NCBI GenBank assembly: GCA_018650085.1
Contig: JABIGQ010000035.1
Location: forward strand, 1-41,053
DNA length: 41,053 nt
Reading direction: 5' to 3'
DNA from: Candidatus Magasanikiibacteriota bacterium
GTDB taxonomy: Bacteria; Patescibacteriota; Patescibacteriia; Magasanikbacterales; UBA922
The notes beneath the pieces are model-generated. The model did no database searches. It was not told the origin of the DNA and saw only the letters and a program-made list of their open reading frames with translations. Made by a program: the position numbers and the translations under genes. Positions 1 through 41,053 of this stretch are shown piece by piece. The first letter of the stretch is position 1. Every line of letters starts with the position of its first letter.

Positions 1-398
1 TCACCCTCAACTAGTTTTGATTTGCTGGCATAGTTAGGTGGAATGGTATATGTTTTTCCATCTTCTCCTATCATTTCTTGCCCATTAAATACTCCTTCAA
101 TTATTTCTCTATCTTTTGAAGATGTAGTTTGTTCATAATCTCCTGTAGAAAGTGTAGGAAGTCGGACTCCTTTTTCGATCATTGTGAGCATTGCATCTAG
201 TTGATCTTTCATATGTAAGATCATTTTTTTTAATTCAGTAGTACTTGGGCTTGTTTCAGGAGTGTCTATTGTTGTTTCTTTTATAAGTGTCTGTGTTTCT
301 ATAATAGGGGATGGTGGAGCAACAATAGGCTGTTGTGGTAGATTTATCGGTGCGGCAGGAGGTTTTCCTGGATGTAGCACTGTTCCAATGTGATCCAT
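1..398 (-). CDS. Conserved hypothetical protein, C-terminus cut off by window edge
   Basis: A minus-strand frame starts with ATG at 398 and stays open for 132 codons to the left edge, so the 3' end lies outside the window. The N-terminal third is rich in Pro, Ala and Thr and looks disordered. A short amphipathic helix follows (ELKKMILHMKDQLDAML, about residues 58-74). The distal part contains NGQEMIGEDGKTY and IPPNYASKSKLVEG, a pattern I associate from memory with small uncharacterised patescibacterial proteins. No signal peptide or membrane segment is visible. It lies downstream of the TraG/VirD4-like ATPase gene on the same strand, with a palindromic repeat between them. The function is unknown. 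The reading frame is well supported by its length and composition. Confidence 0.75.
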   Translation of the reverse strand, partial: MDHIGTVLHPGKPPAAPINLPQQPIVAPPSPIIETQTLIKETTIDTPETSPSTTELKKMILHMKDQLDAMLTMIEKGVRLPTLSTGDYEQTTSSKDREIIEGVFNGQEMIGEDGKTYTIPPNYASKSKLVEG

Positions 399-424
399 AT
401 TTGTTTTTATATTAATAATGATTT

Positions 425-520
425 ACGTCATTGCGAGTTGCCGATAGGACAACGCGGCAATCCCGTACTTTATTGCGCTAAACTCTGGGATTGCTTCGTC
501 GTTCCTCCTCGCAATGACGT
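425..520. repeat. REP/MITE-like nested palindrome with CGTCATTGCGAG ends
   Basis: The outer arms are a perfect 13-bp inverted repeat, ACGTCATTGCGAG at 425-437 and its complement at 508-520. Inside them GCAATCCC (457-464) pairs with GGGATTGC (487-494). It lies in the gap between two minus-strand genes and is clearly richer in G+C than its surroundings. From memory, elements with these ends occur as dispersed repeats in many unrelated bacterial genomes and give rise to spurious short 'hypothetical proteins'; the plus-strand frame crossing it here is one of those. Confidence 0.85.
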
Positions 521-533
521 GATTTATTTTTAT

Positions 534-3122
534 TTAAAGTGTTGGTTCTATAGCATCAGTATTTCCTTTTATAATTTCACCCAATTTTGATCGTTCTATG
601 ATTTCAGTAGATACTATTGTTTTATCTCTCCCGTATTTAAGACGAGATAGTTGAGTAATAGCATTAGCAAGTTCTTTATTCCCTTCTGTTGGGGGATCTG
701 GACGCATAAGGAACGGTTTACTTGCTTGGTTATCTATGAGCATTTTTGTATAAAAAGAAAATTGTGGAGCATTTATAAGATCATAGGAACCAAATACTGG
801 AGCAAATTCTTTTGCTAAAATTTCTGAATCATCTGGCCCTATACGCCCAGACATCATAGTACCTACATTTCCAAGTATAGCATCTCGTACATCTGATTTT
901 CCTTTATCATCGACTAGTTGCCCCATATATTGATGAGCGACAATAAGATCTAATTTATATTTTCTGGCTTCAGATAGAATTGTAGAGATAGAGTCAGTAA
1001 TAAAGTTTTGGAACTCATCTATATAAAGATAAAAATCTTTTCTATCTTCTTCTTCCATATCAGCACGCCCCATAGCAGCCATTTGGAGTTTTGCCACCAC
1101 AATTAGCCCTAGAAGTTTAGAATTTACTTCTCCTGTTTTTCCTTTTGCGAGATTTACCAATAGAATTTTTTCATTATCCATAATGTCACGGAAGTCAAAA
1201 CCAGATTGTTGTTGACCCATGATATTTCTCATCATTTCGTTTCCTACAAATCGTCCTACTTTTGATACCAAGTATCCTAGCATTTCTGATTTTTGGTGGT
1301 CACTTGTCTTTGCCATTTCTTTTTCCCAGAAAGCACGAACGACTGGATCTGTTACTTTATCTAAATATACTTTTACATAATCATCATCTGTAAACATGCG
1401 TGGAATGTCTACGATAGTTCCTGGATTATCAATATCAGCCATGAGGGTTAACATAACATTTCTCATCTGATGTTCAAACATTGGCCCTATCATTTCAGGT
1501 GGAAAAAGTTTATAAAAGATTCCTATCATTTCTTGGACAGCAAAGTCTCTTTCATCTTCTGTTTTTGGCCCAAGCATATTTAGTCCAATTGGTCTTTCTA
1601 GATCAGAAGGATTAAAGATAATAACATCATCAGCTCTATGTTTTGGGATATGTTGAAGGATTGCTTCTACTAAATCTCCATGAGGATCTACTACTGCTAC
1701 ACCTTTTCCTGCTTGTATGTCTTGGATAGCGAGGTTTGCAATAGCAACAGATTTTCCACTTCCAGATTTTCCTATAATATAGAGATGACGACGACGGTCT
1801 GCCTCTTTTATAAATACATCTTCTTTTTGGCCTCTATATTCTACAAATCCAAGTTTCAATCCTTCTTTTGGTAAATTGGCTGGTGGCGGGGCTCCTCTTC
1901 CGGAGAGCCATTTTATATTTGGTGCTTCTGTAGAATGCAGTGGCATATGCCAAAGTGAGGCCATTTCTTCTGTATTCATAACCATGCCCCATTTTTTTTC
2001 AAATGTTCTATAAATAAATTGTTGGATTAATCTTTTTTGATTTTTTGGCACTGCTGCTTTAAAACTATTTCCATATCTATAAAGGTTATACTGACTAAAT
2101 GAATTAAGCAGATTATCTAAATTCATTTGGGCGGTCATTTCATCATCTGATGTGGTGAGAACACGTAAAGTGACTTCTAATCCTCCTTTACTTAGTTTTT
2201 CTTCGATGCCTTTTAACATTTCTTCTTCCATGCCAGAAAGTTCATATTTTTTTTCTGGTGTTATGCCATCTTTTTCTTTTTTACTTCCTTTGAGTAGTTC
2301 TCCTAGAGTTTCTCCTGATTTTTTCATGGCACGCCCAAATCCAGAAGTCAGGGCAACGTCTTCAAATTTGTTTCCTTTTTTTACTTCTCGTACAATACGG
2401 ATAGCATCATTACGCCATGACTTTGGGGCACTACGTACGACAAATTGAATGGCAGCACTGCTTTCTTTTTCTCGTATTTTTGCCAGTACATTTAATACAC
2501 CAGAGAGGGGATCGGAGTCCATTTTTTTATATGTTTTAAATGGAAACACGGCTTTTCTGTCTGCATATAAGTACGCACCCAAGATGGTACTTTTTTCTGT
2601 AAAAATATTATAGTCAGTCATAACGTCAATTTGTGCGTGTGGGTATTGTGCATGAATTTGTTGTTCTATAAAAGGTTGTATTTTTTTTGGGGTATCCACA
2701 TAAAAATAAATCATGCCATTGTGCACGACTATTTCAAAAGAAATATCTGATGTTTTTCCATTAAGCCAGTCTCCAAACCCTTTTTTTGCTTTTAGGCCTG
2801 CAATTGTTGAAAAAAATGTTTCTGTGATACCAATTTCTTCTTTTACTTGCTCTAGCCTATCTTCTTGTCCTGCTTGCCCGCCTTGTCCTTCTGATTTTTT
2901 TTCTTTTGGGACTTGTATTTGTAAGACAATACGTTCAAACGCAACTAGCTTTTTATTTTTTCCATGAAGTACTGCTCGTATAATAAAGAGTGTCGTAACA
3001 ATAGATGATATCCCAAATACAGAAAATAAACCAATCATCATCATTTGTTCTGAAATAGCAACGGACGCTATGGGTGATTGACCGTATGGGTTTGCAGTAA
3101 ATTGAATTAGAAATGAAAGCAT
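534..3122 (-). CDS. Membrane-anchored TraG/VirD4/HerA-like DNA translocase ATPase
   Basis: This 862-residue protein has one N-terminal membrane segment (about residues 26-49), a roughly 390-residue middle region without recognisable motifs, and a C-terminal RecA-like motor. The motor shows Walker A GKSGSGKS near residue 451, the following VVDPHGDLVEAIL typical of the HerA/TraG/VirD4 group, and Walker B YIDEFQNF near residue 700, then SEARKYKLDLIVAHQY. Members of this superfamily pump DNA, or couple substrates to type IV secretion or conjugation. In patescibacterial genomes such genes are usually annotated as type IV secretion DNA-binding proteins. The 180-residue gene lies 3 bp upstream, so the two are probably co-transcribed. 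No relaxase or VirB genes are visible here, so a role in conjugation is not shown; DNA uptake or chromosome transfer is equally possible. The start at 3122 fits the T-before-ATG context common to the window. Confidence 0.85.
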   Translation of the reverse strand: MLSFLIQFTANPYGQSPIASVAISEQMMMIGLFSVFGISSIVTTLFIIRAVLHGKNKKLVAFERIVLQIQVPKEKKSEGQGGQAGQEDRLEQVKEEIGITETFFSTIAGLKAKKGFGDWLNGKTSDISFEIVVHNGMIYFYVDTPKKIQPFIEQQIHAQYPHAQIDVMTDYNIFTEKSTILGAYLYADRKAVFPFKTYKKMDSDPLSGVLNVLAKIREKESSAAIQFVVRSAPKSWRNDAIRIVREVKKGNKFEDVALTSGFGRAMKKSGETLGELLKGSKKEKDGITPEKKYELSGMEEEMLKGIEEKLSKGGLEVTLRVLTTSDDEMTAQMNLDNLLNSFSQYNLYRYGNSFKAAVPKNQKRLIQQFIYRTFEKKWGMVMNTEEMASLWHMPLHSTEAPNIKWLSGRGAPPPANLPKEGLKLGFVEYRGQKEDVFIKEADRRRHLYIIGKSGSGKSVAIANLAIQDIQAGKGVAVVDPHGDLVEAILQHIPKHRADDVIIFNPSDLERPIGLNMLGPKTEDERDFAVQEMIGIFYKLFPPEMIGPMFEHQMRNVMLTLMADIDNPGTIVDIPRMFTDDDYVKVYLDKVTDPVVRAFWEKEMAKTSDHQKSEMLGYLVSKVGRFVGNEMMRNIMGQQQSGFDFRDIMDNEKILLVNLAKGKTGEVNSKLLGLIVVAKLQMAAMGRADMEEEDRKDFYLYIDEFQNFITDSISTILSEARKYKLDLIVAHQYMGQLVDDKGKSDVRDAILGNVGTMMSGRIGPDDSEILAKEFAPVFGSYDLINAPQFSFYTKMLIDNQASKPFLMRPDPPTEGNKELANAITQLSRLKYGRDKTIVSTEIIERSKLGEIIKGNTDAIEPTL

Positions 3123-3125
3123 ATA

Positions 3126-3668
3126 TTATTTTGGCATTGCCTTATGTTTTTTGTGAAGTCCTAAGATTTTTTCTGTTTTAATTTTTGCTTCTTGTTCTAA
3201 AAAAAATCTGTTTATTCCAGGGAGCATTTTTAACCATTCAAAGAGTAGTTTTAAAATAGATTTAGTTCGGACATGTGTTTTTTTCAAAAGTTGGCGAATT
3301 TGGATAGCAGTTTGTTCTCCTTTTATTTTAAATTCTTGTCGTTCTACTGGGGAGAGGGAAGTAAATGCTTCTTTTAATCCTTCTTCCATAATATGCTCTA
3401 CTTCTATTGTTATAGCATCTCGTACAATGGGGATCGCTCTTTGTTTTTGTTTTTTTGAAATGCGAAGTTTTCTTTTTAGTGCATCAATAGTAGATTCTAC
3501 AGATGTTTCTTTTCCTTTTTCTGTGGGTTCTAATTCTTTTATTTTTTCAATTTCCATGTCAAAAGCACCTGGTGCTTTTATTTCAGGTGTTTTTATTATT
3601 TGTTCAGGAGACTCAGGAATATACAAAGGGCGTATATCCTGTTCGTGTGGTGTCACGTTTGGTGACAT
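3126..3668 (-). CDS. Hypothetical helical protein upstream of the translocase ATPase
   Basis: A 180-residue protein without signal peptide or clear membrane segment. The first 60 residues are rich in Pro and Glu and probably disordered; the rest is strongly basic and helical (for example LKRKLRISKKQKQRAIP and a Lys-rich C-terminus ending KKHKAMPK). It is the first gene of a minus-strand operon and stops 3 bp before the ATPase starts, which points to a joint role. It could be an adaptor or nucleic-acid-binding partner of the ATPase, but no family was recognised. Its ATG at 3668 follows a leader almost identical to that of the divergent surface-protein gene. Confidence 0.75.
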   Translation of the reverse strand: MSPNVTPHEQDIRPLYIPESPEQIIKTPEIKAPGAFDMEIEKIKELEPTEKGKETSVESTIDALKRKLRISKKQKQRAIPIVRDAITIEVEHIMEEGLKEAFTSLSPVERQEFKIKGEQTAIQIRQLLKKTHVRTKSILKLLFEWLKMLPGINRFFLEQEAKIKTEKILGLHKKHKAMPK

Positions 3669-3700
3669 AAAATATATGTACTAATTATTAACGTAATTAT

Positions 3701-3709
3701 ATTATATCA
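3701..3709 (-). promoter_or_regulatory. Extended -10 promoter for the 3668 to 534 operon
   Basis: Read on the minus strand this is TGATATAAT, a perfect TATAAT with an upstream TG extension. The hexamer 17 bp further upstream is a poor -35 match (TAGCAT). Transcription would start near 3694, leaving a leader of about 25 nt. Confidence 0.6.
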
Positions 3710-3741
3710 AAAAATAAGAAAAGATGCTATTAAGTTCCGTA

Positions 3742-3770
3742 TAGACAAAGAAGATGTTTCATTATATAAT
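3742..3770 (+). promoter_or_regulatory. Sigma70-type promoter for the surface protein/metG operon
   Basis: TAGACA at 3742-3747 and TATAAT at 3765-3770 are separated by 17 bp, a near-consensus housekeeping promoter. The predicted start near 3778 gives a leader of about 25 nt, the same length as that of the divergent gene. Confidence 0.75.
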
Positions 3771-3803
3771 AGAGATACATTAATAATTAATACATATATT
3801 TTT

Positions 3804-6800
3804 ATGAATATGAAAAGGTTTCTTTTTACTTTTATTGTGTTAGGGGTGTTTTTATTTCTCCCAAGAATTTCGCATGCAGCGTCAAATATTTCATCTTGTA
3901 ATATTACAGCAACGGATACTGCTATAAGTTCCTCAGAAAATGAAGTAGTGTTTACTGTTAATTATCTTACTTTTGATCCTGTTATTGTAGATTATCATGA
4001 AAAATTAGCTATAGATAGAAAAGGAGAATTAGATACTATTCATGAAGTATCAGCAAGTGATGTGCTTCTTCCAATAGGGGCTGGTTCATATAGAAAGAAT
4101 TATTCTGTAATATATGAAAAAGGTACTGCATTAAACATGGTATTGGAAGCTCAAATAGGGGATACTGAATGTAAGACACTGGCACTTCCTCTATCTACAT
4201 TTGGTGCAGCGTCAAATGTAGATATAAGTAGTTGTTATGTAGAAGCTACAGACAGTGTTTCTAGTGATACGCATAATGATATTTCATATAATGTTATGTA
4301 TACAAATGCAGGGGCTGTAGATACGGAGGATTATTCTATAAATATAAAAACAGATAAACTAAAAGATCTCACATCTTATTTAGCCAATACTGAATTTTTA
4401 GAGGGGAAAAATTTATTATTTAGTACAGCAAGTGATCTTTCATATAGGCGAGATGAGGTAACATCTTTTGTTGTATCTGCATCTATAGGGGAAACACAGT
4501 GTAGTCCGAAAACAGTTATTACGAGACAACCAGTATCATCTTGTCTTGTAGATTTTCCAAGGATGAATAATGTATCGCAAGGAGTATGGGATCTATCTTA
4601 TACGGTGATGTATTCAAAAGTTGGAGATGAAGGAGTAGATTTTCGAGAAACAGTAGGTGTGGATGGACATGGATTATATCAAAATAATACAGAATCTGGG
4701 TACCCTTTGATAAATGGTGTAGATAATATAACAGCAGAAAGGACCGTTCGATTTGAAAACTCTTTTTTTAATATTATAGATGATGCGCAATTACCAGTGA
4801 GCCTTGATGTATATCTTGGTGGATTTAAATGTGATGGAATAGATATTCCTAGGGAATTATTTCAACAGGCTGAGGAAGAAGTAGTTGTGCATACTCTTCC
4901 AGAACCAGAGGATCCAGATGTTGAACCAGAACAAAGTAATATACAACCAGTGTCATCTTGTTTTGTTTCTGTACAGGTTAAAAATGTAGCTAATGAAGAT
5001 GCAGGAAGATTAGATCTTAGGTATACTGTGAGATATTCAAAAGTTGGGGATGAAGAAGTAGAGTTTAGAGAAATTTTAGGTGTGGATGATTATGCAATAG
5101 ATCAGAATAATGTAGAATCGGGGTACCCTTTGATTGATGGTGTAGATAATATAACAGCAGAAAGAACAGTTCGGTTTGATAGTGTTTTTTTTAATTTTAT
5201 AGATGACGCACAAGCGCCACTTAGTCTGGATGTATATTTAGGTGGATTTAAATGTAATGGAGCAAATATTCCTAGGGAAGTATTTCCACAGTCTGAAGAT
5301 GATATAGAAGTTCCAGATCCTGTAGAATCAGTAGAGGAAAATAATGATGACCCAGATGATGAAGAGGATGTACCAGTTGTAGAGATGTTACAAGTCGATA
5401 TGGAACCAGTATCATCTTGTGCTGTAAGTATAATAGATGGGGCTATAGTAAATGCAGAAAAGAATTCTATTAGTTATCTTGTAACATATTCTAAAATAGG
5501 GAGTGAATATCTAGGATATGGAGAAATAGTTGGAATAATGAATGGAACTGAATTGCCACTATATATAGGTGGGCAAGATAGTTATTATGTGCGTAAGGGA
5601 GATAATAATACACTGCCAAAAAGAACAATAATTTTTAAAAGAGGCACAATGGATTACTCTGCAGGGGAGCCTATTACTGTGGCAGTAGCTATAGGTGGTG
5701 TGGAGTGTGCAGTAGATACTATTTCTAGAGAAACATATTTTATTCCAGAATTAGTACAAGAAAATGAAGTTATAGAAGCTGCCCCAGTAGAAATTTCAAA
5801 TGAGTCTCCAGAATCTTGTCGTGTAAAAGGACGCGATCTCATTTATGATGGGAAACAAAATAAAATAGAATTTCATATTGAATATACCAAATTGGGAGGT
5901 GTCTCTGAAGTCCCATATTCTTACAGTATTATCTCAGATTCAGAGCATGTATTACATGAAGAGATTAAAGACAAACAGTTTTTAATGAAAGGAGCAGATA
6001 TTTCTTTGAATAATCAAAAATTTTATTATCCACGAGAAAATAAAAATAATACTTTGATAAAGGCAAGTTTAGGAAATACAACTTGTGAATCTTTGGATTT
6101 GCGTGTATCTCAACCAATTGTGGTGGATGATATAGAGATTCAAGAAAATGGTGATGTAGGTGATCCAGAACAATTAGAAGGTGAGCCTGAACCACTTCCT
6201 GTTGAGATGATGGGATTAGAAGAAGGAGGAGAACAAGAAGAAGCCCCAGCAGCAGAAGAACAGGTGGCAGAGGTTGTGGAAAATCCATTTGCGGAGGCAC
6301 CACCAGTAGAAGAAGCTGTGGACAATGGGGACGCTCCAATAGGCAATGGTAGTAGTTCTTCTGGCAGTGGTTCTCGAGTTGTGGTTTCAACTGGCGACTC
6401 TGGTAATAATCCTGTGGTAGATACTGAAGATCCTACATGTAGAGTTGTAGCAGAGGGTAGAGTAGTAAATGGACATCTTGAAATTGGTTCTGGTATAGAA
6501 TATAGAAATTTTGAAGATGGAGATTATCAGTATGTATTAAGTGGTAGTTCACTTATTTCACCAAACAATGGAAAAATATATCAAGGAAATATTAGTTTTA
6601 CAAATGATTCTGGAATGATTATTCGTGTGGTAAATAATGCGAGTTTTCCAATGTCTTTTCAATCTGATAATGCAGAGGATGTATTTGTGCTTAATGCAGT
6701 GTTAAATGGAGTAACGTGTCAATCAGTATCATTTGATTATACTCAAATAAATGATGCTATTGAAACAGCGACAGTAGCCAATGGAAGTACTACTGATACT

Positions 6801-7088
6801 ATAGGACCAGGAGTTGCAGTATCTTCTATATCAGTTATTCCAGCAGGTATTGACGAAAGTGATGTTTCTGCGTTACTATCATTGGAGTTGTTAGACGGAG
6901 AAACTATAAATAGAAGGATTCGTTTTACTGGTTTCCCTGTACCAAAGAGTGTCGCTATGACAAAAGAAAAGAGTAATAATATATTTATTCTTATCGCGGT
7001 TTTAGCACTTGTTGGATTAGGATCTGTAGGTTACGGATTGTATCGTCTAAAGAAAAGAAAAAAACACAGTTTTATCCCATATGAATAA
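3804..7088 (+). CDS. Large membrane-anchored surface protein with repeated Cys-pair modules
   Basis: A 1,094-residue exported protein. A signal peptide (MKRFLFTFIVLGVFLFLPRISHA) is followed by about seven related modules of 100-120 residues beginning near residues 31, 140, 245, 384, 537, 669 and 877. Each opens with a Cys in a pattern like SSCxV, has a central strand such as ISYxVxYSKxG, and closes with a second Cys in a pattern like LGGxxC. One disulfide per beta-sandwich module is a plausible reading. Modules 3 and 4 are a recent duplication. Acidic Pro/Glu-rich linkers separate the later modules; the longest (about 785-870) ends in a Ser/Gly run. A membrane helix (about 1057-1078) and a basic tail (LKKRKKHSF) anchor the C-terminus; there is no LPXTG motif. 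It overlaps metG by 8 bp. The last module is clearly related to that of the protein at 11771-13396. I cannot name the family; adhesion or surface-layer roles are guesses. A second possible start lies 6 bp downstream at 3810. Confidence 0.9.
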   Translation: MNMKRFLFTFIVLGVFLFLPRISHAASNISSCNITATDTAISSSENEVVFTVNYLTFDPVIVDYHEKLAIDRKGELDTIHEVSASDVLLPIGAGSYRKNYSVIYEKGTALNMVLEAQIGDTECKTLALPLSTFGAASNVDISSCYVEATDSVSSDTHNDISYNVMYTNAGAVDTEDYSINIKTDKLKDLTSYLANTEFLEGKNLLFSTASDLSYRRDEVTSFVVSASIGETQCSPKTVITRQPVSSCLVDFPRMNNVSQGVWDLSYTVMYSKVGDEGVDFRETVGVDGHGLYQNNTESGYPLINGVDNITAERTVRFENSFFNIIDDAQLPVSLDVYLGGFKCDGIDIPRELFQQAEEEVVVHTLPEPEDPDVEPEQSNIQPVSSCFVSVQVKNVANEDAGRLDLRYTVRYSKVGDEEVEFREILGVDDYAIDQNNVESGYPLIDGVDNITAERTVRFDSVFFNFIDDAQAPLSLDVYLGGFKCNGANIPREVFPQSEDDIEVPDPVESVEENNDDPDDEEDVPVVEMLQVDMEPVSSCAVSIIDGAIVNAEKNSISYLVTYSKIGSEYLGYGEIVGIMNGTELPLYIGGQDSYYVRKGDNNTLPKRTIIFKRGTMDYSAGEPITVAVAIGGVECAVDTISRETYFIPELVQENEVIEAAPVEISNESPESCRVKGRDLIYDGKQNKIEFHIEYTKLGGVSEVPYSYSIISDSEHVLHEEIKDKQFLMKGADISLNNQKFYYPRENKNNTLIKASLGNTTCESLDLRVSQPIVVDDIEIQENGDVGDPEQLEGEPEPLPVEMMGLEEGGEQEEAPAAEEQVAEVVENPFAEAPPVEEAVDNGDAPIGNGSSSSGSGSRVVVSTGDSGNNPVVDTEDPTCRVVAEGRVVNGHLEIGSGIEYRNFEDGDYQYVLSGSSLISPNNGKIYQGNISFTNDSGMIIRVVNNASFPMSFQSDNAEDVFVLNAVLNGVTCQSVSFDYTQINDAIETATVANGSTTDTIGPGVAVSSISVIPAGIDESDVSALLSLELLDGETINRRIRFTGFPVPKSVAMTKEKSNNIFILIAVLALVGLGSVGYGLYRLKKRKKHSFIPYE

Positions 7089-8610
7089 AAAACCATACTT
7101 TATTTCTACCTCTATTCCATACGTGAATGCTCAACCACATGTTGGGCATTCACTGGAGTATATTGAAACAGATGCTGTTGCCAGATATAAACGCTTACTT
7201 GGTAGTGATGTGTTTTTTTTATCAGGAGCAGATGAAAACTCACTAAAAAATGTACAAGCCGCAGAAAAAGCAGGGAAAGATGTACAAACATTTGTAGATG
7301 AACATTCTCGCTATTTTTCTGCTTTTAAAGATTCATTAAATATTTCTTTTGATGATTTTATAAAAACTACAGAGAAACGTCATAAAGATGGAGCCCAAAA
7401 ATTGTGGGGTAAGTTTGACAAAAAAGATATAGAAAAAAAGGCATATAAAGGATTATATTGTGTAGGGTGTGAGGCATTTTTTAAAGAAGAAGAATTAATA
7501 GATGGAAAATGTCCAGATCATAAAAAAGAACCAGAAGTGATAGAAGAAGAAAATTGGTTTTTTAAGTTATCAAATTATCAAAAACAGTTAAAGGAGTTAG
7601 TTGAAAAAGATATTATAAAAATCACACCAGAGTTTAGAAAAAATGAATGGTTAGCTTTTATAGATAGAGGATTGGAAGATTTTAGTATTTCTAGATCAAA
7701 AGAACGTGCGCATGGGTGGGGAGTAGAAGTCCCAGAAGATGATGAGCAAATTATGTATGTTTGGGTAGATGCATTGTCCAATTATACCAATGCCTTGGAT
7801 TTTAGTGGAGATGAAACATTATATAAAAAATATTGGGTACAAGGAGAAGAAAGAGAAGTAGTACATGTTATTGGAAAAGGAATTGCAAAGTTTCATGTGC
7901 TTTATTGGCCTGCTATGCTTTTATCAGCTGGAATGCCACTTCCTACAGAAATATTTGTGCATGGGTACATGACTATTGAAGGAGAAAAGATGAGCAAGTC
8001 TTTGGGTAATGTTATAAATCCAGCTGAATTAGTAGAAACATATGGAAAAGATGCGGTACGGTATTATTTCCTGGGAGCAGTATCTTCTACAAAAGATGGT
8101 GACTTTTCAAAAGACCGTTTTGAAGAATTTTATACTGCACATCTGGTAAATGGGATTGGAAATTTAACTAGTCGTGTTCTTACCATGCTTGAAAAATATT
8201 CCGAGGGTGTTGTCCCTACTATTTCAGCAGATTGTTTTCATACAGATAAGATATATGCATCATATATACATGCATTTGAAAATTATGCATTTGAGGGAGC
8301 TATAAAAAGTATAAATGAGTTAGTCCGTGCAATTGATACAAAAATTTCAGAAGAAAGACCGTGGGAAAAAGCAAAAAATGGAGAAGATATTTCTGAGTTA
8401 CTGTATCAATTGGTAGAAGGATTACGCCATATTGCTCTTCTTCTTATTCCTGTTATTCCAGACACTGCACAGAAAATTTTTGCACAACTGGGGTATAGTG
8501 AAGAAGAAATAAAATCTTTTCTATTTGATAAAGAAAAAGAATGGGGAGTATTGGAACAGGGGACTGATGTGAAAAGAGATAATATACTCTTTGCTAGGTT
8601 AACATCATAG
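7081..8610 (+). CDS. metG: Methionyl-tRNA synthetase
   Basis: Class I synthetase that charges tRNA-Met with methionine in the cytoplasm. The Rossmann core carries the HIGH-type signature as HVGH (residues 20-23) and KMSKS near residue 303. The zinc knuckle in the connective insert is Cys-x2-Cys (about 127 and 130) followed by Cys-x2-His (about 144 and 147), the single-zinc arrangement known from Thermus. At 509 residues it has the anticodon-binding helical domain but lacks the C-terminal EMAP/Trbp111-like tRNA-binding domain of the approximately 677-residue E. coli enzyme. The start codon lies inside the end of the upstream surface-protein gene (8-bp overlap), which suggests translational coupling. 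cvpA follows 22 bp downstream. Confidence 0.97.
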   Translation: MNKKPYFISTSIPYVNAQPHVGHSLEYIETDAVARYKRLLGSDVFFLSGADENSLKNVQAAEKAGKDVQTFVDEHSRYFSAFKDSLNISFDDFIKTTEKRHKDGAQKLWGKFDKKDIEKKAYKGLYCVGCEAFFKEEELIDGKCPDHKKEPEVIEEENWFFKLSNYQKQLKELVEKDIIKITPEFRKNEWLAFIDRGLEDFSISRSKERAHGWGVEVPEDDEQIMYVWVDALSNYTNALDFSGDETLYKKYWVQGEEREVVHVIGKGIAKFHVLYWPAMLLSAGMPLPTEIFVHGYMTIEGEKMSKSLGNVINPAELVETYGKDAVRYYFLGAVSSTKDGDFSKDRFEEFYTAHLVNGIGNLTSRVLTMLEKYSEGVVPTISADCFHTDKIYASYIHAFENYAFEGAIKSINELVRAIDTKISEERPWEKAKNGEDISELLYQLVEGLRHIALLLIPVIPDTAQKIFAQLGYSEEEIKSFLFDKEKEWGVLEQGTDVKRDNILFARLTS

Positions 8611-8632
8611 ATTTATTTTATAATAAAAATAT

Positions 8633-9169
8633 ATGCCTGTCATAGATATCTATTTTAGTATTTTTACCATTATTCTCGTTGGTTTAGGTGTTTGGCGTGG
8701 TTTACTCTATGGTATGATTTCTCTTGTGGGAACTGTTCTTGGAGTACTTCTTGCGAGTTGGTATGTAGAGCCTATGGCGGGGTGGTTGATAGAGCGATTT
8801 GATTGGGCGGCTAATTTATCTCGCATAGCAATATTTGTAGTTTCTTTTATTCTTATTATGCAGATTGTGCGGGTTGCATTTTGGGGATTAAAAAAGGTGT
8901 CTCGTTGGTTTAATAGAATTCCATTATTGGGCTGGACAAATAGGCTTCTTGGTGGAATATTTGGTTTTGTTCAGGCAGTTATTATCTTGGGGATGTTAGT
9001 GTATGTTGTGGAGAGATTCCCATTACACGAGGGGCTTATGAATATGATTGCAGGGTCTAATATGGCGCCATATTTGCTTTTATCTGTGAGTTGGATTATT
9101 CCTTTTTTGCCAGAGGCATGGAAAGCGCTTCAGTCTACTGTAGATTATACGAAAAATATAATAAAATAG
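8633..9169 (+). CDS. cvpA: CvpA family membrane protein
   Basis: A 178-residue protein with four predicted membrane helices (about residues 4-24, 26-45, 62-85 and 102-125) and a polar C-terminus. The order of helices and the N-terminal pattern DIYFSIFTIILVGLGVWRG followed by GMISLVGTVLG match the CvpA/colicin V production family. The family's molecular role is not settled; links to envelope stress resistance and secretion have been reported. It lies between metG and tatD in the same direction. No promoter or Shine-Dalgarno sequence is visible before it, so it is probably part of the same transcript. Confidence 0.85.
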   Translation: MPVIDIYFSIFTIILVGLGVWRGLLYGMISLVGTVLGVLLASWYVEPMAGWLIERFDWAANLSRIAIFVVSFILIMQIVRVAFWGLKKVSRWFNRIPLLGWTNRLLGGIFGFVQAVIILGMLVYVVERFPLHEGLMNMIAGSNMAPYLLLSVSWIIPFLPEAWKALQSTVDYTKNIIK

Positions 9170-9231
9170 TGAATATACAAAACGAGATATACTTATTTAA
9201 TATGTTGTATAGGGTTAAAATAAAATAATAT

Positions 9232-10107
9232 ATGCTTATAGATTCACATTGTCATCTTCAGTTTCAGGTGTATAGTGAAGATAGAAAAGAAGTAATAGAA
9301 AAATGTTTGTCAAAGGACATGTTTTTAAATATAGTAGGAACTCAGAAAGATACGAGTAAAAAAGCGGTAGATTTGGCATCTGCGTATGAAAATTTTTATG
9401 CAACCGTTGGGGTGCATCCTATTCAGCATACGGCGACTGCTGTAATAGAAGAAAACACAAGTTTTATTTCAAGGGGGGAAGAATTTGATGAGGATTTTTT
9501 TGAGGATTTAATTGTTACTGGGCAGGTGATTGGTATTGGGGAAACTGGATTAGATAAATATCATATTCCAGAAGGTGAAGCAGGAAACATAGCATTTGAA
9601 AAACAAAAAATATTATTTAAAAAACATATTGCTTTTGCTAGGAAACATAATTTGCCATTGATAGTGCACGTAAGAGATGCAAAGAATGCAGAGGAGTCAA
9701 GTACTCATGAAGATGTATTTGAAATATTGGAAGAGGAATGGAAAGAAAATGGAAATATAAAAGGAGTGCTTCATTGTTTTACTGGAAATATAGAGCAAGC
9801 TAAGAGATATATTGATTTAGGTTTTTATCTGGGATTTGGTGGTGTTATTACTTACCCAAATAAAGGAAATAAATATGTAAATGGGAGTTTGGCAGATGTT
9901 ATTGATAGTATTCCTTTAGAAAAAATTCTTACAGAAACAGATGCTCCATATTTATCACCAAAAAAATATAGAGGCGGAAGGTGTGAGCCTTGGATGGTGG
10001 AAGAAGTTGTGGATTTTATTGCAGAGAGGAAAGAGATGGATGTTGATAAACTTAATGATATTATAGAAAATAATTTTAGGGAATTGTTTTCTTTATCTTT
10101 ATTGTAG
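9232..10107 (+). CDS. tatD: TatD family metal-dependent hydrolase (DNase-like)
   Basis: A TIM-barrel amidohydrolase-fold enzyme. The metal ligands are all visible: His6 and His8 in DSHCHLQ, Glu about 104 in GIGETGLD, His in LIVHVRDA (about 145), His in VLHCFTG (about 180) and Asp in TETDAPYLSP (about 237). TatD-type enzymes cleave DNA 3'-5' or act on D-aminoacyl-tRNA or other phosphodiesters, so the substrate here is uncertain. At 291 residues it is some 30 longer than E. coli TatD. The extra length comes from an acidic insertion at about residues 72-95 (containing EEFDEDFFEDL) and a loop near 155-170. In many genomes tatD follows metG, as it does here with cvpA between them. Confidence 0.93.
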   Translation: MLIDSHCHLQFQVYSEDRKEVIEKCLSKDMFLNIVGTQKDTSKKAVDLASAYENFYATVGVHPIQHTATAVIEENTSFISRGEEFDEDFFEDLIVTGQVIGIGETGLDKYHIPEGEAGNIAFEKQKILFKKHIAFARKHNLPLIVHVRDAKNAEESSTHEDVFEILEEEWKENGNIKGVLHCFTGNIEQAKRYIDLGFYLGFGGVITYPNKGNKYVNGSLADVIDSIPLEKILTETDAPYLSPKKYRGGRCEPWMVEEVVDFIAERKEMDVDKLNDIIENNFRELFSLSLL

Positions 10108-10118
10108 TAAGAAATAAT

Positions 10119-10364
10119 ATGTGGTACATATATATAGTCAACTGCGCAGATAATACACTGTATACTGGTGTAACTACAGATATTGAAAGACGAGTTTTTG
10201 CGCACAATAGTTTAAAGAGTGGGGCCAAATATACAAGAGCAAGACAACCAGTGCAGGTGGTATATAAAAAAATATATCCTAGCAAAAAAGAAGCTATGCA
10301 GGAAGAGTGGCGTATAAAACAATTATCCAGAAAAGAAAAGTTGGTATTAATAAAAAGTATATGA
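10119..10364 (+). CDS. GIY-YIG domain protein (UPF0213/SLX1-like)
   Basis: An 81-residue single-domain protein. The GIY-YIG signature appears as YIYIV at residues 3-7 and LYTGVT at about 14-19, followed by DIERRVFAHN (catalytic Arg region) and EEWRIKQL (metal-binding Glu, about residue 62). It belongs to the small stand-alone members of this nuclease superfamily, whose cellular role is mostly unknown; repair or structure-specific cleavage is assumed. It starts 11 bp after tatD, and its stop overlaps the uppS start as ATGA, so the two are translationally coupled. Confidence 0.88.
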   Translation: MWYIYIVNCADNTLYTGVTTDIERRVFAHNSLKSGAKYTRARQPVQVVYKKIYPSKKEAMQEEWRIKQLSRKEKLVLIKSI

Positions 10365-11044
10365 CTATAAAACACATAGCCGTTATAATGGATGGGAATA
10401 GACGCTGGGCAACGAAGCGTGGAATGCCAAAGATAATGGGGCATACGCAGGGAGGAAAAAATTTATTTACAATAGTAGATGAAGCGATGAAGCAGGATAT
10501 AGGGTATATAACATTCTATGCTTTATCTACAGAAAATTTAAAAAGGAGTGAAGAAGAATTATCACACCTATTTTCATTATTTAATAAATCAGTTGCGAGT
10601 CTAGAAAAATTTATAAAAAATAATGTACAGCTCCGTGTTATAGGGAATTTACAGCTTATCCCAGAAGAAATTAGAAGTAAGTTGGAATCGATGATAGAAA
10701 AAACAAAAGATTTTTCTCATCCAAAAACAATATTGACACTGGCAGTAGCGTATGGTGGGCGTGATGAAATTATGCGTGCTATAAAAAAAATAATGCACAG
10801 TGGCATAAATGTTTCAGATATAAACGAAGAGGTGGTCGGTAGATATTTAGATACGCATGATATGCCGGATGTGGATTTGGTTATTAGGACTGGTGGGCAT
10901 AAACGGCTTTCTAATTTTCTTCCATGGCAGACAACGTATGCGGAGTTTTATTTTACAGATATACTCTGGCCTGCGTTTAACAAAAAAGAATTTATTAGTG
11001 CGATAGAGTGGTTTGAAGAACAGAAAAGAAATAAAGGAAAATAG
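10361..11044 (+). CDS. uppS: Undecaprenyl diphosphate synthase (isoprenyl transferase)
   Basis: A cis-prenyltransferase that extends farnesyl diphosphate with isopentenyl units to make the C55 lipid carrier for peptidoglycan and other envelope polymers. Visible signatures are VIMDGNRRWA near the N-terminus (Mg2+ and substrate-binding Asp about residue 11), FYALSTENLKR, and RTGGHKRLSNFLPWQ followed by AEFYFTDILWPAF near the C-terminus. At 227 residues it has the usual length. The start at 10361 forms an ATGA overlap with the upstream stop and begins MTIKHIAVIMDG, as expected for the family; a longer frame from 10307 would run 58 bp into the previous gene and is less likely. Where E. coli has GGEHR this protein has GGHKR, a small variation in a conserved loop. 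Confidence 0.95.
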   Translation: MTIKHIAVIMDGNRRWATKRGMPKIMGHTQGGKNLFTIVDEAMKQDIGYITFYALSTENLKRSEEELSHLFSLFNKSVASLEKFIKNNVQLRVIGNLQLIPEEIRSKLESMIEKTKDFSHPKTILTLAVAYGGRDEIMRAIKKIMHSGINVSDINEEVVGRYLDTHDMPDVDLVIRTGGHKRLSNFLPWQTTYAEFYFTDILWPAFNKKEFISAIEWFEEQKRNKGK

Positions 11045-11054
11045 AAAAGTTGGT

Positions 11055-11078
11055 GGCTGTGTTCACGGGGACACAGCC
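11055..11078. terminator. Hairpin after uppS, possible bidirectional terminator
   Basis: GGCTGTGT (11055-11062) pairs perfectly with ACACAGCC (11071-11078) around an 8-nt loop. Read on the minus strand it is followed within a few bases by a T-rich stretch and could end the zinc-ribbon transcript. On the plus strand there is no T-run directly after it, so termination after uppS is less certain. Confidence 0.55.
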
Positions 11079-11107
11079 GTTGACCCTTTACGATTCATCA
11101 TTATTTT

Positions 11108-11302
11108 TTATTTCCTCCTGTTATGGTGTTGTGTTGGGGTGGTTGTACGGGTATGGATGTAAAATCCACACTCATTACACCACAAAGAACAGTCCACTGT
11201 ACGGCTACATGCCGTGTTTAGGACTCTTTTTTTTGTTACGGTTTTTGTGCTCCCACATTTGGGGTTTGGGCACCGTTCTTCCCCCTTTTTCTTGTAGGCC
11301 AT
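11108..11302 (-). CDS. Small zinc-ribbon protein in a GC-rich island
   Basis: A 64-residue minus-strand frame with the metal-binding pattern of a zinc ribbon: CPNPKCGS at residues 11-18 and CNEC with a following GFY near 42-48, plus two other Cys between them. The flanks are basic (MAYKKKGEER at the start, HHNRRK at the end), which suits a nucleic-acid-binding protein. Unlike its neighbours it has a purine-rich ribosome-binding sequence (AGAAAGGGG) a few bases before ATG and A rather than T at -1. Its codons are much richer in G+C than the rest of the window. These features suggest a recent arrival. The opposite-strand frame of 92 codons is treated as its shadow. The gene is short, so the call is moderate. 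Confidence 0.55.
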   Translation of the reverse strand: MAYKKKGEERCPNPKCGSTKTVTKKRVLNTACSRTVDCSLWCNECGFYIHTRTTTPTQHHNRRK

Positions 11303-11336
11303 TTGGCCCCTTTCTGCCCCACCCGTGATGATGAGG

Positions 11337-11373
11337 ACACTTCATGCAACTAATGATTAATTGACTGAAGTGT
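11337..11373. other. Inverted repeat upstream of the zinc-ribbon gene
   Basis: ACACTTCA (11337-11344) and TGAAGTGT (11366-11373) are perfect complements around a 21-nt AT-rich spacer. This lies about 35 bp upstream of the minus-strand zinc-ribbon start. It could be an operator, a weak terminator or the edge of an inserted segment. Confidence 0.45.
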
Positions 11374-11396
11374 AATAAAAAATTTGGCTAAGAAAA

Positions 11397-11428
11397 AAAC
11401 CACTTGGAGGTGGTTTATTGTTGTTTTT
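11397..11428. terminator. Bidirectional rho-independent terminator
   Basis: AAACCAC (11397-11403) pairs with GTGGTTT (11410-11416) around a 6-nt loop. On the minus strand the stem runs straight into a T-tract and should end the small membrane-protein transcript from 11680. On the plus strand it is followed by ATTGTTGTTTTT. Confidence 0.75.
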
Positions 11429-11488
11429 GCATTTCTGCTTTTGATCTATTAGCTAGTATTTTTTCTTCTTTATATTTTATCATATATA

Positions 11489-11680
11489 TTACTTAATATC
11501 AGTAAACATCATAACTAACTTTAGTATGATAATTACTAAAACGAGAAGTCCAAATCCTATAGCCCCGCCTTTTAGACGTAGGTCTCTATTTTCTGTAAGC
11601 AGGGTATCTACTTCTTCTGGGCTCATGTCCTTTGTGGATTTTCCAAAATGAAACGCTTTATTTTTTTTTGAGTATATCAT
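11489..11680 (-). CDS. Small single-pass membrane protein, unknown function
   Basis: A 63-residue protein with a polar, charged N-terminal half (residues 1-37, containing MSPEEVDTLLTENRDLR) and one hydrophobic helix at about 41-59 (IGFGLLVLVIIILKLVMMF), leaving only a few residues after it. It looks like a tail-anchored or single-pass inner-membrane protein. No family was recognised. The frame is supported by a strong divergent promoter immediately upstream and a terminator 60 bp downstream. The predicted transcript start lies about 4 nt before the ATG, so the mRNA would be almost leaderless. Confidence 0.65.
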   Translation of the reverse strand: MIYSKKNKAFHFGKSTKDMSPEEVDTLLTENRDLRLKGGAIGFGLLVLVIIILKLVMMFTDIK

Positions 11681-11690
11681 ATATAAATAT

Positions 11691-11720
11691 AGTATAAGAT
11701 ATATATGTGTAAGTTGTCAA
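11691..11720 (-). promoter_or_regulatory. Promoter of the small membrane protein
   Basis: Read on the minus strand: TTGACA (11720-11715), an 18-bp spacer, and TATACT (11696-11691). The -35 box is a perfect consensus and overlaps by five bases the -35 box of the plus-strand promoter. Confidence 0.75.
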
Positions 11721-11742
11721 TTATTATTAATTTTAGTATACT
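11714..11742 (+). promoter_or_regulatory. Promoter of the second surface protein
   Basis: TTGTCA (11714-11719), a 17-bp spacer and TATACT (11737-11742). Each box matches the sigma70 consensus at five of six positions. The predicted start is near 11749, giving a leader of about 22 nt before the ATG at 11771. Confidence 0.75.
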
Positions 11743-11770
11743 AATAGTATATTTATTAAATAAAATATTT

Positions 11771-13396
11771 ATGAAGAATTTTTTCATTGTATTATGTACG
11801 TTTTTATTATTACCCTCAATAGTACACGCAGCGCCTGCTACTAATTATGGATGTAGGGTAGAAGGAAATCTAGAAGAAATTGAAGGAGGAAAAAATCGAT
11901 TATATACAGCAATAAGTTATACGCTTGATAGTGGTGATGTATATGATATCCCATTTAGTATTTCTATGCAGACAAATAGTGGATCATTGGGATCTTATAG
12001 TGGAGAAGTAGATTTATATTATACAGGTGAATCAGTAAATCAATTTGATAGAACTGAAATAAATAGAAGTTTAGTAAGTCCATTGTATCAAGGAGAAGCG
12101 ATTTTAACACCAGAGTTTTCTATACAGGGAAATTCGTCTGTTCAAATAGGCGCTTCTCTAAATGGAATTACATGTACACCACTTATTTTAGAAGTGGTAG
12201 AAGAAGATGTCATTATAGAATGTTTTGCAGAGGGTGCATTAGAATTATTAGATTCGGGTGATAATAGATTGCAGTATTCTCTCATGTATGATGTCTCAGA
12301 AGATAAAGATAATGTGCCATTTTTTATTGAAGTGGTAAATAATGCAGGAAGATTTGATAGTAAAAGTGGTACAGATTCACTTTATGCGGATGCTCAGCTT
12401 GTTGTGTTGTATCAAGGTAACCCTGTACAAATGGTTACTATTCCAGCAGTGATAGATGGAAATATTTCTATAGAAGCCACACTGGGAGGAAAAACTTGTG
12501 ATACAAAACAGCTTACCTTGTTAGAATTACCAGAAGAATTAATTATAGAAGAAATAGAACCGTTGGTAGAAGAACAACCACCTGTAGAACCTCTTGTAGA
12601 AGAAGAATCTGATCCTATCGTAGAAGTACCGCCGATTGTGGAAGAGGAACAGCCAGTGGTTATGGCTGAACCAGAACCGTTACCAGTTGTTGTGGAAGAT
12701 CCAGCTCCAGTGGTGGCAGTGGTTTCTTCTCCGTTTGCTTCTCCAAATGTTCCGCAGACAGTTACTACAGATAATGAAACATCTACAACTGTTTCACCTT
12801 CGTGTACTGTAGTTGCAGAAGGGCAAGTACAAGAAAATGGTAGTATTTTATTAGGGAATGCAATTACCTTTAAAGATTTTGATTTAGGAGAGCATAGTTA
12901 TAGATTAATTGGTTATTCTGAAAATGATAGTTTTGATCAGACACAGTTCATGGATCAGATACAATTTGTAGATACACAAGGGGTATTAATGCAGACAAAC
13001 GCAGTGACTGCTAGTTTCCCAATGATATTTATGCCAAAACAAGCAAATGAGACATTTGTGATTAATGCAATAATTGATGATGTGGTATGTAAATCGGTTA
13101 TGTTTGTCTCTTCTCCTATGATGAATGTTACAGAACTAATTACTGTGTTTCCAAAGGGGACTTCCCAAGAAGTCACAGCAGATGTGCATTCTTTGGCGCT
13201 TATTTCTTCAAATGATAAGGGATTGGCTGAAGATACGGAACCAGTTGTCCGTAATGTAGAATCATCTTCAGAGCTTAGTTCAACCCAGTTTATGGTTATT
13301 ATCATTGTCTCAATTATCTCTGTAGTATTTCTTGCCTTGGTTGGTATGCTTTCTTATGTAAAACTAAAGAAAAAACAGTCAGATTTTTTAAGATAA
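11771..13396 (+). CDS. Membrane-anchored modular surface protein, paralog of 3804-7088
   Basis: A 541-residue exported protein. A signal peptide (MKNFFIVLCTFLLLPSIVHA) is followed by two Cys-pair modules (about residues 28-150 and 155-255), a long acidic Pro/Val/Glu linker (about 257-335), a third module starting at PSCTVVAEGQV (about 345-450), a short stalk and a C-terminal membrane helix (about 507-530) with a basic tail (KLKKKQSDFLR). The third module aligns with the last module of the 1,094-residue protein (PTCRVVAEGRV), and the overall order of signal, modules, acidic linker, module and anchor is the same. The start at 11771 is chosen because it opens on the signal peptide and fits the promoter; the frame extends 22 codons further upstream. 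Function unknown; a cell-surface role is inferred from the architecture. Confidence 0.9.
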   Translation: MKNFFIVLCTFLLLPSIVHAAPATNYGCRVEGNLEEIEGGKNRLYTAISYTLDSGDVYDIPFSISMQTNSGSLGSYSGEVDLYYTGESVNQFDRTEINRSLVSPLYQGEAILTPEFSIQGNSSVQIGASLNGITCTPLILEVVEEDVIIECFAEGALELLDSGDNRLQYSLMYDVSEDKDNVPFFIEVVNNAGRFDSKSGTDSLYADAQLVVLYQGNPVQMVTIPAVIDGNISIEATLGGKTCDTKQLTLLELPEELIIEEIEPLVEEQPPVEPLVEEESDPIVEVPPIVEEEQPVVMAEPEPLPVVVEDPAPVVAVVSSPFASPNVPQTVTTDNETSTTVSPSCTVVAEGQVQENGSILLGNAITFKDFDLGEHSYRLIGYSENDSFDQTQFMDQIQFVDTQGVLMQTNAVTASFPMIFMPKQANETFVINAIIDDVVCKSVMFVSSPMMNVTELITVFPKGTSQEVTADVHSLALISSNDKGLAEDTEPVVRNVESSSELSSTQFMVIIIVSIISVVFLALVGMLSYVKLKKKQSDFLR

Positions 13397-13400
13397 AGGG

Positions 13401-13440
13401 AAAAAAGAAGGGCATGTGTTTAGGACATATGCCTTTTTTT
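13401..13440. terminator. Rho-independent terminator after the surface protein
   Basis: GGCATGTG (13411-13418) pairs with CATATGCC (13426-13433) with one G-U pair. An A-run lies before it and seven T residues follow (13434-13440). The symmetry would let it work in both directions. Confidence 0.85.
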
Positions 13441-13483
13441 ATAGATAAAGGAGCTCTTATGCACATATGTATAGAAAAAATAG

Positions 13484-13512
13484 TTGACTTTGATAACAAA
13501 ATACTATATAAT
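13484..13512 (+). promoter_or_regulatory. Promoter of the ATP synthase operon
   Basis: TTGACT (13484-13489), a 17-bp spacer and a perfect TATAAT (13507-13512). This is among the best sigma70 matches in the window. Transcription would start near 13519, about 44 nt before the first gene. Confidence 0.88.
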
Positions 13513-13562
13513 AATGTCGTTTCAAATCAAATGTGAAAACGATTTTTTCTCTATAATATTGT

Positions 13563-13871
13563 ATGAATAAGTTAGAACAAAAACGAGAAGAACTCGTTCA
13601 CAAAACATTTACATCCATGTTTAAGATTTTAATAATCTTTGGCATTCCTGCAGCAATTGGTTTTTTTGTAGGAAGTTTCGTAGACGCGAAATATGATATT
13701 CGTCCGTATGGATCTGTGGGTGTACTCGCGGTCACATTTATTTTATCTTGGATTATTATGATTCGGATGTATCTAAATATAACGAAACAGTTTAGTGCAT
13801 TACGAGAACAAGAAAATGCAGAGCGTAATATTACACAGAAAATGCTAAAAGATAATATTTCTTCTAAATAA
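13563..13871 (+). CDS. atpZ: AtpZ/AtpI-like membrane protein of the ATP synthase operon
   Basis: A 102-residue protein with two membrane helices (about residues 20-40 and 52-72) and a charged helical C-terminus. The position as first gene of the operon and the two-helix layout with GFFVGSFVDAKY between them match the AtpZ/AtpI group, which helps assemble the c-ring and is proposed to handle Mg2+ or Ca2+. AtpI and AtpZ are hard to tell apart at this length, so the symbol is tentative. It ends 10 bp before the a subunit. Confidence 0.75.
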   Translation: MNKLEQKREELVHKTFTSMFKILIIFGIPAAIGFFVGSFVDAKYDIRPYGSVGVLAVTFILSWIIMIRMYLNITKQFSALREQENAERNITQKMLKDNISSK

Positions 13872-13881
13872 AGATATAGTT

Positions 13882-14673
13882 ATGAGTTTTCAAGTGGCTG
13901 TAGCACAACCAGAAGTACAACCAGAAGCTGTATTTGCGATTGGGAATTTTGTGGTATCAAATGCTATGATGATGAGTGTAGTTGTTACATTCATTTTTTT
14001 ATTTTTGAGTGTCGGTTTTATTCGTAAATCAAAACTTGTTCCATCTATATTTCAAACAATGTTTGAATTATTGGTAGATGGAATATTAGGTTTACTTGAA
14101 TCCATCATGGGGAATAGAAAAGGAGCAGAAAAGATGTTGCCATTGATTGGGTCATTATTTCTATTTGTAGGATTATCAAATGTGATAGCGTTGTTTCCAG
14201 GGGTAACATCATTTACATATGATGGAGTACAGATGTTTAGAACACCTACAAATGATTTCAATACTACGTTTAGTATTGCACTTGCCATGATAATATTGAC
14301 GCAAATTGCAAGTATGAAAGAGTTTGGTATCTTTGGGCATTTAGGAAAGTATTTCAAGTTTAAGGATGTTGTGGTAGGATTTAAGAAAGGTGCCGGAGAA
14401 GGAGTACTTGCTATAGTAGACTTTTTGATTGGATTGTTAGATATTGTGTCAGAAATCGCAAAAGTTATTTCATTGTCCCTTCGTTTATTTGGGAATATGT
14501 ATGCCGGAGAAGTATTAGCAGCTATCCTACTTGGGACATTTGCAATGTTTATTCCAGCACCATGGTTAGCAATGAATTTACTGGTAGGATTACTCCAAGC
14601 ATTAGTATTTGGGTCATTGACCGCAGCATACTATGCATTGGCAATAGAGAAATCAGAAGAACAAATTAATTAA
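13882..14673 (+). CDS. atpB: ATP synthase Fo subunit a
   Basis: The membrane stator subunit that forms the ion half-channels beside the c-ring. This 263-residue protein has five to six hydrophobic segments. It includes the conserved SLSLRLFGNMYAGEV in the fourth helix region, whose Arg (about residue 201) is the essential stator Arg (Arg210 in E. coli). The final hairpin has LLVGLLQALVFGSLTAAYYALAIE with the conserved Gln. The N-terminal 25 residues, with Gln, Pro and Val, are probably outside the membrane. It lies between atpZ and atpE with short spacers. Confidence 0.95.
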   Translation: MSFQVAVAQPEVQPEAVFAIGNFVVSNAMMMSVVVTFIFLFLSVGFIRKSKLVPSIFQTMFELLVDGILGLLESIMGNRKGAEKMLPLIGSLFLFVGLSNVIALFPGVTSFTYDGVQMFRTPTNDFNTTFSIALAMIILTQIASMKEFGIFGHLGKYFKFKDVVVGFKKGAGEGVLAIVDFLIGLLDIVSEIAKVISLSLRLFGNMYAGEVLAAILLGTFAMFIPAPWLAMNLLVGLLQALVFGSLTAAYYALAIEKSEEQIN

Positions 14674-14700
14674 TTTAGATATATATTTAATTATACGTAT

Positions 14701-14916
14701 ATGGATATTGAAGTAGCGCGACTTATCGCAAAAGGACTTTGTACCACATCTATGTTTGGATCTGGTATTGGTGAAGGATACCTTATTGGTAAAGCACTAG
14801 AAGCAATTGGGCGTAACCCAAAGATGGAAGGAAGCATTTTTAGTAAAATGATCATCGGTGTTGCTCTAGCAGAATCTACTGCGATTTACGCATTTGTAGC
14901 ATTCTTTATTGTATAA
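14701..14916 (+). CDS. atpE: ATP synthase Fo subunit c with two-carboxylate ion site
   Basis: A 71-residue two-helix hairpin that forms the rotor ring. The polar loop is GRNP (residues 37-40). The ion-binding Glu58 lies in the second helix in the context ALAESTAIY. Ser59 and Tyr63 correspond to Ser66 and Tyr70 of the Na+-binding Ilyobacter ring. In helix 1 the sequence GIGEGY puts Glu25 where Ilyobacter has Gln32 (the 33-residue spacing between the two sites is identical). A second Glu at that place defines the two-carboxylate Na+ rotor described for Fusobacterium nucleatum. Coupling to Na+ rather than H+ is therefore a reasonable prediction, but it rests on these residues alone. The gene is followed by a 90-bp structured spacer, the longest gap inside the operon. 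Confidence 0.95.
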   Translation: MDIEVARLIAKGLCTTSMFGSGIGEGYLIGKALEAIGRNPKMEGSIFSKMIIGVALAESTAIYAFVAFFIV

Positions 14917-14990
14917 TACCATTTTAATGGTATAAGCTATTGTTTTAGCTTCGGTGTATATGTGTATATACACCAACTGGTAAAACAATA
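14917..14990 (+). promoter_or_regulatory. Structured intercistronic RNA between atpE and atpF
   Basis: Two hairpins follow the atpE stop directly. The first is TACCATT (14917-14923) with AATGGTA (14926-14932). The second has an outer stem TATTGTTTTA (14938-14947) with TAAAACAATA (14981-14990) and an inner stem GGTGTATAT (14953-14961) with ATATACACC (14966-14974) around a 4-nt loop. There is no T-tract, so this is not a typical terminator. It could stabilise the upstream message or set how much b is made relative to c. Confidence 0.7.
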
Positions 14991-15006
14991 ATTAGTTAAT
15001 TGTCAT

Positions 15007-15513
15007 ATGGATTATATTTTGGACACATTAGGGAAAGTAGGATTTGAATGGAAAATGGGATTATTTAATTTTTTAAATTTTCTTGTTGTATTTTTGATAT
15101 TAAAAAAATACGCGTTTAAACCAATTACAAAAGTAATAGCAGAACGCCAGAAAAAAGCAGAAGACACTGTTGAAAATTTTCAAAAAGCAAAGTCTGAATT
15201 ACAAATGGCAGAACAAAAAGCACAAACATTAATAGATGAAGCAAAAGTAGAAGCAAATAGAACAATAGAAAAATCTCATGAGACAGCGCAAGCACAAGCA
15301 GTTGATATGAAAGAAAAAGCAAAAGCAGAGATTGAATCACTTATTGTACAGGCAAAAAAGAATATTGCTATAGATAGATTAGAAATGCAAGATTCACTTC
15401 GAACGGAGACAGTTGAGTTAGTAATAAAAGTAGTAGAAAAAATTGTTGGAAATAAATTAGACAATGCTACTGATGATGCATATATTAAAGATGTTCTTGC
15501 AACATTGAAATAA
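15007..15513 (+). CDS. atpF: ATP synthase Fo subunit b
   Basis: The peripheral stalk subunit. This 168-residue protein has one N-terminal membrane helix (about residues 16-34, MGLFNFLNFLVVFLILKK) and a long charged coiled coil rich in Ala, Lys, Glu and Gln (about 40-150). It starts after the hairpin-bearing spacer and ends 6 bp before atpH. Only one b gene is present, so the stalk is presumably a homodimer. Confidence 0.93.
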   Translation: MDYILDTLGKVGFEWKMGLFNFLNFLVVFLILKKYAFKPITKVIAERQKKAEDTVENFQKAKSELQMAEQKAQTLIDEAKVEANRTIEKSHETAQAQAVDMKEKAKAEIESLIVQAKKNIAIDRLEMQDSLRTETVELVIKVVEKIVGNKLDNATDDAYIKDVLATLK

Positions 15514-15519
15514 TAGATT

Positions 15520-15909
15520 ATGCCTAAATTAATCCCAAAACAATACGGAAAAATTTTATACGACATTACTTACGGAAAAGATGGGGAAGAGTTGGATAAG
15601 GCTCTTTCTATATTTGCAACATTTTTACGAAAAGAACAAGTCTTGTCAAAATTACAATATATTGTAGAAGAATATATTGCATATGGAAAAGAAAAAGAAG
15701 GAATAGTTTCACTGCATGTTACAAGTGCACGAGAACTTTCAAAGGAAATGATAGGAAATATTGAACAAGCATTTGAAAGAAAAGCAGAAATAACACAATC
15801 CGTAGATAAGGAACTTATAGGTGGATTAGTCGTAAAAGCAGGAGATACGATTTTAGATGGAAGTGTACAAACACAATTAAAACAATTAAAACAACATTTA
15901 AGCAATTAA
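15520..15909 (+). CDS. atpH: ATP synthase F1 subunit delta, shortened form
   Basis: The subunit that joins the peripheral stalk to the top of F1. At 129 residues it is about 50 shorter than the usual 175-180. The C-terminal signature is intact ([26 protein letters not shown]). The N-terminal start ([15 protein letters not shown]) resembles helix 1 of the normal helical domain. By comparison with the E. coli protein, the missing stretch corresponds to the middle helices of the N-terminal bundle that contacts the alpha subunits. No frameshift is visible, so this looks like a genuine compact version. Confidence 0.9.
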
Positions 15910-15919
15910 TTATCTGGTT

Positions 15920-17413
15920 ATGTCATATACAGATCAAGTGGTCGCAACATTAAAAAAACATATTGATTCTTTTGAAAAACAAGTTGATGTACAAGAAGTA
16001 GGTACTGTTATTGAGATTGGTGATGGTATTGCTCGTATGACTGGATTGTCTCAATGTAAGGCACAAGAGATGCTTGAATTCCCAGGTGGAGTATATGGTT
16101 TAGCATTGAATTTGGAAGAAGAAACAGTGGGTGCTATTATTTTAGGAGATTATAGAGCAATTAAAGAAGGAGATACTGTAAAAAGAACTGGACGTATTAT
16201 GTCTATCCCAGTGGGAGATGCTATGATTGGGCGTGTAGTAAATGCACTTGGAATAGAAATAGATGGAAAAGGAGATTTAAAAACAAAAGAATTTTATCCT
16301 ATAGAACGTGTTGCGCCGGGTGTTATGACACGTGAGCCAGTGAATCGTCCTATGCAAACAGGAATAAAGGCTATTGATGCGATTATCCCAATTGGACGTG
16401 GACAGCGTGAACTTATTATTGGAGATAGACAAACTGGAAAAACAGCGATTGCAATTGACGCAATTATAAACCAAAAAGGACAAGACATGGTTTGTGTGTA
16501 TGTAGCTGTGGGGCAAAAAGACTCAAAAGTAGCTCGTATAGTATCAAAACTTGAAGAAGCCGGAGCAATGGATTATACAGTGGTAGTTTCTGCTGGAGCT
16601 TCTGAACCAGCGCCTATGTCTTATTTAGCACCGTATGCTGGTGTGACTATTGCAGAATATTTTGCAGATAAAGGAAAAGATGTATTGATAGTATATGATG
16701 ATCTTACAAAACAAGCATGGGCTTATCGTGAGATGAGTTTGCTTCTTCGTCGTCCACCAGGCCGAGAGGCTTATCCTGGAGATGTATTTTATCTTCATTC
16801 ACGTTTACTTGAACGAGCATGTAATTTAAATGAAAAGCATGGTGGTGGTTCTATTACAGCATTACCTATTATTGAAACACAAGCAAGTGATATTTCAGCA
16901 TATATTCCTACCAATGTAATTTCTATTACAGATGGACAGATTTTTCTTGAAACAGACTTGTTTTATAAAGGAATTCGCCCAGCGTTGAATGTAGGACTTT
17001 CTGTATCTCGTGTAGGTGGATCAGCACAGATTAAACCAATGAAAAAAGTAGCAGGAAGTATGAAATTGGATCTTGCGCAGTTTCGTGAATTGGAAGCATT
17101 TTCACAATTTAGTAGTGATTTAGATGCAGATACAAAACAAAGTATTGATCGTGGCCAAAGAATTACTGAAATGTTAAAACAAGGACAATATTCACCATTG
17201 TCAGTGGAAGAACAAGTTATTTCTATTTATGCTGCAGGAAAGGGTTATTTTGATGATGTAGATGTGTCACGTGTAAGGGAAGTAGAAGAAAAATTACTTG
17301 ATTTTGCTAAAAAAGCAAAAGCTTCATTACTTGGAAAAATAAAAGCTGGTGATTGGAGTGATGAAACACAAGCAGCAGTAAAAGAGTTATGCGAAGAATT
17401 TAAAAAACAGTAA
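15920..17413 (+). CDS. atpA: ATP synthase F1 subunit alpha
   Basis: The non-catalytic nucleotide-binding subunit of the F1 head. It has 497 residues, about the usual length. It shows the N-terminal beta barrel ([16 protein letters not shown]), the P-loop GDRQTGKT (residues 168-175), the [10 protein letters not shown] strand, and [16 protein letters not shown] (about 360-375) with the Arg that reaches into the neighbouring catalytic site. It follows atpH by 10 bp and precedes atpG by 10 bp, in the standard order of bacterial operons. Confidence 0.98.
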
Positions 17414-17423
17414 GCTGTAAAAT

Positions 17424-18383
17424 ATGGCACTGAGTACCAAAGCAATTAAAACAAGGATTAAATCGGTAAAAAATACCAAGAAGATCACCAAAGCAATGGA
17501 GATGGTTTCAGCTTCAAAAATGAGAAAAGCAGTTGACGCTGCTCTAAACACTCGTATGTATGCTACTCTTGCTTCTGAGCTTCTAGAACATCTTTCTGGT
17601 ATAGATGAACCAAATATCCCATTACTCGAAAAAAGACCTATAAAAAAGGTGCTCATGGTTTTGATTTCTTCAAACAGAGGACTCTGTGGTGGATTTAATG
17701 GAAATATTTTAAGAAAATCTGTAGAATTATTTAAAGATAAAGAAGATCTAGCAACGCATAAAATAAAAAGTGGAGAAGAAGCGATTGACGTGTTAGAAGA
17801 TGTAGAAGTGGAAGTACTAGGTATTGGAAAAAAGAGTGCTGCATTTGCAAAAAAGTATGACTTACCACTTATCGCTGTATTTGATGAGCTGTCAGAAGCG
17901 CCATCATTTGAAGACATATTACCTATTAGTAATATGATCAATAATAGTTACCTTGATAAAACATATGATAAAGTAGTTATTGTCTATACTCATTTTCAAT
18001 CAAGCTTGGTCCAAACAGTAAAAGTACGCCAAGCATTGCCAGTAACAAATAGTGAGATTGAAGAGATGATTGCAGATGTATCAAAGGATACTGATAAAGA
18101 AAAAAAAGAAGATTCATTTCCTATTGAACAATATATTTTTGAACCAGGGCTTGATAGTATTATAGAGCATGTGATGCCGCGATTAGTTGAAATTCAATTG
18201 TATCAAGCAATATTAGAATCGGCTGCAAGTGAACATAGTGCTAGAATGCTTGCCATGAAAAATGCAAGTGAATCAGCAGATGATATGGTCAATTCACTTA
18301 CCCTTGCGTTTAATAAAGCTAGACAAGCTGCAATTACTCAAGAAATTGCAGAAATTTCTGGAGGAGCCGCAGCGCTTGAATAA
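17424..18383 (+). CDS. atpG: ATP synthase F1 subunit gamma
   Basis: The central rotor shaft. The N-terminal helix (IKTRIKSVKNTKKITKAMEMVSASKMRKA) and C-terminal helix (ARMLAMKNASESADDMVNSL followed by LAFNKARQAAITQEIAEI) are typical and form the coiled coil inside the alpha-beta hexamer. The Rossmann-like middle holds SSNRGLCGGFNGN. At 319 residues it is about 30 longer than the E. coli protein; the extra length is mostly in the charged stretches at about residues 105-135 and 215-235 (DVSKDTDKEKKEDS). Confidence 0.96.
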   Translation: MALSTKAIKTRIKSVKNTKKITKAMEMVSASKMRKAVDAALNTRMYATLASELLEHLSGIDEPNIPLLEKRPIKKVLMVLISSNRGLCGGFNGNILRKSVELFKDKEDLATHKIKSGEEAIDVLEDVEVEVLGIGKKSAAFAKKYDLPLIAVFDELSEAPSFEDILPISNMINNSYLDKTYDKVVIVYTHFQSSLVQTVKVRQALPVTNSEIEEMIADVSKDTDKEKKEDSFPIEQYIFEPGLDSIIEHVMPRLVEIQLYQAILESAASEHSARMLAMKNASESADDMVNSLTLAFNKARQAAITQEIAEISGGAAALE

Positions 18384-18410
18384 TCAATTAATGAATAAAC
18401 TCATAAATAA

Positions 18411-19796
<1,386 letters not shown>

Positions 19797-19805
19797 TATT
19801 TTTTT

Positions 19806-20213
19806 ATGATGCCATTTAACATTGTGACACCAGAGGGCGTTATCTATAAAGATGATGTACTAAAAGTAACGGTGCCTACAGAGGCAGGGGAAGTTACTAT
19901 TTTAGAAAATCACGCACCAATGGTATCTATATTAAAAGCAGGAGAATTGCATATTTATAAAGATGATCAAATCATATCTATGGCGGTATCTACTGGGTTT
20001 ATTGAAATTCGTCCTACAGGAGAGTTGTATATTATTGCAGATACTGCAGAGCGTGCAACTGATATTGATATAGAGCGTGCAGAGACTGCAAAAAAACGTG
20101 CAGAAGAGTTATTAAAACAACAACAAGATATTAACGATATTGACTTTGCTCGTATTCAAGCAAGTTTAGAAAGAGCGATTACTCGTATAGGAGTAGGGAA
20201 TACGTATAAATAG
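19806..20213 (+). CDS. atpC: ATP synthase F1 subunit epsilon
   Basis: A 135-residue protein with the N-terminal beta sandwich (FNIVTPEGVIYKDDV, GEVTILENHAPMVSIL, STGFIEIRP) and a C-terminal helical hairpin rich in Ala, Glu and Arg (about 88-130). The C-terminal helices can regulate ATP hydrolysis in related enzymes. It closes the operon, followed 20 bp later by a strong terminator. Confidence 0.94.
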   Translation: MMPFNIVTPEGVIYKDDVLKVTVPTEAGEVTILENHAPMVSILKAGELHIYKDDQIISMAVSTGFIEIRPTGELYIIADTAERATDIDIERAETAKKRAEELLKQQQDINDIDFARIQASLERAITRIGVGNTYK

Positions 20214-20232
20214 ATAGTACATACATAATATT

Positions 20233-20267
20233 AAAAATCATCTATATATTAGATGATTTTTTGTTTT
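20233..20267 (+). terminator. Rho-independent terminator of the ATP synthase operon
   Basis: A 12-bp perfect stem, AAAAATCATCTA (20233-20244) with its complement (20250-20261), surrounds a 5-nt loop and runs into TTTTTTGTTTT. The rest of the gap to 20333 holds only a TATAAT at 20313-20318 with no good -35 box, a possible weak promoter for the ABC transporter gene. Confidence 0.9.
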
Positions 20268-20333
20268 AACTGTAACAATAATACTGTTTCAGCGTCTACT
20301 TATATGTAGAGTTATAATAATTTTAATATATTT

Positions 20334-22094
20334 ATGAAATATTTAACAAAAAAGACATTAAAAATTTATTTAGAACATTCCAAGAAATATTGGTTTTTGT
20401 TTGGCTTAGCTATTGCAGCAGTCATTGGGACTTCTATTGTTCAAGCACTTATTCCATTGGTGTATAAGGAATTTTTTGATACTATTTATCAGGCATCTGC
20501 GCCTTTGGAAGTAAAAAATACATTATTTTATTTGTTATTTAAAGTGGCGGGGTTGTATTCCATTATGTGGGTATTATGGAGAGTTGTTGAATTTTCCATA
20601 ACATACGCACAATCTCGTACGATTGAAAACCTTTTTCAATCATGTTTTTCATATATTCATAAACATAGTTTTTCTTTTTTTCAAGATCAATTTATAGGAT
20701 CATTGGTAAAAAAAGCAACACGATTTACTAGAGCATACGAGGCACTTCAAGATACATTCGTGTTTACTTTTGTTTCTAATTCTTTTGTTGTTGGAACTAT
20801 TATTGTTGTTTTAGCACAAAGAAATATATTATTAACAAGTTTTGTGGTGGCTTGGTTAGTATTTTTTATCGTAGCCAATATTTTATTTAGTAGATTTAAA
20901 CTAAAATACGATATAAAGAGATCTAAAACAGATTCAAAGATTAGTGCACAATATGCGGATACTTTAACAAATAATGTAAATGTAAAGTTATTTAATGGAT
21001 ACGGGCAAGAGAAAAAAGCATTTGCGAATATTACAAAAGAATGGGGAATAATCAATCGTCTTTCATGGAATTTATCTAGTCTTAATTTCGCAGTGCAGGC
21101 ATTGTTAATGATTGTATTAGAAGTAGGCATGATGTATTATGCTGTTATTTTATGGGAAAGAGGATTATTTACTATTGGAGATTTTGTATTAATTCAAAGT
21201 TATGTAGTATTATTAGTTCATAGAATATGGGATTTTGGGCGAGTGATTCGTCATTGGTATGAAAGGTTTGCAGATGCAGAGGAAATGAGTGAAATATTTG
21301 AAATGCCACACGAAATTAGAGATGCAAAAAATGCAGTACCATTGGAAATAGAGCAGGGTAATATTGAATTTCAGGATGTAACTTTCAGGTATAGACAGAC
21401 TAGAGCAATTATGAAAGATTTTAATCTTAAGTTTAGTGCTGGGAAAAGTTATGCACTGGTAGGTCCATCTGGTGCAGGAAAATCTACGATTGTAAATTTG
21501 CTTTTACGGCAGTTTGATGTAACAAAAGGAAAAATCCTTATTGACGGGCAGTCCACGAAACGTATTACACAAGAAACTCTTTGGAGAAGTATTAGTTTTG
21601 TTCCACAAGATCCTATTTTATTTCATAGAAGTTTACTAGAAAATATTCGTTATGGACGAACTGACGCTACGGATGAAGAAGTAGTAGAGGCTGCAAAGGC
21701 AGCGTCTTGTCATGAGTTTGTTATGAATTTTCCTAAGAAGTATAAAACATTAGTGGGAGAACGTGGAGTAAAATTATCTGGAGGAGAGCGTCAGCGTGTG
21801 GCTATTGCTCGTGCTATACTGCGTAATGCTCCTATTCTTATATTAGATGAAGCCACATCTAGTCTTGATTCAGAATCAGAAAGATTAATCCAAAATGCGC
21901 TAGATAAACTAATGAAAGGAAAAACAGTTATTGTGATTGCACATAGATTATCTACCATTATGAAGATGGATAAAATTATTGTTGTGGAAGCTGGAAAAAT
22001 AAAAGAAGAGGGGACACATAAACAATTACTTCGTAAAAAAGATGGTTTGTATAGAAGATTGTGGGAATTGCAGGCTGGTGGGTTTATTGCGTAA
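20334..22094 (+). CDS. ABC-type exporter, fused membrane and ATP-binding domains
   Basis: A 586-residue half-transporter that presumably works as a homodimer. The N-terminal part (about 1-320) has six membrane helices with the fold of type IV (ABCB/MsbA-like) exporters. The C-terminal ATPase has Walker A GPSGAGKST (residues 377-385), the Q-loop region ISFVPQDPILFHRSLLENI, signature LSGGERQR (481-488), Walker B ILILDEATSSLDSES (about 500-514) and the switch His in VIVIAHRLSTI. The substrate cannot be told from sequence: lipids, peptides and drugs are all possible. It stands alone between the ATP synthase terminator and the sanA promoter. Confidence 0.93.
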   Translation: MKYLTKKTLKIYLEHSKKYWFLFGLAIAAVIGTSIVQALIPLVYKEFFDTIYQASAPLEVKNTLFYLLFKVAGLYSIMWVLWRVVEFSITYAQSRTIENLFQSCFSYIHKHSFSFFQDQFIGSLVKKATRFTRAYEALQDTFVFTFVSNSFVVGTIIVVLAQRNILLTSFVVAWLVFFIVANILFSRFKLKYDIKRSKTDSKISAQYADTLTNNVNVKLFNGYGQEKKAFANITKEWGIINRLSWNLSSLNFAVQALLMIVLEVGMMYYAVILWERGLFTIGDFVLIQSYVVLLVHRIWDFGRVIRHWYERFADAEEMSEIFEMPHEIRDAKNAVPLEIEQGNIEFQDVTFRYRQTRAIMKDFNLKFSAGKSYALVGPSGAGKSTIVNLLLRQFDVTKGKILIDGQSTKRITQETLWRSISFVPQDPILFHRSLLENIRYGRTDATDEEVVEAAKAASCHEFVMNFPKKYKTLVGERGVKLSGGERQRVAIARAILRNAPILILDEATSSLDSESERLIQNALDKLMKGKTVIVIAHRLSTIMKMDKIIVVEAGKIKEEGTHKQLLRKKDGLYRRLWELQAGGFIA

Positions 22095-22135
22095 AGGATA
22101 AAATGATTTTAGAAGTGAAGATACCTGGGTATATA

Positions 22136-22164
22136 TTGAATATTAAAGTACGAAATGCTATGAT
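22136..22164 (+). promoter_or_regulatory. Promoter of the SanA-like gene
   Basis: TTGAAT (22136-22141), a 17-bp spacer ending in TGC, and TATGAT (22159-22164). The extended -10 form (TGC before the box) recurs at the next promoter, 22884-22912. The predicted start is about 20 nt before the ATG. Confidence 0.7.
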
Positions 22165-22191
22165 ATACAGTATAAATATTAACTAATCATT

Positions 22192-22848
22192 ATGCTTAAA
22201 AAAATAATAAAAAAGATAATACTATTTGGTATTTTATCTATTTTTATAAGTGGGCTGCTTATTGTAATTGCGAATTATTTTGTAGAAAAGAAGTCAGAAG
22301 GAAAAATATTTTCAGAAGTAGAGCAGGTTGAGGTAAATGATGTTGGGTTACTACTGGGAACGGCAAAGTATATGTATGATGGAAGAGAAAATTTATATTA
22401 CACATATCGTATAGATGCAGCTGTTGCATTATTTGAAGCAGGAAAAATTTCATATATCCTTGTTAGTGGAGATAATGGGCGAAAAGAATATGATGAACCA
22501 AGTTCCATGAAAGAGGATCTAATTGCTAGAGGAGTGCCAGAAGAGAAAATTTATCTAGATTATGCTGGTTTTCGTACTCTAGATTCTGTTGTGCGGAGTA
22601 AAGAAATATTTGGGCAAGAGATTATTACTGTTATTTCACAAGAATTTCATAATAAACGGGCTATCTACATTGCACAATCAAAAGGGATTGAAGCTATTGG
22701 ATTTAATGCAAAAGATGTAAATATATATTATCTCGTCAATATAAACATACGAGAAAAGTTAGCACGGGTAAAGATGATAGGGGATCTTATGTTTGGGAAA
22801 GATCCAAAGTTTTTAGGAGAGAAGATTGAAATTGGTGGGAAAGAATAG
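22192..22848 (+). CDS. sanA: SanA/YdcF-like DUF218 membrane protein
   Basis: A 218-residue protein with one N-terminal membrane helix (about residues 8-28) and a DUF218 domain outside it. The recognisable blocks are VGLLLGTAKYM, YRIDAAVALFEAGKISYILVSGDNG, SSMKEDLIARGVPEEKIYLDYAGFRT in shorter pieces, LDSVVRSKEIF, and VISQEFHNKRAIYIA, which match E. coli SanA (vancomycin-sensitivity protein) closely in order. SanA proteins affect envelope permeability by an unsettled mechanism. The gene has its own promoter. Confidence 0.9.
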   Translation: MLKKIIKKIILFGILSIFISGLLIVIANYFVEKKSEGKIFSEVEQVEVNDVGLLLGTAKYMYDGRENLYYTYRIDAAVALFEAGKISYILVSGDNGRKEYDEPSSMKEDLIARGVPEEKIYLDYAGFRTLDSVVRSKEIFGQEIITVISQEFHNKRAIYIAQSKGIEAIGFNAKDVNIYYLVNINIREKLARVKMIGDLMFGKDPKFLGEKIEIGGKE

Positions 22849-22883
22849 TAGTTTATTATAAAGCTTAATTTATATATCAATCC

Positions 22884-22912
22884 TTGATTGAATGTATTTT
22901 TCATGCTATCAT
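22884..22912 (+). promoter_or_regulatory. Promoter of the HAD/HD gene cluster
   Basis: TTGATT (22884-22889), a 17-bp spacer ending in TGC, and TATCAT (22907-22912). Geometry and extended -10 are the same as in the sanA promoter. Confidence 0.65.
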
Positions 22913-22937
22913 TTCTATATTCTCTTAAAAAGAAGTT

Positions 22938-23534
22938 ATGAAAACACTAATTTTTGATTTTGATGGAGTCATCCATGATACATTTGAATTTCATAGGGGG
23001 AATATAAATGAATTATTTGGAGTTGACGTTTCTATGCAGGAATATAAGGATATGCATAATGGTAACTTTTTTTCAGATTTTCCAGATATGTTAAAAGATG
23101 TTAACTGGAATGAATATGGAGATTATATTACAGCAAAGCATTCTTTATTAAAAATTGAGCAAGGAATAAAAGATTTTTTTATAAAACTCTATGATAAGCA
23201 TGACTTACATATAGTTAGTTCAGGGAGTAGGTTTAGGATAGAAGAGTATTTAGAAAATCAAAAAATGAGCCATGTATTTAAAGAGGTATTGGGGAAAGAG
23301 GATAGCCTTTCAAAGGTTGTAAAATTTTCTATGATTTTTGATAAATATAATCTTACTTCAGATGAGTGTATGTTTATTACAGATACATTAGGTGATATTA
23401 TAGAGGGAAATGAAGCAAATATAAAAACTATTGCAGTAGACTTTGGGTTTCATGATAGGGCATTGTTAGAAAAAGGAAATCCATATAAAATTATATCTGA
23501 TTTTAATGAATTATTTGATATTTTAGCAGAATAA
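22938..23534 (+). CDS. HAD-superfamily phosphatase
   Basis: A 198-residue HAD hydrolase. Motif I is DFDGVIHD (nucleophile Asp7, acid/base Asp9), motif II is IVSSGS (about residue 95), motif III is the Lys region near 130, and motif IV is FITDTLGDI (about 152-160). The cap domain is small and helical, which places it with phosphoglycolate phosphatase-like or nucleotide phosphatases; the substrate is unknown. It is followed after 1 bp by an HD-domain hydrolase, so the two probably act together or on related metabolites. Confidence 0.85.
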   Translation: MKTLIFDFDGVIHDTFEFHRGNINELFGVDVSMQEYKDMHNGNFFSDFPDMLKDVNWNEYGDYITAKHSLLKIEQGIKDFFIKLYDKHDLHIVSSGSRFRIEEYLENQKMSHVFKEVLGKEDSLSKVVKFSMIFDKYNLTSDECMFITDTLGDIIEGNEANIKTIAVDFGFHDRALLEKGNPYKIISDFNELFDILAE

Positions 23535-23535
23535 T

Positions 23536-24093
23536 ATGGATATTGTTTTAGAAATAAAAAATTTTGTAGAAGAAGAATGCAAAAAGCCTACAAGTAAATA
23601 TGGGTATAGTCCATTTACATCTCATTTTACCCCTATGGTGGCTTGTGCAGAAAAGTTAGCAGATGAATTAGGAGGGGATAAAGAAATAATTTCCATTGCT
23701 GCATGGTTACATGATATAGGGTCAATTATATATGGAAGAAAAGATCATCATATTACTGGAGTTGAAATTGCAGAAAAAAAATTAAAAGAATTAGATTATC
23801 CGGAAGAAAAAATTGAATTAGTAAAGGATTGTATCCGTCATCATCGTGGATCACAGGATTATACGCAAGAAACTTTAGAAGAACAAATTATTGTAGATGC
23901 AGATGCTATGAGTGCTTTCGATAGTATTGCAGGAAATTTCTGTGCTGCGTTTGTATATGAGAAAAAAACAGAGGCAGAAGCAAAAGAGGCGGTAAGAGAA
24001 AAATTTAAAAGAAAATGGAAACAGCTCCATTTTGATAAGTCAAAAGAGCTAGTGAAAGCGAAGTATGAGGCGGCGATGTTGTTACTTGGTTAA
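23536..24093 (+). CDS. HD-domain phosphohydrolase
   Basis: A 185-residue metal-dependent phosphohydrolase. Visible HD-domain ligands are an upstream His (HFTPMVACAEKLA), HD at residues 58-59 in AAWLHDIGS, HH in IRHHRGS (about 101-102), and Asp in VDADAMSAFD (about 117-125). The overall form resembles the YedJ-like small HD proteins, whose substrates are thought to be nucleotides or other phosphomonoesters. It lies 1 bp after the HAD gene, with a membrane-protein gene 4 bp downstream. Confidence 0.85.
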   Translation: MDIVLEIKNFVEEECKKPTSKYGYSPFTSHFTPMVACAEKLADELGGDKEIISIAAWLHDIGSIIYGRKDHHITGVEIAEKKLKELDYPEEKIELVKDCIRHHRGSQDYTQETLEEQIIVDADAMSAFDSIAGNFCAAFVYEKKTEAEAKEAVREKFKRKWKQLHFDKSKELVKAKYEAAMLLLG

Positions 24094-24097
24094 ATAT

Positions 24098-24709
24098 ATG
24101 AAAAAAATATTATTTCCATATTATTATCATAAAAAACATTCTTTTTCTTTAAAAAATAAAAAGGGGAAGATATTATTTGCTTTATTTATAGTTTTTATTT
24201 TCTTTGCTCTTCGGGAGTTTTGGGATTATGAGATGTGGTATAAGCAATTTATTTGTAGAGGGATGAAAGCTTCTGCTGAAGAAATATTATTTTGTAAAGA
24301 AAAATATTCGATTTTTTCTTTTTATGTTATCCCATATGTTTTTGCTCAAATTGTTTTGTTATTTTATGGTATACAATTTATCTTTTTTAAGATAATCTTA
24401 GATTATAAAAATGCTTGGGTTTTTTTTAAGAAACATTGGGACTTGCTTGTCTTATTTACCATTATTTTTGTACAATGTTACTTATTTTATAAAGGAATGA
24501 AACGATGTAGTAATCCGTTTTATGATATTTTTCCTCGGTCAACTTGTCGTTTTATGTGTGGGTTTTATATTGTATTTCTTTATGTTTTGTTACCTCCTGT
24601 TACGCTTGTTTCTATTGTACGAACTTATATAAAGGATTTGCAGAAGGTCCGTTATTTTATTGTGGGTGTTATTTTATCTATATTATTATTTGGATTGTAT
24701 GTTAAGTAG
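24098..24709 (+). CDS. Membrane protein of unknown function, first of a related tandem pair
   Basis: A 203-residue protein with about five hydrophobic helices and a basic N-terminus (residues 1-25). It contains several Cys residues. Its second half, from FFKKHWDLLVLF, resembles the whole of the next small protein (FFKRHWDLIILL, then a hydrophobic stretch, SxVR/VSIYRT and a final helix). I do not recognise the family. The start at 24098 (MKKILF) is preferred over an in-frame start at 24065 because the latter lies inside the HD gene and the former has the usual T-before-ATG context. Codon use is typical of the window. Confidence 0.7.
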   Translation: MKKILFPYYYHKKHSFSLKNKKGKILFALFIVFIFFALREFWDYEMWYKQFICRGMKASAEEILFCKEKYSIFSFYVIPYVFAQIVLLFYGIQFIFFKIILDYKNAWVFFKKHWDLLVLFTIIFVQCYLFYKGMKRCSNPFYDIFPRSTCRFMCGFYIVFLYVLLPPVTLVSIVRTYIKDLQKVRYFIVGVILSILLFGLYVK

Positions 24710-24710
24710 T

Positions 24711-24998
24711 ATGAAATTTTTATTTTTTAAACGACACTGGGATTTAATCATACTGTTAATTCTGCCTTTAGAGTTATATTTGGTTCCAAAAATATCTAAA
24801 TTTTATCCATGGGAGTTCCGTCTTTTTTTAGGATCGATGTTTGTTCAGACTTTAGTTGTTTGTAGTGTTTTTATAGGAGTATCTATATATAGGACAAAGT
24901 TGCATAATATTTCTTATAAGAGACATGTTTTTAGCGCAATAGTGATATGTATCTGGATTTTAATTCTTGCTAGCCAAGCATCCTTTCTCATGTTATAA
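24711..24998 (+). CDS. Small membrane protein related to the preceding gene
   Basis: A 95-residue protein with about three hydrophobic segments. It opens with MKFLFFKRHWDLIILLIL, closely matching FFKKHWDLLVLF in the middle of the upstream protein, so it looks like a partial tandem duplicate. It starts 1 bp after the stop of that gene. A longer frame starting at 24699 would overlap the upstream gene and is less likely. The stop codon is inside the -10 box of the next gene. Function unknown. Confidence 0.65.
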   Translation: MKFLFFKRHWDLIILLILPLELYLVPKISKFYPWEFRLFLGSMFVQTLVVCSVFIGVSIYRTKLHNISYKRHVFSAIVICIWILILASQASFLML

Positions 24999-24999
24999 T
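24992..24999 (+). promoter_or_regulatory. Extended -10 element before the DUF5671 gene
   Basis: TG at 24991-24992 is followed by T and TATAAT at 24994-24999. The box overlaps the preceding stop codon and lies 8 nt before the ATG at 25008, so a transcript starting here would have almost no leader. No good -35 box is visible. Confidence 0.45.
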
Positions 25000-25007
25000 A
25001 CAAACAT

Positions 25008-25541
25008 ATGGTATTTACATTCCCAATTTTAATTATTTTAGCCATCTTATTTTTTTCTATGTCAAAAGAAATAAAAAAAGACTCAAATCCAAAGTTCTTC
25101 TTCCTACATCTACTCTCTATAGTGACCTTATATGTCTCTGCAGTGAGTTTTATTACCATGATATTTCAGGTTATTAATATTTATTTTCCGGATGCAATGC
25201 AAGGGGATATCTATTATCGTTCTGAAAATACGTATCAAATTTTACGTTCGGCTATTTCATTTTTACTAGTAATGTTTCCTGTATACATAGGAACACTCTT
25301 TACCCTTGATAAAGTTTATCTAAAAGATAAGAAAACAAGAGATTCTGCTGTCCGTAAATGGTTGATTTATTTAACATTATTTGTAGGGGCGCTTACTGTA
25401 TTATTTACTTTAGTAAGTGTCTTTAATACATTTTTAGATGGAGAGTTAACCACGAGATTTTTTTTGAAAGTACTTACTATTCTATTTGTAGCTGGTGGGG
25501 TGCTTTCATACTATGGTCATGATTTAAAGAAATTTAAATAA
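25008..25541 (+). CDS. DUF5671-like membrane protein
   Basis: A 177-residue protein with four to five membrane helices. The stretch containing FFLHLLSIVTLYVSAVSF followed by IFQVINIYFPD matches, from memory, the DUF5671 domain that is common in patescibacterial genomes. No enzymatic motif is visible and its function is unknown. It sits before another small exported protein (6 bp gap), an arrangement I associate with the same lineages. Confidence 0.75.
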   Translation: MVFTFPILIILAILFFSMSKEIKKDSNPKFFFLHLLSIVTLYVSAVSFITMIFQVINIYFPDAMQGDIYYRSENTYQILRSAISFLLVMFPVYIGTLFTLDKVYLKDKKTRDSAVRKWLIYLTLFVGALTVLFTLVSVFNTFLDGELTTRFFLKVLTILFVAGGVLSYYGHDLKKFK

Positions 25542-25547
25542 GTATAT

Positions 25548-26012
25548 ATGAAATATCTATTTACAAGTATTTTGATTATTGTTATTGGAGCTATAGGATT
25601 TTCATTGTATAGTGTAGGTTCACCTGCAAAAGCGCGAGAAATGCAATTTGATAAACAACGAGTAAGAGATCTAGAAGATATAGTATATGATATGGAAGAT
25701 TATCATAGAAGAAAAAAGGCAATGCCAGAGACGTATCAAGAGATGAACACTAGAAAAATTCTTGATCCAAAAACAAAAAAACCATATGCATATCGTCATT
25801 TGTCAGAAAGTGATTATGAATTATGCGCTACATTTACTTATGCATCGAGAGAAAGAGCATTTGAGTATGATAGACTTATGTATATGGGGGAAGAAGATAA
25901 TATACATGAATATATTTATATGCATGGTGCAGGAGAACAGTGTTTTCAATTTGAATTGGTAAAAGATTCAGAGGGTGATGATGCATATTATTATACAGAA
26001 GTAAAAAAATAA
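25548..26012 (+). CDS. Single-pass exported protein, unknown function
   Basis: A 154-residue protein with an N-terminal membrane helix (about residues 3-23) and a soluble domain outside the membrane. The stretch RVRDLEDIVYDMEDYHRRKKAMP followed by LDPKTKKPYAYRHLSESDYELCATF resembles the C-terminal part of pilin-like or type II secretion pseudopilin proteins in its order (helix, loop, DPxTxxPY). There is no prepilin cleavage motif, so I would not call it a pilin. Two Cys (in YELCATF and GEQCFQF) could form a disulfide. It is probably in one transcript with the DUF5671 gene. Confidence 0.7.
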   Translation: MKYLFTSILIIVIGAIGFSLYSVGSPAKAREMQFDKQRVRDLEDIVYDMEDYHRRKKAMPETYQEMNTRKILDPKTKKPYAYRHLSESDYELCATFTYASRERAFEYDRLMYMGEEDNIHEYIYMHGAGEQCFQFELVKDSEGDDAYYYTEVKK

Positions 26013-26048
26013 TTTATTTACTCAAAAATTGTGGAGAGAGGTAGACTT

Positions 26049-28973
26049 ATGGCAAAAAATAAATTAAATAAAGAACAACAGCAAGCAGTGGATCATATGA
26101 ATGGTCCACTTTTAATCGTAGCTGGAGCAGGGACTGGAAAAACGACTGTAGTGACAAAAAAAATCTCAAAACTTATTGAAGAAAAAGGAATTGCTGCAGA
26201 ACAGATTCTTACTCTTACGTTTAATGAAAAAGCTGCTGCAGAAGTGACCGAGCGTGTAGATACATTATTATCTGTGGGGTATGTGGAATTACCTATTGGG
26301 ACATTTCATGCTTTTTGTCAGGGAATATTAGAAGAATTTGGCTTAGACATAGGACTTTCTCGTCAGTTCAAGGTGTTATCAGAAATTGATACATGGTTAC
26401 TTATACGGGAACATTTGTATGATTTTTCTTTGGATTATTATCGCCCTATGGGGAACCCTACTAGTCATATTCATGCATTATTACAGCATTTTTCTAAATG
26501 TAAAGATGAACTTATATCACCAGAACAATATGTAGAATATACGCAGAATATAGAGAATGAAGATGCACAGGAGATTGAACGGCTAAAAGAAGTTGCAGAG
26601 GCATATAACACTTATAATAAATTGCTACTAGATAACAGCGCGCTTGATTTTGGGGATCTTATTTTTTATACAGTAAAATTGCTTGAAGAACGTCCTGCTA
26701 TTTTAAAACAATTACAAGAACGGTTTCAGTATATATTAGTTGACGAATTTCAAGATGTAAATTGGTCGCAGTATCGCCTGGTTCAATTACTTGCGAGTGC
26801 GCATAATAATATTACTGTAGTGGGAGATGATGACCAAAGTATTTATGCATTTCGTGGGGCCAGTGTTTCAAATATTATGCGATTTGAAAGCGATTATACG
26901 AATGTGGAAAAGATAGTGCTTCGAGAAAACTATCGTTCAGGACAAGAAATTTTAGATATATCATATAAATCAATTCAAGAAAACAATCCAGATCGTTTGG
27001 AAGTAAAGTTGGGGATTAATAAAAAATTAATTGCAAGCGGAGCAATAAAAAAAGCATCTGTGACGCATATTCATAAACCCACACTAGAGTTGGAAGCAAA
27101 AGCAGTCATAGAAGAAATACAAGCATTGAAAAAGATACATTCAGATATGACGTGGGATGACGTGGTTATATTGGCACGTGCAAATAGTCATGTAGAGCCA
27201 TTTATAGCAGAGCTAGAGGACGCGGGGCTTCCGTATGAGTTTATTGCATCAGCGGGACTTTATCGTCAACCTATTGTGTTAGATTGTATTAATTTTTTCA
27301 AGGCAGTAGATAATAGATATGATTCTACTGCACTCTATCGTATGCTTCATTTGCCATGCATGGATATAAATGCGCATGAAGTACAGCAAATCATGTATTA
27401 TGCAAAGAGGAAAAGTATAAGTTATTATGGGGCATTAAAAAAAGTACATGAAGTACAAGTATCCCCACAGACAGTCGCTTTTGCAAAAAAAATAGTTACT
27501 TTGATTGACGCATCTATTCGTACATATAAGCAGGTGAAACCATCTCAATTATTATATTCATTTTTAGAAAGCACAGGATATTTGGCATATATTGTAAAAG
27601 AAGAAGGACAAGGAAACAGAGAAGTTATTCGACAAATTTTTCAGTTAAAGCAATTTTTTGAAGTGGTATCTTCTTATGAAAAAGGGCATCCAGAGGCTAA
27701 TATCCAATCATTTTTAGATTATTACAAGCAAGTGATAGAAGCAGGGGATAAAGGGAAAATGCATCAGTTAAAAGATACTCCAGATTCAATTAATCTTATG
27801 ACAGTGCATGGATCAAAGGGATTGGAATATCGTTTTGTATTTATTATAAATATGGTTCAAGATAGGTTCCCGGCACGAAAGCGTGGAGAAGGAATTGCTA
27901 TGCCTATTTCTCTTATAAAAGAGACATTACCAGAAGGGGATTATCATCTCCAAGAAGAACGACGATTATTTTATGTAGCGATTACTCGTGCAAAAGAAAA
28001 ATTGTATTTAACGAGTGCGACAAACTATGGGGGAAAACGAGATAAAAAAATAAGTCGTTTTTTACATGAACTTGGATTTGTAATTACAGAAAAAGAAGAA
28101 GGAGAGGAAAAAAGTATTTTGCCAGTAAAACAAACACAAATTGAGTTTAATCGTCCTGTGGCATATACCATACCCAAATCATTTTCCTATTCGCAAATTA
28201 GCACATATGAAACGTGCCCATATAAATATAAACTCGCACACATTATTCGTGTCCCAACAAAAGGAACTGGAAATATCAGTTTTGGGATTACCATGCATTC
28301 TGTGTTCCAACGATTTTATGAAGCAATTCAAACAAAAAATAGTGCAACCCAAGCATCATTATTTGACGCACAACCTGTAGAGACAAAGGAAGATGGTGTC
28401 GTCATTGCCCCAACACTAGATGAGTTATTGGAATTATATGAGAGCAAATGGGTGGATGATTGGTATGAATCTACTAGACAAAGAAATGACTATTATGAAA
28501 AAGGAAAAAAGATTTTGAGAACATTTTATGCAGCACAAGAGGGACAGTGGGCTATACCATTGGCTTTAGAAAAAGGATTTACTATCCGAGTAGGGGAGTA
28601 TACCGTGAGAGGAAGTATTGATAGAGTAGATCAGATGGATGATGGTACACTTGAAATTATTGATTATAAGACAGGAAAAACAAAGGAAAAAATTATAGGG
28701 AAAGATAAAGATCAGCTTCTTATTTATCAGATGGCAGCCCAAACATTGCCCGCATATAGAAATGTTGGGGCAGTTGGAACATTGACATTTTATTATCTAC
28801 AAGATAATGTGAAGACATCATTTGTGGGGAAAGAAAAAGATATCGAAAAATTACGTGAAAGATTGGTTGGAGTAATTGACCATATTCATGATGGAAAATT
28901 TGAGGCAACTCCAAGTAAACATATGTGCGCTTATTGTGATTTTAAAGATGTGTGTAATTTTAAACAATTATAA
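26049..28973 (+). CDS. UvrD/Rep-type helicase fused to an Fe-S RecB-like nuclease
   Basis: A 974-residue superfamily 1A helicase. Visible motifs are Q-motif LNKEQQQAV, Walker A GAGTGKT (about residues 28-34), DEFQDVNWSQYRL (about 231), GDDDQSIYAFRGA (about 259), LRENYRS, TVHGSKGLEYRFVF (about 583) and FYVAITRAKEKLYL (about 641). After about residue 700 comes a PD-(D/E)XK nuclease: FSYSQISTYETCPYKYKL, GITMHSVF, LEIIDYKTGK (catalytic Asp and Lys, about 868-873) and a terminal CAYCDFKDVC. The Cys of ETCPYKY plus the last three form the four-Cys iron-sulfur set seen in AddB and Cas4. A DNA-end-processing or repair role is likely. The start at 26049 has a purine-rich GAGAGG upstream and is preferred to GTG at 26031. 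Confidence 0.93.
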   Translation: MAKNKLNKEQQQAVDHMNGPLLIVAGAGTGKTTVVTKKISKLIEEKGIAAEQILTLTFNEKAAAEVTERVDTLLSVGYVELPIGTFHAFCQGILEEFGLDIGLSRQFKVLSEIDTWLLIREHLYDFSLDYYRPMGNPTSHIHALLQHFSKCKDELISPEQYVEYTQNIENEDAQEIERLKEVAEAYNTYNKLLLDNSALDFGDLIFYTVKLLEERPAILKQLQERFQYILVDEFQDVNWSQYRLVQLLASAHNNITVVGDDDQSIYAFRGASVSNIMRFESDYTNVEKIVLRENYRSGQEILDISYKSIQENNPDRLEVKLGINKKLIASGAIKKASVTHIHKPTLELEAKAVIEEIQALKKIHSDMTWDDVVILARANSHVEPFIAELEDAGLPYEFIASAGLYRQPIVLDCINFFKAVDNRYDSTALYRMLHLPCMDINAHEVQQIMYYAKRKSISYYGALKKVHEVQVSPQTVAFAKKIVTLIDASIRTYKQVKPSQLLYSFLESTGYLAYIVKEEGQGNREVIRQIFQLKQFFEVVSSYEKGHPEANIQSFLDYYKQVIEAGDKGKMHQLKDTPDSINLMTVHGSKGLEYRFVFIINMVQDRFPARKRGEGIAMPISLIKETLPEGDYHLQEERRLFYVAITRAKEKLYLTSATNYGGKRDKKISRFLHELGFVITEKEEGEEKSILPVKQTQIEFNRPVAYTIPKSFSYSQISTYETCPYKYKLAHIIRVPTKGTGNISFGITMHSVFQRFYEAIQTKNSATQASLFDAQPVETKEDGVVIAPTLDELLELYESKWVDDWYESTRQRNDYYEKGKKILRTFYAAQEGQWAIPLALEKGFTIRVGEYTVRGSIDRVDQMDDGTLEIIDYKTGKTKEKIIGKDKDQLLIYQMAAQTLPAYRNVGAVGTLTFYYLQDNVKTSFVGKEKDIEKLRERLVGVIDHIHDGKFEATPSKHMCAYCDFKDVCNFKQL

Positions 28974-28974
28974 T

Positions 28975-29493
28975 ATGGAACTTTTTATACCGTATCTGGT
29001 ACTAGCTATTATTGCATTAGTTTGTGTGCCATTTATTATTTATGGAGTATTTGCAATGAAAAGTGCAGCGCCTTTTGTGCCTGCTATGAAAAAAAATGTA
29101 AAAAAGATGATAAAGGAAGCAAATATACAGTCAGATGAAACAGTTATGGATTTAGGGTCAGGAGATGGAAGAATTGTTCGGATGGCGGCACCGTATGCAA
29201 AAGAATCTATTGGTATTGAAATAAATCCTGTGTTATATCATTTGAGTAGGTTTTTACATCTATTTAGTAGAAAGAAAAACATAACGTATCTTCGGAAAAA
29301 TTTATGGAAGGTATCATTGGCAGAAGTGGATGTATTGTTTCTATTTTTTATTAGTACAAAAATGCCTAAATTGAAAGAAAAAATAATGAAAGAGATGAAA
29401 CCAGGAAGTAGAGTGGTCTCTCATACATTTTCATTTCCAGACTGGAAACCAGAGAAAAAACATGGTATAGTATCTGTATATCGTGTTGAGTAG
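28975..29493 (+). CDS. Membrane-anchored SAM-dependent methyltransferase-like protein
   Basis: A 172-residue protein with one N-terminal membrane helix (about residues 4-28), then a Rossmann methyltransferase fold. The SAM-binding motif I is VMDLGSGDGRIV (about 57-68), followed by SIGIEINPVLYHLS and a later VDVLFLFF strand. The membrane anchor plus the small size suggest a lipid or envelope substrate, but the substrate is unknown. It starts 1 bp after the helicase stop. A frame starting at 28876 inside the helicase gene was rejected. Confidence 0.83.
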   Translation: MELFIPYLVLAIIALVCVPFIIYGVFAMKSAAPFVPAMKKNVKKMIKEANIQSDETVMDLGSGDGRIVRMAAPYAKESIGIEINPVLYHLSRFLHLFSRKKNITYLRKNLWKVSLAEVDVLFLFFISTKMPKLKEKIMKEMKPGSRVVSHTFSFPDWKPEKKHGIVSVYRVE

Positions 29494-29501
29494 TTAGTTT
29501 A

Positions 29502-29813
29502 ATGAATAATTTTATGGGCTTTACACCTATTGGAAGTACGATTGATGATAAAATGAATCAGGATCATGCATTAAAAAATCAAATTGATGCTACTGCAGTT
29601 ATTGAGTTTGCCCAGAAAGTTTTTGAAGAGCAATTTGGTAAAAATGATGCTGCTTGTGTAAAACCATTGTTTTTAAAAAATAGAACCCTTACGGTGACAT
29701 GTTCTAGTTCAGCAGTTGCACAAGAAATTAGGCTAAACCAAGCGGAAATTGTAGAAAAAATGAATAAAGTGATGGATGGCGATCATGTAGATCGTATTCG
29801 GTATTTACTCTAA
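29502..29813 (+). CDS. dciA: DciA-like (DUF721) protein
   Basis: A 103-residue protein whose C-terminal part, LKNRTLTVTCSSSAVAQEIRL followed by VDRIRYLL in shorter blocks, has the character of the DUF721/DciA domain. DciA proteins load or stimulate the replicative helicase DnaB in bacteria that lack DnaC. The N-terminal 30 residues look disordered. The ATG at 29502 has A at -1, an exception in the window; ATG at 29514 has T at -1 and may be the real start (99 residues). Confidence 0.65.
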   Translation: MNNFMGFTPIGSTIDDKMNQDHALKNQIDATAVIEFAQKVFEEQFGKNDAACVKPLFLKNRTLTVTCSSSAVAQEIRLNQAEIVEKMNKVMDGDHVDRIRYLL

Positions 29814-29869
29814 AAGTAGTTTTACCTTGCAAAGCAGAGGAAAACACGCTAAAATAGAATAGCCTAGAT

Positions 29870-30031
29870 AATACCATTTTCCAATAACCTCTTCCCACCA
29901 AGTCTTGTTAATTTCACTGTATACTTGCTCTAAAAAAACACCGATACTATGGCATCGCTTTGTTTTTTAGACCTGCGTCTACATTGAAATTTCCTACGAC
30001 TTTTGGGTAGGAGTTATTGGAAAGTGGTATT
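29870..30031. mobile_element. Fold-back MITE-like element, 162 bp
   Basis: The terminal arms are 19-bp inverted repeats (29870-29888 and 30013-30031, one mismatch). The symmetry continues inward: imperfectly over the next 15 bp, then AATTTCACTGTA (29910-29921) with TACATTGAAATT (29980-29991), 11 of 12 matched, and a core hairpin with TCTAAAAAA and TTTTTTAGA ends (29929-29971). Almost the whole element can fold into one long hairpin. It has no coding capacity. The remaining gap from 29814 to 29869 and 30032 to 30053 is plain AT-rich sequence with a TATAAT at 30042-30047. Confidence 0.7.
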
Positions 30032-30053
30032 AGGTTATTTTTATAATATTTCT

Positions 30054-30446
30054 ATGACATTAAGACAATATCTCACCATCATGATAGTAGCGACATTACT
30101 TTGCTGGACAGCATGGGGTGTTGTGTTATTAAATGTTGACCCGTTTTATGATACTGGCATGGGTTTTCTATTTTTTTATATTAGTTTGTTCTTTTCTCTT
30201 ATCGGGACAAGTTCTATACTTATTTTTGGGTTATCAGTGGTATTTAGTAAAAAAGAACTCCCCATATTTCGTCATGTAAGAAGAACGTTTATTATTGGAG
30301 TGGTTTTAGCGACTACTCTTATAGGATTATTATTTTTACAAGGGAAGCAGTTGTTGACATTATGGAACATGCTTCTTTTATTTTCAATTATTTGTTTTTT
30401 TATTCTTTTTCGTATATCAACGAAATCACAACATAGAAATGTATGA
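30054..30446 (+). CDS. Four-helix membrane protein before proS, unknown function
   Basis: A 130-residue protein with four predicted membrane helices (about residues 8-27, 38-62, 82-100 and 106-124) and a short basic tail. No family was recognised and no catalytic motif is visible. Its stop overlaps the proS start as ATGA, so the two are translated together. The ATG at 30054 is chosen over a TTG at 30003, which would put the N-terminus inside the fold-back element. A TATAAT 6 bp before the ATG suggests a leaderless transcript. Confidence 0.7.
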   Translation: MTLRQYLTIMIVATLLCWTAWGVVLLNVDPFYDTGMGFLFFYISLFFSLIGTSSILIFGLSVVFSKKELPIFRHVRRTFIIGVVLATTLIGLLFLQGKQLLTLWNMLLLFSIICFFILFRISTKSQHRNV

Positions 30447-31702
30447 AGCAGTCACAATTGTTTACAAAGACGAGAAAAGATGTATCTGCTGAGGAAGTAT
30501 CAAAAAACGCACAGTTACTGACTCGTGCTGGATTTATACATAGAGAATTAGCTGGCGTCTACTCATATTTACCATTAGGACTTCGAGTTATAGAAAAAAT
30601 TAAACAAATTATACGTGAAGAATTAAATACTGCTGGGTGCCAAGAAATAGTTATGTCTGCATTGCAAGGAAAAGAAATATGGGAAAAGACAGAACGTTGG
30701 AGTGATGAAATTGTAGATAATTGGTTTAAAACAACACTAAAAAACAAGACAGAGCTTGGTTTAGCATTTACGCATGAAGAGCCTATAGCGAATATCATGA
30801 AAAATTTTGTGCAGTCATACAAGGATCTGCCATTTTTTGCATATCAATTTCAAACAAAATTTCGTAATGAATTGAGGGCAAAGTCAGGAATTATGCGTGG
30901 ACGAGAATTTATTATGAAAGATTTATATTCATTTCATACGACAAAAGAAGCACATGAAGAATTTTATGATAAGATGAAAGAAGTATATATGAATATATTT
31001 CGTAGATTGGGATTGGGAGAAAATACATATTTGACTATGTCATCGGGGGTTCCATTTTCTAAATATTCTTATGAGTTCCAAACTATCTCAGATGCTGGTG
31101 AAGATGTGATTTTATATGATGAAGAAAAAAGAATTGCTATAAATAAAGATGATTTTTCAGATGATATTTTTGAAGATTTTGGATTAAAAAAAGATGAACT
31201 GAATTTTAAAGAAGCACCGTCAATAGAAATTGGAGATATTTATTCTCTGGGGACGAAATATTCAGAAGCACTTGATTTGACCTATGCAGATGCAGAAGGG
31301 AAGGGCCATCCTGTATTTATGGGGAGTTATGGTATAGGTGTCCCACGTGTTATGGGGACTATTGTAGAGGTACATCATGATGAAAATGGTATGATATGGC
31401 CAGCAGCAGTAGCACCATTTCAGGTTCACTTGATTTCACTAAATCAAAATGAAAAAGCAGAACAATTATACAAGGAATTGACAAAAGCTGGGGTTGAAGT
31501 ATTATATGATGATAGAGATACACGAGCAGGTGGAAAATTTGCAGATAGTGATTTGATAGGTATTCCATTGCGTGTTGTGATGAGTAAAAAAACACTAGAA
31601 CAAGATGCTGTAGAAATAAAACAAAGAGGTATAGATGCTTGTGATATGATTCCACTGTTATCTGTAACAAGAGATATGATTATGGATAGGTTGGGGCTTT
31701 AA
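30443..31702 (+). CDS. proS: Prolyl-tRNA synthetase, short form without editing domain
   Basis: Class II synthetase that charges tRNA-Pro. It shows the N-terminal start typical of bacterial ProRS (LFTKTRKDVSAEEVSKNAQLLTRAGFI in pieces), the dimer motif GVYSYLPLGLRV, motif 2 FRNELRAKSGIMRGREFIMKD, motif 3 GSYGIGVPRVMGTIVE, and the C-terminal anticodon-binding domain (VLYDDRDTRAGGKFADSDLIGIP). At 419 residues it is about 150 shorter than E. coli ProRS. The loss is the INS editing domain between motifs 2 and 3. Mischarged Ala-tRNA-Pro would have to be cleared by a separate protein, which is not in the window. Confidence 0.96.
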   Translation: MKQSQLFTKTRKDVSAEEVSKNAQLLTRAGFIHRELAGVYSYLPLGLRVIEKIKQIIREELNTAGCQEIVMSALQGKEIWEKTERWSDEIVDNWFKTTLKNKTELGLAFTHEEPIANIMKNFVQSYKDLPFFAYQFQTKFRNELRAKSGIMRGREFIMKDLYSFHTTKEAHEEFYDKMKEVYMNIFRRLGLGENTYLTMSSGVPFSKYSYEFQTISDAGEDVILYDEEKRIAINKDDFSDDIFEDFGLKKDELNFKEAPSIEIGDIYSLGTKYSEALDLTYADAEGKGHPVFMGSYGIGVPRVMGTIVEVHHDENGMIWPAAVAPFQVHLISLNQNEKAEQLYKELTKAGVEVLYDDRDTRAGGKFADSDLIGIPLRVVMSKKTLEQDAVEIKQRGIDACDMIPLLSVTRDMIMDRLGL

Positions 31703-31720
31703 TTCGTTTTGATGTATTGT

Positions 31721-32761
31721 ATGTTTGATAGATTGTTTAAGCGTTTTAGTAAAGATATGGGGATTGACTTGGGTACAGCAAATACTCTTGTCTATATTCC
31801 AGAAAAAGGTATTGTGATAGAAGAACCTACAGTAGTGGCTATTAATTTGAGAACAGATCAAATTTTAGCAGTGGGCCAAGAAGCAAAACAAATGCTAGGG
31901 AAAACACCGCCGCATATTACGGTATCACGCCCATTGACAAAAGGTATTATTTCGGATTATGAAGTCACTCAAAAGATGATTAAATATTTTATTGATAAGA
32001 TTCATGAAAATAGTTCATCTTTTATTACTCGCCCACGTATTGTTATTGCGATTCCACTAGAGATAACAGAAGTGGAAACAAAGGCCGTAGAAGATGCAGT
32101 TATTGCAGCGGGTGCAAGAGAAGTTCTGGTAGTACAAGAGCCTATGGCTGCAGCTATTGGGGCACGTATGCCAATCCAAGATCCTATAGGTAATATGATT
32201 GTAGATATTGGTGGGGGGAATACAGAGGTGGCTATTATTTCTTTAAGTGGAATTGTTGCGTGGAAATCTACAGATATTGCTGGAGATGAAATGAATAAAA
32301 ATGTGATACAGTATGCTCGTGAAGTGTTTAATCTTTTTATTGGTGAACATCATGCAGAACAAATTAAATTAAAAATTGGTACTGCAATTGATTTGGGAGA
32401 AAAAATGGAATTTCCTATGCGTGGGCGTGATGTAATTACAGGACTTCCAAGAGAAATTATTGTAAATGATACACAGATTAGAGAAGCGTTGAGCCGGTCA
32501 ATTAAAACAATTGTTGATTTGGTAAAGACAGCCTTGGAGATTACTCCACCTGAATTGACTGCAGATATTCATGAAAGAGGATTATTACTCACAGGTGGTG
32601 GTTCATTACTTCGTGGTATAGATAAGGTCATTGCAAAGGCGACATCCGTGCCAGTACGTATTGCAGATGATCCATTGACTGCAGTAGTTCGTGGTACAGG
32701 GATATTGTTGGAAGAAGAAGACTTATTAAAGGAAGTTGTCTTGCCATCTGCTAGAAATTAG
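31721..32761 (+). CDS. mreB: Rod-shape actin homolog MreB
   Basis: Bacterial actin that forms membrane-bound filaments and directs lateral wall synthesis. It has the phosphate-1 motif DMGIDLGTANTLVY near the N-terminus, VGQEAKQMLGKTP, the phosphate-2 block MIVDIGGGNTEVAIISL and the adenosine-site block GLLLTGGGSLLRGID. At 346 residues it has normal length. The start at 31721 (MFDRLFKRFSKD, with an amphipathic N-terminal membrane-binding helix) is chosen over in-frame starts at 31709 and 31712. It leads the cell-shape operon. Confidence 0.96.
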   Translation: MFDRLFKRFSKDMGIDLGTANTLVYIPEKGIVIEEPTVVAINLRTDQILAVGQEAKQMLGKTPPHITVSRPLTKGIISDYEVTQKMIKYFIDKIHENSSSFITRPRIVIAIPLEITEVETKAVEDAVIAAGAREVLVVQEPMAAAIGARMPIQDPIGNMIVDIGGGNTEVAIISLSGIVAWKSTDIAGDEMNKNVIQYAREVFNLFIGEHHAEQIKLKIGTAIDLGEKMEFPMRGRDVITGLPREIIVNDTQIREALSRSIKTIVDLVKTALEITPPELTADIHERGLLLTGGGSLLRGIDKVIAKATSVPVRIADDPLTAVVRGTGILLEEEDLLKEVVLPSARN

Positions 32762-32779
32762 TGTGGTATTCACTGAATA

Positions 32780-32814
32780 TATAATCAATAAACCTCCTAT
32801 TTTAGGGGGTTTTA
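32780..32814 (+). promoter_or_regulatory. Stem-loop and -10-like box between mreB and mreC
   Basis: An 8-bp stem, AAACCTCC (32790-32797) with GGGGGTTT (32805-32812), has one G-U pair and a 7-nt loop, followed by only TAT. TATAAT at 32780-32785 lies just before it. It could be a weak terminator, an mRNA processing site or an attenuator that lowers MreC relative to MreB. Confidence 0.4.
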
Positions 32815-32826
32815 TACACAGAGGAT

Positions 32827-33639
32827 ATGTATAGACAAAAAAGACATATAAAAACAATGATAAGTATTGGTATTGTCGTATCATTACTTATTATATTTCA
32901 TTTGGTAGGATGGTTATTGCCAGTGGAACGATTTTTTAGAGGTATTATTAATCCTGGATCACAAACATTGTATCAGTGGAGCATTACTCTCAATGAAGAG
33001 ACAGAACAATTTTCTTCAAAAGAAGAATTAGTAGATGCGTATAAGATATTGAAGCAAAAACAAATAGATACTGTCGTAGATAAATCCAGATTATTATTTT
33101 TAGAAACAGAAAATTTAGAACTTCGTGAACAATTGCATTTCTTATCTACAAGTACATATCAGTATGTAGGAGCATTAGTGATTGGGAAAAACATTGAATC
33201 ACTGAGTAATAGTATTATTTTAAATAAAGGGACGATTGATGGGGTGAAAATAGGGAGTGCTGTTATTGTTGGAAATGGAATACTTGTGGGTATGGTTATT
33301 CGTGTAGATGAGCATACGTCTATTGTGCGGCTGATAAATGATAATCAAAGTAAAGTTGCAGCAATGGTATCAAATGCTGATCATAGTATGGGAATTATAG
33401 AAGGTGGATATGATATTAGTGTGCGTATGAATTTTATTCCACAGCATGAATATATCGCTATTGGAGATATGATTATTACTTCTGGGCTAGAAGGAAATAT
33501 TCCACGTGGATTATTTATTGGTATAATTGAAAGTATAAAAAAGGAAGCATATAAACCATTTCAAGAAGCGATTATACGCCCACCTGTGCATTTGGGGAAA
33601 ATTGCATTGGTTTCTATCATTATTCCAGAAGATTTATGA
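32827..33639 (+). CDS. mreC: Rod-shape protein MreC
   Basis: A 270-residue protein with an N-terminal membrane helix (about residues 12-32), a coiled coil (about 60-105, with KSRLLFLETENLELREQL) and two beta domains in the periplasmic or extracytoplasmic part (NKGTIDGVKIGSAVIVGNGILVGMV in pieces, and ITSGLEGNIPRGLFIGII). MreC links MreB to the wall synthases and activates PBP2. It overlaps mreD as ATGA. A GAGG stretch lies just 2 nt before the ATG, too close for normal Shine-Dalgarno spacing. Confidence 0.93.
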   Translation: MYRQKRHIKTMISIGIVVSLLIIFHLVGWLLPVERFFRGIINPGSQTLYQWSITLNEETEQFSSKEELVDAYKILKQKQIDTVVDKSRLLFLETENLELREQLHFLSTSTYQYVGALVIGKNIESLSNSIILNKGTIDGVKIGSAVIVGNGILVGMVIRVDEHTSIVRLINDNQSKVAAMVSNADHSMGIIEGGYDISVRMNFIPQHEYIAIGDMIITSGLEGNIPRGLFIGIIESIKKEAYKPFQEAIIRPPVHLGKIALVSIIIPEDL

Positions 33640-34172
33640 TACAGCGTATTATAAAATTTTTAGCAATATTTGCATTGCTTTTTGTGGTAGTTACTATTCA
33701 TTTGGGTATTGCATATATGTTACCATTCCCGTGGAATAGTCTTAATATTTTATTTGTTTTTAGTATTTTATTTTTAGTATTTCGTGGATCTGGTTTGGTT
33801 ATTTGGATTACTTGTGTTATGCATTTTTTTGTAGAATTGTATTCTGCACAGCCATTTGGAATTGCTATGGTTTCTAGTACATTTAGTTTATTGTTTACCT
33901 ATTGGCTATATCAATATATCTTTACAAATAGGTCATGGTATATCGTTATTATTTTATCTATATCATCATTGTTTTTTTATCGTGTAATGAGTACAATATT
34001 GCTTTGGTTATTTTCTATATTTATAAATGATATAGAATTACCATTATCTTCACTTATGATCCAATACGGGTGGGAGATGTTTTGTACTACAGTGGTGGCG
34101 AGTATGTTATATATTATTCCATATATGATGAAACCCAGAGAACAACGTCCTAAAAAAGCATTATTTTTATGA
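33636..34172 (+). CDS. mreD: Rod-shape protein MreD
   Basis: A 178-residue membrane protein with five to six hydrophobic helices and few charged residues, in the standard position between mreC and the PBP2 gene. Sequence conservation in MreD is weak, so the name rests mostly on context and on the helix pattern. Both its ends overlap neighbours as ATGA-type junctions, so translation of mreC, mreD and mrdA is coupled. Confidence 0.85.
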   Translation: MIQRIIKFLAIFALLFVVVTIHLGIAYMLPFPWNSLNILFVFSILFLVFRGSGLVIWITCVMHFFVELYSAQPFGIAMVSSTFSLLFTYWLYQYIFTNRSWYIVIILSISSLFFYRVMSTILLWLFSIFINDIELPLSSLMIQYGWEMFCTTVVASMLYIIPYMMKPREQRPKKALFL

Positions 34173-36124
34173 ATGAAGATTTTTTTGAACGTCCTACAGA
34201 AAAATACCACTGGGTAGAAGACTCGGTTACATTTGAATATGCAAATAAAAAACAGCCTGTTATTCCACAGTCTAGTGAGTATATGGGTTCTAGTTTTACG
34301 AAACATGTAGCAAAGTGGTCTATTATTGCATTGAGTTTAATATTTCTTATTCTTACGAGTCGTTTTATTTATTTACAAATTATTTTTGGGGATGATTATA
34401 GTCATTTTTCAAAAAGAAATAAAGAACGTATTATTCCTATTTCTGCAGAACGAGGGCTTATTTATGATAGGAATGGTGTACAGTTAACAGAAAATATACC
34501 AAATTTTGCTCTTGCTCTCATTCCACAAGATCTGCCACGAGATAAAGAAGAAAGGGAAAAAATGGTAAGACAGTTAGCAAAGACGACATCCAATGATGAG
34601 GATACTATTCGTGATATATTAAAGAAATATGGGTCATATAGTTATGAGTCTATTGTGATAGAGGAAGATATTGATTATGATACTGCATTAAAATTACAAA
34701 TACAGTCGAGTGAGTTTCCGGGTATTTATATCCAAAGGGGGAGTAAGCGATTATATATTCATCCAGAAGTAGGATTGGACGATTCTGTGGCCTCTACTAC
34801 ATTATTATCTATGTCTCATACATTGGGATATTTGGGGAAATTAAGTCCAGAAGAATTAGATGTATTATATAGTGAGGGATATTTGCCGTCAGATTCTATA
34901 GGGAAAACTGGGGTTGAAAAAATATATGAGGAAAGATTACGAGGGACGTATGGAAAACGACGAATTGAAGTAGATGCACGTGGAAGAGAACAGCAAACAT
35001 TATCTCAGGAGGTTCCTATAGCTGGGAATCACATTGTTTTGTCTATTGATACAGAAATGCAAACAGAGTTGGAAAAAATAATGCAAGAAAAATTAGCAAT
35101 ATATGGGAAAACACGAGCATCTGCAGTGATATCTAATCCACAGACGGGAGAATTACTTGCATTGGTAAGTGTGCCGTCGTTTGATAATAATGATTTTTCT
35201 GGTGGAATTGATGTAAAGACATATCAATCATATCTATCAAACGAGGATAATCCATTGTTTAATAGAGCGATTAGTGGAAAGTTTCCATCTGGATCTGTGA
35301 TAAAACCTGCTATTGCAGCGGCTGCGTTGGAAGAGGAGATTATAGATGCAGGGACAGCATTTTTAAGTACAGGTGGGGTAGGAGTTGGTTCTTGGTTTTT
35401 CCCAGATTGGAAAGATGGTGGACATGGTATGACAGATGTACGAAAATCTATTGCATGGTCTGTGAATACTTTTTATTATTATATTGGTGGTGGGTATAAA
35501 GATTTTGTAGGATTAGGTGTAGATAAAATTATTATATATTTACAGCAATTTGGTTTTTCTCAAAAGTTAGGATTGGATCTCCCCGGAGAAGTGGCTGGTT
35601 TTTTACCATCAAAGTCGTGGAAAAAAGAAGTAAAAGAAGAACCATGGTATGTTGGGGATACTTATAATTTATCTATTGGGCAGGGATATTTTTTGACAAC
35701 TCCACTTCAAATTAATCTAATGACGGCAGCTATTGCAAATGGTGGAACATTATATAGACCGCATGTTGTACAAACTATTGTAGACCCGGTAAATAAAATT
35801 GGGGATACTATTTCTCCAGAGATTATTCATTCAGGATTTATAGATGCTAAACATATCTATACGGTAAAAAAAGGTATGGAGGACTGTGTAAAGGTAGGTT
35901 CGTGTTGGGATTTACGTTATTTGCCATTTCGTTCTGGTGGGAAAACAGGAACTGCTGAGTCAAATGGAAATAAGGATCATCATGCGTGGTTTACTTCTTT
36001 TGCCCCATTTGACAAGCCACGATTGGCGGTAACTGTGTTAGTAGAAGAAGGGGGAGAGGGATCTGCGGCTGCTATGCCGATTGCTGGGGAAATATATAAG
36101 TGGTGGTCTAAAAATAGGTATTAG
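34169..36124 (+). CDS. mrdA: Penicillin-binding protein 2 (elongasome transpeptidase)
   Basis: A 651-residue class B penicillin-binding protein that cross-links peptidoglycan in lateral growth. It has a cytoplasmic N-terminus of about 45 residues, one membrane helix (about 49-70), a dimerisation domain with ERIIPISAERGLIYDRNG and SIGKTGVEKIYEERLRGTYG in short blocks, and the transpeptidase domain. The catalytic motifs are SVIK with Ser376 and Lys379, SVN at 431-433, and KTG at 592-594. All three are intact. Cytoplasmic and pedestal parts are usual in length. No rodA follows; the next gene is an LtaS-like sulfatase. Confidence 0.95.
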   Translation: MNEDFFERPTEKYHWVEDSVTFEYANKKQPVIPQSSEYMGSSFTKHVAKWSIIALSLIFLILTSRFIYLQIIFGDDYSHFSKRNKERIIPISAERGLIYDRNGVQLTENIPNFALALIPQDLPRDKEEREKMVRQLAKTTSNDEDTIRDILKKYGSYSYESIVIEEDIDYDTALKLQIQSSEFPGIYIQRGSKRLYIHPEVGLDDSVASTTLLSMSHTLGYLGKLSPEELDVLYSEGYLPSDSIGKTGVEKIYEERLRGTYGKRRIEVDARGREQQTLSQEVPIAGNHIVLSIDTEMQTELEKIMQEKLAIYGKTRASAVISNPQTGELLALVSVPSFDNNDFSGGIDVKTYQSYLSNEDNPLFNRAISGKFPSGSVIKPAIAAAALEEEIIDAGTAFLSTGGVGVGSWFFPDWKDGGHGMTDVRKSIAWSVNTFYYYIGGGYKDFVGLGVDKIIIYLQQFGFSQKLGLDLPGEVAGFLPSKSWKKEVKEEPWYVGDTYNLSIGQGYFLTTPLQINLMTAAIANGGTLYRPHVVQTIVDPVNKIGDTISPEIIHSGFIDAKHIYTVKKGMEDCVKVGSCWDLRYLPFRSGGKTGTAESNGNKDHHAWFTSFAPFDKPRLAVTVLVEEGGEGSAAAMPIAGEIYKWWSKNRY

Positions 36125-36137
36125 TTTTAAATAGATT

Positions 36138-37955
36138 ATGATCATGAAAGATCATATACAATATATTATTTCTATATGTGCTTTATATATTTCAAGTGTT
36201 TTATATATGAGCTATATTCATGTTGTGCTTGATTGGGATGTATGGTCGTTTCAGATTATATTTCTTTTTTTATTTACTGTTATGTATGCGTCTTTGTTTT
36301 CTTTATGCCAGAGACGAGTTGCGCAAATATTGTTTCTTTTATCTAGTATTCTTTTTGTATTATATGCATTGGTAAATGTGGTGTATGTTCCTGTTTTTCA
36401 TACTATATTACCACTTTATTTTTTAGGGGATAGTTCTTTTGCTTTTTCTATGGTAAAAGATTTTTATAGGGAAATTCCATGGCATGTGTATGGTATAAGT
36501 GTTGTGTATCTTTTTGTGTCATATATAACTTGGTTTTTTATAGGTGAAAAAAATATAGTGAAAAAGAAATTGATTGCTGTGAGTATGTTTATGGGGAGTA
36601 TTGTACTTGGTATATGTGTTCTGCTTTTTACTGCCAATGCGGGGCTTACGGAAAGTCCAGAGAAACGTGTAGCACGTATTGGTATGCATTCAGGATTGGT
36701 CAAACAAATATATACAGATTATTTATCTACTCCATCTGCAGGGGCTGTGGGAGGGGAAGTTTCTATGAGTGATCCCATTTTTTCTACTCGTTATGTGAAT
36801 GAAGGTGTTTTGCCAGAAGTGGGCGATACGCCACATATTATTTTTTATCAACTGGAGTCTATCCCAGCATGGGCACTTTCATATGGTATTGAGGCTATGC
36901 CATTTTTACAATCACTTGTGGAGGATGGTTTATCTGTAAATAATGCTTATCCAAATGGTTGTCATACAATTGATGCAGAGTTTTCTACATTATGCAGTCG
37001 TTATCCACATTCTTATCGTCCCATCGCTTCTATAGGAACAGAAAATGATTATTATTGTCTTCCTCATATTTTAAAAGATGATTATGGATATGGGACAGCA
37101 GGATTTCATGCCAATGAATCTAAATTTTGGAGTAGAGACAAGTTGTTCCCAAAATGGGGGATAGATAATTTGTTTTTTGTTCCAGATACATTTGATACGC
37201 CTAAAATTGATGATAAAGAAGTTGTTGATTACGCCGTACAGTATTTGAGTGAACAGGAAAATCCACAGATGTTATATATAGTAGGGTATAGTTCTCACGC
37301 GCCACATATTTATAATCAGATGGAATATTTGCGTGAGGTTAGTGGTACGGAGATTGATTTTTATAATGGGCCTTTGGAAGATGAATTTATTCCGCGTGTA
37401 GATGTTCCAGTAGAGGGGGATATTAGAGCATATTTAGGGTTTATGGAACCAATTGATAGGGCAATTGAGGCATTGTTTACTGGGTTAGAAGAAAAAGGAC
37501 TGAGAGATAATACTATTGTAGTTATTACTGGGGATCATAGATATTATGACTTTTATGATTCACTGAGTAATGTAGGAAATTTCAAGGATACAAATACAGT
37601 TCCATTTGTTATTGTATTCCCAGATAGCCCTGGAGGTACAGATGATTTACTGGCAAGTCATATAGATATAGCACCTACACTGCTACATGCTATAGAGGGA
37701 GATGAGTACAAGAAAAGGGATGGATTTTTTGGGAGTAGTTTATTTGAAGGAAAAGTAGGCGATGAGGTGATTATGAGTTGTGATAAACAAATTCATTTAA
37801 TTACACCAGAGGGGCTTAGCCTTTATACAAATCAAGATATGCCTGCTATGTCTGTGATAGAAAATAGTCGTGGTTTAGGTAATGAGGAGTTGGAAGATGT
37901 TTCTGGAAGGTTGAGAGGGGTTGTTTTGAAGAGTAATGAGGAGTTGGTGGAATAA
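36138..37955 (+). CDS. LtaS-like phosphoglycerol transferase/sulfatase
   Basis: A 605-residue membrane enzyme with about five helices in the first 170 residues and a sulfatase-fold domain outside. The metal and catalytic residues match those of lipoteichoic acid synthase: Glu240 in YQLESI, nucleophile Thr277 in CHTIDAEF, Asp466-His467 in GDHRYYD. Members add glycerol-phosphate from phosphatidylglycerol to lipid anchors or glycans, or transfer phosphoethanolamine. Which of these applies here is not clear. It lies 13 bp after mrdA and so probably belongs to the cell-shape transcript. A Cys before the Thr (NGCHTID) and further Cys (STLCSRYP, YYCLPHIL) may form disulfides. Confidence 0.85.
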   Translation: MIMKDHIQYIISICALYISSVLYMSYIHVVLDWDVWSFQIIFLFLFTVMYASLFSLCQRRVAQILFLLSSILFVLYALVNVVYVPVFHTILPLYFLGDSSFAFSMVKDFYREIPWHVYGISVVYLFVSYITWFFIGEKNIVKKKLIAVSMFMGSIVLGICVLLFTANAGLTESPEKRVARIGMHSGLVKQIYTDYLSTPSAGAVGGEVSMSDPIFSTRYVNEGVLPEVGDTPHIIFYQLESIPAWALSYGIEAMPFLQSLVEDGLSVNNAYPNGCHTIDAEFSTLCSRYPHSYRPIASIGTENDYYCLPHILKDDYGYGTAGFHANESKFWSRDKLFPKWGIDNLFFVPDTFDTPKIDDKEVVDYAVQYLSEQENPQMLYIVGYSSHAPHIYNQMEYLREVSGTEIDFYNGPLEDEFIPRVDVPVEGDIRAYLGFMEPIDRAIEALFTGLEEKGLRDNTIVVITGDHRYYDFYDSLSNVGNFKDTNTVPFVIVFPDSPGGTDDLLASHIDIAPTLLHAIEGDEYKKRDGFFGSSLFEGKVGDEVIMSCDKQIHLITPEGLSLYTNQDMPAMSVIENSRGLGNEELEDVSGRLRGVVLKSNEELVE

Positions 37956-38047
37956 AAAAATATACTTTACAAAGGGATATATGGCTTCTTAATTAATATA
38001 TTTATAAAGAATTATCTAGTTTCATTGCATGTTTTTTAAAAATATGT

Positions 38048-38063
38048 TAACTTAATTAAGTTA
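38048..38063. promoter_or_regulatory. 16-bp perfect palindrome, possible operator
   Basis: TAACTTAATTAAGTTA is a perfect palindrome in the 228-bp gap between the LtaS-like gene and the secreted protein gene. It lies about 52 bp upstream of the candidate -35 box. It could be a repressor or activator site. AT-rich palindromes can arise by chance, so support is modest. Confidence 0.4.
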
Positions 38064-38114
38064 GATGATTTAGTATATATTACTCTTATATGAGTTTTAT
38101 TTGTTTGGGGGACA

Positions 38115-38141
38115 TTGACATTAATCTGTTTTTATTATAAA
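38115..38141 (+). promoter_or_regulatory. Candidate promoter of the secreted protein gene
   Basis: A perfect TTGACA (38115-38120) and TATAAA (38136-38141) with a spacer of only 15 bp. The -10 box overlaps the left arm of the terminator hairpin that follows, and transcription would start inside that hairpin's loop. Confidence 0.4.
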
Positions 38142-38166
38142 GCATCCTTTTTTGGATGTTTTTTTA
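38139..38166 (+). terminator. Rho-independent terminator of the cell-shape operon
   Basis: CATCC (38143-38147) pairs with GGATG (38154-38158), and the stem can extend by up to four weak pairs. A T-tract follows to 38165. It ends only about 18 bp before the next ATG. Confidence 0.75.
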
Positions 38167-38183
38167 TTTATCTGTTAAAAAAT

Positions 38184-41018
38184 ATGTATAAGAAAATTTT
38201 GTTGCTGGGTATTATTATTTGTGGAATAAGTCTGTTTAGTAATCAAGCATATGCTCGTTATAGTGGTTTTATGCCTGCTATGGGGGATGTTCTTGTAGAG
38301 GAAACTGGGTATGAACGAGCATTAGTGACAGAAGATGGAAAATTAGAGTTGTGGAGTGCTTCTGGAGAAATGATGGCAGGATTTCCTGTATTACTTACAG
38401 ATGCTACATATATAAGTTCTCCAGTATTTGCAGATGTTACAGGGGATGGGCAAAATGAAATTATAGTAATAATTCATGATAGATCAGCTGAGGATTATGT
38501 TATTAGTGCATTTGATCAGACAGGGCAAGAATTTGTTCGTTCTGTATTGGAAACGCAGGAAGATATATATTTTGATCCTATAGTAATGGAAAGTAATAGT
38601 GAAAATTCGCAAGATATTGGGATTATTAATATTATAGGAACATTTCAACAATTGCATTATAGTGTAGCAGATGGTTTTATTTCTGTTGATACGCATGCAT
38701 TTGGACAAGCTGCTGGGGTAAGTATTGCAGCTGGGGGAGAATTACTCGTAAACTATCCAACTGAAGCAAAAATAGATATTTATACAAAAAATGAGTTAGG
38801 ATTATGGAGTTATGATCAGAATTTTGAATTAGATACTTCAATCATTTATCCACTTGTGGATGATGGTTTAGAACGATTTTATAGTATTGATCGTAATGGA
38901 GCGCTTGTAGCATTGCATAGTCAGACAGGGGAGATGATTACAGAGTTTCCTGTAGATTTATCGTCAATGCCACGAACTAGCCCAATTCTCTTAGATGTTT
39001 CAGATGAATATGAAGGAGATGAAATTGTGGTACAAGGAGAAAATAGAAAGCAATATATTGTTAGTAGAGATGGAGTGATTATTGAAATCACAGAGCAAGA
39101 ACAAAGTTTTGTTTCAGGAGATGTAGCTCAAGCTATTCCATATGAGAAAAATTTGTTTGGGAAAATTGGTGGGATAGGGATATCTTTTTGGAATCGTATT
39201 ACACATACAATGACGTCTATGTTTGCAAGCATTCGTATGGCTGTTACAGAAGCAGCACCAGAGATGCATGTGTTTATCTATAACGATGAAATGATTGGAG
39301 GAGAAAATTTTGATTTAGGGGCAATTCCATTTACAGATGAACAAAGTTATCCTGTGTCATTTAGGGTTGAAAATAATGGGAATATAGATCTTATTATTGA
39401 TGAAATTACCTGTGAAATTGAATCAAATACTACATGTACTTTTAAAGAGACAGAATTAATTATTCCACCACAAGAAAGTAAGATGATTGAGCTTGATTTG
39501 GCTGTGAATAATCTGGATCCTATAAATGCTGGAATTATTTTTGAAACGAATGATCCTACATATCCTGGTAGTTATGGGATTAATATATTGGCCACTCCGC
39601 AGGTGAATTTTGTCGTTGATGGGAATATGGAAGATCCCGTACATGAGTGGAGACGGTGGAGTAGACCGCATAATGTGGATTATAAATTTAAAACAGACAC
39701 AAATGTGTATAGGGGCGCTTATGCATCTTACATTGATGCACGTCCTACAGAAGAAGGAGATGTTCACGCGGGAATACAGCAATTAAATATACCAGTAGAG
39801 GCTGGAAAATCATATAGATTTAGTTTCCGATATAAATTGTTGTCAGGAGAGCTTTTTAGTATCCTTGGAGTACGCAGTTCAAATATAGATATGGGGAAAG
39901 CTGCGCCAGCATTGGTAGAAGTAGGTAATGCATGGCAATTTTATGAAAGAACATTTATTGTTCCAAGTAATTATGTTGATGATTTTCGAGTACGTATAAG
40001 TGTTTATTCTGGAGAAGTATATTTAGATGATATTACTATTACAGAAATCCCAGCACTTTCTATTGTACGAGATGGAGATTTTGAATCAGATAATGTAGAA
40101 CATTGGAGTGGTTGGGGTAGAAATACTAATTGGAGAAAAGTGACTTCAACCGTATATGCAGGAGATCAGTCATTAGAAATAGGGAATGTAGATAGAGTAA
40201 GTGGTGGAATGTATCAAAATAATATACCATTAGATAGTGATAAATTATATCAATTTTCATTTAAATATAATGTTGGGTCTGGGGTATTATATACAATTAT
40301 TGGAGATAATAGTGCAAATAAAGATGTAGAAGGACTTACCCCATATCTTCGAAATACTCATGGAGAATGGAAAGAATATACAAGAATAATTTCTGGTAGT
40401 GTATTTACTACACAAAATCCACTTATCCGATTTAGTACTAGAAATGGTATTTCTTGGATAGATGATGTAGAAATAATTGAGATAGATGCACCGGTAATGA
40501 TTATAGATGGAGATATGGAAAATGAAGGGTTGGGTAATTGGGAAAATTATTCCAATGCTCTAACTCTTGAAAAAACAGGAGTAGATTCTCAAGAAGGAGT
40601 TCAATCATTATATGTACAGACTACGAGTAGTGCACAGTATAATATAGGTGGGGTACAGTATAGAAATATATTTGTAGAGGCAGGAAAAACATATACGCTT
40701 TCTTTCTACTATAAAGTAAATGGTTCATTGATCCCACGATTGGGTATAAATGACTCAGATACAGATTTTGAGCTTACTGAAATGGATGTTCCAGAGCTTG
40801 ATCCTAGTGTAGAATGGGCATTATATACACGTACGTTCACTGTACCACAGGATTTCACAGGAGATTTTAGACTTGTGTATAGATTACAAAGTTGGTATGT
40901 GGATGGTGTAGAGGAAATTGAATATGAAGGACAAATATATGAAGCCCCTCATCATGAGTTTGTAGGAAATGGTGAGCTGTGGGTGGATAATGTCTTTATA
41001 GAATCAGTAGTTGAATAA
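38184..41018 (+). CDS. Secreted multidomain protein with three carbohydrate-binding-like modules
   Basis: A 944-residue exported protein with a signal peptide (MYKKILLLGIIICGISLFSNQAYA). The N-terminal part (about 25-300) looks like a beta-propeller with an FG-GAP-type Ca2+ motif (DVTGDGQNEIIV, about residues 85-96). A beta-sandwich stretch follows (about 355-470, with PVSFRVENNGNIDL and TNDPTYPGSYGI), like the choice-of-anchor or DUF1573 type. Three tandem modules of about 150 residues come next (about 473-622, 623-770 and 771-943), each opening with (V/I)xDGxxE, with a middle AGKSYRFSFRYK-like strand and ending with a V/LDDI-like strand. They resemble CBM4/9-type carbohydrate-binding domains. 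No catalytic domain, sortase motif or C-terminal membrane helix is visible. Its role may be binding of polysaccharide or a host surface. The start at 38184 opens the signal peptide; an upstream extension of 23 codons is rejected. Confidence 0.85.
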   Translation: MYKKILLLGIIICGISLFSNQAYARYSGFMPAMGDVLVEETGYERALVTEDGKLELWSASGEMMAGFPVLLTDATYISSPVFADVTGDGQNEIIVIIHDRSAEDYVISAFDQTGQEFVRSVLETQEDIYFDPIVMESNSENSQDIGIINIIGTFQQLHYSVADGFISVDTHAFGQAAGVSIAAGGELLVNYPTEAKIDIYTKNELGLWSYDQNFELDTSIIYPLVDDGLERFYSIDRNGALVALHSQTGEMITEFPVDLSSMPRTSPILLDVSDEYEGDEIVVQGENRKQYIVSRDGVIIEITEQEQSFVSGDVAQAIPYEKNLFGKIGGIGISFWNRITHTMTSMFASIRMAVTEAAPEMHVFIYNDEMIGGENFDLGAIPFTDEQSYPVSFRVENNGNIDLIIDEITCEIESNTTCTFKETELIIPPQESKMIELDLAVNNLDPINAGIIFETNDPTYPGSYGINILATPQVNFVVDGNMEDPVHEWRRWSRPHNVDYKFKTDTNVYRGAYASYIDARPTEEGDVHAGIQQLNIPVEAGKSYRFSFRYKLLSGELFSILGVRSSNIDMGKAAPALVEVGNAWQFYERTFIVPSNYVDDFRVRISVYSGEVYLDDITITEIPALSIVRDGDFESDNVEHWSGWGRNTNWRKVTSTVYAGDQSLEIGNVDRVSGGMYQNNIPLDSDKLYQFSFKYNVGSGVLYTIIGDNSANKDVEGLTPYLRNTHGEWKEYTRIISGSVFTTQNPLIRFSTRNGISWIDDVEIIEIDAPVMIIDGDMENEGLGNWENYSNALTLEKTGVDSQEGVQSLYVQTTSSAQYNIGGVQYRNIFVEAGKTYTLSFYYKVNGSLIPRLGINDSDTDFELTEMDVPELDPSVEWALYTRTFTVPQDFTGDFRLVYRLQSWYVDGVEEIEYEGQIYEAPHHEFVGNGELWVDNVFIESVVE

Positions 41019-41040
41019 GTTTATATATTAAAAAATTATT

Positions 41041-41053
41041 ATGAAAAAAATAA
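41041..41053 (+). CDS. Start of the next gene, cut off by the window edge
   Basis: ATG at 41041 follows the previous stop by 22 bp, has T at -1, and codes for MKKI before the window ends. The N-terminus would suit a signal peptide. Too little is visible for more. Confidence 0.35.

What the first reader, a model, noticed from the sequence alone, without database searches (positions are those of the whole stretch)
14701..14916. ATP synthase c subunit has the two-carboxylate Na+ motif
Glu25 in helix 1 (GIGEGY) and Glu58 in helix 2, with Ser59 and Tyr63, match position for position the ion site of Na+-driven rotors (Gln32/Glu32, Glu65, Ser66, Tyr70 in the Ilyobacter/Fusobacterium numbering, same 33-residue spacing). 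The Glu in helix 1 is the feature that defines the two-carboxylate variant known from Fusobacterium nucleatum. H+-type rings such as that of E. coli lack these residues. It predicts that this organism couples ATP to Na+, whether by synthesis or by hydrolysis to make a Na+ gradient. The window holds no Na+ pump, so the source of the gradient is open.
Basis: partly seen in the sequence, partly recalled or inferred. Interest (0 to 1): 0.75.

Follow-up and report, generated by a model that had tools for sequence, protein, structure and literature searches.

The report
Swappable sodium motor in tiny bacterium
This small, probably host-dependent bacterium has an ATP synthase whose membrane rotor carries the full sodium-binding site instead of the usual proton site, and in its relatives the sodium and proton versions of the membrane half replace each other (twice both sit in one operon) while the ATP-making half stays the same.

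Summary
The gene at 14701-14916 encodes a 71-residue c subunit aligning without gaps to the Fusobacterium Na+ ring (E 4e-14). Glu25 alone does not diagnose Na+: the Burkholderia pseudomallei ring has two carboxylates yet is H+-specific, but it has Thr-Met where this ring has Ser-Thr. Subunit a agrees: at the E. coli His245 position, 30 of 30 H+-type Patescibacteria modules keep Glu and 55 of 55 Na+-type modules have Asn, Ser, Gly or Ala.

The genome (Ca. Magasanikbacteria) has no detected respiratory oxidase, Rnf/Nqr, decarboxylase, Mrp/complex I or membrane pyrophosphatase, so an ATP-driven Na+ pump is likeliest.

The larger result lies outside the coordinates. Most genomes of the same order have H+-type rings, yet F1 groups both types together (support 100/99) while the Fo genes split strictly by ion (AU p 7.5e-30 against the order as one clade). 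The membrane module atpI-a-c-b (at least b's membrane half) has been exchanged under a conserved F1. Two relatives carry a Na+ and an H+ module in tandem before one F1, in opposite orders. Ion specificity is predicted, not measured.

The parts
14701..14916 (+). atpE, c subunit of the rotor ring, Na+-type, two carboxylates
14773..14775 (+). codon of Glu25 (=Glu/Gln32), second carboxylate in helix 1
14872..14889 (+). codons of Glu58, Ser59, Thr60 ... Tyr63 (=Glu65, Ser66, Thr67, Tyr70)
13563..13871 (+). atpI-like 102-aa membrane protein; no Pfam match; its tree follows ion type, so part of the exchanged module
13882..14673 (+). atpB, subunit a; stator Arg201 present; Asn232 at the E. coli His245 position (Glu in all H+-type Patescibacteria modules examined), Asp187 at the position of E. 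coli Glu196
15007..15513 (+). atpF, subunit b; residues 1 to about 55 resemble Na+-type relatives from other orders, about 60 to 168 resemble the order's own H+-type relatives
15520..15909 (+). atpH, delta; F1 side of the module border
15920..17413 (+). atpA, alpha
17424..18383 (+). atpG, gamma
18417..19796 (+). atpD, beta
19806..20213 (+). atpC, epsilon
14916..14990 (+). two predicted RNA hairpins between c and b (z -3.8 against shuffles)

Best explanation
The operon encodes a Na+-coupled F1Fo-ATPase. Each site between neighbouring c subunits binds one Na+ with Glu58, protonated Glu25, Ser59, a backbone carbonyl and a water held by Thr60, while Tyr63 locks Glu58 (inferred from the solved Fusobacterium ring). 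Because the cell has no detected respiratory or other primary ion pump, the enzyme mostly hydrolyses ATP from fermentation or scavenging to expel Na+ and energise the membrane (inferred). The membrane part (atpI, a, c and at least the membrane half of b) is a module with its own history: within this bacterial order Na+ and H+ modules have replaced each other in the atp operon while delta, alpha, gamma, beta and probably the outer part of b stayed (shown by gene trees). Tandem-module operons are the expected intermediate.
For: Full ligand set and gapless alignment to Na+ rings. Survey of about 98 Patescibacteria c genes: 9 have the full E..E-S-T..Y set, 3 have Ser59 but Leu or Asn at 60, the rest are H+-like (mostly I..F-E-A-I..Y). 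Order survey: 86 genomes, 80 with a c gene; 14 full-length at 79-100% identity to the window plus one fragment, the others at or below 54%. Subunit a: Glu at the His245 position in 30/30 H+-type, Asn/Ser/Gly/Ala in 55/55 Na+-type modules of Patescibacteria. F1 (alpha+beta) tree: the order is one clade, 13 Na + 7 H rows, 100/99; all-H as one clade rejected, AU p 0.00011. Fo (a+c+b) tree: one Na/H split, 100/99; the order as one clade rejected, difference in lnL 465, p 7.5e-30. The c tree with ion-site columns removed also gives a single Na/H split, but weakly supported (62). Identity profile along b flips near residues 45-60; AU rejects the order as a clade for the first half (p 0.018), not for the second. 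Tandem operons L258 and L274 without Ns. Pumps absent in the own genome: PF03030, PF00361, PF03116, PF00115, PF03977.
Against: No measurement of ion specificity or direction. The link between the a and c signatures reflects one split on the Fo tree, not many independent co-changes. Trees used LG+G4, not mixture models. F1 data do not reject the 13 Na rows as one clade (p 0.152) and reject the 7 H rows only weakly (p 0.038), so the number and direction of swaps inside the order are open. For the C-terminal part of b, trees grouping by order and by ion type score about equally, so the exact crossover is uncertain. Genomes are metagenome assemblies. A Ca2+-type P-ATPase and a KefB/KefC-like antiporter are also present.
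Confidence: 0.77

Rival explanations
1. The ring is H+-coupled although it looks like a Na+ site, because Na+ affinity is too low at physiological Na+ and pH.
For: The B. pseudomallei N-type ring was predicted from sequence to be Na+-specific and proved H+-specific (PMC5376962).
Against: That ring has Thr62-Met63; here Ser59-Thr60 match the ligands seen in the Na+-bound F. nucleatum structure. Loss of the acidic residue at a-245 in all Na+-type Patescibacteria modules, and Gln at position 25 in some, fit Na+ better.
Confidence: 0.15
2. Na+ coupling, but the enzyme mainly makes ATP from a Na+ gradient set up by the environment or host.
For: The complete operon has normal catalytic subunits; such a role has been suggested for H+ in CPR bacteria (discussed and doubted in PMC8080830).
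Against: No primary pump of the searched families in the genome; a free-standing cell cannot sustain an inward Na+ flux without an export route.
Confidence: 0.15
3. No module exchange: vertical inheritance with repeated point changes of the ion site in c.
For: c is short, and only a few positions set ion type.
Against: The whole of a (263 aa), atpI and the membrane half of b follow ion type, not only the site; a+c+b reject the order as one clade by 465 log units; the c split remains without the site columns, though weakly supported.
Confidence: 0.05
4. The tandem Na+/H+ operons are assembly chimeras.
For: Both are metagenome assemblies; read data were not available.
Against: No Ns, intact frames, shared flank cvpA-tatD (with metG in L274), two families, opposite module order, each module with its own b.
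Confidence: 0.08

Closest known systems
Fusobacterium nucleatum Na+ F1Fo-ATP synthase, c11 ring 3zk1/3zk2 (PMC3692424)
   Same: Gapless alignment, the same two carboxylates, Ser, Thr, Tyr and GxGxGxG helix packing
   Different: About 49% identity over the aligned hairpin; a-245 is Asn here, Asp in Fusobacterium mortiferum (L192); a different F1 lineage; no decarboxylase pump in the genome
Ilyobacter tartaricus Na+ c11 ring 1yce/2wgm
   Same: Na+ site position for position
   Different: Gln32 there, Glu25 here; some Patescibacteria (L198, L210) have the Gln form
Burkholderia pseudomallei N-type ATPase c17 ring (PMC5376962)
   Same: Two carboxylates and the Tyr
   Different: Thr-Met instead of Ser-Thr; H+-specific; N-ATPase operon lacks delta and has atpR, whereas this operon has delta and no atpR
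Ordinary H+ F-ATPase of most Patescibacteria (L123-L151)
   Same: Same operon order and, within the order, the same F1 clade
   Different: c site I..F-E-A-I..Y; Glu at a-245; a separate Fo clade

Membership tests
F-type ATP synthase | Operon with a, c, b, delta, alpha, gamma, beta, epsilon | tested here: met
   Pfam matches to all eight
Na+-type F-ATPase (complete ligand rule of Mulkidjanian 2008, used by ProAD) | Glu/Gln32, Glu65, Ser/Thr66, a polar residue at 67, and Tyr70 | tested here: met
   E25, E58, S59, T60, Y63; rule in PMC2359735 and PMC11738941
Na+-type F-ATPase (complete ligand rule of Mulkidjanian 2008, used by ProAD) | Na+ binding or Na+-dependent activity | not testable with these tools
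   Needs protein
Two-carboxylate Na+ rotor (F. nucleatum type) | Glu in helix 1 facing the conserved Glu, with the Ser/Thr/Tyr set | tested here: met
   alignment; ligands
Two-carboxylate Na+ rotor (F. nucleatum type) | Ring of 11 subunits | not testable with these tools
   GxGxGxG motif is compatible only
N-ATPase | No delta gene; atpR present; beta-epsilon-I-R-a-c-b-alpha-gamma order | tested here: not met
   delta present and I-a-c-b-delta-alpha-gamma-beta-epsilon order; definition in PMC4154653

The most novel reading that the evidence does not exclude
Some Patescibacteria (L258 in the window's own family; L274 in another family of the class) express two complete membrane motors, one for Na+ and one for H+, from one operon with a single F1, so that the same catalytic head can dock on either and link the Na+ gradient, the H+ gradient and ATP. 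The window's enzyme is the single-motor Na+ state of the same exchangeable system.
Probability: 0.3. Interest if true: 0.85.

Novelty: new variant of a known kind. Interest (0 to 1): 0.66.

Why it matters
The Na+-first view of early bioenergetics (Mulkidjanian 2008) placed predicted ion types on a tree of the catalytic subunit and concluded that Na+ ligands were lost many times, because Na+ enzymes are scattered on it. If the membrane module can be exchanged under a conserved F1, scatter on the catalytic tree is expected without repeated losses, and ion history must be read from a, c and b. It also gives a concrete answer for CPR bacteria that have an ATPase but no respiratory chain: some are predicted to run on Na+. 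The tandem operons make it testable whether one F1 can serve two ions.

Tried and rejected
Membrane pyrophosphatase as the Na+ source: absent in the window's genome; that of the same-genus genome G114 (L250) resembles solved H+-PPases slightly more (505 bits) than the Thermotoga Na+-PPase (475 bits), too close to call by score. Antiporter as a type marker: PF00999 occurs with both ion types. N-ATPase membership: rejected (delta present). Independent point mutation of the site: rejected by the a and b trees. An exact breakpoint in b: identity profile clear, tree test of the second half undecided. My regex for position 245 misread part of the non-CPR rows; for those use the alignment. Literature searches for Na+ ATP synthases, module exchange or double Fo operons in Patescibacteria found none; subscription journals and preprints are not held.

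Full report
WHAT IS THERE. The ORF at 14701-14916 is an intact c subunit in a complete F-type operon at 13563-20213. It aligns without gaps to the Na+ rings of F. nucleatum and I. tartaricus, and every side-chain ligand of the solved F. nucleatum site is present: Glu25, Glu58, Ser59, Thr60 (water) and Tyr63. The genome is 1.0 Mb; named relatives with 79-94% identical c subunits are mostly Ca. Magasanikbacteria.

IS THE MOTIF DIAGNOSTIC? Two carboxylates alone are not: the B. pseudomallei ring has them and is H+-specific, contrary to its sequence-based prediction. It lacks the Ser-Thr pair. Under the complete-ligand rule used in the field the window's ring is Na+-type. An independent hint comes from subunit a. 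In Patescibacteria all 30 H+-type modules examined have Glu at the position of E. coli His245, and all 55 Na+-type modules have Asn, Ser, Gly or Ala there. At the position of E. coli Glu196 the H+-type have Glu (29 of 30) and most Na+-type have Asp (51 of 55) (E. coli numbering from general knowledge). Because a and c travel together, this is one historical association, not 85 independent ones. Two relatives (L198, L210) have Gln at position 25, the Ilyobacter form, which fits a constitutively protonated Glu25.

WHERE DOES THE GRADIENT COME FROM? Family searches with positive controls found in the window's genome no membrane pyrophosphatase, no Mrp/complex-I-type subunit, no NqrB/RnfD, no heme-copper oxidase and no decarboxylase beta subunit. 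They found one KefB/KefC-like antiporter and one Ca2+-type P-ATPase. ATP-driven Na+ export is therefore the likeliest role. This is inference.

RELATIVES. In a survey of about 98 c genes of Patescibacteria 9 have the full set. In the window's order 80 of 86 genomes have c; 14 full-length sequences are at 79-100% identity to the window and the rest at or below 54%, and those of the rest that were read are H+-type, except the extra Na+ module of G358. Both types occur in the same families, and in one genus (G353 Na+, G354-G357 H+).

F1 AND Fo DISAGREE. With alpha+beta, the order's 13 Na+ and 7 H+ enzymes form one clade (100/99) with four changes of type, and all-H as one clade is rejected (p 0.00011). 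With a+c+b there is one split by ion type (100/99), and holding the order together costs 465 log units (p 7.5e-30). The a tree alone shows the same (99), and c does so without its site columns but weakly (62). Mean identities tell it plainly: between the order's Na+ and H+ enzymes a is 35%, c 40%, alpha 72%, beta 81%; between its Na+ enzymes and Na+ enzymes of other orders a is 45%, c 66%, alpha 64%, beta 77%. Along b, the first 55 residues go with ion type and the part after about residue 60 with the order; the AU test agrees for the first part and is undecided for the second. The exchanged piece is thus atpI-a-c and at least the membrane half of b. Neighbours metG, cvpA and tatD lie upstream in several relatives of both types, so the swaps look local to the operon in those genomes.

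TANDEM MODULES. L258 (G358, same family) reads tatD - I - a(Na) - c(Na) - b(Na) - a(H) - c(H) - b(H) - delta - alpha - gamma - beta - epsilon. L274 (G535, another family) reads metG - cvpA - tatD - I - a(H) - c(H) - b(H) - I - a(Na) - c(Na) - b(Na) - delta - alpha - gamma - beta - epsilon. Neither contains Ns; all frames and key residues are intact. On the Fo tree the two Na+ modules belong to different Na+ lineages, so the events are independent. In L258 the C-terminal parts of both b subunits resemble those of the order (34-39%) more than those of outsiders (22-26%), as expected if both dock on the same F1. Whether they are swap intermediates or working two-ion machines is open.

WHAT IS SHOWN AND WHAT IS INFERRED. 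Shown: the motif, its distribution, the a-c association, the conflict between F1 and Fo trees, and the tandem operons as assembled. Inferred: Na+ as the coupling ion, ATP hydrolysis as the main direction, homologous exchange as the mechanism. Not known: number and direction of swaps, and ring size.

KNOWN OR NEW. The ring itself is a new member of a known kind. ProAD (2025) predicts ion types across GTDB by the same rule, so single Na+ assignments in Patescibacteria may already be tabulated there; I could not check its tables. One CPR study considered Na+ and rejected it for Vampirococcus. I found no report of Fo exchange between ion types or of a double-Fo operon, within the limits of the held library.

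Noticed in passing
L258:4736-9031 (G358) and L274:5035-9684 (G535): Operons with a Na+-type and an H+-type Fo module in tandem, in opposite orders, before a single F1.
   Followed up: partly
L269 (G417), c ORFs at minus-strand 2065 and 2302: Two tandem c genes; the second lacks both carboxylates (Thr at position 25, Gly at position 58: ...MAVTGTTGIY...). A mixed ring with ion-free subunits would change the ion-to-ATP ratio.
   Followed up: no
L283/L304 (G199): Two tandem H+-type c genes of different sequence in one operon.
   Followed up: no
L270 and L271 (G572): One genome with two separate ATP synthase operons, one Na+-type and one H+-type.
   Followed up: partly
window 14916-14990: Two predicted RNA hairpins between c and b (-26.9 kcal/mol, z -3.8); may help set the high c stoichiometry.
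   Followed up: no
window 13563-13871: The atpI-like protein has no Pfam match, yet its tree follows the ion type.
   Followed up: partly
L282 (G536): A c subunit with Gln in helix 1 and E-S-L-V-I-Y in helix 2, in a genome that also has an H+-type ring; possibly another ATPase type.
   Followed up: no
window 3804-7088 and 11705-13396: Two large predicted secreted or surface proteins of related make-up (repeated Cys-containing units, one C-terminal membrane helix) lie upstream of the atp operon.
   Followed up: no
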